From: Phycisphaerales bacterium | GTDB lineage: Bacteria; Planctomycetota; Phycisphaerae; UBA1845 | Reading direction: 5' to 3' | DNA length: 64,000 nucleotides | Assembly (NCBI GenBank): GCA_013140575.1 | Contig: JABFSN010000049.1 | Coordinates: forward strand, 1 to 64,000 | Position numbers and translations under genes: made by a program | Part shown: piece by piece, positions 1 to 64,000 of the stretch | Layout of the letters: each line of letters opens with the position of its first letter | Numbering within the stretch: position 1 is the stretch's first letter | The notes under the pieces: generated by a model | What the model was told of the DNA's origin: nothing | Databases searched by the model: none | What the model saw: the letters and a program-made list of their open reading frames with translations, nothing else

Positions 1-2
1 GT

Positions 3-203
3 CGTCTGGGCCTGAAAAACACGTCGATGGCCAGGGCTCGTTGCGACACGATTCGACTGAAGCTGCTCAAGATCGGCGCGCAGGTGCGGGTCACGTTCCG
101 CAAGGTGTGGGTGTCCCTGGCCGAGAGTTGCCCTTACCGTGGTCTCTTTCGACAGGTCTATGAGAACCTCGTCGGGGTGCGCCCGATTCAGATACGCTGT
201 TGA
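3..203 (+). CDS. C-terminal end of IS1380-type transposase (partial)
   Basis: The window opens inside a reading frame with no start; 66 codons remain before TGA. The peptide contains RLKLLKIGAQVRVTFRKVWV and, near the end, CPYRGLFRQVYENL. This combination (a K-L-L-K-I-G-A-x-V-R block, then a Tyr-containing LF motif) is what I know from the C-terminus of IS1380-family DDE transposases. Catalytic residues lie outside the window, so activity cannot be judged. Nothing gene-like follows until the minus-strand gene ending at 520. Confidence 0.6.
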   Translation, partial: RLGLKNTSMARARCDTIRLKLLKIGAQVRVTFRKVWVSLAESCPYRGLFRQVYENLVGVRPIQIRC

Positions 204-458
204 CTCGCGCCGGCCCACCGAACACCCACTTGTGTACAAGACCCAATCGAACCGCGGCCGGCGTCCGCCTCCATCGCGGTAGACAGCCCGAAAAACCACC
301 TTCAACACCCGGCGCCGAAGCCCTCTCACGCCCCGTGTGCCCCCGCCACCTCGCCAGCATTCAATTCCAACGCCAGACCACCGCCAAAAACGTCAATCCA
401 ACAATTTGGTGAGAAATGCGGGCTAGGCCGGGTGGCGGCGTCCTGCCTGGTAACCAAC

Positions 459-483
459 AAAAAAAGCCGTCCCGAGGGACGGC
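459..483 (-). terminator. Rho-independent terminator of the 520-1008 gene
   Basis: On the minus strand a perfect 8-bp stem (GCCGTCCC/GGGACGGC, 2-nt loop, or 7 bp with a 4-nt loop) is followed directly by seven T residues. It lies 37 bases after the stop of the minus-strand gene at 520-1008, exactly where an intrinsic terminator is expected. Confidence 0.8.
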
Positions 484-519
484 ATCATTAGAATTCACTG
501 CGCTTTTCGCCTCACGGAA

Positions 520-1008
520 TTACCAGACGTTGACCGCGATCGAGAACGTTCCGCGGACCGCCGCGTTGCCAGCGTTGTCCTTTCCGTTACCATCAAAGCG
601 GAAGCTCGTCGAAAAATTGTTCGACCATGCCGAGTGCCAGGAATGGTCGCGACCGCCGAAACGCGACCACACGCGAACCGGGCTGCTTCGTGCGACCGAG
701 GCGAACCGATATCCTGGTGGGATAGGCACCGACACCGTGAGCCGTCCTTCAAGTGTTGAATAGTCGCTCCAAACCTCCTGGACCCAATAGTACACATCGA
801 ACTGAAGGGTCGCGCCCACGATTCGTTCGTTGCCAACCCACAAATAGGCGTCCGTGGCACGACCGTCCTTGGTATTCACTTCCGCGTCTCCACCTCCGAT
901 CCACCGCAAGGCCGGAATCCCGAAGCCGCCGGTAAGCACAATCTGTCCGGCTTGGGCATTGGCGGGAAGGGCCACCAGCCCCAAGCACAAAAGAGCCCTC
1001 GCAAGCAT
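520..1008 (-). CDS. Secreted hypothetical protein, 162 aa
   Basis: Starting at the ATG at 1008 gives a clear Sec signal peptide (MLARALLCLGLVALPANAQA, cleavage likely after AQA). A longer start at 1059 would put a charged, non-signal stretch in front, so the shorter start is preferred. The mature part is about 140 residues, rich in aromatic residues and beta-strand-like, with no cysteine pairs or catalytic motif I recognise. An intrinsic terminator follows directly, so it is probably a single-gene transcript. Function unknown; an exported structural or adhesive protein is only a guess. Confidence 0.7.
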   Translation of the reverse strand: MLARALLCLGLVALPANAQAGQIVLTGGFGIPALRWIGGGDAEVNTKDGRATDAYLWVGNERIVGATLQFDVYYWVQEVWSDYSTLEGRLTVSVPIPPGYRFASVARSSPVRVWSRFGGRDHSWHSAWSNNFSTSFRFDGNGKDNAGNAAVRGTFSIAVNVW

Positions 1009-1247
1009 ACGTTTCCTTTCAAAAATCTCAGACGCAATCCGACGCGAGCGTCGCGCCAATCTCGCGCGTCTTCATGTCCTAGTATACCACGCACAAGGGG
1101 CGGAGATTGCCATAAGTCGCGCATCATAAAAGGTTTATGATTACCTGTGTTTGTGTACTTGGCGGGAACTCTAGGATGTAGGAGAATCCCGTCGTTCCGG
1201 GGAATCGCGGGATTCCATTGTTTCCAAGGCTCCAAGGAGCGACCCCC

Positions 1248-2336
1248 ATGCCTGCTAGCCTGCCTAAGGAGATCCTCCTTCAACTTGAGTATGAATTCTG
1301 CCGGGCTGGCAAACGACCGACCTGGTGGCGGGAAAGCAGAAACCTCGGGTCAACCGAAGCACTGGGCTGTTTCATGGGTCGCCTTCTCGAAAGGCGCAAC
1401 GAACTGGTCGGTGGATCAGCGGGTGCCGGTTCGGAGTTGAAACAGAGAGCGCTTGTCGCTCGTTTTCAGGAACAACGGCACCCAATTACAAAAAACAACC
1501 TGAACAACTTTCTGAACGGGAAGCGAGATGGAAAAACGACGTGGACAAAATACGCCCCTATGTTGTTGGATCACGTTCTAGCGTGGTCAAACGGAAATCC
1601 CGGCGCGGAACAGGAAGAGCGTCGCATCGCCTCTAGGATTTCGGCTTTCATTTTTGATTTTAGCCCAGGGCAGTTTCAGGATGAACGAGAATCCACGAAG
1701 GAGTCTAACAAGCTCTGGTTCTTCGATCCCTCGCTAAGGGACGTGGCGTATCCCGCAACGTCACGCGAGGGCATCGCCGAATTGCGTGCATTAATCCACC
1801 GCGTGCTCTATAGGAACGCCAGCGACGCACGAATCTTTCGCGTTTCTGGGGGAAGGCGATTCAGGCTCATGGACAACGGCGGCGGTTTGTCCGAAGTCGG
1901 CGAAGTAGCCATCGAAGCCATGCAAGCCGGCATCCATCAATTCTTCGTTTATCCGCCGCCCGGGCCTGCGCGAGATGGGGCCATGGAATCGGCCAAGGAG
2001 TTTCTGAACGCGGCCTGCGAGCAGGGCGCGGATGCCTGTCAACGGATTCGCTTGATAGAAATCGACCCCGCGTCTTCGTCCAAAACAGAAACTAACATGT
2101 CGCTCTGGGGCGGTGAATTGCTCAGCGGCCTAACGAGCATCGTATGCTACTCGTGGACAGGGCCAGATGGCCAAATCAAGAACACCCTAATGATCGGCAG
2201 GTATCGCCACGGCCCTTCGCTTTTTGAACCCACACCCGAGGAAGTTGAGGTCGTCTGGCAATGGCTAACGGCTTTTGTCTTGAGGGGTACAAAACCCCAA
2301 TCTTCGAGAGGCGTTGCAAAGCGCAAAACGAGTTAG
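1248..2336 (+). CDS. Hypothetical protein, 362 aa, possible DNA-binding N-terminus
   Basis: The start at 1248 is set by AAGGAG eight bases upstream; an in-frame start at 1218 has no such site. The protein is soluble, with no signal peptide or membrane segment. Residues about 80-115 (ITKNNLNNFLNGKRDG followed by a Trp/Tyr-rich helix) read like a small helix-turn-helix or repressor-type segment. The C-terminal 200 residues look like a mixed alpha/beta sensor-like domain but match no family I can name. Base composition is lower in GC than its neighbours and it lies between transposase remnants next to a tRNA-associated integrase, which suggests acquired DNA. The stop codon sits at the edge of a probable IS256 end, so the natural C-terminus may have been altered. 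Confidence 0.65.
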   Translation: MPASLPKEILLQLEYEFCRAGKRPTWWRESRNLGSTEALGCFMGRLLERRNELVGGSAGAGSELKQRALVARFQEQRHPITKNNLNNFLNGKRDGKTTWTKYAPMLLDHVLAWSNGNPGAEQEERRIASRISAFIFDFSPGQFQDERESTKESNKLWFFDPSLRDVAYPATSREGIAELRALIHRVLYRNASDARIFRVSGGRRFRLMDNGGGLSEVGEVAIEAMQAGIHQFFVYPPPGPARDGAMESAKEFLNAACEQGADACQRIRLIEIDPASSSKTETNMSLWGGELLSGLTSIVCYSWTGPDGQIKNTLMIGRYRHGPSLFEPTPEEVEVVWQWLTAFVLRGTKPQSSRGVAKRKTS

Positions 2337-2379
2337 TGTCAAATCCTGTGGAAATTGCTTGGGGCATCTCTGAGTGCCT

Positions 2380-3099
2380 TCACGCCGCGTGAGCCTTTCG
2401 TTTCTTCAGCGCCGGCGGCAGGGGGATCTTGCCGCACAGTTGGGCCGACTTCAATCGACGCCAGGTGCGTTGCAACCGCACCATCACCTCGAAGACCAGG
2501 TAGACGCCGCTCTTGGTTTTCTTGAACCGCTTGGCCGCGTTGGTCCGAAGACGGACCGCCGCGAAGGGTGACTCGATTACGTTCGTCGTCCGCAGGTGTG
2601 ACCGGTGCGCCTCGGGGAACAGATAGAACGTCAAACAGCGATCCAGATCATTCTCCAGGCAAGCCGCCGCCCGCTCATAGCCCGCCCCACGCAGATCCCG
2701 AACCAGACCGGCGGCCAGCTTCCGCGACGCCGGCTCACTGTCCGCCTGCCAGACCGCACGCAGCCGCTGGGTGTACTCCGGCCGCTCCTTCACCGGCAGC
2801 TTGTCGATCACATTCATCGTCTTGTGGTTCGTGCAGCGCTGTTGCGCCGAACGCGGACTCTGCTCGTTTACCGCCGCCCACAGCCCCAGGGCGCCGTCCG
2901 CGATCCAGCAGGCCGGCTCGTTCAGGCCCCGCTTTCGGCAATCGCGGATCAGGTCGCCCCAGCTCTCGGCGCTTTCCCGGTACCCTTCGCGTAACGCAAT
3001 CAGGTGCTTTTGCCCTTCCCGGTCCGCTCCGATCAGAACCATCAGGCAGGCCTTCTCCGTGCCGATCCCGGCCTTGAGGTACAGACCGTCGGCCACGCC
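2380..3099 (-). pseudogene. IS256-type transposase, catalytic half only
   Basis: About 239 residues of an IS256/MULE-type DDE transposase. Visible signatures are ADGLYLKAGIGTEKACLMVL (first catalytic Asp), GYRESAESW, IADGALGLWAAV (second Asp), RCTNHKTMNVIDKLP, and the C-terminal HLRTTNVIESPFAAVRLRT block with the catalytic Glu. The family is normally around 400 aa; the N-terminal DNA-binding third is absent. Upstream the frame does not stop but continues into integrase sequence, giving a chimeric open frame (see the next entry). It cannot be a normal transposase, although a fused product could still be made. Confidence 0.8.
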
Positions 3100-3560
3100 C
3101 CATTTGAAGATGCGTTTCAGTCGGCTGGTTTGGTCGTTGACGTGCCCCCGGCTCCAGCCCCGACCGATCATCATTTCGCGGATCGCCTTGAACCCGCGCG
3201 GCGTGAATTCGCAGACCGGCGTTCGGCCATACAGTTCGTTCAGCAGCTTCATCACCCCGCGATACATGCCCGCTTCGTTCGACACCCCCCGCCCGGCTGC
3301 CGGTAGTTGCCGTCCAGCACGCGGTCGTGCGCCGCGCAAAGCTCTATGACGGTCAACGTCGGATCGGCGTTCGCCACGGCTCGCGTCGTCGCCCCCGACT
3401 TCCAGTCGGCAGTGACGCGGGCGTAGTTCTGCCGCGACTCCGACGAACCCCACGGACCCAAGTACACCCGACGCCCGCCGACCTCGACGAACGCCAGATC
3501 AACCCCACCACGTTTTCGTTGACGCCTGTACCCCGGAACCACCGGCTTCGGACGTGCCAT
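3100..3560 (-). pseudogene. N-terminal part of tyrosine integrase, frameshifted and fused to transposase
   Basis: From the ATG at 3560 the frame encodes MARPKPVVPGYRRQ, then YLGPWGSSESRQNYARVTADW, a start typical of integrases I know from planctomycetes. It continues to YRQPGGG and then needs a -1 shift at the C6 run 3285-3290 (G6 on the coding strand) to continue as VSNEAGMYRGVMKLLNELYG, TPRGFKAIREMMI and RLKRIFKW, the core-binding SAM-like domain. The catalytic domain (R...HxxR...Y) is missing; at about 3099 the frame passes into IS256 transposase. It lies 117 bases from the 3' end of tRNA-Val, the usual place for an integrase. Not functional as a recombinase. Confidence 0.7.
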
Positions 3561-3676
3561 TGGAACGGCCTCCAGTTCGATAACGTATACTGGTATACGC
3601 TATCCGCCTTGGTCACGGCCGCTCCGCCACGTTGGCGGGTAATCGCAAGTCGTTGCGAATTCAGCACTTATGTCAC

Positions 3677-3750
3677 TGGGCGATACAGGACTCGAACCTG
3701 TGACCTCACGGGTGTGATCCGTGCGCTCTAACCAACTGAGCTAATCGCCC
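3677..3750 (-). tRNA. tRNA-Val (CAC)
   Basis: A complete cloverleaf reads on the minus strand: 7-bp acceptor GGGCGAT/ATCGCCC, D stem GCTC/GAGC, anticodon stem CACGG/CCGTG around the loop ATCACAC (anticodon CAC, codon GUG), variable region AGGTC, T arm ACAGG-TTCGAGT-CCTGT, discriminator A. CCA is not encoded. The neighbouring integrase remnant suggests the 3' end served as an attachment site. Confidence 0.95.
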
Positions 3751-4263
3751 TGCCGTTTGCATCCGTTGATTCGCAAAACCATGCACACCCGGAATCAAAT
3801 CCACGGGGTGTCGATCGCGCCGTCGCGGGATCAGGCGGGCGGTTCGCGAATCCAAATCCGGGCTGTAGGGTAATCGAAACCAAGATCGTGGCAAGCGGCC
3901 GTTCTCCTGCCCGCCCGGCCACGAGGTCCGTGTCCGTTCCGGGTGGATGACTTTACCTTTGTGGCAACCGGCGGCGCCAGCCTGCGGTTGGGCCAATAAC
4001 GCAAGTCACCGGGCTCGCGCCCGGTGCTCCGCCAGTTGCTCCCGGCTGATTTCATCACGCAGCTCCCGCCACTCGGGGAGGGGTGCGGCGTGCGGGTTTT
4101 TCGAGGCGCCGTGTGTGATCGGCCGATGGGCCGGTGGCGACATTCGGGGTGGGTTTCCACCATGGAGGGAACTGGGCAGGGAGAACGGGCCATCGGGCGC
4201 GGGGCCTTGGCATAGCCGCGGGCTCGATGACGGCGATGACGGGGCACCCTATAGTCGACGGTC
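3751..4263. other. Gene-free stretch with one short palindrome
   Basis: No supported gene between tRNA-Val and the CPBP protease gene. The only structure seen is the palindrome ACCGGGC-TCGC-GCCCGGT at 4008-4025, whose loop read on the minus strand is GCGA (GNRA type). It belongs to the dispersed hairpin family described elsewhere in this window. Confidence 0.5.
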
Positions 4264-5151
4264 ATGGGCGGGGACGCGATCGGTCATCCAGTTGAAACGG
4301 CGAACGCGTGGATGGCGGCGCTCGAGCGGGCGGACCTCGCCCTGTTGGCAATCGGCGCGGTTTTGATCGTCGCCGCAATCATTCACGGGCCGTTCCTCCG
4401 GCGGCGCGGGTTGCTGGACGACCTCGCGCTCGCCCCGAACCGAATGCAGTTGGATGCGATGCTTTTGCCGGTGTGCGTGTGGGCCATCGCGGCGACAGTC
4501 ATGAACGGTGTAGGATTCGGTGTCGACGCGGGCGCGGCGACATCGCCGGCGATCAAGCTGATGGTCGGACACGTTCCCGCGATCGCGGCCGCCGCGGCCT
4601 GCATGTGGGTGGCCGCACGTACATTCGACGGCGGCGCGGTTCGATTTTTGATCGGCCGATCGTCGCCAGCGGTCGATGCCGGTCGCGGCGTCGGGTATTT
4701 CCTGGCCGCGATGTCGATTTGCCCGGTGGTGTACTACGCCGTTTTGTACGTCGTTTTGGCCATTCTGCCTGACTATCCATTGCTCGACCACGGCGTGATC
4801 GAAATGCTCCGCACCGGGGACACGCCGATGTGGGCGATCTGGCTGGGCACCGCGCTGATCGCCCCGGTTTGCGAAGAGATGTTCTTCCGCGGGATCGTGC
4901 AGACGACGTTGGCCAACGTCTTCCGATCCCGATGGCTGGCGGTCACGTTGGCCGGCGCGATCTTCGGAGCGATTCACGCCGGCGGCGGGCAATCACCGAC
5001 GCCGCACGTCGTCCCGGCATTGACCGTGTTGGGCATGTTGCTGGGTGTGCTTTACCTGCGATCCGGCTCGTTGATCGGTCCGATCGTCGTACACGTGATG
5101 TTCAATGCCAAGACGTTGCTGTGGGAATGGTTGCTGCATCGCGGAAGTTGA
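4264..5151 (+). CDS. CPBP-family intramembrane metalloprotease, 295 aa
   Basis: A polytopic membrane protein with about seven hydrophobic segments. The family motifs are all present near the C-terminus: EEMFFRG (the EExxxR motif), FGAIHAG (FxxxH) and HVMFN (HxxxN). In CPBP (Rce1/Abi-type) proteases these carry the Glu and His residues of the active site. Substrate unknown; roles range from processing exported peptides to immunity. It ends 79 bases before tyrS on the same strand and may be cotranscribed with it. Confidence 0.85.
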   Translation: MGGDAIGHPVETANAWMAALERADLALLAIGAVLIVAAIIHGPFLRRRGLLDDLALAPNRMQLDAMLLPVCVWAIAATVMNGVGFGVDAGAATSPAIKLMVGHVPAIAAAAACMWVAARTFDGGAVRFLIGRSSPAVDAGRGVGYFLAAMSICPVVYYAVLYVVLAILPDYPLLDHGVIEMLRTGDTPMWAIWLGTALIAPVCEEMFFRGIVQTTLANVFRSRWLAVTLAGAIFGAIHAGGGQSPTPHVVPALTVLGMLLGVLYLRSGSLIGPIVVHVMFNAKTLLWEWLLHRGS

Positions 5152-5230
5152 TGACGTCGGCCGGCCGCCGTACGATTCGTTGCGAGTGAACGGGTGGTCA
5201 TTGGCGAACAGGTTGGATCGAAAAGGCACG

Positions 5231-6454
5231 ATGCCGAGTCCTGATGAACAAATGCCGTCGCTGATCCGCGGCTGCGATCGCGTCTATTCCGAGCCGGAAC
5301 TGCGCGAAAAAGTCGAGCGGGCCCACAAGACCGGCAAACCCCTCCGCGTCAAGCTGGGCATGGACCCGACTGCGCCGGACCTGACCCTCGGGCACACCGT
5401 TGTCCTGCGCAAGATGCGTGATTTTCAGGACCAGGGTCACGTGGCCGTCCTCATCATCGGCGACTACACCGCCCGCATCGGCGATCCGTCGGGCCGAACC
5501 AAGACGCGCCCGGTGTTGAATGCCGAACAGGTCGAGGCCAACGCCCGGACCTATCTGGATCAGGCCGGCAAGGTGCTCGATTTGTCGCCGGAGAAGCTCG
5601 AAATCCGCCACAACAGCGAATGGCTGGCGCCCCTGAACTTCGCCGACGTGATCCGCTTGGCCGGGCAGGTCACCGTTCCGCGCATGTTGGAGCGAGACAC
5701 GTTTGAAAAGCGATTGGCCGAGGGCGCCGAATTGTTTCTGCACGAGTTGTTCTACCCGTTGATGCAGGCCCAGGACAGCGTGATGGTCCGGGCCGACGTC
5801 GAACTGGGCGGCACCGATCAGACCTTCAATAACCTGCTCGGACGCGATTTCCAGAAAAACGCCGGTCAACCGCCGCAGGTCGTGGTCATCATGCCCATAC
5901 TCGTCGGCCTCGACGGCCACGAGAAGATGAGCAAGTCGCTGGGCAACTACATCGGCGTCGCCGAGCCGGCCGGGGACATGTTCGGCAAGTTAATGAGCAT
6001 CCCCGATGAACTCATGCGGAATTACTACGAACTACTGACGCGTCTGCCGCGGAACGAGATCGATCAGGCGTTAGACGCCGGTCAGACCCACCCGCGCGAC
6101 GCGAAGGTCGCACTGGCCAAGCGCGTCATTACTGCCTTCCATTCACCAGAAGAGGCCGCCCGCGCCGACGAGGAGTTCTTCCGCATCCACGGCGCCGGTC
6201 GCACCGGTCTGCCCGACGACATTCCCGAAATGTCCGTGCCGTCGCCCATCCGCGCCATGGACCTCGTCGTCGCCTGCGGATTCGCCGCCACCAACGGTGA
6301 AGCCCGCCGCCTGATCGCGGAGCGAGGCGTTCGCCTGAACGGCGAGCCGTTGACCGACGCGCAGGCCATGATCGACATTCAACCCGACACAGTCCTGCAA
6401 CGCGGCAAACGGCGCTTCGTCCGTGTCTCGCCGCAATCCACGACCGGCCATTGA
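5231..6454 (+). CDS. tyrS: Tyrosyl-tRNA synthetase, 407 aa
   Basis: Class I aminoacyl-tRNA synthetase that charges tRNA-Tyr. The ATP-binding HIGH-type motif is in LTLGHTVVLRKM (about residue 51), KMSKSLGN lies at about 233, and tyrosine-pocket features are in GGTDQTFNNLLGRD. The C-terminal 60 residues (FAATNGEARRLIAERGVRLN) are an S4 RNA-binding domain. The HIGH region without insertions resembles the TyrZ-type enzyme rather than E. coli TyrRS. Start at 5231 is preferred over the upstream in-frame 5105, which overlaps the protease gene; AAAAGG precedes it. Confidence 0.95.
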   Translation: MPSPDEQMPSLIRGCDRVYSEPELREKVERAHKTGKPLRVKLGMDPTAPDLTLGHTVVLRKMRDFQDQGHVAVLIIGDYTARIGDPSGRTKTRPVLNAEQVEANARTYLDQAGKVLDLSPEKLEIRHNSEWLAPLNFADVIRLAGQVTVPRMLERDTFEKRLAEGAELFLHELFYPLMQAQDSVMVRADVELGGTDQTFNNLLGRDFQKNAGQPPQVVVIMPILVGLDGHEKMSKSLGNYIGVAEPAGDMFGKLMSIPDELMRNYYELLTRLPRNEIDQALDAGQTHPRDAKVALAKRVITAFHSPEEAARADEEFFRIHGAGRTGLPDDIPEMSVPSPIRAMDLVVACGFAATNGEARRLIAERGVRLNGEPLTDAQAMIDIQPDTVLQRGKRRFVRVSPQSTTGH

Positions 6455-6861
6455 CGAATCAGGAGTCCGTCCGCTGATCAACGGCGGTCGACTGCGACTG
6501 GGCTGACCCCGCACGGGCGGCGTCTTGGCGACCAGCGAGGTTTGCCCGGATCATCGCTCGTAACAGGTCAGCCAAGTGCAATGCCTCGAGAACGAAGACA
6601 CTCGTTAGACCCATGGGTAGGGCGGGTTTTACCCGCCGTTTGCCCTCCGGGCGAGAACGAAGAAGAATAGGGAATGGAGGGTGCGGTGACCAGGGACTGA
6701 AGTCCCTGGCTACAATCGTGCGCCCTGCGGGCGAAGAGATGGCGAGCGAAGTCCGCCCCACGGTGGGGTCCGATGGTCAATGTGGTAACCATCAAACTGC
6801 AGATAGCTGAACAGTCGCCAGTTCTCTTCAGCCGAACCGTGAACCCTGCCGGCGGCTTCTG
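6455..6861. repeat. Palindrome cluster in the tyrS/por convergent gap
   Basis: The gap between convergent tyrS and the oxidoreductase gene holds four consecutive palindromes: GGCGGGT/ACCCGCC (6621-6637), GCCC-TCC-GGGC (6642-6652), CCAGGGACT-GA-AGTCCCTGG (6690-6709) and CGCCC-TGC-GGGCG (6721-6733). The segment 6690-6736 is 43/47 identical to 53282-53328, so this is a real dispersed repeat. No gene is supported here; the position suits a bidirectional terminator or mRNA 3' end. Confidence 0.75.
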
Positions 6862-9150
6862 CTACAGAACCTGCGACTCGGCCATGGCTTTCAAACGCGC
6901 CCAGCGGTGGTCGACCTCGGCCTGAATCTCGGCGAGCAGGTCGGCGTTCTTCGATTCGCACAGCGGCCTGTAGGCGGATCCCATTAGTTTGAACGCCTCG
7001 CCGACGCCCACCTTCTTTCCCTTTTTTTCGGGATCGACGGTGATGCGGGTGATGCCGCGTTCGATCTCCAACAGCGGGTGCATGCAGGCGTTGACGATGG
7101 CCTCCACCGTTTCCACGCCGCCGTGCTCGGTCATGCCCCAATTCAACGGACAGACCGAAATAACCTTGACGAACGCAAATCCTCCGCCGCGGGTGACGGC
7201 CTGTGCCTTGCGGGCCTTGCGGATCATATCCGCCGGATGCGCTTCGGACGCGGTGGCCAGATAAGACGGCGTCGCCCCGCGCAGAATCTCAATAATGTCC
7301 TTGTGGTGGCGCGTCTTGCCGCGTTGCTGCGATCCGTAATGGGCATTGCTGTTGATCTGACCCTTGAAGCCGGAATAGCACAGTTGCCCGCCGGTGTTCA
7401 TATATCCCTTGTTGTCGTATTCGAGCATGATGAACGGGTCATCGCGCAGAGCGCATCCCACCAGTTGGTCCATGCCTATATCGTCGCCGCCGTCTCCGGT
7501 GACGGCAATCACCGTAATGTCCTCCGGCAGATCGCCGCGGGTCTTGAACCTCTTGATCATCTCCACCACGCCGGTGGCCGTGCTGCACGCATTGTGAAAC
7601 AGATTGTGAAAATAGGGCACCTTGAAGCTGGTCAGCGGATAGCCCGTGGTCACCACCATTCCGCAGCCGGTGTTGAACAACAGACACACGTGCCCGTCGA
7701 TGCCGCGCAGAAACAGATTCAGATTCGTGAAAATGCCGCAACCCGGACAGGCCGCGTGCTTGTCGAACCGTGTGGGCATGTTGGACAGCACCCGCAAATC
7801 GACTTTTGACGCGGCGCCGTCGCCGTTTCCATTGTATTGGCACGCCGACGCGGCGATCGGTTGAATGGTCTGCGGTGGGTTGTAATTCGGGTCGCCGGGC
7901 CAGGCGCCGTGGTACCACTTGACGCGGCGCGCGTCTGTGTCGTCGAAATTCGGCCAGCGATCGGCCAGCTCGTAAAACGCAAGCGCATCGTCCAGCGTGA
8001 TAGTCAGTCCGCCGACGCCGCAGGTGCGTTGCAGAATCGTCGCGGCATTGCCCCGTCGCTGCAACGCGGCCCCAATTTCATTGGCCAGATAGTTATTGGC
8101 CCCGTATTGACTGGCCCGCTCGGCCACGACGATCCGCCCGGCCGAACCAATGGCGTCGACAATCTCCTGCTCCGGCCAGGGGCGCAGGACCGTCGGAATC
8201 ACGAGGTTCGTCGCGCGATCCTGCGCGGCCAGACGATCGACGGCATCGCGGGCGGCCTCGCCGATGGTATTCAGTCCGACGAGACAGTGGCGGGCGGACC
8301 GGTCGCCGTATTGCTCAACAAATCCATACCGCCGGCCGGTCAGACCGGCATACTCATCGAAAATGCCGGGGAGGAGTTGATACGCCTTCTCGAATTTGAG
8401 GTCCAACTGCACCTTGGAATTGATCAGATCGTCATTCATGTACGGCCCGAATGTCCGCGGATGATTGACGTCCAGAAACGAGAACCGCCCGTTTTTGCCT
8501 TCCAGTGTGCCGCAAAACGGCGGCGGACCGACGAATCGCCGCACGTCTTCCCGGTCGGCGAACACGTCGAATCGCCGATTGGCGTGCGACGTGTGAAACC
8601 CGTCGTAGGCCACAATGGCGGGGAGATTGACGGCTTCGGCGATCTTGATGGCGATGATGTTCATGTCGTACGCGGCCTGGACATTGGGGGCCATCAGAAT
8701 GATCCACCCCAGACCGAGCGTGGCGTACAGATCGGTATGCCCGTTCTTGATGTTCAGCGGCGCGGAGACGTCGCGCGTGGACAGATTCAGCACCATCGGC
8801 AGACCGAGACCGGCAATGGCCGGCAATTCTTCGATCTTCAACAACAGACCGTTGGCCGACGTCACATCGACGGCGCGTCCACCGGCGACGGCCATTCCGG
8901 CGCAGATGCCGATGGCCGCCAGTTCGCTGGTTCCGACGACAAATGCCAGATCGGTTTCACCGGCCGCGAACGCTTTCGACACCACCTCGCCGGCCTCGCT
9001 TGATGGCGTGATCGGATAATACCCTTCGCCGTCGTAGCCGATGTCGACGATCGCCCGGGCGACGGCCTCGTTGCCGTTGGCGATGATCGTTCGCTGCGCG
9101 CATTTCGTATTCGTCGCGGGGTTGCGTTCGATCTCAATCGTCGCGGTCAT
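6862..9150 (-). CDS. Pyruvate:ferredoxin oxidoreductase-type enzyme, alpha-beta fusion, 762 aa
   Basis: Residues 1 to about 440 are an alpha subunit (YPITPSSEAGE near the start, then the transketolase C-terminal-like domain with VVAERASQYG). From about 465 a beta subunit follows: CPGCGIFTNLN with cluster-type cysteines, and the thiamine diphosphate site GDGGDDIG...YDNKGYMNTGGQ. In most bacteria these are separate PorA and PorB chains. The reaction is oxidative decarboxylation of a 2-oxoacid, most likely pyruvate, to acyl-CoA with reduction of ferredoxin; exact substrate is not visible. The start is fixed by GGAGG eight bases upstream; an in-frame extension to 9336 would encode a dispersed hairpin repeat. 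The gamma-delta partner lies 210 bases upstream. Confidence 0.9.
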   Translation of the reverse strand: MTATIEIERNPATNTKCAQRTIIANGNEAVARAIVDIGYDGEGYYPITPSSEAGEVVSKAFAAGETDLAFVVGTSELAAIGICAGMAVAGGRAVDVTSANGLLLKIEELPAIAGLGLPMVLNLSTRDVSAPLNIKNGHTDLYATLGLGWIILMAPNVQAAYDMNIIAIKIAEAVNLPAIVAYDGFHTSHANRRFDVFADREDVRRFVGPPPFCGTLEGKNGRFSFLDVNHPRTFGPYMNDDLINSKVQLDLKFEKAYQLLPGIFDEYAGLTGRRYGFVEQYGDRSARHCLVGLNTIGEAARDAVDRLAAQDRATNLVIPTVLRPWPEQEIVDAIGSAGRIVVAERASQYGANNYLANEIGAALQRRGNAATILQRTCGVGGLTITLDDALAFYELADRWPNFDDTDARRVKWYHGAWPGDPNYNPPQTIQPIAASACQYNGNGDGAASKVDLRVLSNMPTRFDKHAACPGCGIFTNLNLFLRGIDGHVCLLFNTGCGMVVTTGYPLTSFKVPYFHNLFHNACSTATGVVEMIKRFKTRGDLPEDITVIAVTGDGGDDIGMDQLVGCALRDDPFIMLEYDNKGYMNTGGQLCYSGFKGQINSNAHYGSQQRGKTRHHKDIIEILRGATPSYLATASEAHPADMIRKARKAQAVTRGGGFAFVKVISVCPLNWGMTEHGGVETVEAIVNACMHPLLEIERGITRITVDPEKKGKKVGVGEAFKLMGSAYRPLCESKNADLLAEIQAEVDHRWARLKAMAESQVL

Positions 9151-9215
9151 GATGACACCTCCGGCCCAATGCTCGGGCAGGCTTCTGTGTTCGAGTCGCG
9201 GCGCCGACTTCAGAA

Positions 9216-9235
9216 CCCCGGACGCAAGTCCGGGG
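9216..9235. repeat. Hairpin repeat, single unit, GCAA loop
   Basis: CCCCGGAC-GCAA-GTCCGGGG, a perfect 8-bp stem with a GNRA-type loop, preceded by TTCAGAA. The same unit occurs at 42285-42304 and, with a GAAA loop, at 60630-60649. Here it lies between the gamma-delta and alpha-beta oxidoreductase genes, inside what is probably one transcript. Confidence 0.8.
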
Positions 9236-9360
9236 CCGAGTGGGTATCCGCTTGCGTCTGCTTCACCGTCCGACGTCCGTTCCGCGCGGCCCGCCGCGCG
9301 CGTGGCCGGTTCTGATCCATACCCCCGACCCGACATTTCGAGCGTGTCGGATTTCCCGGG

Positions 9361-10338
9361 TCATTCGGAAATCCCGAGGGGAACGGTCAGCGCGTGCCCC
9401 TTCTTCGTCTCCGGGCACGCCTCCACGCAGCGCATGCATCCTTTACAAAACCGGTCGTCGATGCCGGTCATCCGGCCCTCGCGCCACAGCAGCCCGCCCG
9501 GATCGGAACACACCGTCAGGCAGATGCCGCAGTTCGAGCACGATTCCGCGTGGAATTCGGGCACCCGCCCGCCGGCGGCGATGCGGTTGTCGCGTCCCAC
9601 CGTCGAATGGGTCAACGCGTCGATCGTGCCGCCGTTCAGCATGTTTCGCCAACCGAGCGGGCCGCGGGTCACCACGCCGGCTTCGATCGCAAACCGTCCG
9701 TCGTCAGCAAACGTCGCCCGCGTCGCCTCGCCAATGGCCCGGTCGAACGCGCCCAGGTTCCGCTCCGCGGCATTGGGCCATTGTTTCGCGATGGCGTTTC
9801 GGAATACGTGGTCGGGAAACCCCAGCTGGTGGCACAGCACGGCGGCCATGGGCATGTTCAGTCGGCTGCCGCACTCGGCCGCGATGCGCGTCGCATCGAC
9901 GCAAACCACCGTTCCGCTGTGCAGACGCATGCGCTCGCGGACCACGTCCGGCGAATGATGGCTGTTGACGATGCACAGCGCGCCGCGGCGCAAACCCCGC
10001 CATAATTGCAGCGGCTCGATCAGCGACTGGTGAAAAACGGCCAACACGTGGGGGTTGGTCGTCGGACCCGATTGGCGGACAGGCGTTCCGACGGAACAGA
10101 ATCGGACCGAGACGTCGGTCGCGGTCCCCTTCTTTTCCGATCCGTAACGCGCGTCATAACCGCCGTCGAGATTCCACCGCGTGCACGCCACCTTGAACAT
10201 CAGCTTGGCGGCCATGTTGGCCCCGTCGCCGCCCAGCGCCGACAACAGGATGTTGCACATGCCCAGTTCGTCGCGCATGGCCAGCACCGGCGAATCGGCC
10301 GGCAACGGCGTTGGAATCTCCCGGGTCGCGGTAGTCAT
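9361..10338 (-). CDS. 2-oxoacid:ferredoxin oxidoreductase gamma-delta fusion, 325 aa
   Basis: Residues about 25-200 are the gamma (PorC/PorG-type, CoA-contacting) domain, starting at LLSALGGDGANMAAKLMFKV. The C-terminal 75 residues are a two-cluster ferredoxin (delta) domain with CSNCGICLTVC and CKGCMRCVEACP, each a CxxCxxCxxxC 4Fe-4S set. With the downstream alpha-beta protein all four classical subunits are present on two polypeptides. The ATG at 10338 overlaps the hemerythrin stop codon by one base, so translation is coupled. Oxygen-sensitive enzyme of anaerobic or microaerobic metabolism. Confidence 0.9.
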   Translation of the reverse strand: MTTATREIPTPLPADSPVLAMRDELGMCNILLSALGGDGANMAAKLMFKVACTRWNLDGGYDARYGSEKKGTATDVSVRFCSVGTPVRQSGPTTNPHVLAVFHQSLIEPLQLWRGLRRGALCIVNSHHSPDVVRERMRLHSGTVVCVDATRIAAECGSRLNMPMAAVLCHQLGFPDHVFRNAIAKQWPNAAERNLGAFDRAIGEATRATFADDGRFAIEAGVVTRGPLGWRNMLNGGTIDALTHSTVGRDNRIAAGGRVPEFHAESCSNCGICLTVCSDPGGLLWREGRMTGIDDRFCKGCMRCVEACPETKKGHALTVPLGISE

Positions 10339-10811
10339 CAGTCTTCAGTCCCGATGTCCTGGCTGAAGACGAACGTCACCAGCAGTTCCTCGTGCTCTTC
10401 GTGGTGGCGAATCGCGGACAGAAGATGCTGCAGTCGGTGACATGCATCCTCGATCAACAGGACGTCTTCGGCGCAGAGGCCCGCCACCTCCTCCGCGACC
10501 TGATCCAGCAGCGACAACAGCTCGCGGTGTTCGTGAAGCAGGTGGTCGACTTCTCGCGACAGTGTCGGGCGGCGCTGCAACACCGGGGTCAGAAACCCGT
10601 CGTCCGCCTCCTCGGCCTTCATGTGGCCACGCATGTGGGCGCGGAATCGGGTGACCAGTTGCACCAGGGTGGACAGCCATTCGTCCCGGCCGATGGACGG
10701 GACCGCGGCAATGTGGGCCGACAGATTAGCGATCAGCCCGGCGATGATGCGGTGTTCGTTCCGCATCCAGGCCGCGGTCTTGGCGGGCTTCGTAGAAACG
10801 CATGTCGTCAT
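10338..10811 (-). CDS. Hemerythrin-like HHE-domain protein, 157 aa
   Basis: A small four-helix protein with the His/Glu spacing of the HHE cation-binding family: NEHRIIAGL, HMRGHMKAEE, HEHRELL and HHEEHEE, which would bind a di-iron centre. The start at 10811 is chosen because AAGGAGG lies directly upstream; the in-frame ATG at 10835 lacks a site. It is the first gene of the oxidoreductase operon and its stop overlaps the next start. A role in sensing or scavenging oxygen to protect the iron-sulfur enzyme is a reasonable inference, not shown by sequence. Confidence 0.85.
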   Translation of the reverse strand: MTTCVSTKPAKTAAWMRNEHRIIAGLIANLSAHIAAVPSIGRDEWLSTLVQLVTRFRAHMRGHMKAEEADDGFLTPVLQRRPTLSREVDHLLHEHRELLSLLDQVAEEVAGLCAEDVLLIEDACHRLQHLLSAIRHHEEHEELLVTFVFSQDIGTED

Positions 10812-11167
10812 CGAAAAACCTCCTTTTCGGGACATTCAGATCACAAAATGGGTGAGCCGGCGACACCCCCCCTGTTCGGGCCGGAAAGGGGTTGGTTACG
10901 GAAGGGCATTCCGCCGCCGACCCACCCATTGAAACGACCAGCAATCGGCGTGCCAGTTGATCGGTGTTAAACAGCGGGATTCCGGCGGTGCTGACTTTTC
11001 GACCGCGTGCGTCTGCCGGCGCCGTCGGCATTTCATTCAGCACAACTCCCGCGTGAACCCGTTTTTCAGCGGTATCGCCTCCGCTCCGGCACACGAATTG
11101 CTAGGTGATTCCGCGGGCCGCGACCGGCACGTCGAAACACGGTCGCCGCCCGCTGGGGGTTCAAATC
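10812..11167. other. Divergent intergenic region
   Basis: Lies between the divergent hemerythrin and cytidylate-kinase-like genes, so it should hold two promoters. I could not pick out convincing -35/-10 pairs, and no small gene or repeat was recognised. Confidence 0.4.
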
Positions 11168-11896
11168 ATGTTGCGTCAACACGTCGCCAACGATCCGTCT
11201 GTGTCCCGCGTCACCGAACTGCAAATGCGAAATTGGGAGCTGCGTAACGCCCAACGCCCGGCGTCACCCCGCTCGCCCGCCCAGATGGTCTGCGACTGCG
11301 TCTGCATATCGCGAATGGCCGGCGCCGGCGGCGAAGAACTGGCCCGGGCCCTTGCCGATCGCCTGCAGTGGCCGCTGTTCGACCGCGACATACTGACGTT
11401 GATGGCCGAGCGGGAGCCGGTGCGGGCCCGCCTGTACGAACATCTCGATGAATGCGATCTCGGATGGCTGGAAGACATGCTGCATTTGATCATGGTCAGC
11501 GAGTTCGCCCGCGGCCAATATTTCCGCCAGTTGACGCGAACGGCGTTGACCATCGCCCGGAAAGGCAACGCCATCTTTCTGGGGCGGGCGGTCGATCTGA
11601 TTCTGCCGCGCGACACCGGGTTACGCATCCGCGTGATCGCGCCAGTCACCCAGTGCGCGACCCGTTGCGCCGCGGAACGTGGTCTAACGATTGAACAAGC
11701 GACGCACGAGGTGGAGTTAGTGGAGCGCAACCGGCGGCGTTTCGTCGAGCACCATTTCGGACGCCGCGCCCACGACCCCATGCGCTACGACTTGATCCTC
11801 AACATGCAACACCTGACGCCGCGGTCGGCCGTCGAATCCGCCGTCGCGGCGCTCGACGTCGCGGGGCCAGCGGCGGCCGATGTGGCGGTGGAATAG
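11168..11896 (+). CDS. Cytidylate kinase-like protein, 242 aa
   Basis: The fold signature is ISRMAGAGGEELARALADRL followed by FDRDILTLMAE, which corresponds to the ISRxxGSGGxxIAxxLA...D start of the cytidylate-kinase-like family (AAK_26 type). The central helical region includes IARKGNAIFLGRAVDLIL and the end has the Arg-rich lid helix ERNRRRFVEHHFGR. These proteins lack a standard GxxGxGKT P-loop, and their substrate is generally unknown, so a role as true CMP kinase (Cmk) is doubtful. Starts at 11105, 11168 (chosen) and 11225 are in frame; none has a strong ribosome site. Confidence 0.8.
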   Translation: MLRQHVANDPSVSRVTELQMRNWELRNAQRPASPRSPAQMVCDCVCISRMAGAGGEELARALADRLQWPLFDRDILTLMAEREPVRARLYEHLDECDLGWLEDMLHLIMVSEFARGQYFRQLTRTALTIARKGNAIFLGRAVDLILPRDTGLRIRVIAPVTQCATRCAAERGLTIEQATHEVELVERNRRRFVEHHFGRRAHDPMRYDLILNMQHLTPRSAVESAVAALDVAGPAAADVAVE

Positions 11897-12327
11897 CAGT
11901 GCGTGAAAGGCGGACGGTGGGCGGCGACGATTGGACCGCCGGTGCGACGGGGGACCCGGATTGGAGTTCATCGACGGGCGTGGATGTGCCCAATTGCCCC
12001 ACGCCCAGCTTGCACGCCGAAACAAGCCAAGGCCCGCCGGATTCGGTAAACCGGTTCAATCGGGCGTCGCGGCCATCCAAGGCCGACGACCACGGCACAG
12101 CATCGGATGACGGGTTCGGTGGCGTGGACCGACGCCGTGCGGATGGGGTGGCGAATACCGTCGAGCGCCCGACAGGGTTGGATTCTCGCATCCTCGACGG
12201 GCGGCCCACGTGACTGCCGGCACCGTCGAGACTGCGGCCGATGAGACACTCGCCCACGGACAGGCCGATAAGTCGGACCGCAACAAGGCCGCGGACTGGC
12301 TAGGGCTCCGTCGCACCTAATTCTTCG

Positions 12328-12445
12328 GGGTGGCACGGGCAAGCGTACTCGCTTGCCCGTGGTCTCCGACTTTCGGCGTGGACTGCGATTTCGACGTCCC
12401 GACCGGTCGCACACGGACAACGGAGTACCGTTGTCCGTGCCACCC
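12328..12445. repeat. Paired-hairpin (REPIN-like) element, 118 bp
   Basis: Eleven-base terminal inverted repeats GGGTGGCACGG (12328-12338) and CCGTGCCACCC (12435-12445) enclose two perfect 12-bp hairpins: 12334-12361 (CACGGGCAAGCG stem) and 12412-12439 (CACGGACAACGG stem), both with 4-base loops. The same terminal sequence and layout recur at 54379-54467. The rest of the 858-base gap 11897-12754 shows no supported gene. Confidence 0.8.
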
Positions 12446-12754
12446 GACCCGAAACTTAATCTGCGTCACAACACTAGCCGAATGCGCACCACCGCGGGCG
12501 GAATGGGTGGTCGAGATAACGCATAGATTTAAGTTTGCGTCGCCGCGAGCTCAATATAGGCTACGGTTTTATCGGCGAACGAAAGTGATGGTCGAATTCG
12601 TTCCGGTTTTGTCTCGATGCTGGTGCCCGCTATAATAGGGGTCGGCGCGCTAGGGGTGAGATTGGGGGCCGTCGTTGCAACCTCGGTCCGAAAGGTCCGG
12701 GGAGATAGCCTACCCTGCCCCAAACCCGGCGGTCTGATTTCAGGAGGAGGAGAA

Positions 12755-14395
12755 GTGCGAAATCGCATTATCGTGGTTTGCATTGCCCTTGTTTTGACCG
12801 GGGTGTGGGGGCCGTCGGCGTCGGCCGGGGTGATTCTACCGCCGGACGGTGCGGCGCTGAACTACACGCACGTTCCGTTCCGCTGGGAGCCGCTGGGGTT
12901 TTCGTTCCTGCCTGGCGGCGGGGCGGCGTATCAACTCCAGGTGGTGGAGGACAACGGCATGGCCGACCCGTTCGCGGGGCAGCCGAGCGCGGTGTTCCTG
13001 GCCAATGTCGACGCGCATGAACCGCGGATCGTCGTCCGTCAAGGACTGGAGTTTGGGAAGTCGTATGCGTGGCGGGTACGCGGGTTTGAATACGACCCAA
13101 CGCCGTGGAGCGCTACGTATCGGTTTTCGATACCGGCGCTGCCGGCGTACGTTCCGACGTTTTCGGTCACGGAGACGGGCGCACCGATTCAGCCGGGAAT
13201 CACGATGCTGACAATCTTTTCACAGGCCGGTCAGATTCCGGGCGGTCAGGCGTTGTTCGTGGCGGTCGACGAGGACGGGAAGGTAATCTGGCATCTCACG
13301 ACCGGGTCGGTGTTCGGCAATGACCTGCGGCTGCTGGAGAACGGGCGCATCTTGTACATCTCGTCCAATCGGGGGACGGAGGGCACGTTGGCCGGGGGAA
13401 TCGCGTGGCAATCGCCGGCCGATCCGAACCAGCAGGTGCACCACGAGATTTTTCCGATGCCCAACGGCGACAAGCTGGCGGTGCTGTATGAATTTCGGGA
13501 TGTGATGGTGGGCGGCATGCCGCAGTCGTGGCGCGGGGATCGCATCGTGGTGTACGACCGCCATACGAGCGACATCGTGTGGAGTTGGAGCACGTTCGAT
13601 TACCTATCCACGCTCGATTTCGACGCGACGACGATGACAGCGCCGGATCCGCAGGGAAAATACCGATGGACTTGGACGAACGCGGGTATTTATAACGAGC
13701 TGGACAACAGCGTCTACATTTCATGCCGGCACCTGAACCGGGTGGTGCGGATCGACTACGACACCGGGGAGATCGTCTATAACATGGGATTCGACGCGGC
13801 GTCGGGCGAGGTGGACTTCGGCGACAACTTGTTTTCGTTTCAACACGGGCTGGAAGCGCTGCCCAACGGCAATCTGCTGGTCTATGACAACGGCAACCGG
13901 CGGAACCACATGGACCAGACGTCTGCAACGGGCATGACCAAGGTGATTGAACTGGCGTTCGGCGGCGGCGAGCCGCCGAGCGGGGCGTCGATCGTCTGGC
14001 AATACACGCTGCCCAGCTATAACAATTTCGTGGGCAGCAATCACCGCCAGCCGAACGGCAACACGGTGATTACGGCGGGCGCGGCGGCGCAGGTGATTGA
14101 AGTGGACGCAACGGGCACCGAGGTCTGGCGGCTCAGCCGGGTCGGCGGCGGGGTGCCGAACTATGGCATTTATCGATCCACACGGGACGCGTCGTTGATT
14201 GTCGATACGCCGGGCGATACGGACGGCGACTGGGATCTGGACAGCCGCGACTTCGGTCAATGGCAGGTGTGTTACACGGGCTCCGGCCCGGCCGATCTGG
14301 ATTTTCCGTGCACGCTGTGCGACGTGGACGGCGACGACGACGTGGACGCGGAGGACTGGTCGCGTTTTGAAGACGAGAGCACGGGGCCGCTGTAG
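12755..14395 (+). CDS. Secreted arylsulfotransferase-like protein with dockerin-like tail, 546 aa
   Basis: GTG at 12755 follows a strong AGGAGGAGGAG site and gives a signal peptide (IIVVCIALVLTGVWGPSASA). Residues about 25-130 form a fibronectin-like module; about 150-470 is an arylsulfotransferase (ASST)-type propeller with HHEIFPMPNGDKL, RIVVYDRHTSDIVWSW and FQHGLEALPNGNLLVYDNGN, containing the His and NGN motifs of the family. The last 60 residues carry two Asp/Gly calcium-binding-like repeats (DTDGDWDLDSRDF, DVDGDDDVDAEDW) of dockerin type. Exported; may act on sulfated polymers or be structural. The next gene starts 42 bases downstream and repeats this module, so the two form an operon. 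Confidence 0.8.
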   Translation: MRNRIIVVCIALVLTGVWGPSASAGVILPPDGAALNYTHVPFRWEPLGFSFLPGGGAAYQLQVVEDNGMADPFAGQPSAVFLANVDAHEPRIVVRQGLEFGKSYAWRVRGFEYDPTPWSATYRFSIPALPAYVPTFSVTETGAPIQPGITMLTIFSQAGQIPGGQALFVAVDEDGKVIWHLTTGSVFGNDLRLLENGRILYISSNRGTEGTLAGGIAWQSPADPNQQVHHEIFPMPNGDKLAVLYEFRDVMVGGMPQSWRGDRIVVYDRHTSDIVWSWSTFDYLSTLDFDATTMTAPDPQGKYRWTWTNAGIYNELDNSVYISCRHLNRVVRIDYDTGEIVYNMGFDAASGEVDFGDNLFSFQHGLEALPNGNLLVYDNGNRRNHMDQTSATGMTKVIELAFGGGEPPSGASIVWQYTLPSYNNFVGSNHRQPNGNTVITAGAAAQVIEVDATGTEVWRLSRVGGGVPNYGIYRSTRDASLIVDTPGDTDGDWDLDSRDFGQWQVCYTGSGPADLDFPCTLCDVDGDDDVDAEDWSRFEDESTGPL

Positions 14396-14437
14396 ATCGC
14401 GTCTCGATCGTGGTCGGCACCACCCGGGATTAGAACG

Positions 14438-17400
14438 GTGAATCGGCGAATGAACCAGTACGTTCGTCGATCGCGTCACAGACCGGCATCATCATTCGGC
14501 GGCGGACGCGGATTTCGGGCATTGTCGGTCGCGGCCGCCCTGGCGTCGGCGGCGTGCGTGGCGGTCGGCCAGCCCGTTGAGGTGCGCATTAATTGTGGGA
14601 CGCAGTCGGGGGCGGCTGCGTACACGGACTTTTTCGGCCACATCTGGGAAGCGGACCGGGCCTACGATACGTCCGCGGAGCCGAAGAGCGGTTATGTCGG
14701 CGGGGAGATGGAGTCGTGCGTCAGTCTCGGGCTGTACGGCGGGACGATGGACTCGGTGCTCTATCAGACATCCCGTTCGGGATTCAGCGAATACCGCTTT
14801 GACGTGCCCACCGGCTTCTATTCCGTGCGATTGCGATTCGTGGAGAAATGCGTACACGGTCCGGGCTTTCGCGTTTTTGACGTAGGTATCGAGGGAGTCC
14901 CGGTCCGCGCCGGCTTTGACATTGCGGCCGAGGTGGGCAAGGACTACGCCCTCGACTACACATTCCCCGCAGTGGTGGGGGACGGCGTGTTAAACGTCTC
15001 GGTGACGCCGGGAACCGGATCGCCCACGCTCGCGGCCATCGCCGTGGTCAGCGCCAATCCGGATACGTCCGCGCCCTTCCCGCCGAGCGGACTGACCGCG
15101 CGGGGCGGATTCTCGGAGAACCTGCTGGTCTGGTATCCGGGCATGGAAATCGACCGGGCGGGATGTCACGTCTATCGATCGGCGTCGGCAGGTGGTCCGT
15201 TTGAGCGCATCGACGCGGGGATCGTGGCAACACATCGCTACATCGACCGCGCTGCAGCGGTGGGCGCCGAGTTGTTCTATCAAGTGCGGGCCGTGGATAT
15301 CTGGGGTAATGAGGGGAACGCAACGGCGATAGTCTCAGCGACGGCCGTCGCTCCGTACGATACGCCCCTGTCGACTTACGACCTCTCCATCGACGCGTTG
15401 GCGCTGAGCACCCTGTATTACGACGTGAACGCCGAAACGACCGTCGGCACGACGCTGACGTACGGTGGCGAGACGTTCGACGGCGTGGCCGCACGGTTCA
15501 TCGACGTGCTGCCCGTGAACGCATCCAAGAAAGGGTGGCGATTGGAGTTCGACGAGGCGCGGCCGCTGGTGGACCGCACGTGGGTGGCGCTGCACTCGTT
15601 GTTTTCCGATTTCTTCATGCTTCGCGACGCTCTGGGGCTGGGCATTTTCGAGGCCGTCGGCGCGGACGCGCCGGCCGGATCGTACGTGCATCTGAACGTC
15701 AATGACGAGTTCTGGGGCGTCTATCTGGACGTGGAGGAGGTGACTAACGACTTTCTTGAGCGCCGAGGATTGAGCACGGGCGGCGACCTCTACGAGGCCG
15801 TCGCGGGCCGATTGAACAGTCTGTCGGCGTCCGGGGAGTACTCGGCAGCGTACAGGAAAATTAACAACCCGGACTCGACCTATGACGATTTGATTTATTT
15901 CATTGAGAAGATCGACGCAACCGAGGGCGAGGCGTTTCCGGTCGCGATGCACCAGTTGTTGGACGTGCGGCAGGTTCTGGACTATTACGCGGCGACGATT
16001 CTGATCGGGAACGTCTCTTTTTCGGCGTTCAACTATTACGTTTATCATGATCCGATGCGTGGCCGATGGATGGTGTTTCCGAAAGACCTGGCGAGCGGCT
16101 TCGGAATCGGCACGGTTCTGGGGACCGAGGCGTGGGCGACGCCGATCAACCTGGGCGTGGAGGGCGTTTTCCCGGAACACGTGTTTGCGTCGAATGTCCT
16201 GATCACCCGGCTGATGGCGGTGGACGCGTTTCGCGATTACGTCGCGGACCGTCTGGAAGGCTGGATTGCCACGCTCTTCAATCCGACGATCATGAATCCG
16301 GCGATCGACGTGGTTTTCGATCACATCAAGGCGGATGTCCATCGAGACGTTCGCAAGCTGGGGTGGGAGAAGAACGATCTTTTCAATGCCGGACCGGCGG
16401 CGATGAAGGCGTTCGTGGCTCAACGCGGGCCGTTTCTGGTGAATGAAATACCCGGCTTCGCGCCGCGCGGCGGTCCCTACCTTTCCATTAACGAGGTGAT
16501 GGCGATCAACGACGGCGCCCTACGGGACGAATTCGGCGAGTCCGATCCGTGGATCGAACTGTATAACGGCGGCGCGGACGACGTCGAGCTCGGGGGCATG
16601 TATGTGACGACGAACATGGCCAAGCCTCAACAATGGCCGATTCCGGCGGGGGTGACGATGGGACCGGGGGGTCACGTGGTGTTCTGGGCGGACGAATCAA
16701 CGGCCCAGGGATCCACGCACGCTGCGATTTCGTTGAGCGCCGGCGGCGGACTGGTCGCACTCTTCGCGTCGGACGGGGAGACGCTGATCGACGCATTCGA
16801 ATACGGACCGCAAGCGGCCGGTGTGTCCGTGGGTCGCCGCCCAGACGGCGGCGGCGAGCCGATTGGGTTAAGTTCGGCGTCGCCCGGCGACTGGAATTAT
16901 GTTCTGAATACGCCGCCGGCCATTTTGAACACGCGGCATTCGCCGCGTTATCCCGCGGCGGACGCCGAAGTCGTGGTGACGTCGCTGGTGCATGACGATC
17001 GTGATGTGGACGCGGTCTCGTTAATCGTGGATGTGGGACTGGAGCCGGACGCGATCCAGATGTTCGACGACGGGGCGCACGGCGACGGCGACGCGGGCGA
17101 CGGCCTGTATGGGACGACGATTCCGCCGGCGCCGGAGGGTCTGCTCGTCCGGTATTACGTGCTCGCGATCGACTCGCAGTCGGCCATTTCGCGCGATCCG
17201 GTGAATGCCCCCGCTGAACAGTATTCCTACGTCGCGGGATTCGTTCCAGAAGAGACCGTCACTCCGCTCGAGGGCGCGATGCTGTCGGCCGTCCATGTCT
17301 TGTTCGGCTTCGATCCGATTGAAGGCGCCGATCGCTACGAATTGCAGGTCTTTTTGGATGACGTCGATGAAACTCCGCTGGGCGAAGCGCCGATTATCGA

Positions 17401-18799
17401 AGCGCAGATGAGCCGGCCGCGGCGCGTCGTCACGGAGGGTCTCGCGTTTGGACATAGCTACGCGTGGCGGGTGCGACCGATCGACGGCCTGGGAACGCGG
17501 GGCGAATGGGCGCCGTCGCACCGGTTTTCGATCGCGTCGATCGATCCGAATTTGCAGGGAAGAATCACCGTGACCAACGCCATTCCAGACCGGTATGGGC
17601 CGGGCGTAACGTTGTTTGACGCGTGGGCGATTCCGGGAACGTCGGGATTGAACTTCGACTATCTGCTGGCCATTGACCAGACGGGGCGACTCGTGTTGGC
17701 CATGCCGTTGGACCCATTCGGCCCACTTGTCTCGGGCGACGTGCGCCTTCTTCGGAATGGACACCTGTTGATCGGCAAGCCCACCGAGGCGTACGAAGTG
17801 ACGCTTGACGGCGCGATCGTGCGAAGCACGGAGGGAATGGGTCTGCTCGTGGACAGTCACGAATTATTCGACATGCCCAACGGAAACTGGCTGTTCATGA
17901 TCGATGACGTGCGGACCGTCACGCGCAACAACGAAGAGCAGCAATGGGCGGGTCATCGCATTGTGGAACTGACCACAGAGGGCGACGTCGTATGGGACTG
18001 GAACACGTTTGACCATTTATCGACCCTTGATTTCGACGAGTGTTTGATGGAATTCCCCCGCCCGACCGGATCCTACGACTGGATTCACGGCAACGGCGTG
18101 GTCTACGACGCGGTGGAGCAGGCCGTCTATCTTTCGTCGCGGCATCTGTCCCGTATCGTCAAGATCGACTATTTGACGGGCGACGTCATTTGGAACATGG
18201 GTCTGGACCAGCCGTCCGGCGAGGTCGATTTCCCGGTCGATCTGTTCAGCTTTCAACATTCGCCGCACATTCTCGAAAGCGGGAACATACTTCTCTACGA
18301 TAACGGCAATCGCCGCGGAAACACGGACTGCGAATCGCCCCATCCGTATTCCGCGGCCATTGAACTAAGGGTGGACCCGCAGTCGCCGACGCCGGTGACC
18401 GTGGCGTGGGAATATCGCCAGAATCTCTACAGCGCCACGAAGGGGGACGCCGATCGGCTGCGCAACGGCAATACACTCATCACCGGCGGACATGCCGGAG
18501 CGGCGGTGATACAGGAAGTGACGCGCGAAGGCGAATTGGCATGGGAGATGCGATTGCCGTTTCCGTCCTCCATGTATCGTGCCGAACGCGTCGCATCACT
18601 CTATCCGCTGCGCGGCGACGTGGACGGCGACGACGACCTCGATGTGCGCGACTTCGCCGACTTGCAGCGGTGTTATCACGGGGCCGACATGTACGCCTTC
18701 CATCGTAATTGCCTCGTCCATGACCGCGACGAAGACGGGGACGTGGACGCAGACGACTTCGCCGGCTTCGCTCTCTCGGTCACGGGCGACGGCCCATAA
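14438..18799 (+). CDS. Giant secreted multidomain protein: malectin, CotH, lamin-tail, arylsulfotransferase, dockerin-like, 1453 aa
   Basis: GTG start at 14438 (ATG 14450 is an alternative), then a signal peptide ending near residue 45. Domains in order, read by eye: malectin-like (about 48-205, EVRINCGTQSGAA), fibronectin III-like (212-305), CotH kinase-like (313-670), lamin-tail domain (683-800, SINEVMAINDG), a beta module (830-915), a second fibronectin-like module (943-1020), an ASST-type propeller (1041-1385, HELFDMPNGNWL), and dockerin-like repeats (1393-1450). In CotH, the usual NWD...NYY and PWDLD motifs are altered to NVSFSAFNYY (about 525) and PKDLASGFG (548), so at least one catalytic Asp seems lost. 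The C-terminal 400 residues are paralogous to the upstream gene. Role at the cell surface is inferred from export and domain types. Confidence 0.8.
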   Translation: MNRRMNQYVRRSRHRPASSFGGGRGFRALSVAAALASAACVAVGQPVEVRINCGTQSGAAAYTDFFGHIWEADRAYDTSAEPKSGYVGGEMESCVSLGLYGGTMDSVLYQTSRSGFSEYRFDVPTGFYSVRLRFVEKCVHGPGFRVFDVGIEGVPVRAGFDIAAEVGKDYALDYTFPAVVGDGVLNVSVTPGTGSPTLAAIAVVSANPDTSAPFPPSGLTARGGFSENLLVWYPGMEIDRAGCHVYRSASAGGPFERIDAGIVATHRYIDRAAAVGAELFYQVRAVDIWGNEGNATAIVSATAVAPYDTPLSTYDLSIDALALSTLYYDVNAETTVGTTLTYGGETFDGVAARFIDVLPVNASKKGWRLEFDEARPLVDRTWVALHSLFSDFFMLRDALGLGIFEAVGADAPAGSYVHLNVNDEFWGVYLDVEEVTNDFLERRGLSTGGDLYEAVAGRLNSLSASGEYSAAYRKINNPDSTYDDLIYFIEKIDATEGEAFPVAMHQLLDVRQVLDYYAATILIGNVSFSAFNYYVYHDPMRGRWMVFPKDLASGFGIGTVLGTEAWATPINLGVEGVFPEHVFASNVLITRLMAVDAFRDYVADRLEGWIATLFNPTIMNPAIDVVFDHIKADVHRDVRKLGWEKNDLFNAGPAAMKAFVAQRGPFLVNEIPGFAPRGGPYLSINEVMAINDGALRDEFGESDPWIELYNGGADDVELGGMYVTTNMAKPQQWPIPAGVTMGPGGHVVFWADESTAQGSTHAAISLSAGGGLVALFASDGETLIDAFEYGPQAAGVSVGRRPDGGGEPIGLSSASPGDWNYVLNTPPAILNTRHSPRYPAADAEVVVTSLVHDDRDVDAVSLIVDVGLEPDAIQMFDDGAHGDGDAGDGLYGTTIPPAPEGLLVRYYVLAIDSQSAISRDPVNAPAEQYSYVAGFVPEETVTPLEGAMLSAVHVLFGFDPIEGADRYELQVFLDDVDETPLGEAPIIEAQMSRPRRVVTEGLAFGHSYAWRVRPIDGLGTRGEWAPSHRFSIASIDPNLQGRITVTNAIPDRYGPGVTLFDAWAIPGTSGLNFDYLLAIDQTGRLVLAMPLDPFGPLVSGDVRLLRNGHLLIGKPTEAYEVTLDGAIVRSTEGMGLLVDSHELFDMPNGNWLFMIDDVRTVTRNNEEQQWAGHRIVELTTEGDVVWDWNTFDHLSTLDFDECLMEFPRPTGSYDWIHGNGVVYDAVEQAVYLSSRHLSRIVKIDYLTGDVIWNMGLDQPSGEVDFPVDLFSFQHSPHILESGNILLYDNGNRRGNTDCESPHPYSAAIELRVDPQSPTPVTVAWEYRQNLYSATKGDADRLRNGNTLITGGHAGAAVIQEVTREGELAWEMRLPFPSSMYRAERVASLYPLRGDVDGDDDLDVRDFADLQRCYHGADMYAFHRNCLVHDRDEDGDVDADDFAGFALSVTGDGP

Positions 18800-18895
18800 C
18801 ACTCCCCGTAGATTGCCACGAAGCATTGGATGAACAGAATGCCTGCACCGGGAAACGGTCCATCGACTCGACGAACGCCGAATTCGAACGGGGGC

Positions 18896-20023
18896 ATGCG
18901 CATCGGGCTGGACGGAGACATTCTTGGCCGGCGGCGGACGGGCGACGAAAGCTATCTCGTCGGTCTGATGCGCGGACTGGCAACGGTCGACCGGGAGAAC
19001 GACTACGTCGTGTATGTGCGTGACGTTGAGCGCGTGCGACCGATGTTCGCGGACGGTCATGCGTTCGATTTCCAGGCCGTGACGCCGCGATCTATCTGGC
19101 TGCGGTTCGCGTATGGTCTGCCGGCTGCACTGCGCCGCGAGCCCGTCGATCTGCTTCACGTGCAGTATTTCGTGCCGCCGCGGACGCGGGCGCCCGTCGT
19201 GGTCACCGCCCACGACATTTCGTTCGCGGTTCATCCGGAGTACTTTACGCGGCGCGATCGCCTGTTGCTCGGTCGGCTGGTTCCGTGGTCGCTACGGCGG
19301 GCGGATCAGATCATCACCGACGCGGAATTCACCCGCGACGAAATGACACGCGTTTATGGTCTCGATCCCGGGCGTATCGCGGTGATACCCCTTGCGGCCG
19401 ATCCGCGTTACCGACCGCTGGACCGCGAGCGATGCCGGGCGACGGTCGCCGACCGGCATGGCACGCATGACGGCTTTCTGTTGTACGTGGGCACGTTGCA
19501 ACCGCGAAAAAACGTGGCCGCCCTGGTGGAGGCCTACGCGGAATTTCGGCGCCGCACGCGAATGCCGCATAAACTGGTGATCACCGGGCGGCCCAAGTAT
19601 CAATTCGCGCCGGTGTTCGAGGCGATCGCGCGATCGGGTTTCGAACGCGATATCGTCTTTACCGGATGGGTCGACGACGCCGATATCCCGATGTATTACA
19701 ATGCGGCCGATGCGTTTGTGTTCACCACGCTGTACGAGGGGTTTGGACTTCCGGTGGTGGAGGCGATGGCTTGCGGAACGCCGGTGATCTGTTCCAATAA
19801 CTCGTGCATGCCGGAAACGGCGGGCTCGGCCGCGGTGCTGGTGAATCCGCGGGATGTTAACTCCATCGCGGAGGCGATGGTTCGTGTGATGACCGATTCC
19901 ACCGAGCGGGACCGTCTGCGGGAGGCGGGACTCCGCCGGTCGGCGGAATTAAGTTGGGAGCGGACGGCCCGGCAGACGCTGACCGTCTATCGAGATGTAA
20001 TGGCGCGGAGGAACGGCCGGTGA
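18896..20023 (+). CDS. Glycosyltransferase, GT4 family, 375 aa
   Basis: A GT-B fold sugar transferase. The N-terminus MRIGLDGDILGRRRTGDESY resembles the GIGRY-type start of GT4 enzymes; LLYVGTLQPRKNVAALVEAY opens the donor-binding half and FTTLYEGFGLPVVEAMACGTP holds the conserved E-x7-E motif that binds the nucleotide-sugar. It likely transfers a sugar (mannose or rhamnose are the activated sugars made nearby) onto a surface glycan at the cytoplasmic face. In-frame ATGs at 18830 and 18839 are possible; 18896 matches the family N-terminus. The next gene starts within its stop codon. Confidence 0.88.
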   Translation: MRIGLDGDILGRRRTGDESYLVGLMRGLATVDRENDYVVYVRDVERVRPMFADGHAFDFQAVTPRSIWLRFAYGLPAALRREPVDLLHVQYFVPPRTRAPVVVTAHDISFAVHPEYFTRRDRLLLGRLVPWSLRRADQIITDAEFTRDEMTRVYGLDPGRIAVIPLAADPRYRPLDRERCRATVADRHGTHDGFLLYVGTLQPRKNVAALVEAYAEFRRRTRMPHKLVITGRPKYQFAPVFEAIARSGFERDIVFTGWVDDADIPMYYNAADAFVFTTLYEGFGLPVVEAMACGTPVICSNNSCMPETAGSAAVLVNPRDVNSIAEAMVRVMTDSTERDRLREAGLRRSAELSWERTARQTLTVYRDVMARRNGR

Positions 20024-20859
20024 ACGTCGCGTGTCCTGTTTCGACTCCTGGGTCGGCGCCGGTCGGCGCCGTTGTCGATGTGCATATTGTAGTCGTTACG
20101 CACGGTCATTTTAGATATCTTGAACCCTGCCTCACATCCATCTTCGAAAACACCGACCGCGCTTCCTTGAAAGTAACGTTGGTGGACAACCTGCGTGAGC
20201 CGCGCGTTACGGAGCTGATCCGCGGGCGATTTCCGCAGGTCGAATTGGTGGTCAACGAAGCGCCGAAAGGGTTTGCGGAGAATAACAACAGTGCGTTCGC
20301 CGGCACGCCGGCACGATATTGTTTTCTTCTGAATCCGGACACGGTCGTTAAGACCGGTGCGGTCGACAAACTGATGGACTGGATGGACGCGCATCCCGAA
20401 CTCGGGGCCTGCGCTCCCAAACTCGTTTACCCCGACGGACAGATTCAATTGTCGTGCCGGCGTTTTCCATCGGTCGGCAGCGTTATTCTTCGCCGCACGC
20501 CGTTGCGTCTATTGCTTGGCGAATCGGCATTCACACGCGGGTATACCATGGCCGACTGGGACCACAACTCGCACCGGTCCATCGACTGGATGTTCGGCGC
20601 GGCCATTTTCGCCCGCCGCGAGGCGTGGATCGAGGTGGGGCCGCTGGATACGACCATGTTCATGTTCTGCGAAGACATTGACTGGTGTTTGCGGTGTCAC
20701 CGCGCGGGGTGGGGTATCGACTACGTGCCGGACGCCGTCATCGTTCACGATTTTGACGAGGAGAAATACAATCGTTATTTCACGCGGGGTCGATTCAGGC
20801 ACTACAAGACGATGTTGCAGTTTTTCTTCAAGTATCCGCGTTATTGTCTGCGTTGGTAA
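20020..20859 (+). CDS. Glycosyltransferase, GT2 family (rhamnosyltransferase-like), 279 aa
   Basis: GTG at 20020 overlaps the previous TGA (GTGA) and is preceded by GGAGG, so translation is coupled; this start is preferred over upstream 19954. The GT-A core shows VDVHIVVVTHGHFRYLEPC, FAENNNSAF and LLNPDTVV (DxD-like), then FMFCEDIDWCLR with the ED motif typical of GT2 rhamnosyltransferase-like enzymes. The neighbouring dTDP-rhamnose operon makes L-rhamnose a plausible donor. No membrane segments. Confidence 0.88.
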   Translation: MNVACPVSTPGSAPVGAVVDVHIVVVTHGHFRYLEPCLTSIFENTDRASLKVTLVDNLREPRVTELIRGRFPQVELVVNEAPKGFAENNNSAFAGTPARYCFLLNPDTVVKTGAVDKLMDWMDAHPELGACAPKLVYPDGQIQLSCRRFPSVGSVILRRTPLRLLLGESAFTRGYTMADWDHNSHRSIDWMFGAAIFARREAWIEVGPLDTTMFMFCEDIDWCLRCHRAGWGIDYVPDAVIVHDFDEEKYNRYFTRGRFRHYKTMLQFFFKYPRYCLRW

Positions 20860-20880
20860 TTGCGGAGCACGGTGAGCGCG

Positions 20881-21885
20881 ATGGCCGGAACGATCGGGCG
20901 AGAATTCGACGGCGTGATTCTGGCGGCCGGACGGGGCACGCGCATGGCGCCTTTTTCGGATCGTTATCCAAAACCGCTGCTGCCCATTTTGAACAAGCCG
21001 CTGATCTGTCATCAAATTGAATATCTGCGGGACATGGGGGCGGGGCGAATCGTCGTGGTCATCGGCCATCTTGGTCACGAGATCGCGCAGCATCTCGGTC
21101 GCGGCGAGGCGTTCGGCGTTCAGATCGATTACGTGGAACAACGCGATTCGTTGGGCATCGCCCATGCGGTCATGCAGCTCGAACCGCACATTCAGCGGCC
21201 TTTCGCCATGTTATTGGGGGATATTTATTTCGATATGGATCGGTCCATTGATCCATTGGCGCGCATGCGTGACGAATCGGCCGCCGGTCTACTCGCGATT
21301 ATGAACGAGCCCGATGCAGTCGCGTTGCGTCGCAACTTCGCGGTGCACATGGACGAAAACCGCCGCGTGCTCCGCGTCGTGGAAAAACCCCGATTTCCGC
21401 GCACGCATTGGAAGGGTTGCGGGCTCTACGTGCTGGACGTATCGTTTTTTGACGCGGTACGGCGCACGCCGCGGACGGCCGGCCGCAATGAATACGAAAT
21501 AACCGACGCCATTCAGATTTTCATCGACGACGGAGCCAGGGTGATCGCTTGCGATATGGTCTCCATCGACATCAACCTGACCTATCCATACGACGTCTTA
21601 TTGGCGAATCTGCACGCACTGCGAACGGCCGGTCTGGACAATGCGGTGGCGCCCGGCGCGAAGATCGATCCGTCCGCGAACCTCCACCAGTGCGTGATCG
21701 GCGCCGGCGCACGAATCGGGCCCGGCGCGTCACTGCGACACGTCGTCGTCATGCCCAACAGCGTGGTCTCGACGCGCGAACCGATCGACCGCACGGTGAT
21801 TACCGTGGACCAGATGGTGGATTGCCGCTATTGGGTGAATTCCGGCGGCGCACCTGCCGGACGGGGCGAACAAATCGTTCACTGA
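20881..21885 (+). CDS. Sugar-1-phosphate nucleotidyltransferase with left-handed beta-helix tail, 334 aa
   Basis: The N-terminal nucleotidyltransferase domain starts GVILAAGRGTRMAPFSDR with YPKPLLPILNKP, followed by LGIAHAV and LLGDIYF. After about residue 240 come hexapeptide-like repeats (VAPGAKIDPSANLHQCVIGAGARIGPGA-type spacing), giving a GlmU/RmlA-like layout. It should join a sugar 1-phosphate with an NTP; neither is identifiable from sequence. TTG 20860 and GTG 20872 are alternative starts; a GGAG lies at 20864-20867. It is 21 bases after the GT2 gene and completes the plus-strand glycan set. Confidence 0.82.
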   Translation: MAGTIGREFDGVILAAGRGTRMAPFSDRYPKPLLPILNKPLICHQIEYLRDMGAGRIVVVIGHLGHEIAQHLGRGEAFGVQIDYVEQRDSLGIAHAVMQLEPHIQRPFAMLLGDIYFDMDRSIDPLARMRDESAAGLLAIMNEPDAVALRRNFAVHMDENRRVLRVVEKPRFPRTHWKGCGLYVLDVSFFDAVRRTPRTAGRNEYEITDAIQIFIDDGARVIACDMVSIDINLTYPYDVLLANLHALRTAGLDNAVAPGAKIDPSANLHQCVIGAGARIGPGASLRHVVVMPNSVVSTREPIDRTVITVDQMVDCRYWVNSGGAPAGRGEQIVH

Positions 21886-21890
21886 CGAAT

Positions 21891-22760
21891 TCATTCCGCG
21901 GTGGCGGCGCGCCGATTCACCACGTACTCGGCCAGCGCCAGGGACCAGTGCCGCGGTTGGTGCCCGGTCGCAGTCTCGTATTTCGACGCATCGAGCGCGC
22001 TGTTGGCGGGCCGCGCCGCGGGCGTCGGGTAGGCCGCGGTGACGACGGCCTCCACGGGAGTGGACAGACCAGCCAGTTCAATCGCCCGGCACGCCAATTC
22101 GTAGCGCGTCGTCGTACCGCCGTTGACGATGTGGTAGAGGCCGGTCGCATCCAGGCGCATCAGGCGTTCGACGCACTCGGCCATGTCTGCCGCGTTACTG
22201 GGATTCCCGCGCTGGTCATTGACGACGCGTAATGGCTGACCAGTCTCGGCGCGAGCCAGGATGGCGTCTATAAAATTCCTGCCGCCGGGGCCGTACAGCC
22301 ACGCGGCGCGGACGATCAGATGCCGCGTCGCGTGCCGCGCGCTCTGCTCGCCGAGCATTTTCGAGCGTCCATACGTGCTGATCGGCGCCGGCGGGTCGTC
22401 TTCGCGATACGGGACGGCGGATCGCCCGTCAAAAACGTAGTCCGTACTGATGTGCAGCAACGCTGCTCCGGACTCGTCGGATATTGCCGCCAGATCGGCG
22501 ACTGCCCGGGCGTTGACTCGATCGGCGGAATCCGCCTGCGATTCGCAGGCGTCGACATTGGTGAATGCGGCTGCGTTGACCACCCACGCGGGGCGGCCGG
22601 CGACGATCGCCTGTCGCAGCCTGTCGCGGTCGGTGATGTCAAGTTGACGCCGCTCGTAGGCTTGAACGTCCCAGGCGCCCGTATCACCCAGACGATTGAC
22701 GATTTGACGACCGAACTGGCCACCGGCCCCCAGCACGATAACGCGCGTGGGTGTTTTCAC
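21891..22760 (-). CDS. rfbD: dTDP-4-dehydrorhamnose reductase, 289 aa
   Basis: Last step of dTDP-L-rhamnose synthesis. The NAD(P) site GAGGQFGRQ, ISTDYVFDG and the YGRSKMLGE (YxxxK) catalytic pair are as in RmlD/RfbD. GTG at 22760 overlaps the rfbB stop as GTGA, fixing the start. It ends only 5 bases from the convergent nucleotidyltransferase gene, leaving no room for a terminator hairpin between the two clusters. Confidence 0.93.
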   Translation of the reverse strand: MKTPTRVIVLGAGGQFGRQIVNRLGDTGAWDVQAYERRQLDITDRDRLRQAIVAGRPAWVVNAAAFTNVDACESQADSADRVNARAVADLAAISDESGAALLHISTDYVFDGRSAVPYREDDPPAPISTYGRSKMLGEQSARHATRHLIVRAAWLYGPGGRNFIDAILARAETGQPLRVVNDQRGNPSNAADMAECVERLMRLDATGLYHIVNGGTTTRYELACRAIELAGLSTPVEAVVTAAYPTPAARPANSALDASKYETATGHQPRHWSLALAEYVVNRRAATAE

Positions 22761-23803
22761 GTTGCGATACGCCGGCCGTACTGGCGTTCGTAATAGTTCC
22801 GATACTCGCCGGACCGGACCGTCGACGACCAGTCCTGATGCTCGATGTACCACTGCACGGTCTGCTTCAGACCGTCGGCGAACAGATGCCGCGGCCGCCA
22901 GCCGAGTTCACCGCGGATTTTGCCGTCGTTGAGCGCGTAGCGACGATCGTGTCCTGGACGATCCTGGACATATCGAATCGACCGCTCATCGCGGCCCATG
23001 ATCTCGACGATGCGGCGGGTCAATTCCAGATTGGTAATGCGTTCCGAAGACGTGATGTTATAGATGTCTCCAGCCCGTCCGGTCTCCAGAACGCAGACAA
23101 TGGCCGCGCAATGGTCTTCCACGTGCAGCCATTCCCGTTCGTGCAGACCGTCGCCATACAACGGAACGGGCTTACCCGCCAGCAGATTGGTGACGAATAA
23201 CGGAATTACCTTTTCAGGATGCTGGAACGGCCCATAATTGTTGCAGCAGCGCGTTATGACGGCGTTCAAACCGAAACTCCGGACATAGGCCAACGTCAGA
23301 AGATCGCCGCCGGACTTGGTCGCCGAATAGGGATTCCCGGGACGGTAGGCCGTCTCCTCGTCCGCCCGTTCGTCAGGCCCCTGCGCTCCGTAGACTTCGT
23401 CCGTCGACACTTGCAAAAACCGCATCTCCGGCCGCTGCTTAATCGCCTCCAGCAACACCTGCACTCCGCCCACATTGGTTCCCGCGAAATCGTCGCCACC
23501 CAACAGACTGCGGTCCACGTGCGTATGAGCGGCCGCGTTGATGACGCCATCCACACCGGCGTCCAACAGACGTCCGATCAGTTCGGCATCGCGGATATCA
23601 CCGCGCACGAACTGAAATCCGGTGTCCTGTTCAAGACCCGCCAGATTCGCGAGATTGCCGGCATACGTCAACGCATCCACGCAGACCAATGACGTATCGC
23701 GCCGATGGACGCGCAGCCAATGCGCCAGATTGGAGCCGATAAACCCGGCCGCACCGGTGACGACTAATCGCTTGGCCTGGAATACCGAAGTGTCAGTCGA
23801 CAA
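22757..23803 (-). CDS. rfbB: dTDP-glucose 4,6-dehydratase, 348 aa
   Basis: SDR enzyme of dTDP-rhamnose synthesis. Motifs: VVTGAAGFIGSNLAHWL (NAD site), STDEVYG and NPYSATKSGGD (catalytic Tyr/Lys), TRCCNNYGPFQHPEK. No ATG or GTG lies close to the domain start; TTG at 23803, inside the end of rfbA and preceded by AGGG, is the likely start, giving an 11-base overlap. Coupled to rfbA upstream and rfbD downstream. Confidence 0.92.
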   Translation of the reverse strand: MSTDTSVFQAKRLVVTGAAGFIGSNLAHWLRVHRRDTSLVCVDALTYAGNLANLAGLEQDTGFQFVRGDIRDAELIGRLLDAGVDGVINAAAHTHVDRSLLGGDDFAGTNVGGVQVLLEAIKQRPEMRFLQVSTDEVYGAQGPDERADEETAYRPGNPYSATKSGGDLLTLAYVRSFGLNAVITRCCNNYGPFQHPEKVIPLFVTNLLAGKPVPLYGDGLHEREWLHVEDHCAAIVCVLETGRAGDIYNITSSERITNLELTRRIVEIMGRDERSIRYVQDRPGHDRRYALNDGKIRGELGWRPRHLFADGLKQTVQWYIEHQDWSSTVRSGEYRNYYERQYGRRIAT

Positions 23804-24533
23804 GATTGGCACCCTGATCGCGCACCAGACCGCCGGCGCGCAGCAGCGAATCAAACGTCCCGGCATCGCTCCACCAACCGTCCAGCACCTGGTAGGTCAG
23901 CGTGCCCTGCCGAATGTACGCGTTGTTGACGTCGGTGATCTCCAGTTCGCCGCGGCCCGACGGCTTCAACGTCTTGATAACTTCAAACACGTACGCGTCA
24001 TACAGATAGATGCCGATGACGGCCAGATTCGTTGCGGGCCGGCTCGGCTTCTCGACGATGCGCACGACGCGATCACCGTTGACCTCGGCCACACCGAACC
24101 GTTCGGCGTCCGGCACCTCTTTCAGCAGGATCTTGGCCCCGCGGGGTTGGGCCGCAAAATCGGACGCCGCACGGCGGATGTTCTTCTGAATGATGTTATC
24201 GCCCAGCACGACGCAGATCCTGCCGCCGTCCGCGAAATCCTCGGCCAGACGCAGTGCATCGGCGATGCCGCCTTCACCCTTCTGGTAGGTGTATTGCAAC
24301 TTGCGGACGCCGAGATCACGGCCGTCGCCCAGCAATTGAAGAAAATCACCGGCGTGCTGTCCGCCGGTCACCAGCAGAATCTCGTCAATACCCGCATTAA
24401 TCATCGTCTGAATGGGATAGAACACCATCGGCTTGTCATAGACCGGCAACAGATGCTTGTTGGTGACCTTGGTCACCGGCAGCATGCGCGCCCCCAGACC
24501 GCCCGCCAGAATGACGCCCTTGATGCTACCCAT
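23793..24533 (-). CDS. rfbA: Glucose-1-phosphate thymidylyltransferase, 246 aa
   Basis: First step of dTDP-rhamnose synthesis. Starts MGSIKGVILAGGLGARMLPV followed by TNKHLLPVYDKPMVFYPI, with VLGDNII and the EKPSRPATNLAVIGIYLYD region typical of RmlA. At 246 aa it is shorter than the roughly 290-aa enterobacterial enzyme and lacks its C-terminal helices, which corresponds to the short RmlA/StrD type. The start overlaps the end of the upstream epimerase gene by 8 bases. Confidence 0.9.
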   Translation of the reverse strand: MGSIKGVILAGGLGARMLPVTKVTNKHLLPVYDKPMVFYPIQTMINAGIDEILLVTGGQHAGDFLQLLGDGRDLGVRKLQYTYQKGEGGIADALRLAEDFADGGRICVVLGDNIIQKNIRRAASDFAAQPRGAKILLKEVPDAERFGVAEVNGDRVVRIVEKPSRPATNLAVIGIYLYDAYVFEVIKTLKPSGRGELEITDVNNAYIRQGTLTYQVLDGWWSDAGTFDSLLRAGGLVRDQGANLVD

Positions 24534-25035
24534 CGTGGCGCGCCCAATCATAGGGAATGCCGGGATCGTCGGGGGCAATGCGATGTTCGTCCGGCTGATC
24601 GTAGTTGAAGAGTTCGGTGGGCATGTTCAGGACGATGGTCTCCCCTTCACTGATGCACTTATAGCCGTGATAGACCAGCGGCGGGATTTTGATCAGCAGC
24701 GGTTGAAAATCACCAGCGAAAAACTCATTCACGACGCCCCGCGTCGACGACCCATCACGGGGATCGAACAGAACGATTTTGGCCATACCGTAAACCACCG
24801 CGAAATGGTCCGTCTGTCTGTGATGAAAGTGCCACGCCTTGACAACACCGGGATAGGCAGTGGTCATGTAGATCTGGCCGAACTTCTCAAACAGTTCGTC
24901 GTCGCTGCGCAGTATCTCCATCAGCCGCCCGCGCTCGTCGCAGTGCGCCTTCAGCGACTTGACGCAGACGCCCTGAATGATGCGTCGCGGCTCGGAGGAC
25001 ACCGTGTCTCCCTTCGCTTCCACTGCCTCGTTCAT
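24526..25035 (-). CDS. rfbC: dTDP-4-dehydrorhamnose 3,5-epimerase-like protein, 169 aa
   Basis: A cupin-fold epimerase: DERGRLMEILRSDDELFEKF, the metal-free active-site region VVKAWHFHHRQTDHF, and IPPLVYHGYKCIS, followed by a Pro/Asp-rich tail ending RIAPDDPGIPYDW. The HxH-type sequence HFHHRQTD matches the WDxxHxxRFTD-like subgroup rather than the classical RmlC WHxQ core, so it may be a 3,5- or related sugar epimerase. First gene of the overlapping rfbC-A-B-D set, which supports the RfbC role. Start at 25035 (ATG); GTG at 25050 is possible. Confidence 0.85.
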   Translation of the reverse strand: MNEAVEAKGDTVSSEPRRIIQGVCVKSLKAHCDERGRLMEILRSDDELFEKFGQIYMTTAYPGVVKAWHFHHRQTDHFAVVYGMAKIVLFDPRDGSSTRGVVNEFFAGDFQPLLIKIPPLVYHGYKCISEGETIVLNMPTELFNYDQPDEHRIAPDDPGIPYDWARHDG

Positions 25036-25147
25036 CAACCCGGATCCCACACCGCTTATAACCGGGCGTCGCGCACGTCACAAGCGCCCGCCGAAATCCA
25101 CGCCCCCGGATTCACTTAACACCGCCATGGCGGGGGGCAGTTCCTGT

Positions 25148-25957
25148 TCATCGGCGGAACGGCTGATCCGGTTGTTCTCGGTGCACCCGTTCGAATTCGC
25201 GTTGTCGCTCGTCGCGCAAGCCGCGCAGCAATCGATCGACCACGCCCGGCGCCAGAACATTCAGCCAGACCAGGGCCCGACCCGACCAAGTCAGCACCAC
25301 CTCGCGCCGACCACGTTCCACCGCCCGCACCATGGCCTCGGCCGCCCTATCGTACCCCATCGCCATTCGCCGCGGGTCGCCGTGATGGTCGAGCCGCCCC
25401 GGACACACCAGGGTCACGTCGATCCCCGTTCCGCTTAGTTCGACACGCAGCGCGTCGGTCATCGCATTCAGCGCGGCCTTGCTCGCCGCATACGCCCCGC
25501 GATACGGCGTCGCCCGTTTTCCTTGGACCGACGAAACGTTGACCAGATGTCCGCGCCCGCGGGCCCGCATTACCGGCAGAACCGCCCGGCAACAGCGCAG
25601 CACGCCGCCGAAGTTAACGTCCAGCGCCTCGCGGATGGCTTCGTAGGACGTCGATTCCATCGACCCCTGGACCTTGACCCCGGCTACGTTGAATAAAACG
25701 TCCACCCCACCCCAACGCTCGATGACCTCGCCGACCGCCTGATCGACGGCCGCCCGGTCCCGCACGTCGACCACGGCGACCAATGCATCGGCGCCCGCCG
25801 ATCGCACATCGGCGGCCACCGCCTCCAGCCGCTCCCGCGACCGCCCCATCAGCGCCAGCCGGGCCCCGCGCCGGGCCAACACCATCGCGAGCGCCGCCCC
25901 CAATCCGCGCGACGCGCCGCTTACGATCGCCACTTTGTCACACAGGCTTTTCGCCAT
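25148..25957 (-). CDS. Short-chain dehydrogenase/reductase, 269 aa
   Basis: Classical SDR. The cofactor motif is VSGASRGLGAALAMVLARRG, NVAG occurs mid-domain, and the catalytic set is NVSS...YAASK (Ser, Tyr, Lys). The C-terminal 70 residues include a hydrophobic stretch (ALVWLNVLAPGVVDRLL) typical of the membrane-associated DltE/YqjQ-like subgroup. Substrate unknown. It is separated from rfbC by 112 bases on the same strand and is not obviously part of that operon. ATG at 25957 matches the domain; 26023 is an upstream alternative. Confidence 0.85.
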   Translation of the reverse strand: MAKSLCDKVAIVSGASRGLGAALAMVLARRGARLALMGRSRERLEAVAADVRSAGADALVAVVDVRDRAAVDQAVGEVIERWGGVDVLFNVAGVKVQGSMESTSYEAIREALDVNFGGVLRCCRAVLPVMRARGRGHLVNVSSVQGKRATPYRGAYAASKAALNAMTDALRVELSGTGIDVTLVCPGRLDHHGDPRRMAMGYDRAAEAMVRAVERGRREVVLTWSGRALVWLNVLAPGVVDRLLRGLRDERQREFERVHREQPDQPFRR

Positions 25958-26168
25958 GAATGGTCCGCCGTCACAACTTCGAACGCCACGCGGATTATCG
26001 GGCGAACGTCCGCGGCACTCCACACCGTCACAGGGACGGAGTTTGATTCAAGTCAGCGCCGCGCGTCCTTGACCCATCGCCAAGCCTGCCCTAAAAACGG
26101 GCAACCGTTCGTCCCGCGATGACCGCGCCGAATGGAACCGGACAACGTCCCCTATTCGGATGTCGGGC

Positions 26169-27119
26169 ATGAAAAAAGCTGTGATCGCGGGCATCAGCGG
26201 GCAGGACGGCAGCTACCTCGCCGAGCTGCTGCTTGAAAAGGGCTACGAGGTCCACGGCATCATCCGCCGCTCGACCAACCGCCGCACAAACATCGATCAC
26301 CTCCGCGAACGCCTTCATCTGCACTACGGCGACCTGGGCGACGTCAACAGCCTGTCCCGCATCATCGACGGCGTCGGACCCGACGAACTGTACAACCTGG
26401 CCGCGCAAAGTCACGTGCGACTCAGCTTCGACAACCCGATTTACACCACCGATATCGTCGCCCTGGGCGCCGCCCGGCTGCTGGAAATCGTCCGCCGATC
26501 ACACCCGAAATGCCGCTTCTATCAGGCCTCCACGGGCGAAATCTTCGGCCATTCTCCGCCGCCGCAGTCGGAAACGTCGCCGCTGAAGCCGCAAAGCCCC
26601 TACGGCGTCGCCAAGCTTTACGCCCACCATTCCGTGCGCATCTACCGCGAAGGCTACGGCATGTTTGCCTGCGCCGGCATCCTGTTCAACCACGAATCGC
26701 CCCGCCGCGGCGACGAATTCGTAACCCGCAAGATCACCCGGGGCATCGCCGCCATCGTCAAGGGCAAAACCGACACACTCATGCTCGGCAACCTCGTCGC
26801 CCAGCGCGACTGGGGATACGCGAAGGAATTCGTCGAGGCCATGTGGCTCATGCTCCAACAGGATAAGCCCGACGACTACGTGGTCGCCACCGGCAAAACT
26901 CATTCCGTCCACGATTTCGTCGAGCTCGCCTTTTCCAAGGCCGGGCTCGATTTTAAGAAGCACGTCCGCCACGACCCGACCCTCGAACGCCCCAACGAGG
27001 TGCCCGTCCTCTGCGGCGACCCCACCAAGGCCCGCCGCGTCCTCGGCTGGACGCACAAGACCTCGTTCGAACAACTCGTGCAGATTATGCTCGATCACGA
27101 TTTGCATCACGACGATTGA
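26169..27119 (+). CDS. gmd: GDP-mannose 4,6-dehydratase, 316 aa
   Basis: Extended SDR converting GDP-mannose to GDP-4-dehydro-6-deoxymannose, precursor of GDP-fucose or GDP-rhamnose. Motifs: [61 protein letters not shown] (catalytic Tyr/Lys) and [17 protein letters not shown]. At 316 aa it is slightly shorter than E. coli Gmd (373). ATG at 26160 is an equally possible start. No GDP-fucose synthase gene is visible here, so the later step is elsewhere or the product is D-rhamnose. Confidence 0.9.
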
Positions 27120-27172
27120 GGTTGCACCGCGCGCCTGTTTCGCCGTGTTCCCGCCTGCTATAGTCCCCTTCC

Positions 27173-28747
27173 GTGTCCGCCCCACACAGCTTGGCATCCT
27201 CCACCCGGCTGATCGCCGTGCTCACCATGCTGTCCCGCGTCGCCGGGCTGGCGCGGGAGATGGCCTACAGCTACTTCTTCGGCACCGGTCCGCTGCTTTC
27301 GGCGTTCGTCATCGCCTTCATGATCCCCAACCTCGCCCGTCGACTGTTCGGCGAGGGGGCTTTGTCGGCCGCGTTCATCCCCGTTTTCGCACGGACGCTC
27401 AAGGACGATTCCAACGAACGCGCCGTTCGCCTGGCCGGAGGCGTTTTGTCGCTGCTGGGCGTGGTGCTTCTGGCGCTCATCGTGGCGGCCGAGGGCAGCC
27501 TCCTTCTTTCCAACGCCATTCACCCATCGCTGGCCGTGCGCCTGACAGCCATCATGCTCCCCTTCATGTGGGTGATCTGTTTCGCCGCGTTGCTCGGCGG
27601 AATCTTGAACACGCTGGGTCATTTCGCCGCCCCGGCCGTGTCACCCGTCATTCTGAACGTGTTCGTCCTCGTCACCCTGATCGTCGGCGGAAAGTGGTTC
27701 GGTCTGACCGACATTCCGTTGGTATACGCCGTCAGCGTGTCCGTCCTGGCGGCCGGCGCGGGGCAGGTCGTGCTGCAGCTCATCGCACTCCGCCGGGCGC
27801 GTTTTCCGCTTCGATTGAACCGGGATTGGAAGCAGCCCGGGATCCGCGAAATCATCGCCCTGATGGCCCCCATGATCGTCGGCGTCTCCACCGTCCAGAT
27901 CAACAGCCTCATCGACAAGCTCTTCGCGTGGTTTTTCGTCGCCGACGGTCACGGACCGGCCGTCCTCAACTACGCCCAGTTCCTGTATCAACTGCCGCTG
28001 GGCGTGTTCGGCATATCCGTGGCCACGGCCATCTTTCCGATGCTGGCCGGACTCGCCGCCGACAAGGATTGGAAGGGCATGACCCGTTCGGTGGAGCGCG
28101 GCATGACCCTGGGGTGGTTCATCGCCCTGCCCGCAACGGTCGGGCTGTACCTGATCGCGCATCCATTGGTCGTGGCGTTGTATCAAGATGGGGAATTCAA
28201 GGAATCCAGCAGCGCCCGGGTGGCGTTGTGCGTGCAGTTTTACGCGCTGGGTCTGGGCGCCTATTTCATCCAGCACATTTTCATCCGCGCCTTTTACGCC
28301 CTGAACGATTCCCGCGTGCCCGCCCGCGTCTCGGTGATTTGTGTTTTCATTGATCTGCCCGTCAATTTCATGCTGGTGATTCCGTTCGGCGAGGCGGGCG
28401 TCGCATTCTCGACGGCCGTGAGCGCCGTCATTCAAACCGTCTGGCTGGCGTTATTGCTGAAGCGTCGTTTGCCGTCCGCCGACTACGCCGGTCTCGCGAC
28501 CAGTTTGTTCAAGACCACGGTGGCGGCCGCGGTCATGGGACTCGTGGTGTGGCTCGTGGTCAGCGACGCGGGCCTGGCGGGCCGGACGAACTGGCATCCC
28601 GCCATCCTTGTCGCCATCGCGGTGACGCTCGGCTGCACCGCGATCTACGCGGCCGCCCGCGCCCTCCGTATCCCCGAACTCGCCGAACTGCTGGAACGCC
28701 GCTCGGGAATGACACCGACGGCATTGAGTGGCCCGGCGAGCGATTAG
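27173..28747 (+). CDS. murJ: Lipid II flippase MurJ, 524 aa
   Basis: A MATE-like (MVF) transporter with about 14 hydrophobic segments. The N-terminus LTMLSRVAGLAREMAYSYFFG and NLARRLFGEGALSAAFIPVF are the diagnostic MurJ/MviN sequence, including the conserved Arg residues of the central cavity. It flips lipid II across the membrane for peptidoglycan assembly. GTG start 53 bases after gmd; likely in the same transcript. Length is normal for the family. Confidence 0.93.
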   Translation: MSAPHSLASSTRLIAVLTMLSRVAGLAREMAYSYFFGTGPLLSAFVIAFMIPNLARRLFGEGALSAAFIPVFARTLKDDSNERAVRLAGGVLSLLGVVLLALIVAAEGSLLLSNAIHPSLAVRLTAIMLPFMWVICFAALLGGILNTLGHFAAPAVSPVILNVFVLVTLIVGGKWFGLTDIPLVYAVSVSVLAAGAGQVVLQLIALRRARFPLRLNRDWKQPGIREIIALMAPMIVGVSTVQINSLIDKLFAWFFVADGHGPAVLNYAQFLYQLPLGVFGISVATAIFPMLAGLAADKDWKGMTRSVERGMTLGWFIALPATVGLYLIAHPLVVALYQDGEFKESSSARVALCVQFYALGLGAYFIQHIFIRAFYALNDSRVPARVSVICVFIDLPVNFMLVIPFGEAGVAFSTAVSAVIQTVWLALLLKRRLPSADYAGLATSLFKTTVAAAVMGLVVWLVVSDAGLAGRTNWHPAILVAIAVTLGCTAIYAAARALRIPELAELLERRSGMTPTALSGPASD

Positions 28748-29030
28748 CCGGCCGAGGATTGAGCCAGAATGTGTCACCGCCCAATTCAAAATAGTGGAAT
28801 TTAGTTGACAAATGTGATTCACTCATTAGCGTAATCGTCTTCGCTGTAGGGCGTAGATCGGATGGTCGGTGTCGCATCGAAATTCGGATTGTGCAGAAAT
28901 CGCTGGCTTCGGGAGATGGGAAGACCTGTTAATTTGGATAATCTGGTGTCGTGAGTTTTTGTTCGGGCGTACAGTCGGCTTCGAAAACTGCTGAATGACG
29001 ATACCCAATCCTGTGTCGGAGGAGACGTGT

Positions 29031-30206
29031 ATGAATCACCGAATGTTGACCCTGCTCACTTTGGCCGCTGCGGCGGGCGGAATGTTGGGTGCGGGTTGCG
29101 CGCGTCAGATGCAGGAGCAGTATTTCGCCGCCACCGATCCGGAGACGGGCACCACGAACTACTATCGCCTCAGCATTTCCGGATGGGGCGGGGGAGGCGT
29201 TGATTATCACTTGCAGGCGGGCTATTTCAGTGCGGCGGCGGTCGATGTCCTTCGCGGGTCGATGCCGGACGTTCCGATTCTGGATTTGCCCGTCGAGCAG
29301 GTGGAGAAGTTTGACGCGCTGACAGATCGGTTTCAGAACCGCTTGTTGCAGGAGGCGGAAATCCTGTCGCCGGATCCGGCCGCAAAGCTGGCGGAAGTTC
29401 AAACGCTGATCGGGCGTCTGTCCGAGGAACGTGATGCGCTAACGGTTGAGCTTGACACGCTGGAACTGGAGGGCGCGATCGCCGACAGCAGCGTTCGGGA
29501 GCACGACGCACGATTGAAGGCGGCCGAGAAAAAGCGGGCCGATGCGAAGACGACGCTGGATGGCATCGATCCTTCGTCCGGCGACATCGAAGCGGCCCGT
29601 GAAGCGCTTCGCGCGTGTACGTCGGCGGTGGTCAGCGCCCGGCAGGACTTTCTGGCCGCCCAACGGCGGAAGGAAACGATCGCATCGCTGAAGATTTCGA
29701 CCCAGACGAGTCTGAACGGCGCCAACCATGCGATCGAGAATGCCGCCACGCTGCTCAATGCGCTGATGCAGGCGGTGCTGGCCGGAGCCGGCGGCCCGGC
29801 GGAGGAGGGCGAGGGCGGACTGTCGCGGGAGGATGTCATCGAGTTGTCGCGCCTGGTGTGGCTGGGCAGCCTTTCTTCGTCCGATGTCGCATCGATCGGC
29901 ATGACCGAGAGCGTCGATCCGTATCAGTTCCGCAAGCTGGTGTTCTGGTCGACGGCCAACAATATAGACCTGCAGTCCTATGCGGCCGAGATCGACGGCG
30001 TGATCGACAACGTGATGAGCATCGCCCAGACGGCCAAGACGCAGGCCGCGGCTCGAAAGGCCCAGCACAAGGGCAACAAGGATTTCGTGAAGTCCATGGT
30101 GGACACGGTGGTGCAGGATCCCGTTCAACGGGCGGCGCTGGACACGGCGCTGAATCATTTGTTCCCCGACGCATCGAGCGGCTCGGGCGGGGGAGGCGAA
30201 CCATGA
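29031..30206 (+). CDS. Lipoprotein with coiled coil, 391 aa (gene A of a coupled pair)
   Basis: ATG at 29031 follows GGAGGAG. The signal peptide ends in the lipobox GMLGAGC (Cys at about residue 23). Residues about 110-210 are Glu/Ala/Arg-rich heptad-like sequence, probably coiled coil, and the C-terminus ends in a Gly/Ser-rich tail. No family recognised. Its stop overlaps the start of a second lipoprotein gene (ATGA), implying 1:1 translation and probably a complex. The 283-base upstream gap after murJ is AT-richer and contains a TTGACA at 28805-28810, but no convincing -10 partner. Confidence 0.8.
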   Translation: MNHRMLTLLTLAAAAGGMLGAGCARQMQEQYFAATDPETGTTNYYRLSISGWGGGGVDYHLQAGYFSAAAVDVLRGSMPDVPILDLPVEQVEKFDALTDRFQNRLLQEAEILSPDPAAKLAEVQTLIGRLSEERDALTVELDTLELEGAIADSSVREHDARLKAAEKKRADAKTTLDGIDPSSGDIEAAREALRACTSAVVSARQDFLAAQRRKETIASLKISTQTSLNGANHAIENAATLLNALMQAVLAGAGGPAEEGEGGLSREDVIELSRLVWLGSLSSSDVASIGMTESVDPYQFRKLVFWSTANNIDLQSYAAEIDGVIDNVMSIAQTAKTQAAARKAQHKGNKDFVKSMVDTVVQDPVQRAALDTALNHLFPDASSGSGGGGEP

Positions 30207-31099
30207 CACGGGCGGGGATCAATATGATGCATATGCGTCTGGTCTGCTGGGTGGCGGTCGTGTCTGCCTGCGGTCTGTCGGCGGGCTGCCAGAACAGGCT
30301 ATCCGTTCGCGTGGAAAAAGTGCTGGGCGTGAGTTCGACGCGTCTCGATCCGGACAGCCGACTGGGGCGGCAACTGGACGCGGCCATCGTCGATCTCACG
30401 AACATTTCCGCCCGGCGTGCGGAATTTGTCAGAGCTCGGGACACGTTCCTGGACAAGAGCGAATCGGCGGAGCTGCGCGATGCCAAAGCCGAGATTCTGA
30501 CGGGCGTTTCCCAATCGTATGACGAAATCGCCGAGAACGCCGGAACGCTGCGCGCCCAGTGCGAGGGATACTTCGGACTTGAAGACGTGGCCCTGTCATC
30601 GTCGGAATTGCGAACCACGTTGCGCCGCGTGCGCCAGTTTCTTTACGAGTCCCGCGCCCGGGCATCGCTCGCCGTGGATGCGCTCAAGCAGACCAGCACC
30701 TTCAAGGAATTGGGCGAGGAACTGACCGAGGCCGTCGAGGGAATGCGAATCGCCATTGAGGCGGCCGACGAGCCCTCCCCGGGATTCGGCGGGTTTGTCT
30801 CGACCGACATCTACCCGATCAACCCCAGCGACCCGAAATATCGCGACATTCTCAACTCTTCGAGCCCTTGGGAGCCGCTGAAATGGCTGCTCTGGAAGCG
30901 TAATCTCAGCGTGGAATTGCTGACCAAGGCGGAAGTGGAAGTGTCCGGCGACTCCTCCATCATGTTGGTGATGGAGCATCCCGGACAGTACCGGATTTAC
31001 CAGATCAGCAACGACCCCACGCAGATCGCACGGAACATCGCGCTGGTGGTGAGCAAGGCCACCGCGGCGATGGCCCGATTCGCGGCAATCGTCCCGTAG
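30203..31099 (+). CDS. Lipoprotein, 298 aa (gene B of a coupled pair)
   Basis: The ATG at 30203 overlaps the previous TGA (ATGA), with GGGGGAGGCG just upstream. Signal peptide with lipobox LSAGC, Cys at about residue 29. The mature part is mostly helical (about residues 60-195, charged heptad-like) and ends in a compact domain containing LLTKAEVEVSGDSSIMLVM and YQISNDPTQIARNIA. The layout (lipobox, helical region, small beta part) parallels gene A, so the two may be heteromeric partners at the membrane surface. Function unknown. Confidence 0.8.
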   Translation: MTRAGINMMHMRLVCWVAVVSACGLSAGCQNRLSVRVEKVLGVSSTRLDPDSRLGRQLDAAIVDLTNISARRAEFVRARDTFLDKSESAELRDAKAEILTGVSQSYDEIAENAGTLRAQCEGYFGLEDVALSSSELRTTLRRVRQFLYESRARASLAVDALKQTSTFKELGEELTEAVEGMRIAIEAADEPSPGFGGFVSTDIYPINPSDPKYRDILNSSSPWEPLKWLLWKRNLSVELLTKAEVEVSGDSSIMLVMEHPGQYRIYQISNDPTQIARNIALVVSKATAAMARFAAIVP

Positions 31100-31565
31100 G
31101 TCGGGGATTGTTCGCTTGATCGCCGCCTGCGGCGGTGCTAGGGCGCATGGCTTGGTTTGCGGACAGGCGTGGCTATCGGGGGAGTATCATTATATGCCGT
31201 GTTTTTCACACACAGGACCACAACAGGTATCGCAGCAAAACGCCGGCGTCGTTTTGCTCAAGGCCGCCCCGCCCGCAATACCGGACGGGGATGTGGCAGT
31301 TTTTCGGTGGCTGACTTCGTCGTGCGACTGTAGCGCGCCGGACAGCGTGCGGTTTTCACATGCCGCAGACCTAAGAGTCTCCAGGAAATTCATTTCCGAA
31401 GACGTCTGTCGAGATGCCACGGGGGGGAGAGAGCTGCTCTACACTTCGCTGGTGAAACGAAACGAATTGGACAACATCCGCCCCGCGCCGCCCGGCTCGG
31501 GTTGTTAGCATCGCCCGCGGCGCCGGCGCTGCGCTTCCGCGCGAACCAGTTTCGCGGCACGGACA
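31100..31565. other. Gene-free stretch
   Basis: No supported gene. A 130-codon frame at 31116-31508 lacks a ribosome site and recognisable protein character. The region separates the lipoprotein pair from the terminator of the convergent SWIB-protein gene. Confidence 0.4.
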
Positions 31566-31605
31566 AGAAAAAGCCGCCGGGGCGCACGAATAGCGCCACG
31601 GCGGC
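31566..31605 (-). terminator. Rho-independent terminator of the SWIB-protein gene
   Basis: On the minus strand a 13-bp stem with one mismatch (GCCGCCGTGGCGC with GCGCCCCGGCGGC, 7-base loop, 31573-31605) is followed by CTTTTTCTTG. It begins 22 bases after the stop at 31628. Confidence 0.8.
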
Positions 31606-31627
31606 ATGGTTTTGTGGGGATCGCAAG

Positions 31628-32131
31628 TTAGCGCGTGATCAGGTGCTGGCTCACGAATTTGGTCATCTGGAACATGTCCACGCGGCGACGGCCGCCGAAC
31701 ACGGCCGTCAACGCAGGGTCGGCGTTGATCATCCGCCGCTGGGTCGGGTCCTGCAGGTCGTTGCGTTTGATGTACGCCCACAGCTTCTTGGTCACTTGGG
31801 TTCGCGGAATCGGCTGCGAGCCGACGATCCGCGACAGCGTCGCGTCGGGCTGCACCGGGGCCATAAACGCCGCGTTGGGTGAACGGCGGGCGGTCTTGGC
31901 CCGCACCGTCGTTCGTGCGGCCGTCGGACGTCCGGCACTGGCCGTGGCGCTCGATCGGCGGGCGGTCGATTTGCGGGCTCCGGTCTTTTTCGCGGCGGCC
32001 GACGCGCTCGAACGCTTCGTGGCGCTCTTGGCGGTGGTGGCCTTGCGCGCGGTGCGCTTGGCCGACGCGGTCGAGCGCTTGGCGCCGGTGGACCGCTTGG
32101 TTGTGCTCTTCTTGCTCTTTCTTACGGGCAT
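31628..32131 (-). CDS. Histone H1-like/SWIB-domain protein, 167 aa
   Basis: Residues 1 to about 85 are almost entirely Lys, Arg, Ala, Ser and Thr (KKSTTKRSTGAKRSTASAKR), an H1-tail-like DNA-binding sequence. Residues about 90-165 are a SWIB/MDM2 domain: LSRIVGSQPIPRTQVTKKLW, then YIKRNDLQD, RRMINADPALTAVFG and MFQMTKFVSQHL. The same combination is known in chlamydiae and planctomycetes, where such proteins are linked to nucleoid organisation. The ATG at 32131 (MPVRKSKK) is chosen over in-frame ATGs at 32158 and 32212. Monocistronic with its own terminator. Confidence 0.88.
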   Translation of the reverse strand: MPVRKSKKSTTKRSTGAKRSTASAKRTARKATTAKSATKRSSASAAAKKTGARKSTARRSSATASAGRPTAARTTVRAKTARRSPNAAFMAPVQPDATLSRIVGSQPIPRTQVTKKLWAYIKRNDLQDPTQRRMINADPALTAVFGGRRRVDMFQMTKFVSQHLITR

Positions 32132-32594
32132 TTCCTGTTGCTCCTGAAAATTCGACATTCTTCGGGTCGCGACCGCTTGGACGGTTGCCACTGGTCCGCC
32201 CCTGCCCCACACGGGACCGTGCGCCCGCTATGTTGACATAGACATAATGGATATTTTCGGTCGTTCGGGCGGGGAAGTTGAGCCGATTCGACTCGGCAAG
32301 GTGCGCCGGCGGGCGAGTTTAGGGCCGAATGGCCGACGCTTCAGACTCGTTGATAAGGCTCGGCATCGCGGCATGCCGCCCGGCCTTCCGACCCCAAACC
32401 CGGGGAGAATCCGTGTTTTCCGCATCGCGGACGGCTATTTCGTCCGCTGGCGGCGAGCACGGAATGGCGATTTCGGGCCCACCGGTGCGCGCCGTTGGCC
32501 GCCCGGTCATGGGTTCGGTATCGTGGCGTCGATAATGCAACCTGCGGCGTTTGGCGGGCTTCGGGAATGAGCACGATCTTGAATGGAACAGATC
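32132..32594. other. Divergent intergenic region
   Basis: 463 bases between the divergent SWIB and acidic-protein genes. No gene, repeat or clear promoter boxes recognised; two promoters are expected here. Confidence 0.4.
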
Positions 32595-33719
32595 ATGGCA
32601 CGTAACAAGTGGATCGGGATGGTGTGCATTGGCGTATTGGGCCCTGCCGCGCTGGTTCACGCACAGCCCGAATCAGCGACATCGTTTCAATTATCGCCGG
32701 TCCAGGACGCATTCACGCGGTTCGCCGAACCGACGCTCTCGTACGGTGACGCCGGCGCGATGCACGTCGCGGGCGGCGGGGCCGGAAATGCGGACGGCGA
32801 CCAGATGGGGGTGGCCGACGCATGGGTTCAATTCGCGGCCGCGGAAGCGATCGAACAGTTCAACGTCGAGTTCGGCGCCGGCGGCTGGATGATCGAATCG
32901 GCGACGTTGACGCTTTCGGAAGTCGGTTCGCCGAGAAGCGATCTGTTCGGCCGCGGCGTCGGTGAATACACCATCGACTGGGTGGCAAACGATGATTGGG
33001 CGGAAGGGGCCGGGAAACCCAAGGCGCCGGGACTGGCGGGCAGCATCACCTTGGGATTCGACACGGGGCGGTCGATTCGCGATGCGGCGGTCGACGAGAC
33101 GGTCGGCACGTTCTCCAACGCGGGCGCGGATCAGACTCACACGCTGGAGTTGGCATTGACGGAGGGGTTCGTCGCGGACGTGATGTCCGGCGGGCTGATC
33201 ACGCTAAACTTCGTGTCCGCCGATCCGCGGACGGGGTTCACGTTTTATTCCAGCGATCGCAAGCAAGTCGATACCCGCCAGCCGCCCACGCTGACCGTGA
33301 CGGCCGTGGCGCTGGGAACGGACGTGGATGACGATTCGACGGATTCAGACGACGAGGACGACGCGGCGGACGAGGACGAAACAGGCGATGACATCGACGA
33401 TTCCGCCGACGACGTTGACGGCGTTGACGACGGCGACATTGATGACGACGACATCGACGATGGCATCATCGACGAGGACGACGTCGATGACGTCGCGAAC
33501 GACGACGTGGACGACTCGACGGGCGACAATGGGACAGGAGGCACGGTCGACGAGGGCACAAGCTCCGGCGACGACGGGGTGGGATCCAATGGCGAAACGA
33601 ACACGGCGCCGATCTTCAATTGCGGGCAGGGGACGGCCGCCGCGATGATTCTGTCGACGCTGGGCATGTCGCTGGTCGGCATCGGCCGGCGGACGCGATT
33701 CGGGTTCCACCGTTCATGA
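32595..33719 (+). CDS. Secreted protein with beta domain, poly-acidic linker and C-terminal sorting-like tail, 374 aa
   Basis: A signal peptide ending at VHAQ is followed by about 200 residues resembling DNRLRE/CBM96-type beta modules (DAFTRFAEPTLSYGDAGAMH...ATLTLSEVGS). Residues about 235-320 are an extreme acidic linker, mostly Asp with Glu, Ile and Val (for example DIDDDDIDDGIIDEDDVDDV), possibly Ca2+-binding. The end is Cys-Gly, a hydrophobic segment (GTAAAMILSTLGMSLVGIG), then GRRTR: the tripartite shape of C-terminal sorting signals such as MYXO- or PEP-CTERM. ATG 32583 is an alternative start. No partner gene nearby. Confidence 0.72.
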   Translation: MARNKWIGMVCIGVLGPAALVHAQPESATSFQLSPVQDAFTRFAEPTLSYGDAGAMHVAGGGAGNADGDQMGVADAWVQFAAAEAIEQFNVEFGAGGWMIESATLTLSEVGSPRSDLFGRGVGEYTIDWVANDDWAEGAGKPKAPGLAGSITLGFDTGRSIRDAAVDETVGTFSNAGADQTHTLELALTEGFVADVMSGGLITLNFVSADPRTGFTFYSSDRKQVDTRQPPTLTVTAVALGTDVDDDSTDSDDEDDAADEDETGDDIDDSADDVDGVDDGDIDDDDIDDGIIDEDDVDDVANDDVDDSTGDNGTGGTVDEGTSSGDDGVGSNGETNTAPIFNCGQGTAAAMILSTLGMSLVGIGRRTRFGFHRS

Positions 33720-33753
33720 CTTGATCGTCGGGTCGCGGTGCGTCGCGGACCCA

Positions 33754-34119
33754 TCAGCCGGCGATGACGCGTTTGATGGCTTCCTCGACGCGATCCTTTT
33801 CGAATGGCTTGACGACGTAGTCGGCCGCGCCGTGCTTGAGCGCGTCCATCAGCGGTTGGCGCTGGTCGAGCGCGGAAATGACGACGACCTTGGCGTTCGG
33901 ATCCTTCTCGCGGATGCGTTTGAGCGCGTCCAGCCCGCCGACATTGGGCATGACCAGGTCCATCGTGGTGATGTCGGGCTTGAGCTGATCGTACAGGCGG
34001 CAGGCTTCCTCGCCATCGGCCGCTTCACCCACCACTTCGTGTCCCATTTCGGACAGAATGTTCTTGATCATGTGCCGCATGAACAGGGCGTCGTCAACCA
34101 CCAGCACGCGCGAAGGCAT
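33754..34119 (-). CDS. cheY: CheY-type response regulator, 121 aa
   Basis: A single receiver domain: acidic pair D9/D10, phosphorylation site D54 in TTMDLVMP, S82 in the switch position (VVISAL), K104 in YVVKPF. No output domain, as in CheY. AAGGAG six bases upstream sets the ATG at 34119. Last gene of the minus-strand chemosensory cluster; the expected phosphodonor is the CheA encoded upstream, and the doubled CheC is the likely phosphatase. Confidence 0.93.
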   Translation of the reverse strand: MPSRVLVVDDALFMRHMIKNILSEMGHEVVGEAADGEEACRLYDQLKPDITTMDLVMPNVGGLDALKRIREKDPNAKVVVISALDQRQPLMDALKHGAADYVVKPFEKDRVEEAIKRVIAG

Positions 34120-34148
34120 AGCCAACTCCTTGCGAGCACGCCGGCCCG

Positions 34149-34616
34149 CTAAATCACGATCGGCTCCTCGCCGATGATCTGCACCACCACCTCGCCGTTG
34201 CCTGGGTCCAGCATCATCTTGCGGCCCTTTTGCCCGCCCACGTGATCGGCCGCGACGCGAATCGCGTGCGCCGCCAGCTTCTCACGGACGGCTTGCACGT
34301 TGCGTTCGCCCAGTCCGTTGTCCAGCGTCGGCCCGAACATCGACGCCCCGCCGGCGAGCTTGGCCGTCAGTCGCCCGCGGACCGCGCCGTTCTTGACGAT
34401 GTCGTCGACGAGCGCGTCGACCGCCGTATCCGCAAATTTTCCCTTGTCCCCCTTGCAACCCTGCGACGACGGCAGCATGACGTGCCCCAGCGCCCCGACC
34501 TTGGCCACGCGGTCGCACAGGGCGATGCCGATGCACGAGCCCAGCGTGGTGCGCACCCGATCCGGAGACTTGACCACCAACATGCCCGCGATGCCGATGT
34601 GGTGCATCTCACTCAT
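34149..34616 (-). CDS. cheD: Chemoreceptor glutamine deamidase CheD, 155 aa
   Basis: Deamidates receptor glutamines in chemotaxis-type adaptation. The catalytic Cys28 lies in TLGSCIG and His45 in GALGHVMLP, both in the family's order; GGASMF and NVQAVREKL follow. Nine bases after the doubled cheC gene, whose product type is the known CheD partner in Bacillus and Thermotoga. In the absence of a cheB gene here it would be the main adaptation enzyme besides CheR. Confidence 0.93.
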   Translation of the reverse strand: MSEMHHIGIAGMLVVKSPDRVRTTLGSCIGIALCDRVAKVGALGHVMLPSSQGCKGDKGKFADTAVDALVDDIVKNGAVRGRLTAKLAGGASMFGPTLDNGLGERNVQAVREKLAAHAIRVAADHVGGQKGRKMMLDPGNGEVVVQIIGEEPIVI

Positions 34617-34625
34617 GCCTTCCCC

Positions 34626-35822
34626 TCATTCGCAGTAGGCCTCGATCAGACGCAACGACGACGGACTGGGCAAAATGTACAGCGACCAGTCCAGCCAGCG
34701 CCCGTCCAGATTGAATTCCGTTTTGGCGAGAAACACGTCGTCGCCGGCCATGGCCTGCTCGACGAGCAGGGACTGGAACACCGCCTCGGGCAGGTCGATG
34801 ACCAGTTGCGGCGCGGCCGGTTCGGTGTAGATGTCCATGACTTTCGCCCAACTGTTGACGAAGGCGCTGCCGATGATGTTGCCCGTCTCCAACAGGGCGG
34901 ACCGGTGCATTTCGTCGAACCGGTTGCCCGGCGGCATCGGCGTCTGCGTCAACAGCTCGACCAGCTCGCGGGCCGTGCCCAGGCTCATCAGCATCAGCTC
35001 GTGCCCGTGCAGTTGATTGCCCAATTGTAAATGCAACGCGACGAACGGCTCGCCGGATTCGTTCCTGGGGCAGGCGTCGCGGAGCGGCACGCGTACAAAC
35101 CCCTCGGTGCTCAGGCGGACGCCGCGGTGCAGCCATTTGGACATGGCCCGCGACGCGTCGAACGAGCCGTTCACCGCGATGGTGTGCAGGGCGTGCCGCT
35201 GGATGCGGTCGCGGTGGCACTGCCCGCGCATGGTGTTCATGCTTTCGGCCGACGGCAGCAGAATCAGGCTCCAGTCGAGATGCCGGTCGTTGAACTCGAA
35301 CTCGGTGCGCGCCGCCAGGGCTTCGTCGCCGGTGGCGGCGTGGGCCACCAGCAGCGGCTGAATGACCGCGGCGGCCAGGTCGTGGGTGACGATCGGCGCC
35401 AGCGGCTTGACGTCCAGGTGCAACCAGCCCGCCAGGCTGTTGCAGAACGCGCTGGCCACGATGTTGCCGGTCTCCTGCAAGCAGGACCGTTCCAGCTCGC
35501 CGAACTGCGTGGACGTTCCGTCGGGCGCGCCGATCATGACGTCGACCAATGACAGCGCGACCTTCTCGGGAAACGTCAGCAGCACGTCGCCCAGCATGTC
35601 CCCGGCTAACGGCATGTGAATGGCCACCACGGCGTCGTCGGGATCGCCCGCGGAGGCGGCCAGCTCGCTGATCGGGACGCTTTCGAAGCCGTCGCAGGTC
35701 AGGCGCACCCCGTGCTTGAACCACTTGGACAACGCCCGCGAGGCGCGATGGGCGCTGTTGACCGCGACGGTGCGGAGCGCCTCGGGAAGTTCGTTTATCG
35801 TCGGCTGTTCGATGGTGGTCAT
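34626..35822 (-). CDS. Doubled CheC-type phosphatase, 398 aa
   Basis: Two homologous halves of about 195 residues. Each has the CheC/CheX/FliY active-site pattern SxxxExxN followed by 22 residues and Pro: SCLQETGN at 113-120 and SALLETGN at 308-315, both with the Pro at the correct distance. The halves also align elsewhere (ALSKWFKHGVRL with AMSKWLHRGVRL; DWSLILLPS with DWSLYILPS). Ordinary CheC is about 205 aa, so this is a tandem duplication. Role: CheY-P dephosphorylation and CheD binding. The ATG at 35822 is four bases after the cheA stop. Confidence 0.88.
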   Translation of the reverse strand: MTTIEQPTINELPEALRTVAVNSAHRASRALSKWFKHGVRLTCDGFESVPISELAASAGDPDDAVVAIHMPLAGDMLGDVLLTFPEKVALSLVDVMIGAPDGTSTQFGELERSCLQETGNIVASAFCNSLAGWLHLDVKPLAPIVTHDLAAAVIQPLLVAHAATGDEALAARTEFEFNDRHLDWSLILLPSAESMNTMRGQCHRDRIQRHALHTIAVNGSFDASRAMSKWLHRGVRLSTEGFVRVPLRDACPRNESGEPFVALHLQLGNQLHGHELMLMSLGTARELVELLTQTPMPPGNRFDEMHRSALLETGNIIGSAFVNSWAKVMDIYTEPAAPQLVIDLPEAVFQSLLVEQAMAGDDVFLAKTEFNLDGRWLDWSLYILPSPSSLRLIEAYCE

Positions 35823-35826
35823 GCCT

Positions 35827-38800
35827 TCATCCCATCGCCCCGACCAGCGCTTCGGCATCGCGCGGGACTTCCGCCGGCGGCGCGACATCGACCGGATCGG
35901 TGGTGGGCGCGACGTCGTCCGATTCCGCAATCACCGCGTCGATCGGCGCTTCGGCGTCTCCGATTCTCCGCGCGGCCCCGCGCTCGGCGAACATGCTCAT
36001 GGCCGCCGCGGTGTCCAGAATCAGCGACACCTTGCCGTCGCCCATGATCGACGCGCCGACGATGCCCGCCACGTTCCGGTAGTTTGCGGCGATGCTCTTG
36101 ATCACGATGTCTTCCTGACCGATGGTCTCGTCGACAACCAAAGCCAACAGTTCGTTCTGGATCGTTAGAATCACCAGCGTCAAATCGGTGTTTTGCCGGC
36201 TGACGGTGTGGAGTTCGGTTCCGTCCGATTGGAATATCTCTTCAAAAAAGGCGACGGGAATCACCCGGTTGCGCAATCGGACCACGCGGCGTTTCTGTAT
36301 CGACAGCAGGTTTTTACGCGGAACGGTGATGATTTCGGCCACGGTTTCCAGCGGCACGGCCCACACCGACGATCCCACGCGGGTCAGCAACGACGTCAGA
36401 ATCGCCAGGGTCAGCGGTAGCTTAATGGTTACCACCGTGCCCTTGCCGGGAGTCGAGTCGATCTCCACCGTGCCGTTCAGGGATTCGATCTTGGTGACCA
36501 CGATGTCCATGCCCATGCCCCGGCCCGACAGATCGGTCACCGTCTTGGCCGTCGAGAACCCGGGCTTGAACACCCATTGGATCAGTTCCTTGTGGGTCAT
36601 GGCCTCGACCTGCGCCGCCGTGGCCAGTTCGCGCTCGATGATCCGTTGTCGGACGGCGTCGACGTCGATGCCCCGACCGTCGTCGCGGACCTCGATGCAG
36701 ATGTAGCGCCCGCGGTGATAGGCGTCGAGGGTGACGCGGGCCATGCGGGGTTTGCCGGCGCGTTCGCGGTTGTCCGGCAGCTCGATGCCGTGATCGACGC
36801 TGTTGCGTACCATGTGGGTCAGCGGGTCGCCCAACTCATCGATCATGCGCTTGTCCAGTTCCGTGGACTCGCCGCGCAGGATCAAATCCACATCCTTGTG
36901 CGTGGACTTGGCGATGTCACGCACCACCCGGCGGAACCGCTGGAACAGCGGACCAATCGAGACCATCCGCGTGGCCATGATGCCCTTTTGCAAGCCATCC
37001 GACACGCGATTCATGTTGTGCAGGGCTTCGGCGTAGTCGTTCATCGCCCCACGGGCGTCGCGGACGCGGCCCAGCAATTCCCGCACCGAACCGAAATCGT
37101 GGGTCAGGTGTACCAGATGGTCGGACATCTCGCGGACCACGTGCGGATCGCTGCACGTCCCGGACACGCTGCGCACCAGACCACCCAGTTTGTCGACGCG
37201 CTCGGTCAGTTCCTCCACCAGCCCGCGCAAGTTGCCGCCGCGGAAAATCGGTTCGAACCGCGATTGAATCTGCACGAATCGGGCGCGGTTGATGACCAGC
37301 TCCCCGCCCAGATTCATCAATTGGTCCAGTCGCTCCAGATCGACCCGAATGGTCTCCCCGGGACGCGCTCCGCCTCCGGCACCGCCCGTGGTTTTGGAAA
37401 CCGCCGCGGCGGCGGCCGTCGAGGACGCGACCGCACCTGGCGCCTGTGCCGCGTTGGCCGCTCCGACCGACGCAACGGGCTTCGCCGGCGCGTTCGTCGG
37501 ACGCAGCGCGGGCGGCGCGGAGGATTCGGGTATCGCCGCGCCGGCGGCGTGTACCGCTACGGCGTTCGCCGCCGCGGCCGTCGGCATGGACGGCGCATCC
37601 GCGTTTTCATGGCCCATCGAAACCTCCACGCTCTTGACGGCGTACGCCTGGACGGCCGACTTGATCTCGTCCGCACTTTGCGACGTGCGTACGCGATAGA
37701 CGATCTGTTCGACGGTGGCCGATCCGTCCAACGCGTCCATCGCCGGTTCGGACCCCAGGACGTCGCCGAGCTCATTCAATCGGTTGTGGATCAGATAAGC
37801 CTGGATTTCGGACTCGATGAACCCGGGCGGGAAGGTGACCTTGACCGAAACGGCGGCCTGGTCGCCGGACGCGGCCACGACCTCGGCCGCGGGGGATTCG
37901 GACTGTGCCTCGGGTTGGCCCGCTTCCGGCGCCGTCCAGGCCGCGAACATTTCCCGCGTGCCCTGTTCGGTCACGGAATCATAATGCTGCTTGCGGACCA
38001 GATGGATGTCCGACCGCAGGCGATCGACGGCCGCGAAAAGGGCGTTGACCAGCCGCTCATCGAGCGTCAGCCTGCACGAGCGGAGTTGGTCGAGCACCGT
38101 CTCCATGTCGTGCGTCAGCCGGTACATTCCCTGAAGGCCGACCGCCCCCGTCGCCCCCTTGATGTTGTGGGCGGCGCGGAAGATTTCGTTCAGCAGGTTG
38201 ACGTCGTTCGGCGTCTCTTCCAGCTTGAGCAGGTGGCCGCTGAGCGCTTCCAGAGTTTCGAGCGTGGTATCGATGAACATCTGCGCCAAGGCCGGGTCGT
38301 CCATCACGGAATTGAAAGGCCGACTCCCCGCGGCAACCGCGGTCGTTTCCGCGACGCCCGACGCTTCCGCAACCGGCGTCGGCTCAAATGCGGCTGCCCC
38401 CGGCTCCGGGACCGCGACCGGCGCCGCGGCGGGGTCCGACGCCGGCGATTCCAGAATGCGATTCAACTGGGCGAGTGCGTCCTGTATGTCCACCGGCGAC
38501 GATTGGGGATCGTTAAGCTCGGCGATGAGCGCCCGCAGCGTGTCGATGACGCCGAACAGGGTCTGGATGCTGGCCGCGTCGAGCGATCGTTCGCCCATGC
38601 GAATCTGATCGAACAACGTTTCCATCACATGGGTCAGGTCGCGGACCTTGTCGAAACCCATGGTGGCCGCCAGACCCTTGAAACTGTGTGCGGCGCGGAA
38701 CATCTCGTTCATCCGCGCCTGATTGTCGGGTTTGCCGAAGTCGATGGGCCCGCCCGCGGCCTTGGTTTCGAACTCCAGGATGCCCTCGTCGAGCGCCGAC

Positions 38801-38868
38801 AGATACCCCGGAGCTTCGTCCATGAAGCCGGCCATCAGTTCGGGAGTGACTTCAATAAACCCGCTCAT
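35827..38868 (-). CDS. cheA: Chemotaxis histidine kinase CheA with two HPt domains, 1013 aa
   Basis: Two N-terminal HPt domains carry phospho-accepting His61 (AAHSFKG) and His234 (AAHNIKG). An Ala/Pro-rich linker follows, then the dimerisation helices, the ATPase (MVRNSVDHGIELPDN N-box, DDGRGID G1, GRGMGMDIV G2) and a CheW-like C-terminal domain. An extra Ala/Asp-rich tail of about 60 residues ends the protein. Typical CheA is about 650-700 aa; the second HPt and long linkers explain the size. ATGA overlap with cheR upstream; cheC-type gene 4 bases downstream. Confidence 0.93.
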   Translation of the reverse strand: MSGFIEVTPELMAGFMDEAPGYLSALDEGILEFETKAAGGPIDFGKPDNQARMNEMFRAAHSFKGLAATMGFDKVRDLTHVMETLFDQIRMGERSLDAASIQTLFGVIDTLRALIAELNDPQSSPVDIQDALAQLNRILESPASDPAAAPVAVPEPGAAAFEPTPVAEASGVAETTAVAAGSRPFNSVMDDPALAQMFIDTTLETLEALSGHLLKLEETPNDVNLLNEIFRAAHNIKGATGAVGLQGMYRLTHDMETVLDQLRSCRLTLDERLVNALFAAVDRLRSDIHLVRKQHYDSVTEQGTREMFAAWTAPEAGQPEAQSESPAAEVVAASGDQAAVSVKVTFPPGFIESEIQAYLIHNRLNELGDVLGSEPAMDALDGSATVEQIVYRVRTSQSADEIKSAVQAYAVKSVEVSMGHENADAPSMPTAAAANAVAVHAAGAAIPESSAPPALRPTNAPAKPVASVGAANAAQAPGAVASSTAAAAAVSKTTGGAGGGARPGETIRVDLERLDQLMNLGGELVINRARFVQIQSRFEPIFRGGNLRGLVEELTERVDKLGGLVRSVSGTCSDPHVVREMSDHLVHLTHDFGSVRELLGRVRDARGAMNDYAEALHNMNRVSDGLQKGIMATRMVSIGPLFQRFRRVVRDIAKSTHKDVDLILRGESTELDKRMIDELGDPLTHMVRNSVDHGIELPDNRERAGKPRMARVTLDAYHRGRYICIEVRDDGRGIDVDAVRQRIIERELATAAQVEAMTHKELIQWVFKPGFSTAKTVTDLSGRGMGMDIVVTKIESLNGTVEIDSTPGKGTVVTIKLPLTLAILTSLLTRVGSSVWAVPLETVAEIITVPRKNLLSIQKRRVVRLRNRVIPVAFFEEIFQSDGTELHTVSRQNTDLTLVILTIQNELLALVVDETIGQEDIVIKSIAANYRNVAGIVGASIMGDGKVSLILDTAAAMSMFAERGAARRIGDAEAPIDAVIAESDDVAPTTDPVDVAPPAEVPRDAEALVGAMG

Positions 38869-39743
38869 GCGTTTGCCGTTTCCAGTTCTTTCAAGAGCCT
38901 CACGTTGGGCGCCGCCTTCTGATACAGCCCGGGCCGTTGATAGGTCAGTGTCATGGCCGCGGATAACTCGGCCGACGTGCGTATGGGGTCGACGTCGCCG
39001 ACGATGAGCAAGCCGCCGGGGGCGAGCGCCTCGCTGACCACGTCCATGACCTTCAATTTCATGGGGTTGTCGAAGTACATCAGCACATTGCGCAGGAAAA
39101 CCAGGTCAAATCGGGCATTGGGGAACTTGTCGCGCAGATTGTGGAAACGAAACTCCACCAAACCGCGGATCTCGTCGGCCAACTGAAACATGCCGTCGAC
39201 GTCGCTAAACCACCTCTTGCGGCACCCCGCGTCCATACGCGCGACCGCATACTCGTTGTAGCGCCCCTCCGAAGCCTGGGCCAGCACGTTTTGGTCGATG
39301 TCCGTGCCCACGAGCTTGACGTTCCACGTCTTGAAATCGGTCAGCCGCTCACGGAGCACGATCGCCGCCGTGTAAGCCTCGGCCCCGGTGCTGGCGGCCG
39401 CGCTCCAGATGCGAATGGACTTCGCCGCGGCGCGCTTGGTTTGAACCCAATACGGAATCAACTGATCGGACAAAAGGCTCCACACGCGCTCGTTGCGGAA
39501 GAAGTACGTTTCGTTGGTGGTCACCGCGGCCAGAAAGTGCGGCAGTTCCTCGTGACCCGTCTTCGCGTCCGACACCTGCCGGAAGTAAGCCTCGTACGAG
39601 TCCAGCTTGAGCGACCGCATTCGCTTGCGGAGACGGTTGCTCAGCAGATCCCGCTTTTGCTCCGGCAAATAGATTCCGGTCTTGTCATACACAAGCTTCG
39701 CGAAGCGGGCGAATTCGTCGGGTGTCAGCTTGACCAGTTCCAC
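38865..39743 (-). CDS. cheR: Chemoreceptor methyltransferase CheR, 292 aa
   Basis: S-adenosylmethionine-dependent glutamate methyltransferase. N-terminal helical domain (FAKLVYDKTGIYLPEQKRDL), then TTNETYFFRN, and the SAM-binding domain with IWSAAASTGAEAYTAAIVL, VGTDIDQNVL and LVFLRNVLMYF. No C-terminal NWETF-binding addition is obvious, in keeping with a receptor that lacks that pentapeptide. GTG start at 39743; its stop overlaps the cheA ATG. The upstream gap to the receptor gene is full of hairpin repeats. Confidence 0.93.
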   Translation of the reverse strand: MELVKLTPDEFARFAKLVYDKTGIYLPEQKRDLLSNRLRKRMRSLKLDSYEAYFRQVSDAKTGHEELPHFLAAVTTNETYFFRNERVWSLLSDQLIPYWVQTKRAAAKSIRIWSAAASTGAEAYTAAIVLRERLTDFKTWNVKLVGTDIDQNVLAQASEGRYNEYAVARMDAGCRKRWFSDVDGMFQLADEIRGLVEFRFHNLRDKFPNARFDLVFLRNVLMYFDNPMKLKVMDVVSEALAPGGLLIVGDVDPIRTSAELSAAMTLTYQRPGLYQKAAPNVRLLKELETANA

Positions 39744-39800
39744 GCGTCATCGGCCTTCCAGCGTTCTGCGCCATCTGTGTCTGGCAGGCGCCGCTCGTTT

Positions 39801-39979
39801 CAGAGCACCGGGCGCAAGCCCGGCAATTCGAAGACGGAGGCCACATTGCGTCTTCGGCATCCGCGGGCTTGCGCCCGCGGCTCTGATTCGGCGTTCCCCA
39901 TGCCACCACACACGACGCCGTGACCCGCCCAAACTCCACCCGACTACTACGCCACCGACCGCGGGCTTTACGCCCGCGG
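39801..39979. repeat. Hairpin repeats between the receptor gene and cheR
   Basis: An inverted pair, CCGGGC-GCAA-GCCCGG (39808-39823) and CCGCGGGC-TTGC-GCCCGCGG (39861-39880), is flanked by CAGAGC (39801-39806) and GCTCTG. A third hairpin CCGCGGGC-TTTAC-GCCCGCGG follows at 39959-39979. These fill most of the 265-base gap after the receptor stop. They may end or protect the receptor mRNA. Confidence 0.8.
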
Positions 39980-40008
39980 CTCGGCGGCGCTAGACACACA
40001 CCCCATCG

Positions 40009-42168
40009 TCACACGCCCGCGGCACTGATCTTGAACGTGCCCACCAACTCCTTGAGCTGCTGCGACTGTCCGGACAGTTCCTCGGCCGAACCGGCCATCT
40101 CTTCCGCCGCCGACGCGTTGTTCTCGGTAATCGACGCGACGTTCTGAATGGCCGTATTGACCTCGTTCGCCGTATTGGCCTGCTCGTCCGTCGCCGACGC
40201 GATGTCCGAGATGCCCTTGGCCGTCTGCTCGACGCCTTCGATGATCTGCTTGAGGGCCACGCCCGTCTGCTCGCTCAGCGTCGCCCCTTCCTTCACCCGC
40301 ACGGTCGATTCCTTGATCAGCGACGCGATCTCCTTGGCCGCCTCGCTGGACCGTTCCGCCAGCTTGCGAACCTCGTCGGCCACCACCGCGAATCCGAGTC
40401 CGTGTTCGCCGGCGCGGGCGGCCTCGATCGCCGCGTTCAACGCCAGCAGGTTGGTCTGCGACGCGATCTCCGAAATCACCCCGATGATCTCGCCGATCTG
40501 TTCCGACGACTTGTCGATCAGCTTCATGGCCTCGACGTTCTTTTCCACCGCCCGACCGCCCTGTTCCGCCCGCTGACTGGTTTCGCGGGCCTTGGTGTCG
40601 GCGGCCTTGGCGTTCTCGGCCACCGTGCCGATCATGGTGTTCAGCGACTGAATCGACGCGGTCATCTCCTCGACATTGGCCGACTGCGTCTGCGCCCCGT
40701 CGGACAACGCGGTCGATCCTTCGGACACCACGCGGGCGCCCTCGGTGAACTGGTCGGCGGTCTCCTTGATCTGCACCAGCACGTCACGCAGCGAACCGAC
40801 CATGCGCGACAGCCCCTCGCCGAGCTGACCGATCGCGTCCTGACCGCTGATGGTCACTTCCGTGGTCAGATCGCCCTTCGCGGCGGCCTGCACATTGACC
40901 AGCAGACTGTCCACCTTCTTCCGCAATTCGTCGGCGGCGCGCTGGGCCTCTTCCTGGAGTTGACGGGTCCTTTCCTCCATGGCCAGCTTCTCGGTGATGT
41001 TTTCCCACGTCACCATCGGCCCGATGTATTCGCCCTTGTCGTCGTAGATTCCGCTCACCAGCAGATCGAGCGAGTTTTCACCAAGTTTGATGGTCGCGCG
41101 ATGCGGGAGACGACTGGGGTCCTTCAGAATGCCGCGCTGATGGGCCGGGTTCTTGTGGAACACGTCCACGTTGCTCCCCACCACCTTGTTCAGCGGCACG
41201 GGCAACAAATGGGCCAGCGGCGTCAGGGCCTTCACCGTCGCCGGGTTGACGTAGGTGATGTTCAGGTCCTTGTCGGCCAGGATGATGTTGATGGGTGCGT
41301 TGGTGATCATGGCTTCCTTCTTGGCCGCGTCACCTCGCGCCTGGACCATCGCCGTGATGTCGGTGGCGTACTTCACGACCTTGAAAAACTTGCCCTTGAT
41401 GTCGGCGATGGGGTTGTAGGAAGCCTGAATCCAGACCGTTTTCCCGCTCTTGTGGATGCGATTGAACTCGCCGATCTGGTTCTCGCCGCGATTGAGTTTC
41501 GCCCAGAATTCACGGTAGTCCGGGCTGTTGCGATACGTTTCCGTGCAGAACGTGCTGTGGTGCTTGCCGCGAATCTCGTCCAGCGTGTAACCCAGTGCGC
41601 CCAGGAAATTGGCGTTGGCGGTGATGACCGTACCGTCGAGATTGAACTCAATGACCGCCTGCGATTTGCTGATCGCGGCGTCACGATTCGCAAAATCGGC
41701 GTTCTTCTCCTCCAGTGCGAGGCGCTGCGTGGCGTCCTCCCAATTGACCACCTGGCCGATGTAGGCCCCCGAGTCGTCGAATATGCCGTTCACTTCCAGC
41801 GCCAGCGTGAGCGGCCCGAGCTTGATGTCCGTCTTGATCGGCAGGCTCTTGGGATTGGACAGAATCTTGCGGATTTCCTTGACCCGGTCGCCGTGGAACC
41901 GGTCGATCGATCCGCCGACCAGCTCGTCCACGGTCAGGCCCAGCTCGCTCTTGACGATGTCCTCCACCGCACGGAGCGTCTCCTCGGAGCGCTGGTTCAT
42001 GTACACCAGCTCCAGGTCCGCGTTGCTGATCAGCACGTTGGTGCCGAGGTTGTCCACCACGGCCTGCAGGCGCTGGAACGCGCTCGCTTTCTCATCGTCC
42101 TTGCCCATGAACAGCTCGAACCGGTCCGTCTCGTTACCCTTCGATTTTTTTTGCACGTTCGTCGCCAT
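40009..42168 (-). CDS. Soluble methyl-accepting chemoreceptor with three PAS domains, 719 aa
   Basis: There is no signal peptide or membrane segment, so the receptor is cytoplasmic. PAS domains lie at about 30-150, 160-280 and 290-400: the first and third share the ...FH...P.R..I....L.L.V.GI.DD.G.YIG..V.WE pattern, and the middle one has [21 protein letters not shown]-like segment (about 410-465) leads to the signalling hairpin, whose tip [20 protein letters not shown] lies at about 566. There is no C-terminal NWETF-like pentapeptide. PAS content suggests redox, haem or flavin sensing; bound cofactor cannot be read. GAGG precedes the ATG. Confidence 0.92.
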
Positions 42169-42250
42169 GACTTGTCCTCGTGAAAACGGTCGTCCCGTGT
42201 GACGCCTGTCCGATGTTCAACCCCTTATCGCGACTCGCCGCCGCGACTAA

Positions 42251-42310
42251 TCAGAACCCGCCATGCGAGTGGCGGGCCGTCGGGCCCCGGACTTGCGTCC
42301 GGGGTTCTGA
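42251..42310. repeat. Compact REPIN-like hairpin pair, 60 bp
   Basis: TCAGAAC (42251) and GTTCTGA (to 42310) bound two hairpins: CCCGCCA/TGGCGGG (42257-42276) and CCCCGGAC-TTGC-GTCCGGGG (42285-42304). The same two stems occur in reverse order at 60622-60729. It lies between cheW and the receptor gene inside the chemosensory operon. Confidence 0.85.
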
Positions 42311-42378
42311 AGTTCCGCGTGTCGTTATTCACACCCATCCCGATCCTCGATCCGCGCTCAGCGGCGGCTCAATTACGT

Positions 42379-42921
42379 TCAGCTCTGATTGCCGCCCGCG
42401 CTCGCGGCACGCTCCTGTTCCTCGGCCGTCAGGATCTGCTCGATGTTGAGCAGGATCAGCAGCTTGTCGTCGAACTTGACCAGCCCGCGGATGTAGGCGT
42501 GGTCGATGCCCGCGATCGACGACGGCGGCGGCTCGATCTGCTCGGCGTTGATCCGCAGCACCTCGTTAACCGCGTCCACCACCATCCCGATGGTCTTGTT
42601 CTTGACGTTCACCACGATGATGCGGGTGTGCTCGGTGTTGTCCCGCACCGGCAGATCGAACCGCTTGCGCAGGTCCACGATGGGAATCACGTGCCCCCGC
42701 AGATTGATCAACCCGCAGATGAAGTCCGGCACCTCCGGTATCTTGGTGATTTCCCCCAGCAGGATGATCTCCTGCACGCGCATGATGTCCACGCCGTATT
42801 CCTCGTCCGCCAGCCGGAAGCCCACGATCTGGTTGATCGCCCTCCCGTCGGCCGGCGACGAAGACTCCGGCGCCGCTTTCGCCGTCTTCTGCGGCGCTTC
42901 GACTTCCGCCATCGTCGTCAT
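42379..42921 (-). CDS. cheW: CheW coupling protein, 180 aa
   Basis: A CheW SH3-like double domain after a 30-residue Ala/Pro-rich leader: QIVGFRLADEEYGVDIMRVQ, IPEVPDFICGLINLRGHVIP and DLRKRF, the usual receptor- and CheA-docking core. Links the soluble receptor to CheA. It is the first gene of the minus-strand cluster and is divergent from the HDOD gene. ATG at 42921 is preferred over upstream in-frame codons. Confidence 0.92.
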   Translation of the reverse strand: MTTMAEVEAPQKTAKAAPESSSPADGRAINQIVGFRLADEEYGVDIMRVQEIILLGEITKIPEVPDFICGLINLRGHVIPIVDLRKRFDLPVRDNTEHTRIIVVNVKNKTIGMVVDAVNEVLRINAEQIEPPPSSIAGIDHAYIRGLVKFDDKLLILLNIEQILTAEEQERAASAGGNQS

Positions 42922-43229
42922 GGTTTGGTCCCTGATACCGCGTTGACCGTGAACGCGCGGGGCCGAACGCGGCGCGCGCGTCACTTCTGTATGAAATCCG
43001 TGCCTCCCGGCCCGGACGTGATGGGCCGGTCCCCGACCTGAATCGCGGCCCGACCGGCGCCGCACGATTACAGGAGAAATTTTCGGCTAACTTCCGCTCG
43101 CCCTTAACATAATCACATCCGTGAAGAGACCGCCCCGCTCGACGCGGATTATGGGAACCGTTTTCACCGCCTCACCGTGGACGGGCGACTCCATTCGCCT
43201 CTGTGAATCGCCGATGCTCAATCGTGACT

Positions 43230-43354
43230 ATCGTACGACGTCCAACGTCAGAGCGATCGTACGACACCCAACGTCAGAGCCGCGGGCGCAAGCCCGCGGA
43301 GGGCGGGAGTTGAGGGCATCCCTCGCCACGCCATCACCGGGCTTGCGCCCCGTG
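43230..43354. repeat. Tandem 26-mer and hairpin pair upstream of the HDOD gene
   Basis: Two adjacent imperfect 26-base copies (43230-43255 and 43256-43281) both contain ATCGTACGAC and CCAACGTCAGAGC. They run into an inverted hairpin pair: CCGCGGGC-GCAA-GCCCGCGG (43280-43299) and CACCGGGC-TTGC-GCCCCGTG (43335-43354, one mismatch). The 559-base divergent gap 42922-43480 contains no supported gene. Confidence 0.75.
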
Positions 43355-43480
43355 CTCGGAAATGACGGGAACACGCTCATCGCGTGCTAATGGTCAATCG
43401 ACAATGCCGCGTGTTGACGGCAGTTACCGACGCACCGCACTTGATGGGTTGAAACCGGACCGCGTGACGGAGACTCTTCC

Positions 43481-44407
43481 ATGAATGCCGACGTATTGGC
43501 CGCCATCCAACGCACCGACGCCCTCCCCTCGATGCCCCAGATCGTCACCCGCTTCTTCGAGATCACGCTCGAGCCGAACTACCGGCAGGAAGACATCATC
43601 CAACTGCTCTCCACCGATCCGGGAGTGGCCGCCGACATTCTGCGGCTGGCCAATTCGCCCCTCTTCGGCGTCACCCGCAAGGTCGGCAGTCTGCAACAGG
43701 CAGCCACCCTGTTGGGCATCAAACGCATTCGCACCCTGGTGATGGGACGCTGTCTGGTCCAGGGGCTCAGCTCCACCGGCTCCAAACTCATCGACTCCAG
43801 CTACTACTGGCGCCGATCGCTGGCCACCGGAGTATTGGCCGCACGATTCGCCGATCACACCGCCCCCTCGTTCCGCGAAGAGGCGTTCATGACCGGTCTG
43901 TTCAGCGACGTCGGCATCGTCATCCTGGCCCGCACGTTTCCGCAAAAATACGCGCCCGCCGCCGACGCCTATGCCCCGCGCAAGGGAACCGAATTGACCG
44001 CCGTGGAAGCCCAATGCGTGGGCACGACTCATCCGCTGGTCAGCGCCATGGTCCTGGAGAAATGGACGTTGCCGGAACGCATGGCCTTGGCCGTCCGGCA
44101 CCACCACGATCAACTGCTGCCCGACGGTTTGCCCGAAGGTGTCGCCGAACTCACCTGTGCGGTCCACGCGGCCTCCGACATCGCCCGGCTGCTCTGCGAG
44201 GCGCCGCACGCGGACGAGGTCGCCCGCATCTGCGCCGAGGCCATGGACGTGGTCAAACTCGACGTTTCCGTCTTGAAATCCGTCCTCACCGCGGTCGAGC
44301 GGGACATCACCGAATTGGCCGGCATCCTCAAAATCGACGTCATCCCCAGCAAGGTCTACGGCATCATCGCCGACACGGTCTCGCACATGCTCGCCCCGAC
44401 CGCGTAA
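43481..44407 (+). CDS. HDOD-domain signalling protein, 308 aa
   Basis: A single HDOD domain (an HD-related output domain without intact metal motif): LPSMPQIVTRFFEITLEPNY, LLSTDPGVAADILRLANSPL, VGSLQQAATLLGIKRIRTLV, and later MTGLFSDVGIVIL and VRHHHDQL. HDOD proteins commonly accompany chemosensory and c-di-GMP pathways, and this one is divergent from cheW. Role is regulatory, with partner unknown. Convergent with the next gene, 25 bases between stops. Confidence 0.88.
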   Translation: MNADVLAAIQRTDALPSMPQIVTRFFEITLEPNYRQEDIIQLLSTDPGVAADILRLANSPLFGVTRKVGSLQQAATLLGIKRIRTLVMGRCLVQGLSSTGSKLIDSSYYWRRSLATGVLAARFADHTAPSFREEAFMTGLFSDVGIVILARTFPQKYAPAADAYAPRKGTELTAVEAQCVGTTHPLVSAMVLEKWTLPERMALAVRHHHDQLLPDGLPEGVAELTCAVHAASDIARLLCEAPHADEVARICAEAMDVVKLDVSVLKSVLTAVERDITELAGILKIDVIPSKVYGIIADTVSHMLAPTA

Positions 44408-44432
44408 CGCCGCGACGCCGAGCCCCACCGGG

Positions 44433-46769
44433 CTACGGCATGTCGCAGCATTGGATCGTGCCGGCAAAAGCGTCGAGCACGGCCAATATGTCGAAAATGT
44501 CCACCTGACCGTCGCCACCCGTGCATGGGACCAAATCCACATCGAGCGCCGAACAGTCGTTGAAATTGCCCGCGAAGCCGTCGAGCACGCAGAGGATGTC
44601 GAAGATGTCGACGGTACCATCCGAATTCGCATCGCCGTAGTCGTAGTTGCAGGCGGGCTCGTAGAGCAGCTCTATGCCGTCAAACGAGCGCAAGGACGAG
44701 GCGAGCATTGTTCCCGCGCCGCTCGTCGGGTCTATGCTGAAAAGCCCGTCGGTGCCGACGCCATAAAGCACGTTGTTGAACGGGTCGAGCGTCAACCCGT
44801 CGGGAACGACGCCGATACTCCCCACCACGCTCACCTGCGCGTCGTCCGGGCTGATGGTAAACAAGTCGTCGTTGGTATTTGCGGCATAAAGCGTATCGGA
44901 GATTCGATCGAAGCACGCGGCGGTCATGCCGGAGCTCATCGGTCCGAGGACGGTCTCCGTTCCAGTGTCCGGATTGAGCCGGACGAGCCCGTAGAATTGA
45001 GAGCCCTGCACCGTCGCGTAGAGTTCGTTCAGATCGGGATTCGACGTCAGCGACGCGTAGTCGGAGAATCCCAAGTCATAGCGTCCGGTCAACGGCGTGC
45101 CTTCGCCGGAATCGAAGTCGATGTTGATCATCTGGGACCAGTGAAACCGATCCGATCCATAAAGCGTGTTGGAGTCCGGATCGAACGCGAGGTTCCACAC
45201 CGAATCGAAGCCGAGAGTACCGACGGCCGTCGCGCGGAGCGACGCCGGGTCGATCCGAAGCAGCGCCGATGATTCCGTCCACGTCGACGATTCCGTGCCC
45301 AAGAGCGTGCCCGAGTTGGAATCAAAGTCCAGTGCGCCGATTTCCTGCCATTTCAGATTGCCGTTGTTCGAGACCTCGCCCGTCAACGGATCGATGGCGA
45401 ATAGTTGATATTGCAACGGCTCGACGCCGTTGGCCGTGGCGAACAGCGTATTGGAGCCGGGGTCGAACGCCAACCCGAAGAAATCACGCGCAAAGGGAAA
45501 ATAGGGTCCGGCGATCAGGCCGGCGCCAGTGGCCGTGTCAATAGTGATCAGGACGCGGTCGTCGTCGTCGAGACCGAAAAGCGTGTTTGTGTTCTCGTCG
45601 AACGCCAGTCCCTCGACCTCGCGGAAACCGATTGACCCGACGATTTGGACTTCGGCCGTCGCGGGGTTGATGGTGATCAGTTCATCGACGCCCGAATAGC
45701 CGTCGACCTGATTAATACCGTAGAGCGTGTCCGTGTTCGGGTCGAACGCCAGCGCCGAGACCCGCTCAAATGGCAAAATGCCAATGCCGGTTCCCGTTCC
45801 CGTCGTCGCGTCGATGGTCAACAGGTAGTGGTTTTCGCCATCCGCGCCGTAGAGGGTGTTGGTGTTGCGGTCGTAAGCCAGTCCAATCACACTCGGAAAC
45901 CCCAGCGGCACGATCGGCTGCCAGGCCGCGGTCTGCGGATCCACGGTGATCAACAGATCGCCGTTCCTATCCACGGCAAGCAACGTGTGGTTTGCGGCAT
46001 CGAAGGTTAGGCTCAACAAACTCGTCGGCGTGGGCGCCCCGACGACCGTGGCCACCAGCGTTTCGGGATCAATGGCCACGATGGAGCTTCCATCGGCGAT
46101 GGTGTAGAGCGTGTTCGTGTCGGGGTCGTAGGTCAACCGACTTCCCTGTTCGTCGTCAAGATCGAAGGCTCCCAAGAGTGTCGCCTCCGCGGTTGCCGGG
46201 TCGATGACGATCAACTGATCCGGCGTATTCGTGATGCCCCAGAGCATGGAGGTTTGTGGGTTGAAGGCGATTCCGGTCGCGTTGCCGAACACCCCACCCC
46301 AATCGGCGATCAACGTGCGATCACCGGTCGCCGGGTCAATCGCGTAGAGCCAGTGTTTATGGACTCCGTAAAGCACGTTGGTCGTGGGGTCGAACGCGAA
46401 GTCGTCATAATGATCGGCCAACCCGATGACGGAAACCTCGCCGGTAGCCTGATGGATGCGCACGATCCGCCCAGTGAATTGATCCCATGCGATGAGATGG
46501 CCGGTGTTGGAATCGAGTTCGGCGCAATAAACGTCCGCGATGCCGGCCAAGCCCGTACCGGAAATCGGTGTGGCTGACGCGCTCGCAGCATCGAGCTCGT
46601 AAAGAAGCGGCCCACGGGTCGCCAGCAGTCGCGGTTCCGCAGTCACGCCGCCTGGTTCACCGCCGAAGACGGACGAGCCCTCGCAGCAGAGGAGCACGAG
46701 GGTCGTGCAAGCAAGGGCTGTCGCCGAGTAACGACGGCGCGAATCCCAAACCAGTTCACGGGATGGCAT
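44433..46769 (-). CDS. Secreted repeat (propeller-like) protein with dockerin-like tail, 778 aa
   Basis: ATG at 46769 follows GGAGAG and gives a signal peptide (TALACTTLVLLCCEGSSVFGG). The body consists of about 12-13 repeats of 45-55 residues with the consensus LAFDPNTNTLYG.D....LLTIDPATG....VG, typical of a beta-propeller or stacked-sheet protein. The C-terminus has two dockerin-like repeats (GDANSDGTVDIFDILCVLDG, GGDGQVDIFDILAVLDAFAG) and a final CC. Function unknown; surface binding or scaffold is likely. Upstream ATGs (46832, 46886) are in frame but lie before the signal peptide. Confidence 0.82.
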   Translation of the reverse strand: MPSRELVWDSRRRYSATALACTTLVLLCCEGSSVFGGEPGGVTAEPRLLATRGPLLYELDAASASATPISGTGLAGIADVYCAELDSNTGHLIAWDQFTGRIVRIHQATGEVSVIGLADHYDDFAFDPTTNVLYGVHKHWLYAIDPATGDRTLIADWGGVFGNATGIAFNPQTSMLWGITNTPDQLIVIDPATAEATLLGAFDLDDEQGSRLTYDPDTNTLYTIADGSSIVAIDPETLVATVVGAPTPTSLLSLTFDAANHTLLAVDRNGDLLITVDPQTAAWQPIVPLGFPSVIGLAYDRNTNTLYGADGENHYLLTIDATTGTGTGIGILPFERVSALAFDPNTDTLYGINQVDGYSGVDELITINPATAEVQIVGSIGFREVEGLAFDENTNTLFGLDDDDRVLITIDTATGAGLIAGPYFPFARDFFGLAFDPGSNTLFATANGVEPLQYQLFAIDPLTGEVSNNGNLKWQEIGALDFDSNSGTLLGTESSTWTESSALLRIDPASLRATAVGTLGFDSVWNLAFDPDSNTLYGSDRFHWSQMINIDFDSGEGTPLTGRYDLGFSDYASLTSNPDLNELYATVQGSQFYGLVRLNPDTGTETVLGPMSSGMTAACFDRISDTLYAANTNDDLFTISPDDAQVSVVGSIGVVPDGLTLDPFNNVLYGVGTDGLFSIDPTSGAGTMLASSLRSFDGIELLYEPACNYDYGDANSDGTVDIFDILCVLDGFAGNFNDCSALDVDLVPCTGGDGQVDIFDILAVLDAFAGTIQCCDMP

Positions 46770-47036
46770 GGCAACTCTCCTTTGAATGTCGGTGGTGCGC
46801 AATGAATCACGATATGATCGCCGAAGCCGCATGACGGTGGTTCCAACCCATACCGTGCGATCGCTTGGCCGTTGCAGACGGTGCAATAATGCTATCGCAC
46901 ATGACGCCCGACTGCAATAGATTTCGCCGTGAAGTTTGTGGGGTTCTTCGCGGATTCGAAAACAGCCCCATCGATCAAGCGGCGCTTCATTGCCGGGATT
47001 CCTCCCTCTGTGGGGCGGTATGGACCGGATTGGACT

Positions 47037-47330
47037 TCAAGTTTCCGTGCCGAACCGGTTGTTGACCAGTTCGACGAGGGCGTCGGCCGCCTTCGCAGCG
47101 TCGGCGCCGGCGGCGGTGATGCGGAGGATGGTGCCGCAGTTGGCACCCAGCAGCATCATCTCCATGGCGCTCTTGCCGTCGACGCGGGTGGCGGAGTTCT
47201 TCGTCGTCTGCACGACGATGTCGGCCGTAAACGTTTGGGCGAGATCCACGAACTTCATCACCGGTCGCGCGTGGAGACCGTGGGTGTTGCGAATGGCGAC
47301 CTCGCGAATGACGGGTTGGTCGGGGGGCAC
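47037..47330 (-). CDS. ptsH: Phosphocarrier protein HPr, 97 aa
   Basis: Complete HPr: active-site His20 in NTHGLHARPVMKF, regulatory Ser54 in KSAMEMMLLGA. GTG at 47330 gives a normal length; the region in front is repeat sequence. The presence of the serine segment leaves HPr-kinase control possible. A PtsN-type EIIA lies upstream, but no EI or sugar-specific EIIBC is in the window, so a regulatory PTS is more likely than sugar uptake. Confidence 0.9.
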   Translation of the reverse strand: MPPDQPVIREVAIRNTHGLHARPVMKFVDLAQTFTADIVVQTTKNSATRVDGKSAMEMMLLGANCGTILRITAAGADAAKAADALVELVNNRFGTET

Positions 47331-47379
47331 GATGTTACGTCCGCTCCGGCTGGGTTGGTCCGCGCCCTTCGCGAAGAGT

Positions 47380-47729
47380 TCACCGCGGAGGCGCAGAGGA
47401 CGCGGAGAAAAAAAAGGGCAACAACCCGTCAAACGGCGTTCTTTCCACGGCGTCCATTTGACCGCAAGGCATCATGTTTCTGACGAAACCAATCGCGCAG
47501 TCAAGAACGGCGTGGGCGAACGCCCCAAGGATGGACGGGATTTACAAGATTGACAGGATGGCATGGGTCTGCCCGCCCCCCCGGCGAAACCAGCCTGCAT
47601 CTCAATCTTGTTGATCTTGTCAATCATGTCCACCTCAACTTGTCCATCTTGTTTTTGATCGGTTCCAAACCGGGTCCGCGTCACATTTCCAATCTTTTTT
47701 TCTCCGCGTCCTCTGCGCCTCTGCGGTGA
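47380..47729. repeat. Inverted-repeat element, 350 bp, ends CTCCGCGTCCTCTGCGCC type
   Basis: The left end 47380-47415 (TCACCGCGGAGGCGCAGAGG, then ACGCGGAG and an A run) is repeated in inverted form at 47695-47729 with a single mismatch over about 35 bases. The interior contains GGATTTACAAGATTGACAGG and related ATCTTGT/TTGTCAATC sequence, itself of repeat character. No gene. It fills the 431-base gap between hpr and ptsN and may separate their transcripts. Confidence 0.8.
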
Positions 47730-47761
47730 ATCCCCGATTCGATACCGCGTCCGGGCGGCGA

Positions 47762-48235
47762 CTATTCCTCCGCGATCTCGTCGGCCTCCCGGATCATGTC
47801 GATGATCGCCTCGCGGCTGTCGGCCTGCCGCAGAAAACGGCGAAAATTCTCCCGCCGCATGTGTTTGAAAATCTGTTCCATCGCGGCCAAATGGGAGTCG
47901 GGATCGTGGAGCGGGCTGACCAGAAGGACCACGGTGTACACCGGGGCCCGATCGAGGGCGGCGAAATCGACCCCCACGCTGGAGCGCCCGATGGTCGCCA
48001 CCATGCGTTTGGCCCCGTCGAACTTCACGTGCGGAACGGCCACGCCCTTGCCGAATCCGGTGCTGCCCTCGTTTTCGCGTTTGATGGCGATCTTGCTGAC
48101 GTTTTCGACGTGCCCGGGATCAATCGCGCCGTGTGCCGCCAGGCTCGACACCAGTTCGCGGATGACGCCGTTGCGCTCCGTGGCCTGCAACTCGTGAATG
48201 AACGATTCGCAGAGAAAGAAGTCGGTCAGCTTCAT
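47762..48235 (-). CDS. ptsN: PTS EIIA domain protein, PtsN (fructose/nitrogen type), 157 aa
   Basis: EIIA-Ntr/fructose fold: FFLCESFIHELQATERNGVI at the start, KRENEGSTGFGKGVAVPH with the phospho-accepting His, and VVLLVSPLHDPDSHL. It would take phosphate from HPr and act as a regulator. The order hpf-ptsN resembles the rpoN operon of proteobacteria, although rpoN itself is not here. It follows hpf by 49 bases. Confidence 0.9.
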   Translation of the reverse strand: MKLTDFFLCESFIHELQATERNGVIRELVSSLAAHGAIDPGHVENVSKIAIKRENEGSTGFGKGVAVPHVKFDGAKRMVATIGRSSVGVDFAALDRAPVYTVVLLVSPLHDPDSHLAAMEQIFKHMRRENFRRFLRQADSREAIIDMIREADEIAEE

Positions 48236-48284
48236 AAAACCGTCGTTTTCCCGATGGTGACCACCGGACCAAAGCGCCCCCGGA

Positions 48285-48608
48285 CTAATCGGTTTCCGGC
48301 GGTATCCTGCCCGTGTGCATCCGGTTACGGGATTTTTCCTTGTGTTTGGTCAATTGTCGCTCGAGCTTGTCAATCGTCAAATCCACCAGCGCCATCCCGT
48401 CGGTGCCAACTTCCTTGGCCACGAAATCGCTCCGGGCACCGGCTCTGACGATGAGCTCCACGGAAACCTGATCGCCTTGCCCATCCCACAGCACCTCGAT
48501 GGACTGGATGCGGTCGTAGAACCGCAGCAACTTCTCGGCCTTCTTGCGCGAATACTCCTTCATTTCCTCGGGCAGGTCGACATGCCGGCTGACCACGGTT
48601 ATCTGCAC
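48285..48608 (-). CDS. hpf: Ribosome hibernation-promoting factor, short form, 107 aa
   Basis: S30AE/HPF family: MQITVVSRHVDLPEEMKEYS, RKKAEKLLRFYDRI and a basic C-terminus. At 107 aa it is the short form, without the dimerisation domain of long HPF, so it should block the ribosomal decoding centre in resting cells. GTG start with a near-perfect AGGAGGTGA six bases upstream. Confidence 0.9.
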   Translation of the reverse strand: MQITVVSRHVDLPEEMKEYSRKKAEKLLRFYDRIQSIEVLWDGQGDQVSVELIVRAGARSDFVAKEVGTDGMALVDLTIDKLERQLTKHKEKSRNRMHTGRIPPETD

Positions 48609-48671
48609 GATTCACCTCCTGCCGCAGGGCGGCCTGTCCGCCCGCGGATTCACCCTCGCCATCCGGCGGCA

Positions 48672-49520
48672 TCACGCCTCGACCGCCGCGAGAACCCGAT
48701 CGCCCGCACGCGTCTCCCCCGGCCGGACGATCCCACCACTGATGATATAGCGGAGCGCCTCATCGATGGAAATGGGCAACTCCATGATGTCGGCCCGGGC
48801 CACGGTGATCGTGTACCCCATAAAAGGCGTTGGGGAGCTGGGAATGAACACCGTAACCAGCTCGCGTTCATCCCTTTCCCGCAGCGGCCGCATCGGCGGT
48901 CCGGTAACAAGGCCCACCGACCAGATGCCCACACGTGGGTACTCGACGGCCACCACGCCCGCAAATTCGAGGGGCTTGTCGGAAATGAACATGTCCGTGA
49001 CCTGCTTGATGTTGGGGTAGATGCTTTTGATGAACGGCACCCGCATCAGGGCCCGTTCAAGGAATTGCCACGTCCGCCTACCTACGAAACTGGCCAATAG
49101 GTAGCCGGTGAAGTAAATCAGTAAAAATGCAATCAGGAACCCAATCAGGTTGAAAAACTTCCATTTGCGGGTCGCGATTTCCCATTTCGCGTCGGTCGCA
49201 TCTCGGTCAGCGGCCGAACGGATCGCCGGATTGCTGGTGATAAGCGTCCTGGCGGCCTCGACGGTCCTGAATTGTGCCGTTTCGCGACGTCCGTGGTTGT
49301 TCCAAGAATCAATAGGGTCGCCGTATTGCAGGACGGCCTCGTCGTCAATTCCCAGCCACGGATGCGGATCGCCACCCCACGAATAAATGGCCACCACGCC
49401 GCGGGTGATGTACCGGGCGATGTTCTGGTCAATGAAGCGGTACCCCCAGACCAACAGGGCGATGGTCAGAATGGTCGGCGCCAACGCGGCCAAACCGTGC
49501 TTGAATAGTTTTGTTTCCAT
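48672..49520 (-). CDS. DUF502 membrane protein, 282 aa
   Basis: Two N-terminal hydrophobic segments (APTILTIALLVWGYRFI and FFNLIGFLIAFLLIYFTGYL) with a periplasmic-type loop of about 80 residues, then the conserved DUF502 soluble part: RVPFIKSIYPNIKQVTDMFI, VAVEYPRVGIWSVGLVTG and VFIPSSPTPFMGYTI. Biochemical function is not established for the family. ATG 49520 places the first membrane segment near the start. Upstream of hpf by 63 bases; probably one transcript. Confidence 0.87.
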   Translation of the reverse strand: METKLFKHGLAALAPTILTIALLVWGYRFIDQNIARYITRGVVAIYSWGGDPHPWLGIDDEAVLQYGDPIDSWNNHGRRETAQFRTVEAARTLITSNPAIRSAADRDATDAKWEIATRKWKFFNLIGFLIAFLLIYFTGYLLASFVGRRTWQFLERALMRVPFIKSIYPNIKQVTDMFISDKPLEFAGVVAVEYPRVGIWSVGLVTGPPMRPLRERDERELVTVFIPSSPTPFMGYTITVARADIMELPISIDEALRYIISGGIVRPGETRAGDRVLAAVEA

Positions 49521-49718
49521 CCGTGGCGAATCCAATGCCGAACGGCGCGCGTCCGGTTCGCAGGAGCAGACATGCGTTTCAGCCGGGACCGAATCCGCTC
49601 TCGGGCCGCGTCGGCAGGCCGCGCGGCGTGACACATTTCGGGCAGGGTTGAATGTACGCACGGCCCGCGCCACGGTCAATCGTTGCTGGAGACGTTCCCG
49701 CGGACTAGGATCGCGGTG

Positions 49719-50294
49719 ATGCCTGCGGATCGCACGATCGGCCTCCACAAACACCGTGCCGCGCTATGCTCGGCCGCCATGCTGGCGGGGGTCACCGGTC
49801 TCGCGTCGCTGATGGTGAACGGTCAGCACGACGACGTGCCGTTGGGCGCCGGCGTGCGACCGGACGATTGGGACGTGTCGTTTCAACCGCCGGCCGATTG
49901 GCGGCGGGTGCCCGGCAGCGACTATGGCGTGCTCGACGCGCTGGTATTCGTGGAACCCGAAGTGAATCACGCAAGGCGGTTGCTTTTCGTCGGACGCCGA
50001 CGTGCCTTCGCCGGCGGTGACGTCGAGGGAATGGCGGCGGCGTTCATTCACGACATCGAGTATCAGGGCATTTTGGCCATGTTGATTCAGCCGCGGTTTC
50101 AGGTCATTCCGCGCTTCGGCGCCAGTGGTTCATCTGCCGTCCAGGATCCGCGAAAGGGCACGATCGCAATCGCGACTGATTCAGACGACCGCTGGGCCTA
50201 TTGTGCGGCGATGTCGTTCGAAGGGCGTGAATCCGACCGCGGAGATCTGGGCCTGCTGGAGAAGGTCATTCGATCGATCGAGCGGGCGCCATAG
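49719..50294 (+). CDS. Hypothetical protein with N-terminal membrane anchor, 191 aa
   Basis: ATG at 49719 (MPADRTIGLHK) follows GCGGTG weakly. A hydrophobic segment (SAAMLAGVTGLASLMV) near residue 25 could be a signal or anchor. The remainder (FQPPADWRRVPGSDYGVLDAL...LLEKVIRSIERAP) resembles small planctomycete envelope proteins that I cannot name. It precedes the pseudopilin gene by 184 bases, in an AT-richer gap. Confidence 0.6.
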   Translation: MPADRTIGLHKHRAALCSAAMLAGVTGLASLMVNGQHDDVPLGAGVRPDDWDVSFQPPADWRRVPGSDYGVLDALVFVEPEVNHARRLLFVGRRRAFAGGDVEGMAAAFIHDIEYQGILAMLIQPRFQVIPRFGASGSSAVQDPRKGTIAIATDSDDRWAYCAAMSFEGRESDRGDLGLLEKVIRSIERAP

Positions 50295-50478
50295 TTTTCC
50301 TAATCATCGCAATTATCCCATTTTTGCACTCGGCGGTTTGTTCTCCGTGACATTGTTTTTTTGCTGGAATTCTTGTCGCATTGCGGGGTATCATGCGCGG
50401 CCAAGGCGCATCGGCGGATTTCCGCCGCAGATCAAGGCCCGAAGTCGTGCCGCGGGTGGCGGTTGTGGAGCGGTTGAT

Positions 50479-51534
50479 ATGACGGCGATCAGACGACGGA
50501 AATCACGCGCGTGCCACCCGTACACGGGATTCAGTCTCGTCGAATTGCTGGTGGTGTTTTCGATTCTGTCATTGTTGGCCGGCGTCCTGCTGCCGTCGTT
50601 GCGCGGGGCGCGGGAACAGGCGAAGATCGTCGCGTGCGCTTCGAACACGGCGGCGATCGGCCGTGGGGCGGCGGCATACTCGGCCGAGTGGAACGGTTGG
50701 ATGTGCGGATCGCCGGGCACCAGCGGCAGCGTCATGTACCGCAAGCCGAGACCGGCGCCGGAGGACGAGGAAATCGACACGATCCCGATGCAGATTTGGG
50801 ACTGGGCGGCGCCGGTGGCCGCGCACAGTTGGAAGAACTCGATGCCGACGAATCGCGCGGAGCGCATGAAGCCGTTGCTGGAGGACATGTTCCGGTGCCC
50901 GTCGAATTCGTTCGAGGCCGACCCGTACCCGCGGAAAATGGGCAAGTTCGATCGGCAACGAATGGTCAGCTACAACACGATGCGCAATTTCCTGAGCTGG
51001 ACGCGGACGTCGGTGGCGCGCAATTCGAGCAAGCCGTGGGGTGAAAAAGCCCCGCATCACGAGGCCAGTTTCGATCGCATCGGCGGGAACACGTTGCCGC
51101 CGAAAAATTACGTTCCGCGGATGGACCGTATCGAACGGCCGGCGATGAAGGCGTACCTGGCCGACGGGAATCGTTATACGGATATCGGCGGCGAGCTGAC
51201 GTATGACCTGGAATGGGACGCCATCGCGGGCGGCGCTTTCGCCAACGGCGGTCCGACGATCCGCGAAACCAACGGCAAGTTGGTGCTGTCCGCCTACCAC
51301 TACGACAAGGAGCTCGGCAAGTACGCCTACCGGCACAAATCCAAGGGGGAACGCGGGATCGTGGTGAATTACTACGACGGGCACAGCGCGTTCATGACCG
51401 AGACCGAATCGCGTCATCCCGACACCTGGTGGCCGACGGGGACGATCATACCGGCGGAAGATTTCAACGACCCATCGCGGGCCGCGATCAAGGATCGAAT
51501 CAACGCGGACGGCAACTACGTAGTCGGGCGGTAG
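50479..51534 (+). CDS. Type II/IV pseudopilin-like protein, 351 aa
   Basis: A type III prepilin signal: basic leader, then GFSLVELLVVFSILSLLAG with the Gly-Phe cleavage site and Glu5. The C-terminal YRHKSKGERGIVVNYYDGHS resembles the H-x-DG motif of planctomycete-type (DUF1559-like) pseudopilins. GGAG lies eight bases upstream of ATG 50479; in-frame upstream sequence has no signal. Such proteins are numerous in planctomycete genomes, and their roles in secretion or adhesion are mostly unknown. Monocistronic to judge by the repeats after it. Confidence 0.85.
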   Translation: MTAIRRRKSRACHPYTGFSLVELLVVFSILSLLAGVLLPSLRGAREQAKIVACASNTAAIGRGAAAYSAEWNGWMCGSPGTSGSVMYRKPRPAPEDEEIDTIPMQIWDWAAPVAAHSWKNSMPTNRAERMKPLLEDMFRCPSNSFEADPYPRKMGKFDRQRMVSYNTMRNFLSWTRTSVARNSSKPWGEKAPHHEASFDRIGGNTLPPKNYVPRMDRIERPAMKAYLADGNRYTDIGGELTYDLEWDAIAGGAFANGGPTIRETNGKLVLSAYHYDKELGKYAYRHKSKGERGIVVNYYDGHSAFMTETESRHPDTWWPTGTIIPAEDFNDPSRAAIKDRINADGNYVVGR

Positions 51535-51616
51535 CGGCTTCAGACCAACCGGGACGCGCCCGCGGTCGTCTCGCCTGTTGCGATGGGTTCCACACGCGGA
51601 CATTGGTTCCGTGTGG

Positions 51617-51789
51617 CCCGCCACTCGTGTGGCGGGTTTCGATCAATACACACGACCGGCACGCTGCCGCGCCGTGGTATGTGTTTAGCGTGGGGAACGC
51701 CAAATCAGAGCCGTGGGGCGCAAACCCGCGGTTTCTTAAAACGCGGGGCGCCTTCGATCCTCCAATCACCGGGCTTGCGCCGCCCGGTG
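51617..51789. repeat. Three hairpin repeats after the pseudopilin gene
   Basis: CCCGCCAC-TCGT-GTGGCGGG (51617-51636), an imperfect CCGTGGG/CCCGCGG stem (51711-51732), and CACCGGGC/GCCCGGTG (51767-51789, 7-base loop). The last two are preceded by TCAGAG and followed by CCTGAAA, resembling the paired units elsewhere. The 359-base gap 51535-51893 has no supported gene. Confidence 0.7.
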
Positions 51790-51893
51790 CCCTGAAACAA
51801 GTGGAATACGCCAGACACGTACGCGGGGCGTGGATCGTCGCCGAGATCGCCCTGAATGGCCATTCGTCGGACATCGCACTATCGTCGTCATGA

Positions 51894-53855
51894 ATGACAA
51901 ATCGAGCGACGACGGGCCCCGATTCTACTGACTCGAATGGCGGCGAACACGGCGCCCTCGACGATCGTTCTTCCGTCGGCGGCGGGATCGCGGCCGGCGA
52001 ACGCCCGCGGTTGTGGTCGCCGCGGCATTCGCTGTGGTTCGTGCTGGCGATCGTGCTGGCAGGCGTGCTGCGGCTCGTCGCGCTGGATCGCCATCCCGAG
52101 CCGGTCAACGAGGACGAACTTTCCAATATCTATGACGGGTGGAGCATCGCCGAAACGGGCGCGGACCGCGCCGGGCGGCGGTGGCCGATTCTGTGCCGGG
52201 GGTGGGGTCCGGGCGACAATCGGCCGGCGCTGATGGCCTGGCTCTGCGCGGGCGTGAGCGCGTTCACCGGGTTTTCGGTGGGTGGATGCCGTGCCGTGTC
52301 GGGCGTCGTCGGAACGATCACCGTCGCGCTGGTCGCATGGTGGGGCGTCGGCGTGGCCGGCCGGCGGATCGCGCTCCTGGGATCGCTGTTGCTGGCGGTC
52401 AGCCCGTGGCACCTGCTGTACTCGCGGCTCGCGCACGAGGGGACAGCGCTGCCGGGACTGTTCGCCGTCGCCATCGTTTTGTTGTTGCGATCAGCCGCTA
52501 TGGCGAACGATCGGGTGACGCATTCAACATGGCGATGGGCGGCGGCTGGACTGGTCATCGGCCTATCGACCAACGCCTACGGCGCAACGCGATTGACGGG
52601 ATTGCTGTTCGCGGTGTTGGCCGCGGCAGTGGTGGTGGCGTCGTGTTGGCGACGGGAATCGCGTCTGCGAAGTATGTTGGCGCCCGTCGGCGGCATTGCG
52701 TTCGGCGCGTTGATCGGCGCCGGGCCGCAAATCTGGGCGTCGTGGACCGACTACGACGCGTTCGTGGGTCGGGCGCGGATGACGCAGACGGCGTTTTTCG
52801 GCTGGTTGGACGCGGTGGAGACGATCGGGGGCAGCGTCGTGGCCAATCTGTCGCCGCGATACCTGTTCTACAGTTTCGGCGAGCCCGATCGGTTGGCCGC
52901 CGGCCGATGTTCAATCGTCGCGCTGCCCTTGTTTTACGCAGGGTTGATCTGGTTGTGCGTGCCGTGGAGTGGCATCCGTTGGTACGACCGCGTACTGCTG
53001 TTGGCCGGGCTGTTGATCTGCGCTTGTCCGCCGGCGTTCACGCGGGCGAATGTTCATTCGTTGCGCGCATCGGGCTGCGCTGTTCTGATTCCGATGATTT
53101 GCGTTGTCGGGCTGGTCCCATGGGGGCGATTGGGGGCGTGGATGATCGGGATGTCCGCAGGGAAAACTCCGGAATGGGCTGGGGGATTGCGCGGCGCGGG
53201 AAGGGACTCCCGCACCAGCGACCGGACCAGCGGCATCCACGGTCCGCCCGCCCTCCGGGCGGAAGGCAGGGAGGGCGGTATCCAGGGACTGAAGTCCCTG
53301 GCTAAAATCTCGCGCCCTCCGGGCGAAGCGTCGACGGCGTTGGGCGTATTTGCCCAAGTCGGCCGCTCGACGGCCGCGCATCGCGGTCGAGTGCAGAACA
53401 CCAACTCCGAAAAACGGGGTGATGCGATCGCCGACGCAGCGACGGCGGCGTGTGCGATGCTGATCCTAATCGCCGGGGCGTGGTACGTCGGGCGATTCAC
53501 CGGGGACGCCCACCTCCGGTCGGTGTTCCATCAACCGCACATGGTCGCGCTCGGCCGCTGGCTGACGCCACGGATGAACAACTACGATCGCGTCTATGTG
53601 GTCGCCCGCGGAAACCAGCCGGATATTTACCTGGCCGCGTTTACGGGCATGACGCCGCGCGAATTCCAGTCGGCGGAACGACCCGTCTGGGGCGAACGGA
53701 ACGAATACGCCCATCGGTTGAACCGGTTCCATATTGCGCGATTCCTGAAGGACGTGTACGATGACCGGCGCGCCGCGAACCCGAACGAACGATGGCTGGT
53801 GGTCGATGCCCATCGGACGATGATGCGGGAGCTGGGGCCGGCGCCGAACCGATAA
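51894..53855 (+). CDS. GT39-like polytopic glycosyltransferase with in-frame repeat insertion, 653 aa
   Basis: About ten hydrophobic segments. After the first (SLWFVLAIVLAGVLRLVALD) comes the acidic motif HPEPVNEDELSN, which matches the Asp/Glu loop of PMT/ArnT-type (GT39/GT83) enzymes that use polyprenyl-linked sugars. Residues about 420-512 are unlike the rest: a polar, Arg/Gly-rich segment between two membrane helices. It is encoded by 53155-53430, which contains the dispersed palindromes 53282-53301 and 53313-53325. The frame stays open, so the protein carries an insertion of roughly 85-90 residues. Donor and acceptor unknown. Confidence 0.75.
   Translation: MTNRATTGPDSTDSNGGEHGALDDRSSVGGGIAAGERPRLWSPRHSLWFVLAIVLAGVLRLVALDRHPEPVNEDELSNIYDGWSIAETGADRAGRRWPILCRGWGPGDNRPALMAWLCAGVSAFTGFSVGGCRAVSGVVGTITVALVAWWGVGVAGRRIALLGSLLLAVSPWHLLYSRLAHEGTALPGLFAVAIVLLLRSAAMANDRVTHSTWRWAAAGLVIGLSTNAYGATRLTGLLFAVLAAAVVVASCWRRESRLRSMLAPVGGIAFGALIGAGPQIWASWTDYDAFVGRARMTQTAFFGWLDAVETIGGSVVANLSPRYLFYSFGEPDRLAAGRCSIVALPLFYAGLIWLCVPWSGIRWYDRVLLLAGLLICACPPAFTRANVHSLRASGCAVLIPMICVVGLVPWGRLGAWMIGMSAGKTPEWAGGLRGAGRDSRTSDRTSGIHGPPALRAEGREGGIQGLKSLAKISRPPGEASTALGVFAQVGRSTAAHRGRVQNTNSEKRGDAIADAATAACAMLILIAGAWYVGRFTGDAHLRSVFHQPHMVALGRWLTPRMNNYDRVYVVARGNQPDIYLAAFTGMTPREFQSAERPVWGERNEYAHRLNRFHIARFLKDVYDDRRAANPNERWLVVDAHRTMMRELGPAPNR
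53243..53328. repeat. Dispersed palindrome module inside the GT39-like gene
   Basis: Contains CGCCCGCCCTCCGGGCGG (53243-53260), CCAGGGACT-GA-AGTCCCTGG (53282-53301) and CGCCC-TCC-GGGCG (53313-53325). The segment 53282-53328 is 43/47 identical to intergenic 6690-6736. Here it is translated (QGLKSLAKISRPPGE). Confidence 0.85.
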
Positions 53856-53872
53856 AAAAGGGGACACAATCA

Positions 53873-54355
53873 ATGACGCAGGACAGATCAAGACGGGAAC
53901 TGTTGGGCGCGACCGGCGTGGCCGCCGCGGCCGCGGTCGTCGGTGGCGCCTCGGGCACGGCGTTGGCCAGTGACGAAAAGCGGGCGAAACGGATCGTGCC
54001 GGGCAGTCCGTCGCCGGCGTTTTCCAAGGCAACGGTTTTCGGGGGGCTGGTTTTTCCGGCCGGAGTGGTCGGACGCACGCCCGACGGCGTCATGGTGACC
54101 GGCGATTTCGACGCCCAGTGCCGTCAGACGCTGATCAATTTGAAGGCCTCGGTGGAGGCGGCCGGGGCGACCATGGAAAACGTGTTGCAATGCACGTGTT
54201 TCCTGACCGACCTGGCCGACTTCGCGACGTTCAACAAGGTGTTCATGGAGTTTTTTCCGAAGGACCCGCCGGCACGATCCACGGTCGTGGTCAAGGACAT
54301 GGTCGTGCAGGGGGCAAAAATCGAGATCGATTGTGTGGCGTGTCTGCCGGATTGA
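53873..54355 (+). CDS. Tat-exported RidA-family protein, 160 aa
   Basis: The N-terminus MTQDRSRRELLGATGVAAAA is a twin-arginine signal. The mature part is a RidA/YjgF domain: DFDAQCRQTLINLKASVEAA, VLQCTCFLTDLADFATFN, and PPARSTVVV with the Arg that contacts the substrate carboxylate in RidA. RidA deaminates reactive imines or enamines in the cytoplasm, so an exported member is uncommon and may have a different substrate. AAAGGGGA precedes ATG 53873. Confidence 0.85.
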   Translation: MTQDRSRRELLGATGVAAAAAVVGGASGTALASDEKRAKRIVPGSPSPAFSKATVFGGLVFPAGVVGRTPDGVMVTGDFDAQCRQTLINLKASVEAAGATMENVLQCTCFLTDLADFATFNKVFMEFFPKDPPARSTVVVKDMVVQGAKIEIDCVACLPD

Positions 54356-54378
54356 AAACTGGTTGCGGAAGGGGCGAA

Positions 54379-54467
54379 CGTGGCACGGGCATCTTGCCCG
54401 TGGTCTTGAATTGTGCGCGCCGGTGGTCGCTGGAGCGGCAAGACATGGGCTGGAAGCCCATGCCACG
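54379..54467. repeat. Paired-hairpin (REPIN-like) element, 89 bp
   Basis: Ends CGTGGCACGGGC (54379-54390) and GCCCATGCCACG (54456-54467) are inverted copies with one mismatch. Inside are CACGGGCA-TCT-TGCCCGTG (54384-54402) and CATGGGCT-GGA-AGCCCATG (54444-54462). Same terminal sequence as 12328-12445. It fills the gap between the convergent RidA and HslV-like genes. Confidence 0.85.
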
Positions 54468-54470
54468 GGA

Positions 54471-55040
54471 TTATTTGGGCACATCGAGGATTTCAATGGG
54501 GCCGCCGCACCCGTCGTCGTAACGGATCGCGGTCAGAACGGCCTGTTCGGCGAGCTCGCGGGCGCTGCTGACCCGCGATGACAGGGCGTGAAGCGCGCCG
54601 TAGGCGTATTGCGAGCCGCTGCCGATGGCGCAGAACTCCCGATGCCGCCAGACCGTCAGATTGCCGTGGACGTCGAATATGCCGTGGCGGTTGGCCAGCA
54701 GGAATGACGAATCGAGATCGCCGAACGGCGAATCGGCCCCCTCGCGTTGTTCGCGGACGAACGGATAGCGGGCCCGCAGCGTCTTCCAAAACCGCAGGAA
54801 GAATTCGAAGATCATCTCCTCGCTCTTCAACGCCGCGCCGCGCTGCTTGGCGAGGTAGTGCGCGAATATATTCTGATAGACCGACCACCCGGCCAAACCG
54901 ATCAGGTTGGAACCGAAACGGCGGATTTTCGACCGGCCGACGAGGTTCTCGGTGTAGTCTTTTTGCGGCCCGGTCAAATAAAGGGTGTCGGCGGCCATGC
55001 AGGTACGCCCGCGTTTGGTGACGGCGACGACGACGGACAT
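54471..55040 (-). CDS. HslV-like Ntn-hydrolase peptidase with Ser1, 189 aa
   Basis: After Met removal the first residue is Ser1 (MSVVVAVTKRGRTCMAAD), with Asp17 in MAAD17 and a Lys in GRSKIRRF matching HslV Asp17 and Lys33 (shifted by a short insertion). The region FCAIGSGSQYAYGALHAL corresponds to AIGSGGxxA of HslV. Bacillus CodW is a precedent for Ser1 in this family. AGGAG upstream sets ATG 55040. No hslU ATPase gene is adjacent, so partner and substrates are open. Confidence 0.82.
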   Translation of the reverse strand: MSVVVAVTKRGRTCMAADTLYLTGPQKDYTENLVGRSKIRRFGSNLIGLAGWSVYQNIFAHYLAKQRGAALKSEEMIFEFFLRFWKTLRARYPFVREQREGADSPFGDLDSSFLLANRHGIFDVHGNLTVWRHREFCAIGSGSQYAYGALHALSSRVSSARELAEQAVLTAIRYDDGCGGPIEILDVPK

Positions 55041-55204
55041 CGAGTTCTCCTGATAGAATCGGGGAACCGTCGGACGCACGGCGACCGGCGATGGCACCTT
55101 ATCCGACGGCGGCGGCCGAACGTCAAGGGGAAACGCGGGAAAGGCGAAACGTCGAAAAGCGAAAGGTGAAAGGTGCGGCGGTCGAAGTGGGGCAGGGTGG
55201 CGAA

Positions 55205-56785
55205 ATGAACAGGCGAGTCGTCCGAACCTGCCGCGCGGTTGCCGTCAGCCTGGTCGTCGGGCTGACGGCGCCGGCGGCGCGGGGCGAGACCATCACCGTG
55301 TCGGCCGCGGCCAGCCTGACCGACGCCATGAACGCGATCCGCGATTCGTTCGTGCGCGAGCACCGCGCCATCACCGTGGATTTGAATTTCGGCGCGTCCA
55401 ATCACCTGCAACGGCAGATCGAGGCCGGCGCCGGACGCGGCGTGGACGTATTTGCGTCGGCGGGTGACGCGCCGATGGATGCGTTGATTGCGACCGGGCT
55501 GGTCGACGCGGCCGATCGTCACGTGTTCGCCATCAACACCCTGGTGCTGGTCTGTCCACCCGAAAATCCGACCGAAATCGCGTCGTTTGACGCATTGACG
55601 CGCGATTCAGTTCGCCGAATCGCGCTGGGGGCGGCGGAAACGCCTGTGGGACGATACAGCCGGCAATCGTTGGAACATTTGGGGATATCAGGCGCCGTCG
55701 AAAAGAAAGTGGTCTACGCGATCCACGTCCGGCAGGCGCTCGATTACGTCATGCGCGGAGAGGTCGACGCCGCGCTCGTTTTCGCGACGGACGCTGCGTC
55801 GGCAGGAAGTGGCGTCGTCGTCGCGGCGACGGCCGATCCGTCGTGGCACGAACCGATCCGGTATCCGATCGCGGTGTTGCGGAATAGCGCGCACCCGGCG
55901 GCGGCGCGGGCGTTCACGGCGTTCGTCCTGTCCGGCGCGGGGCAGCTCGTGCTGCACACGCATGGATTCGGGTCGGCGTCGAGCGGCACGAACGACGGCG
56001 TGGCGTCAATGGACGAAGTGAACCCGCCGGCGGAGTCGGTCACGGGGTATCCGGCGTCGAATGTCGGTGACATGGGACTGAATGGGCATGAATCCCGCGG
56101 CGGCGGATGGCGCGACATCTGGACGGCGATGAAGCTCTCGATCATCGCGTCCGTCGGGGCGATGGTAATTGTCGTGCCGGTGGGAACGGCATTGGGATTG
56201 TTGCTGTCGCGGCGGCGATTCATCGGGCGGGAACTGCTCGACGCGGTGCTGACGTTGCCGATGATCCTGCCCCCGACGGTGACGGGATACTATCTGATCG
56301 TGTTGTTCGCGTCGGCGTCGCCGGTCGGGCGATTGCTTGAATCAGCGACGGGAATTCGCGTCGTTCTGACCATGTGGGGGGCGACAATGGCGTCGGCCGT
56401 GGTCGCCCTTCCGCTGATGGTTCGGTCGGCACGGGCGGCGTTTGACGGCGTGGATCGCGACATGGAATTGGCGTCGTACACGCTGGGCAGGCGGCGTGTG
56501 CGGACGTTTTGGGCCGTGACCCTGCCGCTGGCCCGCAACGGCCTGCTGGCCGGGGCGGTCTTGAGTTTCGCCCGGGCGATCGGCGAATTCGGAGCCACGT
56601 TCATGCTCGCGGGGATCATCCCCGGCCGGACCATGACCATGCCCAGCGCCATTTTTCACGCATTCACCAACCACGACGACGGCATGGTTCAGACGTTGGT
56701 GTTGATTCTGACGCTGTTTTCGGTGGCCGTCATCTACCTGACAAACCGCTTGAATGTGCGTTTGACCGTTCGGGCCGCGGAATAA
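55205..56785 (+). CDS. Molybdate ABC transporter, ModA-ModB fusion, 526 aa
   Basis: Residues about 1-22 are a signal peptide; 23-250 are a ModA-type binding protein (TITVSAAASLTDAMNAIRD, FGASNHLQRQIEAGAG, DVFASAGDAPMDALI). After a linker, residues about 300-526 are a ModB permease with five hydrophobic segments, LPMILPPTVTGYYLIV and the EAA-loop sequence ARAIGEFGATFMLAG. The binding protein is therefore tethered to the permease. AGGGTGGCG precedes ATG 55205. modC starts 6 bases later. The divergent 164-base upstream gap has a run of GAAA-rich purine motifs (55128-55175) but no molybdenum-riboswitch fold that I can recognise. Confidence 0.88.
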   Translation: MNRRVVRTCRAVAVSLVVGLTAPAARGETITVSAAASLTDAMNAIRDSFVREHRAITVDLNFGASNHLQRQIEAGAGRGVDVFASAGDAPMDALIATGLVDAADRHVFAINTLVLVCPPENPTEIASFDALTRDSVRRIALGAAETPVGRYSRQSLEHLGISGAVEKKVVYAIHVRQALDYVMRGEVDAALVFATDAASAGSGVVVAATADPSWHEPIRYPIAVLRNSAHPAAARAFTAFVLSGAGQLVLHTHGFGSASSGTNDGVASMDEVNPPAESVTGYPASNVGDMGLNGHESRGGGWRDIWTAMKLSIIASVGAMVIVVPVGTALGLLLSRRRFIGRELLDAVLTLPMILPPTVTGYYLIVLFASASPVGRLLESATGIRVVLTMWGATMASAVVALPLMVRSARAAFDGVDRDMELASYTLGRRRVRTFWAVTLPLARNGLLAGAVLSFARAIGEFGATFMLAGIIPGRTMTMPSAIFHAFTNHDDGMVQTLVLILTLFSVAVIYLTNRLNVRLTVRAAE

Positions 56786-56791
56786 CCGACC

Positions 56792-57880
56792 ATGTTGGTT
56801 GTCGACATTCAAAAACGCATCGGGACCATCGACTTGACCGTGCGGTTCGAGCACCGCGCGGGCATTCTGATCCTGTTCGGCCCGAGCGGCGCCGGCAAGA
56901 CGACGACGCTGCGCGTGATCGCGGGCATGGATCGTCCGGACAGCGGCGAGATCGCATTGGACGGTCGGACGATGTTCTGCGGTCGGCGGGGCATCAACGC
57001 GGCCGTTCAATCGCGGCGCTTCGGGTTCATTTTTCAACACCACAACCTGTTCCCGCACATGACCGTCCGGCAGAACATCGCCTACGCGGCCAACGACGCC
57101 GCGCCCATCGCGCATTGGCTGGATCGATTCAACGTGGGGCATCTCGCCGACCGCTATCCGGCGCGATTGTCGGGCGGCGAGAAGCAGCGCGTCGCATTGA
57201 TCCGCTCGCTGGCCGCCCAACCGCGATTGCTATTGCTGGACGAACCGATGTCATCGGTCGATGTGGCCACGCGGCAGGTGCTGATGGAGGAACTACGCGC
57301 CGTTCAGCGCGACACCGGCGTCCCGATGATCTACGTGACCCACGAGATCGCGGAGGCCTATCGCCTCGGCGATCGGGTGCTGGTGCTGGACCGCGGGCGG
57401 GTGATTCATGACGGCGTGCCCATCGACGTGTTGCAGACCCCGACGAGCAGTTCGTTGGCCGGCTTGTCCGGCGCCGAAAACATTATTCGCGGCGTGGTCG
57501 ACGCCCATCATCCCGACGACGACACCACCGACCTGCGCGTCGATGGCGTCGTGCTGCACGTCCCGCACTGCTCGACCGCCGTCGGATCGCCCGCCGTCGT
57601 CGCAGTCCGGCCGGAAGACATTCTGATCGCCCGCCACGCGGTGACCGAAACCAGCGCCCGCAATCAACTCCGCGGTGTCGTCGTCGGCATTCAGCAGGAT
57701 CGCCTGCCGCTGGTCCGCGTAAAGATTGAAAACGGCCCGACGCTCCGCGCCCGCGTCACCCGGCGTTCGATCGCATCGCTGGAACTAAACCAGGGCGCGA
57801 CGGTGTACCTGGTGATCAAGGCCTGGGCGTTTCACGTGGTCGATGACGAGATCACTCACGATCCCTCACCGTTGAAATGA
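56792..57880 (+). CDS. modC: Molybdate ABC transporter ATPase, 362 aa
   Basis: ATPase of the transporter: Walker A GPSGAGKTTTLRV (about residues 30-42), Q-loop FIFQHHNLFPHMTV, signature LSGGEKQRVALIRSLA, Walker B LLLLDEPMSSVD and switch His in VTHE. The C-terminal 60 residues form a TOBE/Mop-type ligand-binding domain, as in ModC. Six bases after the modAB fusion. Specificity for molybdate rather than tungstate is by family only. Confidence 0.9.
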   Translation: MLVVDIQKRIGTIDLTVRFEHRAGILILFGPSGAGKTTTLRVIAGMDRPDSGEIALDGRTMFCGRRGINAAVQSRRFGFIFQHHNLFPHMTVRQNIAYAANDAAPIAHWLDRFNVGHLADRYPARLSGGEKQRVALIRSLAAQPRLLLLDEPMSSVDVATRQVLMEELRAVQRDTGVPMIYVTHEIAEAYRLGDRVLVLDRGRVIHDGVPIDVLQTPTSSSLAGLSGAENIIRGVVDAHHPDDDTTDLRVDGVVLHVPHCSTAVGSPAVVAVRPEDILIARHAVTETSARNQLRGVVVGIQQDRLPLVRVKIENGPTLRARVTRRSIASLELNQGATVYLVIKAWAFHVVDDEITHDPSPLK

Positions 57881-57962
57881 TCTCCCCGATTGGGGCAATG
57901 GCGAATTGCTGCCCTGAACGCAAACGGCTACGATATTGGTCCGGGCGACGCGGAGGGTTCCG

Positions 57963-59345
57963 ATGGCTTTGGACCTGATAGTCACTAGCAAGAAGCTTGC
58001 GAAGCTATTGAAGCAAGCTGCCCAGCTGTGTGAATTCGACGGGGACTACGCTCCAGCTAAACCGGCCTTCGATGATGTAATCTCTCATTTCAATCATCAC
58101 ATTCGTGAACTCCGCAAAGCCCATCCAGCGCATTTCGCTGAGGTCGAGGCGCTGACGTCGTTACCTCGCATGGGCGGCGATCTATTAGTCTGCAATCGGA
58201 TTGAATATGTTCTGGAGGCGATCACCCAATTGATACAGACTTCCGAGAAGTCCGCGATTGGCGAGGCGGCCAAACGGGCTTCGGCAGTGACCAGGGAGCA
58301 AATCGGGCCCTGGACAATCGTGAAGCAACTACCCGGCGGAGGGCAAAGCACAACATGGCTTGTTATTGGGGATGAGAGCTTGGGCGATGAACGATTCGTT
58401 TTGAAGCGGCTGCGAGGCGACGACTCCAAGGCCTTAAACCGCTTCAAATCCGAGATCGAAGCGTGCAAGAGCTTGAACCATCCGAACATTGTGAAGATTG
58501 TTGACTATACACTTGACGGAGCTCCGCCATACATGGTTAGCGAGTTCTGCGAGTCAGGGGCGCTCGACCACTATCCGCGGTTGAATACAATGAGCGAACT
58601 GGAACGGCTTCGGCTGTTCGCAAGCATATCCGAAGGCGTAGCGTGCGCGCACGACCGCAAAATCGTGCATCGGGACTTGAAGCCGGGAAATATCTTCGTT
58701 CGCGGCGATGGCGCGCGCGTTGTCGGTGACTTTGGAATATGCTTTCTACAAGATGGTCATTTACGCGACACGTCCACAAACGAGCGCGTCGGACCAAGGT
58801 ACTTCATGGCTCCCGAACTGGCGGAAGGGCGGGCAGACCCCATCATGCCCGCTTCCGATGTCTACTCCCTCGGCAAGCTCCTGTATTGGTTGATGCGTAA
58901 CGACGGCCGCATTTTCGATCGCGAAAGGCATCGGCTTCCAGAATGGGACTTGACGAAGACAATGCCGTCAACGGCGACGACGCTCGTATACGATTTGCTG
59001 GACAAGTGCATTGTGGAGAGCCCCGGCGCACGGATTCCATCGGCCCGTGGAGTGGCCGATCAAACCCATACGATTGTTCAACGACTTGAAGCCGGTGGGC
59101 GACCGACAGACTTGGGTGTTCCGTCGCGGTGCGTATGGTGTGGGATGGGCGAATACAAGGTCCACGCGGACGACGAATATGTGACGAAGCAGGACTACAA
59201 CAGCCGTCACGTCGAAGACCTTGGACTAAAGTCCGAAGGAGATGGCAATTCTTCCTGGATTATCTTGATTTGCAATTACTGCGGGAATATCCAGATGTTT
59301 CGTCCGGGCTTTTTGCATGTTCGCCAAAATTGGAGACGTCCCTGA
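57963..59345 (+). CDS. Ser/Thr protein kinase with C-terminal zinc ribbon, 460 aa
   Basis: ATG 57963 follows GGAGG. Residues 1 to about 110 are a helical domain of no known family. The kinase domain (about 114-375) is complete: LPGGGQSTTW glycine loop, VLKRL Lys, RFKSEIEACKSLNH Glu, HRDLKPGNIF, DFG and MAPE. Two CxxC pairs at 390-393 (CVWC) and 437-440 (CNYC) would form a zinc ribbon. No membrane segment, unlike most planctomycete PknB-type kinases. GC content is visibly lower than that of modC, and no phosphatase or FHA partner is adjacent, suggesting transfer or a stand-alone role, perhaps stress or phage response (speculative). Confidence 0.85.
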   Translation: MALDLIVTSKKLAKLLKQAAQLCEFDGDYAPAKPAFDDVISHFNHHIRELRKAHPAHFAEVEALTSLPRMGGDLLVCNRIEYVLEAITQLIQTSEKSAIGEAAKRASAVTREQIGPWTIVKQLPGGGQSTTWLVIGDESLGDERFVLKRLRGDDSKALNRFKSEIEACKSLNHPNIVKIVDYTLDGAPPYMVSEFCESGALDHYPRLNTMSELERLRLFASISEGVACAHDRKIVHRDLKPGNIFVRGDGARVVGDFGICFLQDGHLRDTSTNERVGPRYFMAPELAEGRADPIMPASDVYSLGKLLYWLMRNDGRIFDRERHRLPEWDLTKTMPSTATTLVYDLLDKCIVESPGARIPSARGVADQTHTIVQRLEAGGRPTDLGVPSRCVWCGMGEYKVHADDEYVTKQDYNSRHVEDLGLKSEGDGNSSWIILICNYCGNIQMFRPGFLHVRQNWRRP

Positions 59346-59625
59346 TCTGGTCGGGTGGCCCATTCTTTGCGATAGCAAAGCGTGGGGTCACGATGCTCGA
59401 ACGGAGCGGGCGGCGTCCAGGCGTGAAACGTGTACGATTCCATTCGTCACGAGGCGTTGTGGATTGGTCACACCGGTCGAATACCACCGCTGGCCCCCGT
59501 CGTCGTCGCGTCGAATCATCGTAACCCGGCGACGCATACGCCGCCGCATCGCTGCGCGATGGACGGGACGCCCGGCACTCGGATGAAATCCGCGGACTTC
59601 GGCGTGTCGGCCGTGCAACCCATCA

Positions 59626-59859
59626 GGCCGAAGGCCTGTTCGTTCGTAGCCGGGGGTGGAGGTCGCGGGAGCGACCGACACCCCCGGAATGCCGCCCGCG
59701 TAGAATCCGACCCCGTAGGGGTCGTCGTGGCGTCGTGCGTTGGGTTGTCGTAATGACGACCACCCCGTCGGGGTGGAATGGACTGCGACGATCGACGTAC
59801 CGGGGGTCGCGTTGCGCTTGACCCCCGGCTACGGACGACGAGACCTTCGGCCTCGATGC
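59626..59859. repeat. Long inverted-repeat (MITE-like) element, about 234 bp
   Basis: The left end (AGGCCGAAGGCCTG ... GTAGCCGGGGGT) and the right end (ACCCCCGGCTACG ... GACCTTCGGCCTC) are imperfect inverted copies over about 33 bases. Internal hairpins: CCGGGGGTG/CACCCCCGG enclosing GGTCGC-GGGA-GCGACC (59650-59687), CGACCCC-GTA-GGGGTCG (59708-59724), CCACCCC-GTC-GGGGTGG (59760-59776) and CCGGGGGTC/GACCCCCGG (59800-59828). The right end touches the stop of the PIN gene at 59859. The rest of the gap 59346-59625 shows nothing. Confidence 0.8.
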
Positions 59860-60269
59860 TACGAAGCGAACGGGTTAATGATTTCGAGGTCTCCGGGCGG
59901 GGGTCGGCCCGGGAGGTCCTCGGTATACAGACGCGTGACACCCGCCTCCAGACACGCGCCGACCAGCATCGCGTCCCAGAACGACCACTGCTGTTCGACG
60001 TGCAGCACGCGAGCGCGTTGGAGCACGGTCGGCGACGGAACAATCAGCCCGTAGGTCTCCACGAATTGGGCGAGCAAGTTCCAGGCTTGGACCGGCGCAA
60101 GTCCATGCGCTGCGAGCTTGCGCGAACTGGCCACGAATTCGGCGGCCGCCTGCCACAGCAAGACGCCGTCGGGAGCGCCGTGCAGCACTTGCGTGGCGAT
60201 CGATTGTTTTCGGGCGTCGCGAGCGTCCGCGGCATAAAGTAGGATGTTGGTGTCGAAGGTGACGATCAC
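59859..60269 (-). CDS. PIN-domain toxin (VapC-like), 136 aa
   Basis: PIN ribonuclease fold: VTFDTNILLYAADA with the first Asp, an internal Glu in AAAEFVASSRK, and QWSFWDAMLVGACLEAG plus LYTEDLPG for the last acidic residues; the usual four metal ligands are accounted for. GTG start overlaps the upstream antitoxin stop (GTGA), the typical antitoxin-toxin order. Its stop codon lies at the edge of a long inverted-repeat element. Cleavage target (tRNA, rRNA or mRNA) is not visible. Confidence 0.88.
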   Translation of the reverse strand: MIVTFDTNILLYAADARDARKQSIATQVLHGAPDGVLLWQAAAEFVASSRKLAAHGLAPVQAWNLLAQFVETYGLIVPSPTVLQRARVLHVEQQWSFWDAMLVGACLEAGVTRLYTEDLPGRPPPGDLEIINPFAS

Positions 60270-60490
60270 CGTTCGTGCAGCTCGTCGCGCGAAGGATAGG
60301 GGCCGCCGTGCGAAAACGTGCTGTTACTCAGGCTGTCCAGGAGCCGATTCATCGCGGCCGCCCGATCGTCCGCGGGCGACCCGTCGATCGGCTCAATGGC
60401 CAGCCGCACCCGCTGCCGTTCGGGGAGCTGCAGGGCTTCCAACGGCTTCAGGACGCCGCCGGTGAAGATGGCCTCCACGTATTGGGTCAT
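60266..60490 (-). CDS. Antitoxin partner, DUF104/AF2212-like, 74 aa
   Basis: A short protein starting MTQYVEAIFTGGVLKPLEAL, followed by LPERQRVRLAIEP; this IYxxGVLxPLxxLxLPExxxV pattern is typical of the DUF104/AF2212-like antitoxin family found in front of PIN toxins. The C-terminus (NRLLDSLSNSTFSHG) likely occupies the toxin active site. ATG 60490 gives the family N-terminus. Confidence 0.85.
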   Translation of the reverse strand: MTQYVEAIFTGGVLKPLEALQLPERQRVRLAIEPIDGSPADDRAAAMNRLLDSLSNSTFSHGGPYPSRDELHER

Positions 60491-60621
60491 ACCCGAATGA
60501 TACGGCGCAGGGCGGACCAAGTCCACGTGATTCCGCCGTATCGGCCTGAGCGAGACGCGCGCCGCGGTTGATATCGCTGCGACTCGCGGCCGCCAGCCGA
60601 TTTCGTCGGCTCGCCGGCCGG

Positions 60622-60729
60622 TTTCAGAACCCCGGACGAAAGTCCGGGGCCGAACGGAGTGGACGCACGGCTCCCGCAGACGACGTGCAGCGGTCCCCTA
60701 CGGCCCGCCACTTGCGTGGCGGGTTCTGA
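60622..60729. repeat. REPIN-like hairpin pair, about 108 bp
   Basis: TTTCAGAACC at the left and GGTTCTGA at the right bound CCCCGGAC-GAAA-GTCCGGGG (60630-60649) and CCCGCCAC-TTGC-GTGGCGGG (60704-60723). It uses the same two stems as 42251-42310 in the opposite order. The 314-base gap 60491-60804 holds nothing else recognised. Confidence 0.85.
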
Positions 60730-60804
60730 TAGTTCGCTCCGAAGCGATAATCCGTGCGAGGAATGTTCAAGGCGACGTCGAATTGCGGTCTCAACACCGG
60801 CGGG

Positions 60805-62532
60805 TCAGGTCGATGCAGGCGCCTGCGGCATCAATTCGACCACCAACTCGCGAACTCGCGCCGCCGCCCGGTCCGCCGGAATCTTCTGGACTTCCCCGTC
60901 GCGGCGGAGGCCGATCTCGACCACGCCGTCGGCCAGCGCCCGCTTGCCGACCGTGACGCGAATGGGGTTGCCGATCAGGTCGGCGTCCTTGAATTTGACG
61001 CCGGGACGCTCGTCGCGGTCGTCGAGCAAGACGTCCACGCCCGCAGCCTCCAGTTCGTCGTGCAAGCGCGCGGCACAGCCCATGACGGCCTCGTCGCGAA
61101 CGTCCAACGCGCAGATGTGAACGCTGAACGGGGCGATGGTCACCGGCCAGATGATGCCGTTCTCGTCGTGAAACGCCTCGATCGCGGCGGCCATGATGCG
61201 GTTCAAGCCCATTCCGTAGCAGCCCATGATGAACGGCGCCGACTTGCCGTTGGTATCGAGATAGTGGGCGTGCATCGCGTCGGAATACTTGGTGCCCAGT
61301 TTGAACACGTGCCCGATCTCGATGCACTTGTCGAACGCCAGCGGCGAGCCGTCCACCGACCGATCGCCCGCGACCGCGGTGCGTATGTCGCCCGATTCCG
61401 TGATGACGAAATCGCGGCCCGCATTGACCCCGGTCAAGTGGTAATCCGTCTTGTTCGCGCCCGTCACCGCGTTGTGCATCACCGTGACGGCCTGATCGAC
61501 GATGACCCGCGCGTTCAGTTTCACCGGCCCGGCAAAACCGACCTTCGCCCCCGTCGTCTTCTCGATCTGCTCCGGCGTGGCCGGCGCCAGCCCCTTGACG
61601 CCCGCGACGCGGCGGAGCTTGGCCTCGTTCACCTCGTGATCGCCGCGGACCAGTGCCATCAGAATACCGTCGGCGTGCTGATAAACGATCGACTTGATCA
61701 TCCGCGCCGGCTCGCACTTCAGCAGCCGCGACACATCGTCGATCGTCGACCGCCCGGGCGTGTGAACTTCCGCCAGCGGATCAAGACCGGCGCACCCGCT
61801 ATCAGGCAGCGGCGCGACGGCCGCCCGTTCCACGTTGGCCGCGTACTTGCCGTCTTCCGAACGCACCATGTAATCCTCGCCCGCGTCCGTCACCACCATG
61901 AACTCGTGCGAGGCGTCGCCGCCGATCGGCCCCGACTCGGCCTCCACCGCCCGAAACGGCAACCCGCACCGCGTAAACACGCGGCAGTAAGCCCGGTACA
62001 TCTTGTCGTACGCCACGTCCAACCCGGCCAAATCGGTGTCGAACGAATACGCGTCCTTCATCAGGAATTCGCGGGTCCGCAGCACGCCGCTTTTCGGCCG
62101 CGGCTCATCGCGGAACTTGGTCTGTATCTGATAGAAATTGATCGGCAACTGCTTGTAGCTGTGTACGTACGCCCGGGCGATGTCGGTGATGACCTCCTCG
62201 TGCGTCGGACCCAGCACCGTCCCCTTGCGGAACGCCTTGTCCGGCAGGTGGACCAGCGTCGACCCCATCGCCTCCACCCGCCCCGATTCCTGCCACAATT
62301 CCACCGGCTGCATCGCCGGCATGTGCAGCTCGATCGCCCCGGCCGCGTTCATCTCCTCGCGGATGATCGCCGTCACCTTCTGCAGGCTGCGATACCCCAA
62401 CGGCAAATAGGCATACGAACCGGCCGCCACCTGCCGCAGCATCCCCGCCCGGATCATCAAAACGTGCGACGGCACCGCCGCGTCGTGGGGCGTCTCCTTG
62501 GTCGTGGGAATGAAAAACCGCGTCCAGCGCAT
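60805..62532 (-). CDS. proS: Prolyl-tRNA synthetase (bacterial type), 575 aa
   Basis: Class II synthetase: MRWTRFFIPTTKETPHDAAV at the start, LRQVAAGSYAYLPLGYRSLQ, motif 2 FRDEPRPKSGVLRTREFLMK, the YbaK-like editing insertion (about 225-395, with LVRGDHEVNEAKLR), motif 3 GCYGMGLNRIMAAAIE, and the C-terminal anticodon domain. It lacks the eukaryote/archaeal-type C-terminal zinc extension. The ATG at 62532 is preferred to 62586, which extends into unrelated sequence. Confidence 0.95.
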   Translation of the reverse strand: MRWTRFFIPTTKETPHDAAVPSHVLMIRAGMLRQVAAGSYAYLPLGYRSLQKVTAIIREEMNAAGAIELHMPAMQPVELWQESGRVEAMGSTLVHLPDKAFRKGTVLGPTHEEVITDIARAYVHSYKQLPINFYQIQTKFRDEPRPKSGVLRTREFLMKDAYSFDTDLAGLDVAYDKMYRAYCRVFTRCGLPFRAVEAESGPIGGDASHEFMVVTDAGEDYMVRSEDGKYAANVERAAVAPLPDSGCAGLDPLAEVHTPGRSTIDDVSRLLKCEPARMIKSIVYQHADGILMALVRGDHEVNEAKLRRVAGVKGLAPATPEQIEKTTGAKVGFAGPVKLNARVIVDQAVTVMHNAVTGANKTDYHLTGVNAGRDFVITESGDIRTAVAGDRSVDGSPLAFDKCIEIGHVFKLGTKYSDAMHAHYLDTNGKSAPFIMGCYGMGLNRIMAAAIEAFHDENGIIWPVTIAPFSVHICALDVRDEAVMGCAARLHDELEAAGVDVLLDDRDERPGVKFKDADLIGNPIRVTVGKRALADGVVEIGLRRDGEVQKIPADRAAARVRELVVELMPQAPAST

Positions 62533-62735
62533 GCCGCGACAAATAGCGGCCCCACCGATCGTTGGCAAGCCCGGACGCCCCGCCATCGCTACCGCGTGAT
62601 CCGGTTGGTGCGTCCCGGTTTTTGCGATGGTTGCAGGCGTCGATCATGCGGGTAGAATTGAGCGTCACGCCCGGCCGGGGCAAATCGGCCGGCGTCGGTT
62701 CAATCTCGCCGTGCATAATTGAACCGACCTGAACC

Positions 62736-62826
62736 GGAGAGGTGGCTGAGCGGCTGAAAGCAACGGTTTGCTAAACCGTCGTACTGGTTTAAACCGGTAC
62801 CGCGGGTTCGAATCCCGCCCTCTCCG
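62736..62826 (+). tRNA. tRNA-Ser (GCT)
   Basis: Acceptor GGAGAGG/CCTCTCC, anticodon stem ACGGT/ACCGT around TTGCTAA (anticodon GCT), a long class II variable arm with the stem ACTGGT/ACCGGT, T arm GCGGG-TTCGAAT-CCCGC and discriminator G. CCA is not encoded. Codons AGC/AGU. Confidence 0.95.
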
Positions 62827-62829
62827 TTT

Positions 62830-63107
62830 GGCGTCGCAAGGTCTCGCCATTCGCCGCTCTTTCCGGCGAAAGAACCCGTTCCCTTGATATGACACCTTGC
62901 GGCACTCGCCGACCGTCTGTCGTCACACGCCGCGCCCTTTCGCACGGTTTGGCGTCCCAACTGCGGGGATAACTGCGGGGGTCGGGTGTCATAGGTTCCC
63001 GTCGCTCGTTGCCGTTCGCGGTCCGGCGTTCCCGGCGACAAGTTCGGCAGCACCGTCAATGCGTCGGATCGTGCGTCGATGCGCCACCCGACGACGCCTG
63101 GCGGGGA
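62830..63107 (-). pseudogene. Possible C-terminal remnant of a tyrosine integrase beside tRNA-Ser
   Basis: The minus-strand frame across this stretch reads ...LPNLSPGTPDRERQRATGTY..., SPQLGRQ and CHIKGTGSFAGKSGEW, running towards the tRNA-Ser 3' end. I recall similar low-complexity C-termini (RATGT...) in integrases of planctomycetes that end next to tRNA genes. No catalytic residues lie here, and a stop at 63108 isolates it, so it would be a decayed fragment. Weak recognition. The rest of the 380-base gap 62827-63206 shows nothing else. Confidence 0.3.
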
Positions 63108-63206
63108 TCAACCGCCGTCCCGTCGCGGGGAATTGTAAACCGACCGAATCGTGTGGCAACAACCGTCCCGCGTGCGGCGTGCGCGCGTGAAGTGATCCAT
63201 CACGGC

Positions 63207-63419
63207 CTACGGCAGCAAGTCACGCGGCCGGACCCCCAGCGCCTTGGCCAGCTTGGCGATGTTCACCACGGCGACGTTGCGTTCCCCCCGTTCGATGCCC
63301 CCGATGTAGTTGCGGTGCAGCCCCGACTCGAACCCCAGCCGCTCCTGCGACCACCGTTTCCGGCCCCGCAGCCGCCGCACCCGCTCCCCGACTTGCGATT
63401 TGATGTCCCCCGTCGCCAT
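63207..63419 (-). CDS. XRE-family helix-turn-helix regulator, 70 aa
   Basis: A single lambda-repressor-like HTH: VGERVRRLRGRKRWSQERLG, then HRNYIGGIERGERNVAVVNI and LAKALGVRPRDLL. No additional domain. It is divergent from a small membrane-anchored protein gene, with an inverted repeat between them, and probably represses its own promoter and the neighbour's. Confidence 0.88.
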   Translation of the reverse strand: MATGDIKSQVGERVRRLRGRKRWSQERLGFESGLHRNYIGGIERGERNVAVVNIAKLAKALGVRPRDLLP

Positions 63420-63430
63420 GACGGCTTGAC

Positions 63431-63476
63431 ATCACACTTATGAGTTGCCAAGCTATCTACACACGATGAGTGTGAT
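63431..63476. promoter_or_regulatory. Candidate operator for the XRE regulator
   Basis: ATCACACTTAT (63431-63441) and ATGAGTGTGAT (63466-63476) are inverted copies with one mismatch, separated by 24 bases. They lie 12 bases upstream of the XRE start and 24 bases upstream of the divergent gene. Position and symmetry suit autorepression. Confidence 0.5.
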
Positions 63477-63500
63477 CCCGTCCCCCCGGTCGCCGACGCA

Positions 63501-63770
63501 ATGGCCCTTGCCCGCCGACAGCTTATCGGAATCGCCGCGGTCGCCGCCGTCGTCGTCGGTTTCGGGGCGTGGCGGCTGATTTCGGCCGGGAACGCCCGGC
63601 ACGTGGCCCCCGACACCGCGGCCTACGTGGCCTCATCCATCCGCGAACCCTTCCACTTGCCGAATTGCCGCTGGGCGGAGAAGATCAGCCGCGCCAATCT
63701 CGTCGGCTACGCGTCCCGTGACGACGCCCTCGCCGACGGCCATCGGCCCTGCAAGGTGTGCCGACGATGA
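63501..63770 (+). CDS. Small membrane-anchored protein with Ada-type zinc-binding motif, 89 aa
   Basis: An N-terminal hydrophobic segment (LIGIAAVAAVVVGFGAWRLI) is followed by REPFHLPNCRWAEKI, SRANLVGY and a C-terminal GHRPCKVCRR. The pattern H..NC.WA..I....L..Y.SRDDAL..G..PCK.C corresponds to the Ada metal-binding-like motif found at the ends of some thermonuclease and surface proteins; it would hold a zinc ion through Cys residues. Exported or inner-membrane. Divergent from the XRE gene and probably regulated by it. Confidence 0.7.
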   Translation: MALARRQLIGIAAVAAVVVGFGAWRLISAGNARHVAPDTAAYVASSIREPFHLPNCRWAEKISRANLVGYASRDDALADGHRPCKVCRR

Positions 63771-64000
63771 TGCCTAGCGCGCATCCATTTTCGCCGGCAG
63801 CGAAGGGTAATTGCCAAAGTCGGGCCAATAATCTTCGCTTGCCGGAACCCGCCAGTGGTTGCGCTAGCTTGAATTTCGACAAGCATCGCTGTAGACTCGC
63901 CTTGAACACCGAATTCCGTCCGAACGCCACTCTAGGTAGAATTGTCGCGAGAGATGAATCGTCCGATCGGCAGCACAATTGAGCATGTCGTTTGGCTTGC

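Follow-up and report, generated by a model that had tools for sequence, protein, structure and literature searches.

A gene joining CotH kinase-like and arylsulfotransferase-type modules in a single predicted exported protein of a Phycisphaerales bacterium

The window analysed here, a stretch of 64,000 nucleotides from a Phycisphaerales bacterium, contains a gene whose product carries both a CotH kinase-like domain and an arylsulfotransferase (ASST) propeller. The frame (14438-18799, + strand) runs for 1453 codons without a stop, or 1467 codons from stop to stop. Its modules follow in the order Malectin, Fn3-like, CotH, lamin-tail (LTD), choice-of-anchor-X, Ig-like domain with ASST propeller, and dockerin-like tail. 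The features are as follows.

12617..14395, +: upstream stand-alone ASST of 592 aa, same subfamily, 39% to residues 941-1450
14438..18799, +: complete gene of 1453 aa, starting with GTG, with an ATG at codon 5 (14450)
14438..14569, +: N-terminal signal-like segment, residues 1-44; a basic stretch, then hydrophobic ALSVAAALASAACVAVG (judged on sequence alone)
14570..15067, +: Malectin module, residues 45-210 (Pfam PF11721 at 49-190; solved malectins)
15068..15361, +: Fn3-like module, residues 211-308 (phmmer hit on 3mpc, an Fn3-like protein, E 0.003)
15368..16447, +: CotH kinase-like domain, residues 311-670 (Pfam; structure model)
15500..15505, +: Ile355-Asp356 in place of [K/R]-G (K/R in 28/30 and G in 27/30 other sequences)
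15794..15796, +: Glu453 in place of the family Lys of LYK (K in 23/30 others)
16016..16018, +: Ser527 (TCT) in place of the catalytic Asp (D in 20/30, H in 10/30, S in 0/30 others)
16082..16087, +: Lys549-Asp550, Trp lost and metal-site Asp kept (W in 24/30, D in 30/30 others)
16463..16837, +: LTD module, residues 676-800 (Pfam PF00932)
16895..17248, +: choice-of-anchor-X module, residues 820-937 (NCBIfam NF041940; repeated in the relative L095)
17246..17251, +: border between two building plans, residues 937/938, where N-half matches end and ASST-half matches start
17249..17617, +: beta-sandwich before the propeller, residues 938-1060 (common to stand-alone ASST proteins; strands in the model)
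17618..18607, +: ASST beta-propeller, residues 1061-1390 (Pfam; best PDB matches 9kf4, Cpz4, and E. coli AssT)
18257..18259, +: His1274, counterpart of His436 in E. coli AssT (placed by eye)
18608..18796, +: dockerin-like tail carrying two DxDxDxD loops, residues 1391-1453 (similar tails in the genome; three helices in the model)

Four module families match the 1453-residue protein above their curated Pfam cut-offs. These are Malectin (PF11721, residues 49-190, 60.2 bits against 23, E 3e-16), CotH (PF08757, residues 363-666, 155.9 bits against 23.8, E 2e-45), LTD (residues 681-790, E 2e-12), and ASST (PF05935, residues 1071-1365, 137 bits against 24.2, E 1e-39). The initial annotation had placed these four in one protein, and the single frame bears this out; its list omitted the Fn3-like module (43% to the equivalent place in L095), the choice-of-anchor-X module (NCBIfam match at residues 873-901), the Ig-like region at 938-1060, and the dockerin-like tail. 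It had also overlooked the upstream stand-alone ASST. The signal-like N-terminus suggests that the product is exported.

The CotH domain retains its fold and has lost part of its active site. Residues 313-670 had been put forward for structure prediction, and our model of residues 306-680 (pTM 0.80, 13 sequences) is a CotH fold, with 5jd9/5jda (B. cereus CotH) as best PDB matches (TM 0.80/0.83) and the next fold far behind. We aligned 31 sequences: the studied protein, 5jd9, and 29 CotH loci from relatives, drawn from 84 listed matches of which only those with a locus were taken in. The active site is not intact in this alignment. The nearest CotH relative, L044/L095, has canonical residues at the positions altered here, and the Ser527 codon is two changes away from an Asp codon. 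The initial annotation had described the catalytic Asp positions as altered; this is correct for one (Ser527), while the other, Asp550, is kept. Metal-site Asn532 (Asn in 29/30 others) and Lys364/365 are also kept. Judging by the Asp-x4-Asn spacing, the Asp of 5jd9 at the Ser527 position is probably the equivalent of B. subtilis Asp228. Replacement of that residue in B. subtilis CotH (D228Q) gives an inactive protein, according to PMC7821199.

With Ser527, Ile355-Asp356, Glu453, and Lys549 at these positions, the domain is probably a pseudokinase. The retained Asn532 and Asp550 may still permit metal or nucleotide binding, and even an unusual activity is conceivable. A bifunctional enzyme, in which an unusual active CotH kinase and a sulfotransferase would place phosphate and sulfate onto the same extracellular target, would draw on these two residues, on Lys364/365, and on the CotH fold. 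We nevertheless consider it quite improbable, given a Ser for the catalytic Asp and changes to [K/R]G, the LYK Lys, and the WD Trp that the nearest relative does not share. The protein offers a natural, clean example of a CotH domain without its catalytic residue.

His replaces the catalytic Asp in one group of CotH relatives (L052-L054, L056, L057, L059, L060, and L062-L064; 10/30). Absence of the Asp is therefore not rare in the superfamily.

The ASST propeller appears to be better preserved. Residues 1041-1385 had been proposed for modeling; we modeled residues 938-1453 (pTM 0.77, 8 sequences), and the nearest folds are Streptomyces Cpz4 (9kf4) and E. coli AssT, with 16-22% identity over the model. 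The motif HELFDMPNGN, noted earlier as retained, is present at 1141-1150. PMC13426309 gives the E. coli AssT active site as His252, His356, Asn358, Arg374, His436, and Thr501, with His436 being transiently sulfated. Alignment to 3elq places the first four at His1141, His1217, Asn1219, and Arg1235. His436 was left unaligned by the program, and comparison by eye of TQH...FDNG (3elq) with FQH...YDNG assigns it to His1274. The Thr501 place is occupied by Lys in this chain and by Val or Leu in close relatives. On these placements, the propeller keeps five of the six E. coli AssT active-site residues.

This retention bears on a different reading, in which the entire chain would be an adhesin or matrix protein built of modules, neither domain would be an enzyme, and the propeller would serve as a binding platform. 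The majority of its modules are indeed binding or structural, the neighboring ASST paralog has a Trp at the place equivalent to His356, and cellulosomal CotH proteins are discussed as structural parts in PMC12484212. However, five of six active-site residues are kept here and the nearest solved folds are active sulfotransferases, so that we regard the adhesin or matrix reading as possible, if doubtful.

The C-terminal tail is called dockerin-like. Its score against Dockerin_1 (PF00404) is 12.5 bits, below the cut-off of 22.9. Similar stretches occur at 19 places in the genome, which also contains five weak matches to cohesin (PF00963; E 2e-6 to 9e-4).

The gene appears, from its sequence relatives, to be a fusion of two otherwise separate proteins: one of malectin-Fn3-CotH-LTD-anchor-X type and one of beta-sandwich/ASST/dockerin-like type. 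The nearest relative of residues 28-938 is L095 (G037:C94), from the same bacterial family, which has the same module order and 45% identity over this span. L095 continues with more LTD and anchor-X repeats and without ASST, and its CotH residues are canonical. In contrast, the relatives of residues 938-1450 are stand-alone beta-sandwich and ASST proteins, most with the tail. Among them, L099, L100, L032, and the upstream gene share the beta-sandwich, propeller, and tail (38-43% to 938-1450) and lack the CotH half.

We take the fusion as real. Within 601 bases around the join, only weak matches of 39 and 79 bases were found elsewhere in the genome; the junction is thus unique, and misassembly is unlikely. 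GC3 is even on both sides (0.72-0.79), and repeats of at least 20 bases in the ASST gene pair (the studied and upstream genes) are limited to Asp-rich loops. An assembly or frame artefact joining two unrelated genes would be in keeping with a fusion known from only one draft metagenome-type assembly (268 contigs). It is nonetheless very improbable, considering the 101 kb contig, the 1467 in-frame codons, a join falling exactly at a module border with no repeat, and the even GC3.

The combination is rare, although its parts are not. Family counts cover 100 relatives and 294 phylum genomes, making 393 different genomes with its own included. ASST matches occur in 35/100 relatives and 67/294 phylum genomes, and CotH matches in 34/100 relatives and, among the matches listed, at least 88/294 phylum genomes. 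Both families are present in at least 46/393 genomes, own included, counted by eye among the matches listed. Among those matches, the 393 phylum genomes contain no second CotH and ASST chain. The initial annotation had considered the pairing unusual, and an occurrence of 1/393 genomes among the matches listed agrees with this. Pfam scans of all 19 other listed ASST frames with a length of 890 aa or more show CotH in none of them. Frames of 600-890 aa, checked by eye against listed CotH matches only, share no frame with CotH. A whole-protein search of 51 genomes of the family, in which the genus is represented by its own genome alone, finds no second fusion. Its own genome has one CotH gene and two ASST genes, the latter side by side.

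Among plasmids, 55 records match a part of the protein and none covers 80%. A broader contig scan by named organisms gave only four ASST relatives. A literature search for CotH together with arylsulfotransferase found nothing, one for arylsulfotransferase with Planctomycetes gave a single paper, and matches for CotH with Planctomycetes are at least partly surnames (the sole match in PMC7356697 is Cothenet). What is new is the combination, seen once, of known component families. It is a single domain-shuffling event so far and does not amount to a novel type of system.

In the phylum, ASST is often fused to other domains (19 long ASST frames). Six of the 19 (L112, L113, L114, L115, L118, and L119) pair it with a 3-keto-disaccharide hydrolase domain. 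L116 (G123:C1, 1547-4321) joins an alkyl sulfatase (Lactamase_B and Alkyl_sulf_dimr) to ASST, placing sulfate-releasing and sulfate-moving parts in one chain. L098 (G006:C224, 5455-9855, - strand) combines FGE-sulfatase, an SGL propeller, an anchor-X-like part, ASST, and the tail, and an adjacent gene contains two stretches of ASST.

Separate CotH and ASST genes lie within 5 kb of each other in 2/99 other relatives (G007:C293 and G069:C17). The rough chance expectation for such pairs is 0.13 (P about 0.007), a post hoc figure based on row counts and uncorrected for surface-gene islands. In the second case (L097, 4184-12773), ASST, VTC (polyphosphate polymerase type), DUF4956, HlyD-like, CotH, and OEP genes follow on the same strand, apparently as a single export operon. 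In the other genome set, L126 (G129:C10) encodes two consecutive large CotH-type proteins and, 4.5 kb on, an ASST beside a sulfatase.

The upstream ASST gene stops 42 bases before the studied gene. A recent tandem copy of it as the source of the propeller is rejected by the ASST tree, in which the upstream paralog clusters with G014, G034, and L032 (99/98) and the studied propeller falls outside that group, both lying within one larger group (100/99). Thirty bases downstream begin a GT4, then a GT2 and a nucleotidyltransferase gene. The region directly behind the gene (18830-24578) is a surface-glycan cluster of glycosyltransferase, nucleotidyltransferase, and RmlD-type genes. We rejected a conserved operon with these glycosyltransferases: no neighbor recurs beside ASST or CotH relatives at 9 loci. 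Sulfation of the polysaccharide made by the downstream cluster therefore stays a guess.

Most likely, the protein is a PAPS-independent sulfotransferase that is exported and dockerin-tailed, with its CotH part as a scaffold or ligand-binding module. The propeller, judging by its kept residues and fold, would accept sulfate onto His1274 from an aryl sulfate and then transfer it to a hydroxyl group on an extracellular acceptor. The malectin, Fn3, LTD, and calcium-loop tail modules may anchor the enzyme to a glycan or within an assembly that includes other tailed proteins. The CotH domain would be a scaffold or a nucleotide- or ligand-binding pseudokinase and not a kinase, given its lost residues. 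The description "surface enzyme or scaffold rather than a kinase" in the initial annotation remains the best reading, with the reservation that the alteration affects just one Asp position out of two and that the loss of kinase activity is a presumption. Against this explanation count the retained Asn532 and Asp550, the His at the Asp position in 10/30 CotH relatives, the conservation of the fusion in no other examined genome, the loss of Thr501, the finding of only two sulfatase genes in the genome, and the tail score below the dockerin cut-off. On balance, we lean somewhat toward an exported fusion in which binding modules hold a working sulfotransferase propeller, with CotH as scaffold or pseudokinase. 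A more specific version, in which the CotH pseudokinase holds metal or nucleotide and regulates or positions the propeller, as Fam20A serves Fam20C, would be unlikely.

PMC13426309 states that the natural substrate of the PAPS-independent sulfotransferase family is unknown after 40 years. If our reading is true, such an enzyme sits on a scaffold with sugar-binding modules, and the hunt for natural acceptors narrows to surface or matrix material. Only two sulfatase genes were seen in the genome, which therefore gives no sign of a rich sulfate-ester chemistry.

Comparison with known systems separates the familiar from the novel in this chain. With the Bacillus CotH spore coat kinase (5jd9/5jda), it shares the fold (TM 0.80), Asn532, and Asp550. 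It differs in having Ser527 for Asp, Ile-Asp for [K/R]G, Glu for Lys at 453, and Lys for Trp at 549, and in the embedding of the domain in a large modular chain. With E. coli AssT (3elq) and Cpz4 (9kf4), it shares the propeller fold, in which His1141, His1217, Asn1219, Arg1235, and His1274 can be placed; it differs in the lost Thr501, the low identity given above, and the fusion to CotH and binding modules. CotH-LTD-Fn3 proteins are found in cellulosomes, as described in PMC6083626 and PMC12484212, and the former presents Cthe_0239 as a cellulosomal CotH protein with the order LTD, LTD, Fn3, CotH. Proteins of the Cthe_0239 type share LTD, Fn3, and CotH with the present chain, are exported, and carry a dockerin, to which the dockerin-like tail corresponds here. 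The CotH-LTD-Fn3-dockerin half thus follows a known plan (PMC6083626), whereas the ASST and malectin of this chain are not named there.

Follow-up and report, generated by a model that had tools for sequence, protein, structure and literature searches.

How a stretch of dispersed palindromic repeats came to be read in frame within a membrane glycosyltransferase, and what brought it there, is the question raised by the gene at 51894–53855 of the window, namely the whole 64,000-nucleotide stretch of Phycisphaerales DNA analysed. We consider it likely (probability, roughly 78%) that a REP-type composite, consisting of a hairpin P and a three-hairpin module A-B-C, inserted into a loop of the GT39-like protein and was tolerated as the reading frame was kept.

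Host protein and its long loop

The host gene (51894–53855, + strand) encodes a polytopic GT-C/GT39-like (PMT_2-like) membrane glycosyltransferase of 653 residues, as assigned from its open reading frame, PMT_2 match, and 15 aligned homologues; the PMT_2 Pfam scores (22.8 bits for the whole protein and 25.3 bits for its N-terminal part) are slightly under the cut-off of 26.1 bits. The last two membrane helices predicted from hydropathy (residues 390–408 and 511–529) enclose a loop of 102 residues. The corresponding loop of the closest homologue (in G014; 57% identity over residues 49–407) consists of 15 residues of ordinary sequence, in which no repeat of its own was visible, leaving a surplus of 87 residues in the GT39-like protein, in good agreement with the polar segment of roughly 85–90 residues between transmembrane helices described in an earlier note on this DNA. 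Alignment with homologues, as recommended there, showed that the extra segment is absent from all 15 of them, which belong to the same family or order and have short loops; a paralogue encoded elsewhere in this genome (contig C179) also lacks it and has a short loop. Distant homologues carrying the segment as an ancestral domain were sought and not found among the 15 homologues and the one paralogue, by which an ancestral GT39 domain is ruled out. A scan of genome contigs with the GT protein returned one homologue (Planctomycetota bacterium Dive96_bin4.107) and no same-species record.

At 57% protein identity, the closest comparison available, we infer an insertion event into the GT39-like gene. 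The inserted segment is placed by the homologue alignment and hydropathy at 53165–53376 (+ strand; borders, about ±30 nt), between the last two predicted helices. About 70 residues appear to have been inserted in this interval, whereas the remainder of the lengthened loop may be native, and the surplus amounts to about 70–87 residues; the 3′ portion of the extra segment (about 53347–53376) matches no other copy of the repeat. The loop with the insert is probably cytoplasmic, as suggested by the positive-inside rule and by how GT-C enzymes are generally built; the insert contains 12 Lys/Arg versus 6 Asp/Glu residues. As stated in the earlier note, the open reading frame continues uninterrupted through the repeat segment.

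Repeat architecture of the insert

The insert combines two kinds of dispersed palindromic repeat (all on the + strand), hairpin P (GCGGGAAGGGACTCCCGC; 53196–53213) and the module A-B-C (53248–53325). Hairpin P represents a second dispersed repeat family, with 17 copies in the stretches of the own genome examined, and is usually paired (GCGGGAAGGGATTCCCGC/GTGCGAGAAGGGATTCTCGCAC). Within the module, hairpin A (CCGCCCTCCGGGCGG; 53248–53262), common to nearly all copies, is followed after about 19–23 nt by hairpin B (CCAGGGACTGAAGTCCCTGG, then the foot CTAA, TTAG on the opposite strand; 53282–53301), and, after CTAARATCGTG, by the palindromic hairpin C (CGCCCTCCGGGCG; 53313–53325), in a fixed order. 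Thus, palindromes are present as previously claimed, and their number is corrected from three to four perfect ones (P, A, B, and C). In the protein, the insert includes the peptide stretch SLAK-ISRPPGEASTALGVFAQVGR.

The 47-base block at 53282–53328 is 43/47 identical to a second B-C copy at 6690–6736 (+ strand), a match already pointed out in the earlier note and confirmed here with a chance expectation of about 2e-15 in the window. The assignment of that copy as intergenic is also reasonable, since it falls only in short open reading frames (105–110 residues) in apparently non-coding DNA. The predicted folding of the segment surpasses nearly all of 200 dinucleotide shuffles (z-score, −2.7 for RNA and −2.3 for DNA). 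An Rfam scan of the 64-kb window detected two tRNAs and nothing else.

Copies in the genome and in genes

The exact pattern of hairpin B plus CTA was counted 110 times in the 5.05-Mb genome, from which the reversed pattern, used as a control, was absent, and a BLAST search gave 47 matches from 40 scored candidates, reaching far outside the window. We read 112 copies one by one in the genome stretches surrounding them. Stem B takes the form CCAGGGACTGAAGTCCCTGG in 80 copies and the compensatory form CCAGGGGCTGAAGCCCCTGG, with an A-T pair changed to G-C, in 24 of the 112, the rest being rarer forms; hairpin B is therefore maintained by compensatory change. The foot, read on the other strand, is TTAG in 74 copies, GTAG in 24, CTAG in 5, ATAG in 2, and others in 7, amounting to an NTAG foot in 105 of the 112, as compared with the REP criterion GT[AG]G. 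At several loci, tandem units beginning with GGGCGAAGA trail 3′ of hairpin C, and a B-C unit with a 65-bp period is repeated four times in tandem at L055 (about 2427–2641), with a tandem also at L059; these tandem runs and trailing units suggest local expansion.

Gene-internal positions were called from open reading frames, codon statistics of the distal flanks, and homology. By these measures, 110 of the 112 copies (98%) are located outside genes or at gene edges, and only two lie inside conserved genes, the GT39-like gene and a GT9 heptosyltransferase gene (C159:33422–34645, L037; PF01075, 39.1 bits). The latter shows codon statistics of 0.11 and 0.15 around the repeat, and about 81 residues at the repeat are missing in 19 homologues. 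This insertion is independent of that in the GT39-like gene; both inserts are nevertheless P plus A-B-C, on the identical strand and in the identical frame (DSRTS...ALRAE...QGLKSLAK...RPPG). Gene-internal copies were also sought in G043, G016, G026, and G006, with no convincing case among the loci examined.

The earlier note had likened the element to rickettsial palindromic elements as a coding-compatible insertion. This part of the proposal was not supported. For the 187-nt segment, with a G+C content of 72%, a given frame is open in 40% of dinucleotide shuffles, and usually three of the six frames are open across repeat copies. Because frame openness is at the chance level, the repeat is not adapted to coding, and the idea of a coding-adapted element was dropped. 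On the sense strand, 49 of 54 copies keep the used frame open, against 9 and 0 of 54 for the two remaining frames, so that the frame common to the GT39-like and GT9 inserts is unremarkable, being nearly the sole open one. In short, the repeat does not always destroy genes, with no adaptation to coding.

Cognate Y1 transposase

Among the eight matches to Y1_Tnp (PF01797) in the genome, one gene of 150 residues (C123:14361–14810, L080), encoding an IS200-like Y1 transposase, has an inverted A-B-C copy on either side, with hairpin B about 50 bp from each end. For 112 copies in 5.05 Mb, the probability that any one gene has a copy less than 300 bp away at both of its ends by chance is about 4e-5. 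The exact B pattern occurs in only five of 60 related genomes, counting the own genome; one of them, G043, has 27 copies and a Y1 orthologue (67% identical) that is likewise flanked by A-B-C copies. In G026, G016, G006, G013, G007, and G056, the orthologues (72–79% identity) lie between modules of matching layout with altered stems or feet (e.g. CCAGTGGCTGAAGCCACTGG). Identical or derived modules thus surround the Y1 orthologue in seven other genomes; A-B-C is accordingly classed, by sequence comparison, among the REP-type repeats that have a cognate transposase, and the gene with its flanking repeats constitutes a REPtron arrangement. The family combines a short, many-copy palindrome having a consensus, mostly non-coding placement, and a cognate Y1 gene flanked by the repeat. 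The flanking position suggests that the enzyme would mobilise the repeats; for most REPs, too, the link between enzyme and repeat is deduced from position.

The C123 protein contains the motifs DHVH, WQ, and Y---Q--HH (YIARQKAHH) and is present in low copy number; these three motifs and the copy number match the signature of TnpA_Y1 subclass 1.2, of which it is a putative member. It scores 83.4 with the NCBIfam IS200 model (above the cut-off of 55) and 31.7 bits with REP_Tyr_transpos (below the cut-off of 80). With YIARQKAHH in place of YIxxNP and this low REP_Tyr_transpos score, a class 2 RAYT (TnpA_REP) is ruled out. Other Y1 genes (L081, L083, L084, L085, L086, and L087) are surrounded by their own, distinct palindrome families; the repeats of L081 and L083 face outward on both sides, as do those of L080, and the repeat of L085 is fully symmetrical.

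Origin and fate of the insertion

In the mechanism we propose, the single-copy IS200-like Y1 transposase (an HUH enzyme with one catalytic Tyr) would recognise single-stranded hairpins with an NTAG foot and move the repeats in trans. The composite would then have entered a probably cytoplasmic, variable loop and, with the frame intact, have been tolerated, while selection would purge most in-gene insertions, so that only a few, in frame and located in loops, persist. Most likely, the 70–87 added residues are translated and form an unstructured, neutral loop.

It is unlikely, by comparison, that the repeat arrived as part or remnant of a MITE, a longer element bounded by inverted repeats (CTAAATARGAAC...GGGAAACC), by the action of another transposase than Y1. 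Such elements are present in the genome: at least 27 of the 112 A-B-C copies lie within a MITE-like element of about 170 bp with terminal inverted repeats of about 28 bp (CTAAATARGAACACACAAAAGGGAAACC...GGTTTCCCTATTCYGTGGTTCTATTTAG; in G000, e.g. L066 at about 2489–2658, L057, and L049), many of these being 80–98% identical over about 170 bp, and the terminal repeat CTAAATARGAACACACAAAAGGGAAACC has 64 genome matches versus 0 for the control. For the MITE-like element, no partner transposase was identified, and inspection by eye revealed no clear target duplication. A second transposase has probably also spread the A-B-C module, part of whose copy number probably derives from the MITE having captured it. 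However, the copies in the GT39-like gene in the window and in the GT9 gene are without the terminal repeats and have unit P upstream, as in the non-MITE class.

Functional recruitment, in which the insert is kept by selection for a change in the loop (e.g. in regulation or protein contacts), has been speculated for rickettsial elements and is judged here to be quite improbable. Such a role would fit the fact that glycosyltransferase genes were hit in frame twice independently, with a matching composite and frame, and also the observed excess of basic residues, which suits the cytoplasmic side; two cases are, however, too few, the sharing of the frame is forced because the other frames are rarely or never open (9/54 and 0/54 as compared with 49/54), and the insert shows no conservation across species. 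It is very improbable that the gene is decaying into a pseudogene or was joined wrongly in the assembly, either of which would place the insert outside any working protein. The genome is fragmented (268 contigs), and repeats are the usual assembly breakpoints; against this reading, both halves of the protein (residues 49–407 and 517–650) are collinear with a single G014 gene, the frame is intact, the coding statistics are positive on either side of the insert (0.12 and 0.22), and the conserved C-terminal part is still present.

Relation to known repeat systems

The proposed REP-type insertion has a close counterpart in the GTAG REPs, which are present in Planctomycetes and Verrucomicrobia, are mostly extragenic, are tied to Y1 transposase genes, and include translated intragenic copies, typically of 20–30 residues and of 43–82 residues in clusters (PMC3733652, 2013). 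The present repeat shares these traits, as well as its dispersed palindromes and the TAG-type foot. It differs in that three hairpins form the module, to which a member of another repeat family is coupled, and in the foot, which is here mainly TTAG (74/112) with GTAG in 24. As to the rickettsial elements, in-frame cases were reported before 2013, and nearly half of the reported R. conorii RPEs lie in genes, according to a review (PMC10969869). The resemblance consists in a palindromic repeat translated in frame in unrelated genes having homologues without it; unlike RPEs, only 2 of the 112 copies are intragenic here, and nothing points to a frame being preserved for coding, so that the likeness is one of outcome and not of family. 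Membership among Rickettsia palindromic elements was rejected on the same two grounds, the intragenic share and open frames at the chance level. The element is better compared with REP-type repeats that have a Y1 transposase of their own, and the in-frame translated repeat is a new case of a known, rare phenomenon.

TnpA_Y1 proteins of subclass 1.2, characterised by DH[IV]H, WQ, Y---Q--HH, and low copy number, have been reported to be without REPs and to occur mostly in Cyanobacteria and Bacteroidetes (PMC6006769, 2018). The C123 transposase is similar to them in its DHVH, WQ, and Y---Q--HH motifs, short length, and low copy number, and differs in its planctomycetotal host and in the cognate palindromes flanking the gene, which contradict the absence of REPs. 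With REPtrons containing TnpA_REP (RAYT, 2.x), it shares a single-copy Y1 gene between inverted copies of its own repeat and the existence of several gene–repeat pairs per genome, whereas the transposase is not of class 2 by motif or model. In the open-access literature searched, the pairing of multi-hairpin repeats with an IS200-like subclass 1.2 transposase in Planctomycetota is apparently undescribed. On balance, we lean slightly towards a broader reading, in which planctomycetotal IS200-like Y1 transposases of subclass 1.2 would mobilise REPs and each be paired with a separate multi-hairpin family; they would make up a REP system beyond the known RAYT classes, one that occasionally adds peptide loops to genes.

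With the GT39-like and GT9 genes, there are now two further well-supported examples in which a mobile palindrome has become part of a protein sequence, in a phylum with little prior description of this, and, as the total copy number is known, the in-gene share can be given (2/112). A subclass reported to be without REPs appears as the likely driver, which is amenable to biochemical tests. Annotators should also be aware that repeat-derived peptides of this kind are not domains.

Other repeats

At L274 (G000:C223:3400–6200), tandem units of about 156 bp with P hairpins extend over about 960–1640; the array carries a putatively coding open frame of 283 residues in which KSGARLLAKRSRGRSSREGIPAVVGARRDSRTSG is repeated. 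The window also contains palindromes from other dispersed families (TCAGAACCCCGGACGCAAGTCCGGGGCC and CCGCGGGCTTGCGCCCGCGGCTCTGA among them), which form direct and inverted pairs at five sites (9207–9237, 42243–42313, 60617–60737, 39795–39886, and 43267–43365). Another repeat type, with the palindromes GTGGCACGGGCATCTTGCCCGTG and CATGGGCTGGAAGCCCATGCCACG, is located at 54380–54475, immediately 3′ of the next gene. Finally, a 36-nt inverted repeat (TTCACCGCGGAGGCGCAGAGGACGCGGAGAAAAAAA) with 97% complementarity lies at 47379–47414 and 47695–47730, its two arms being 280 nt apart.
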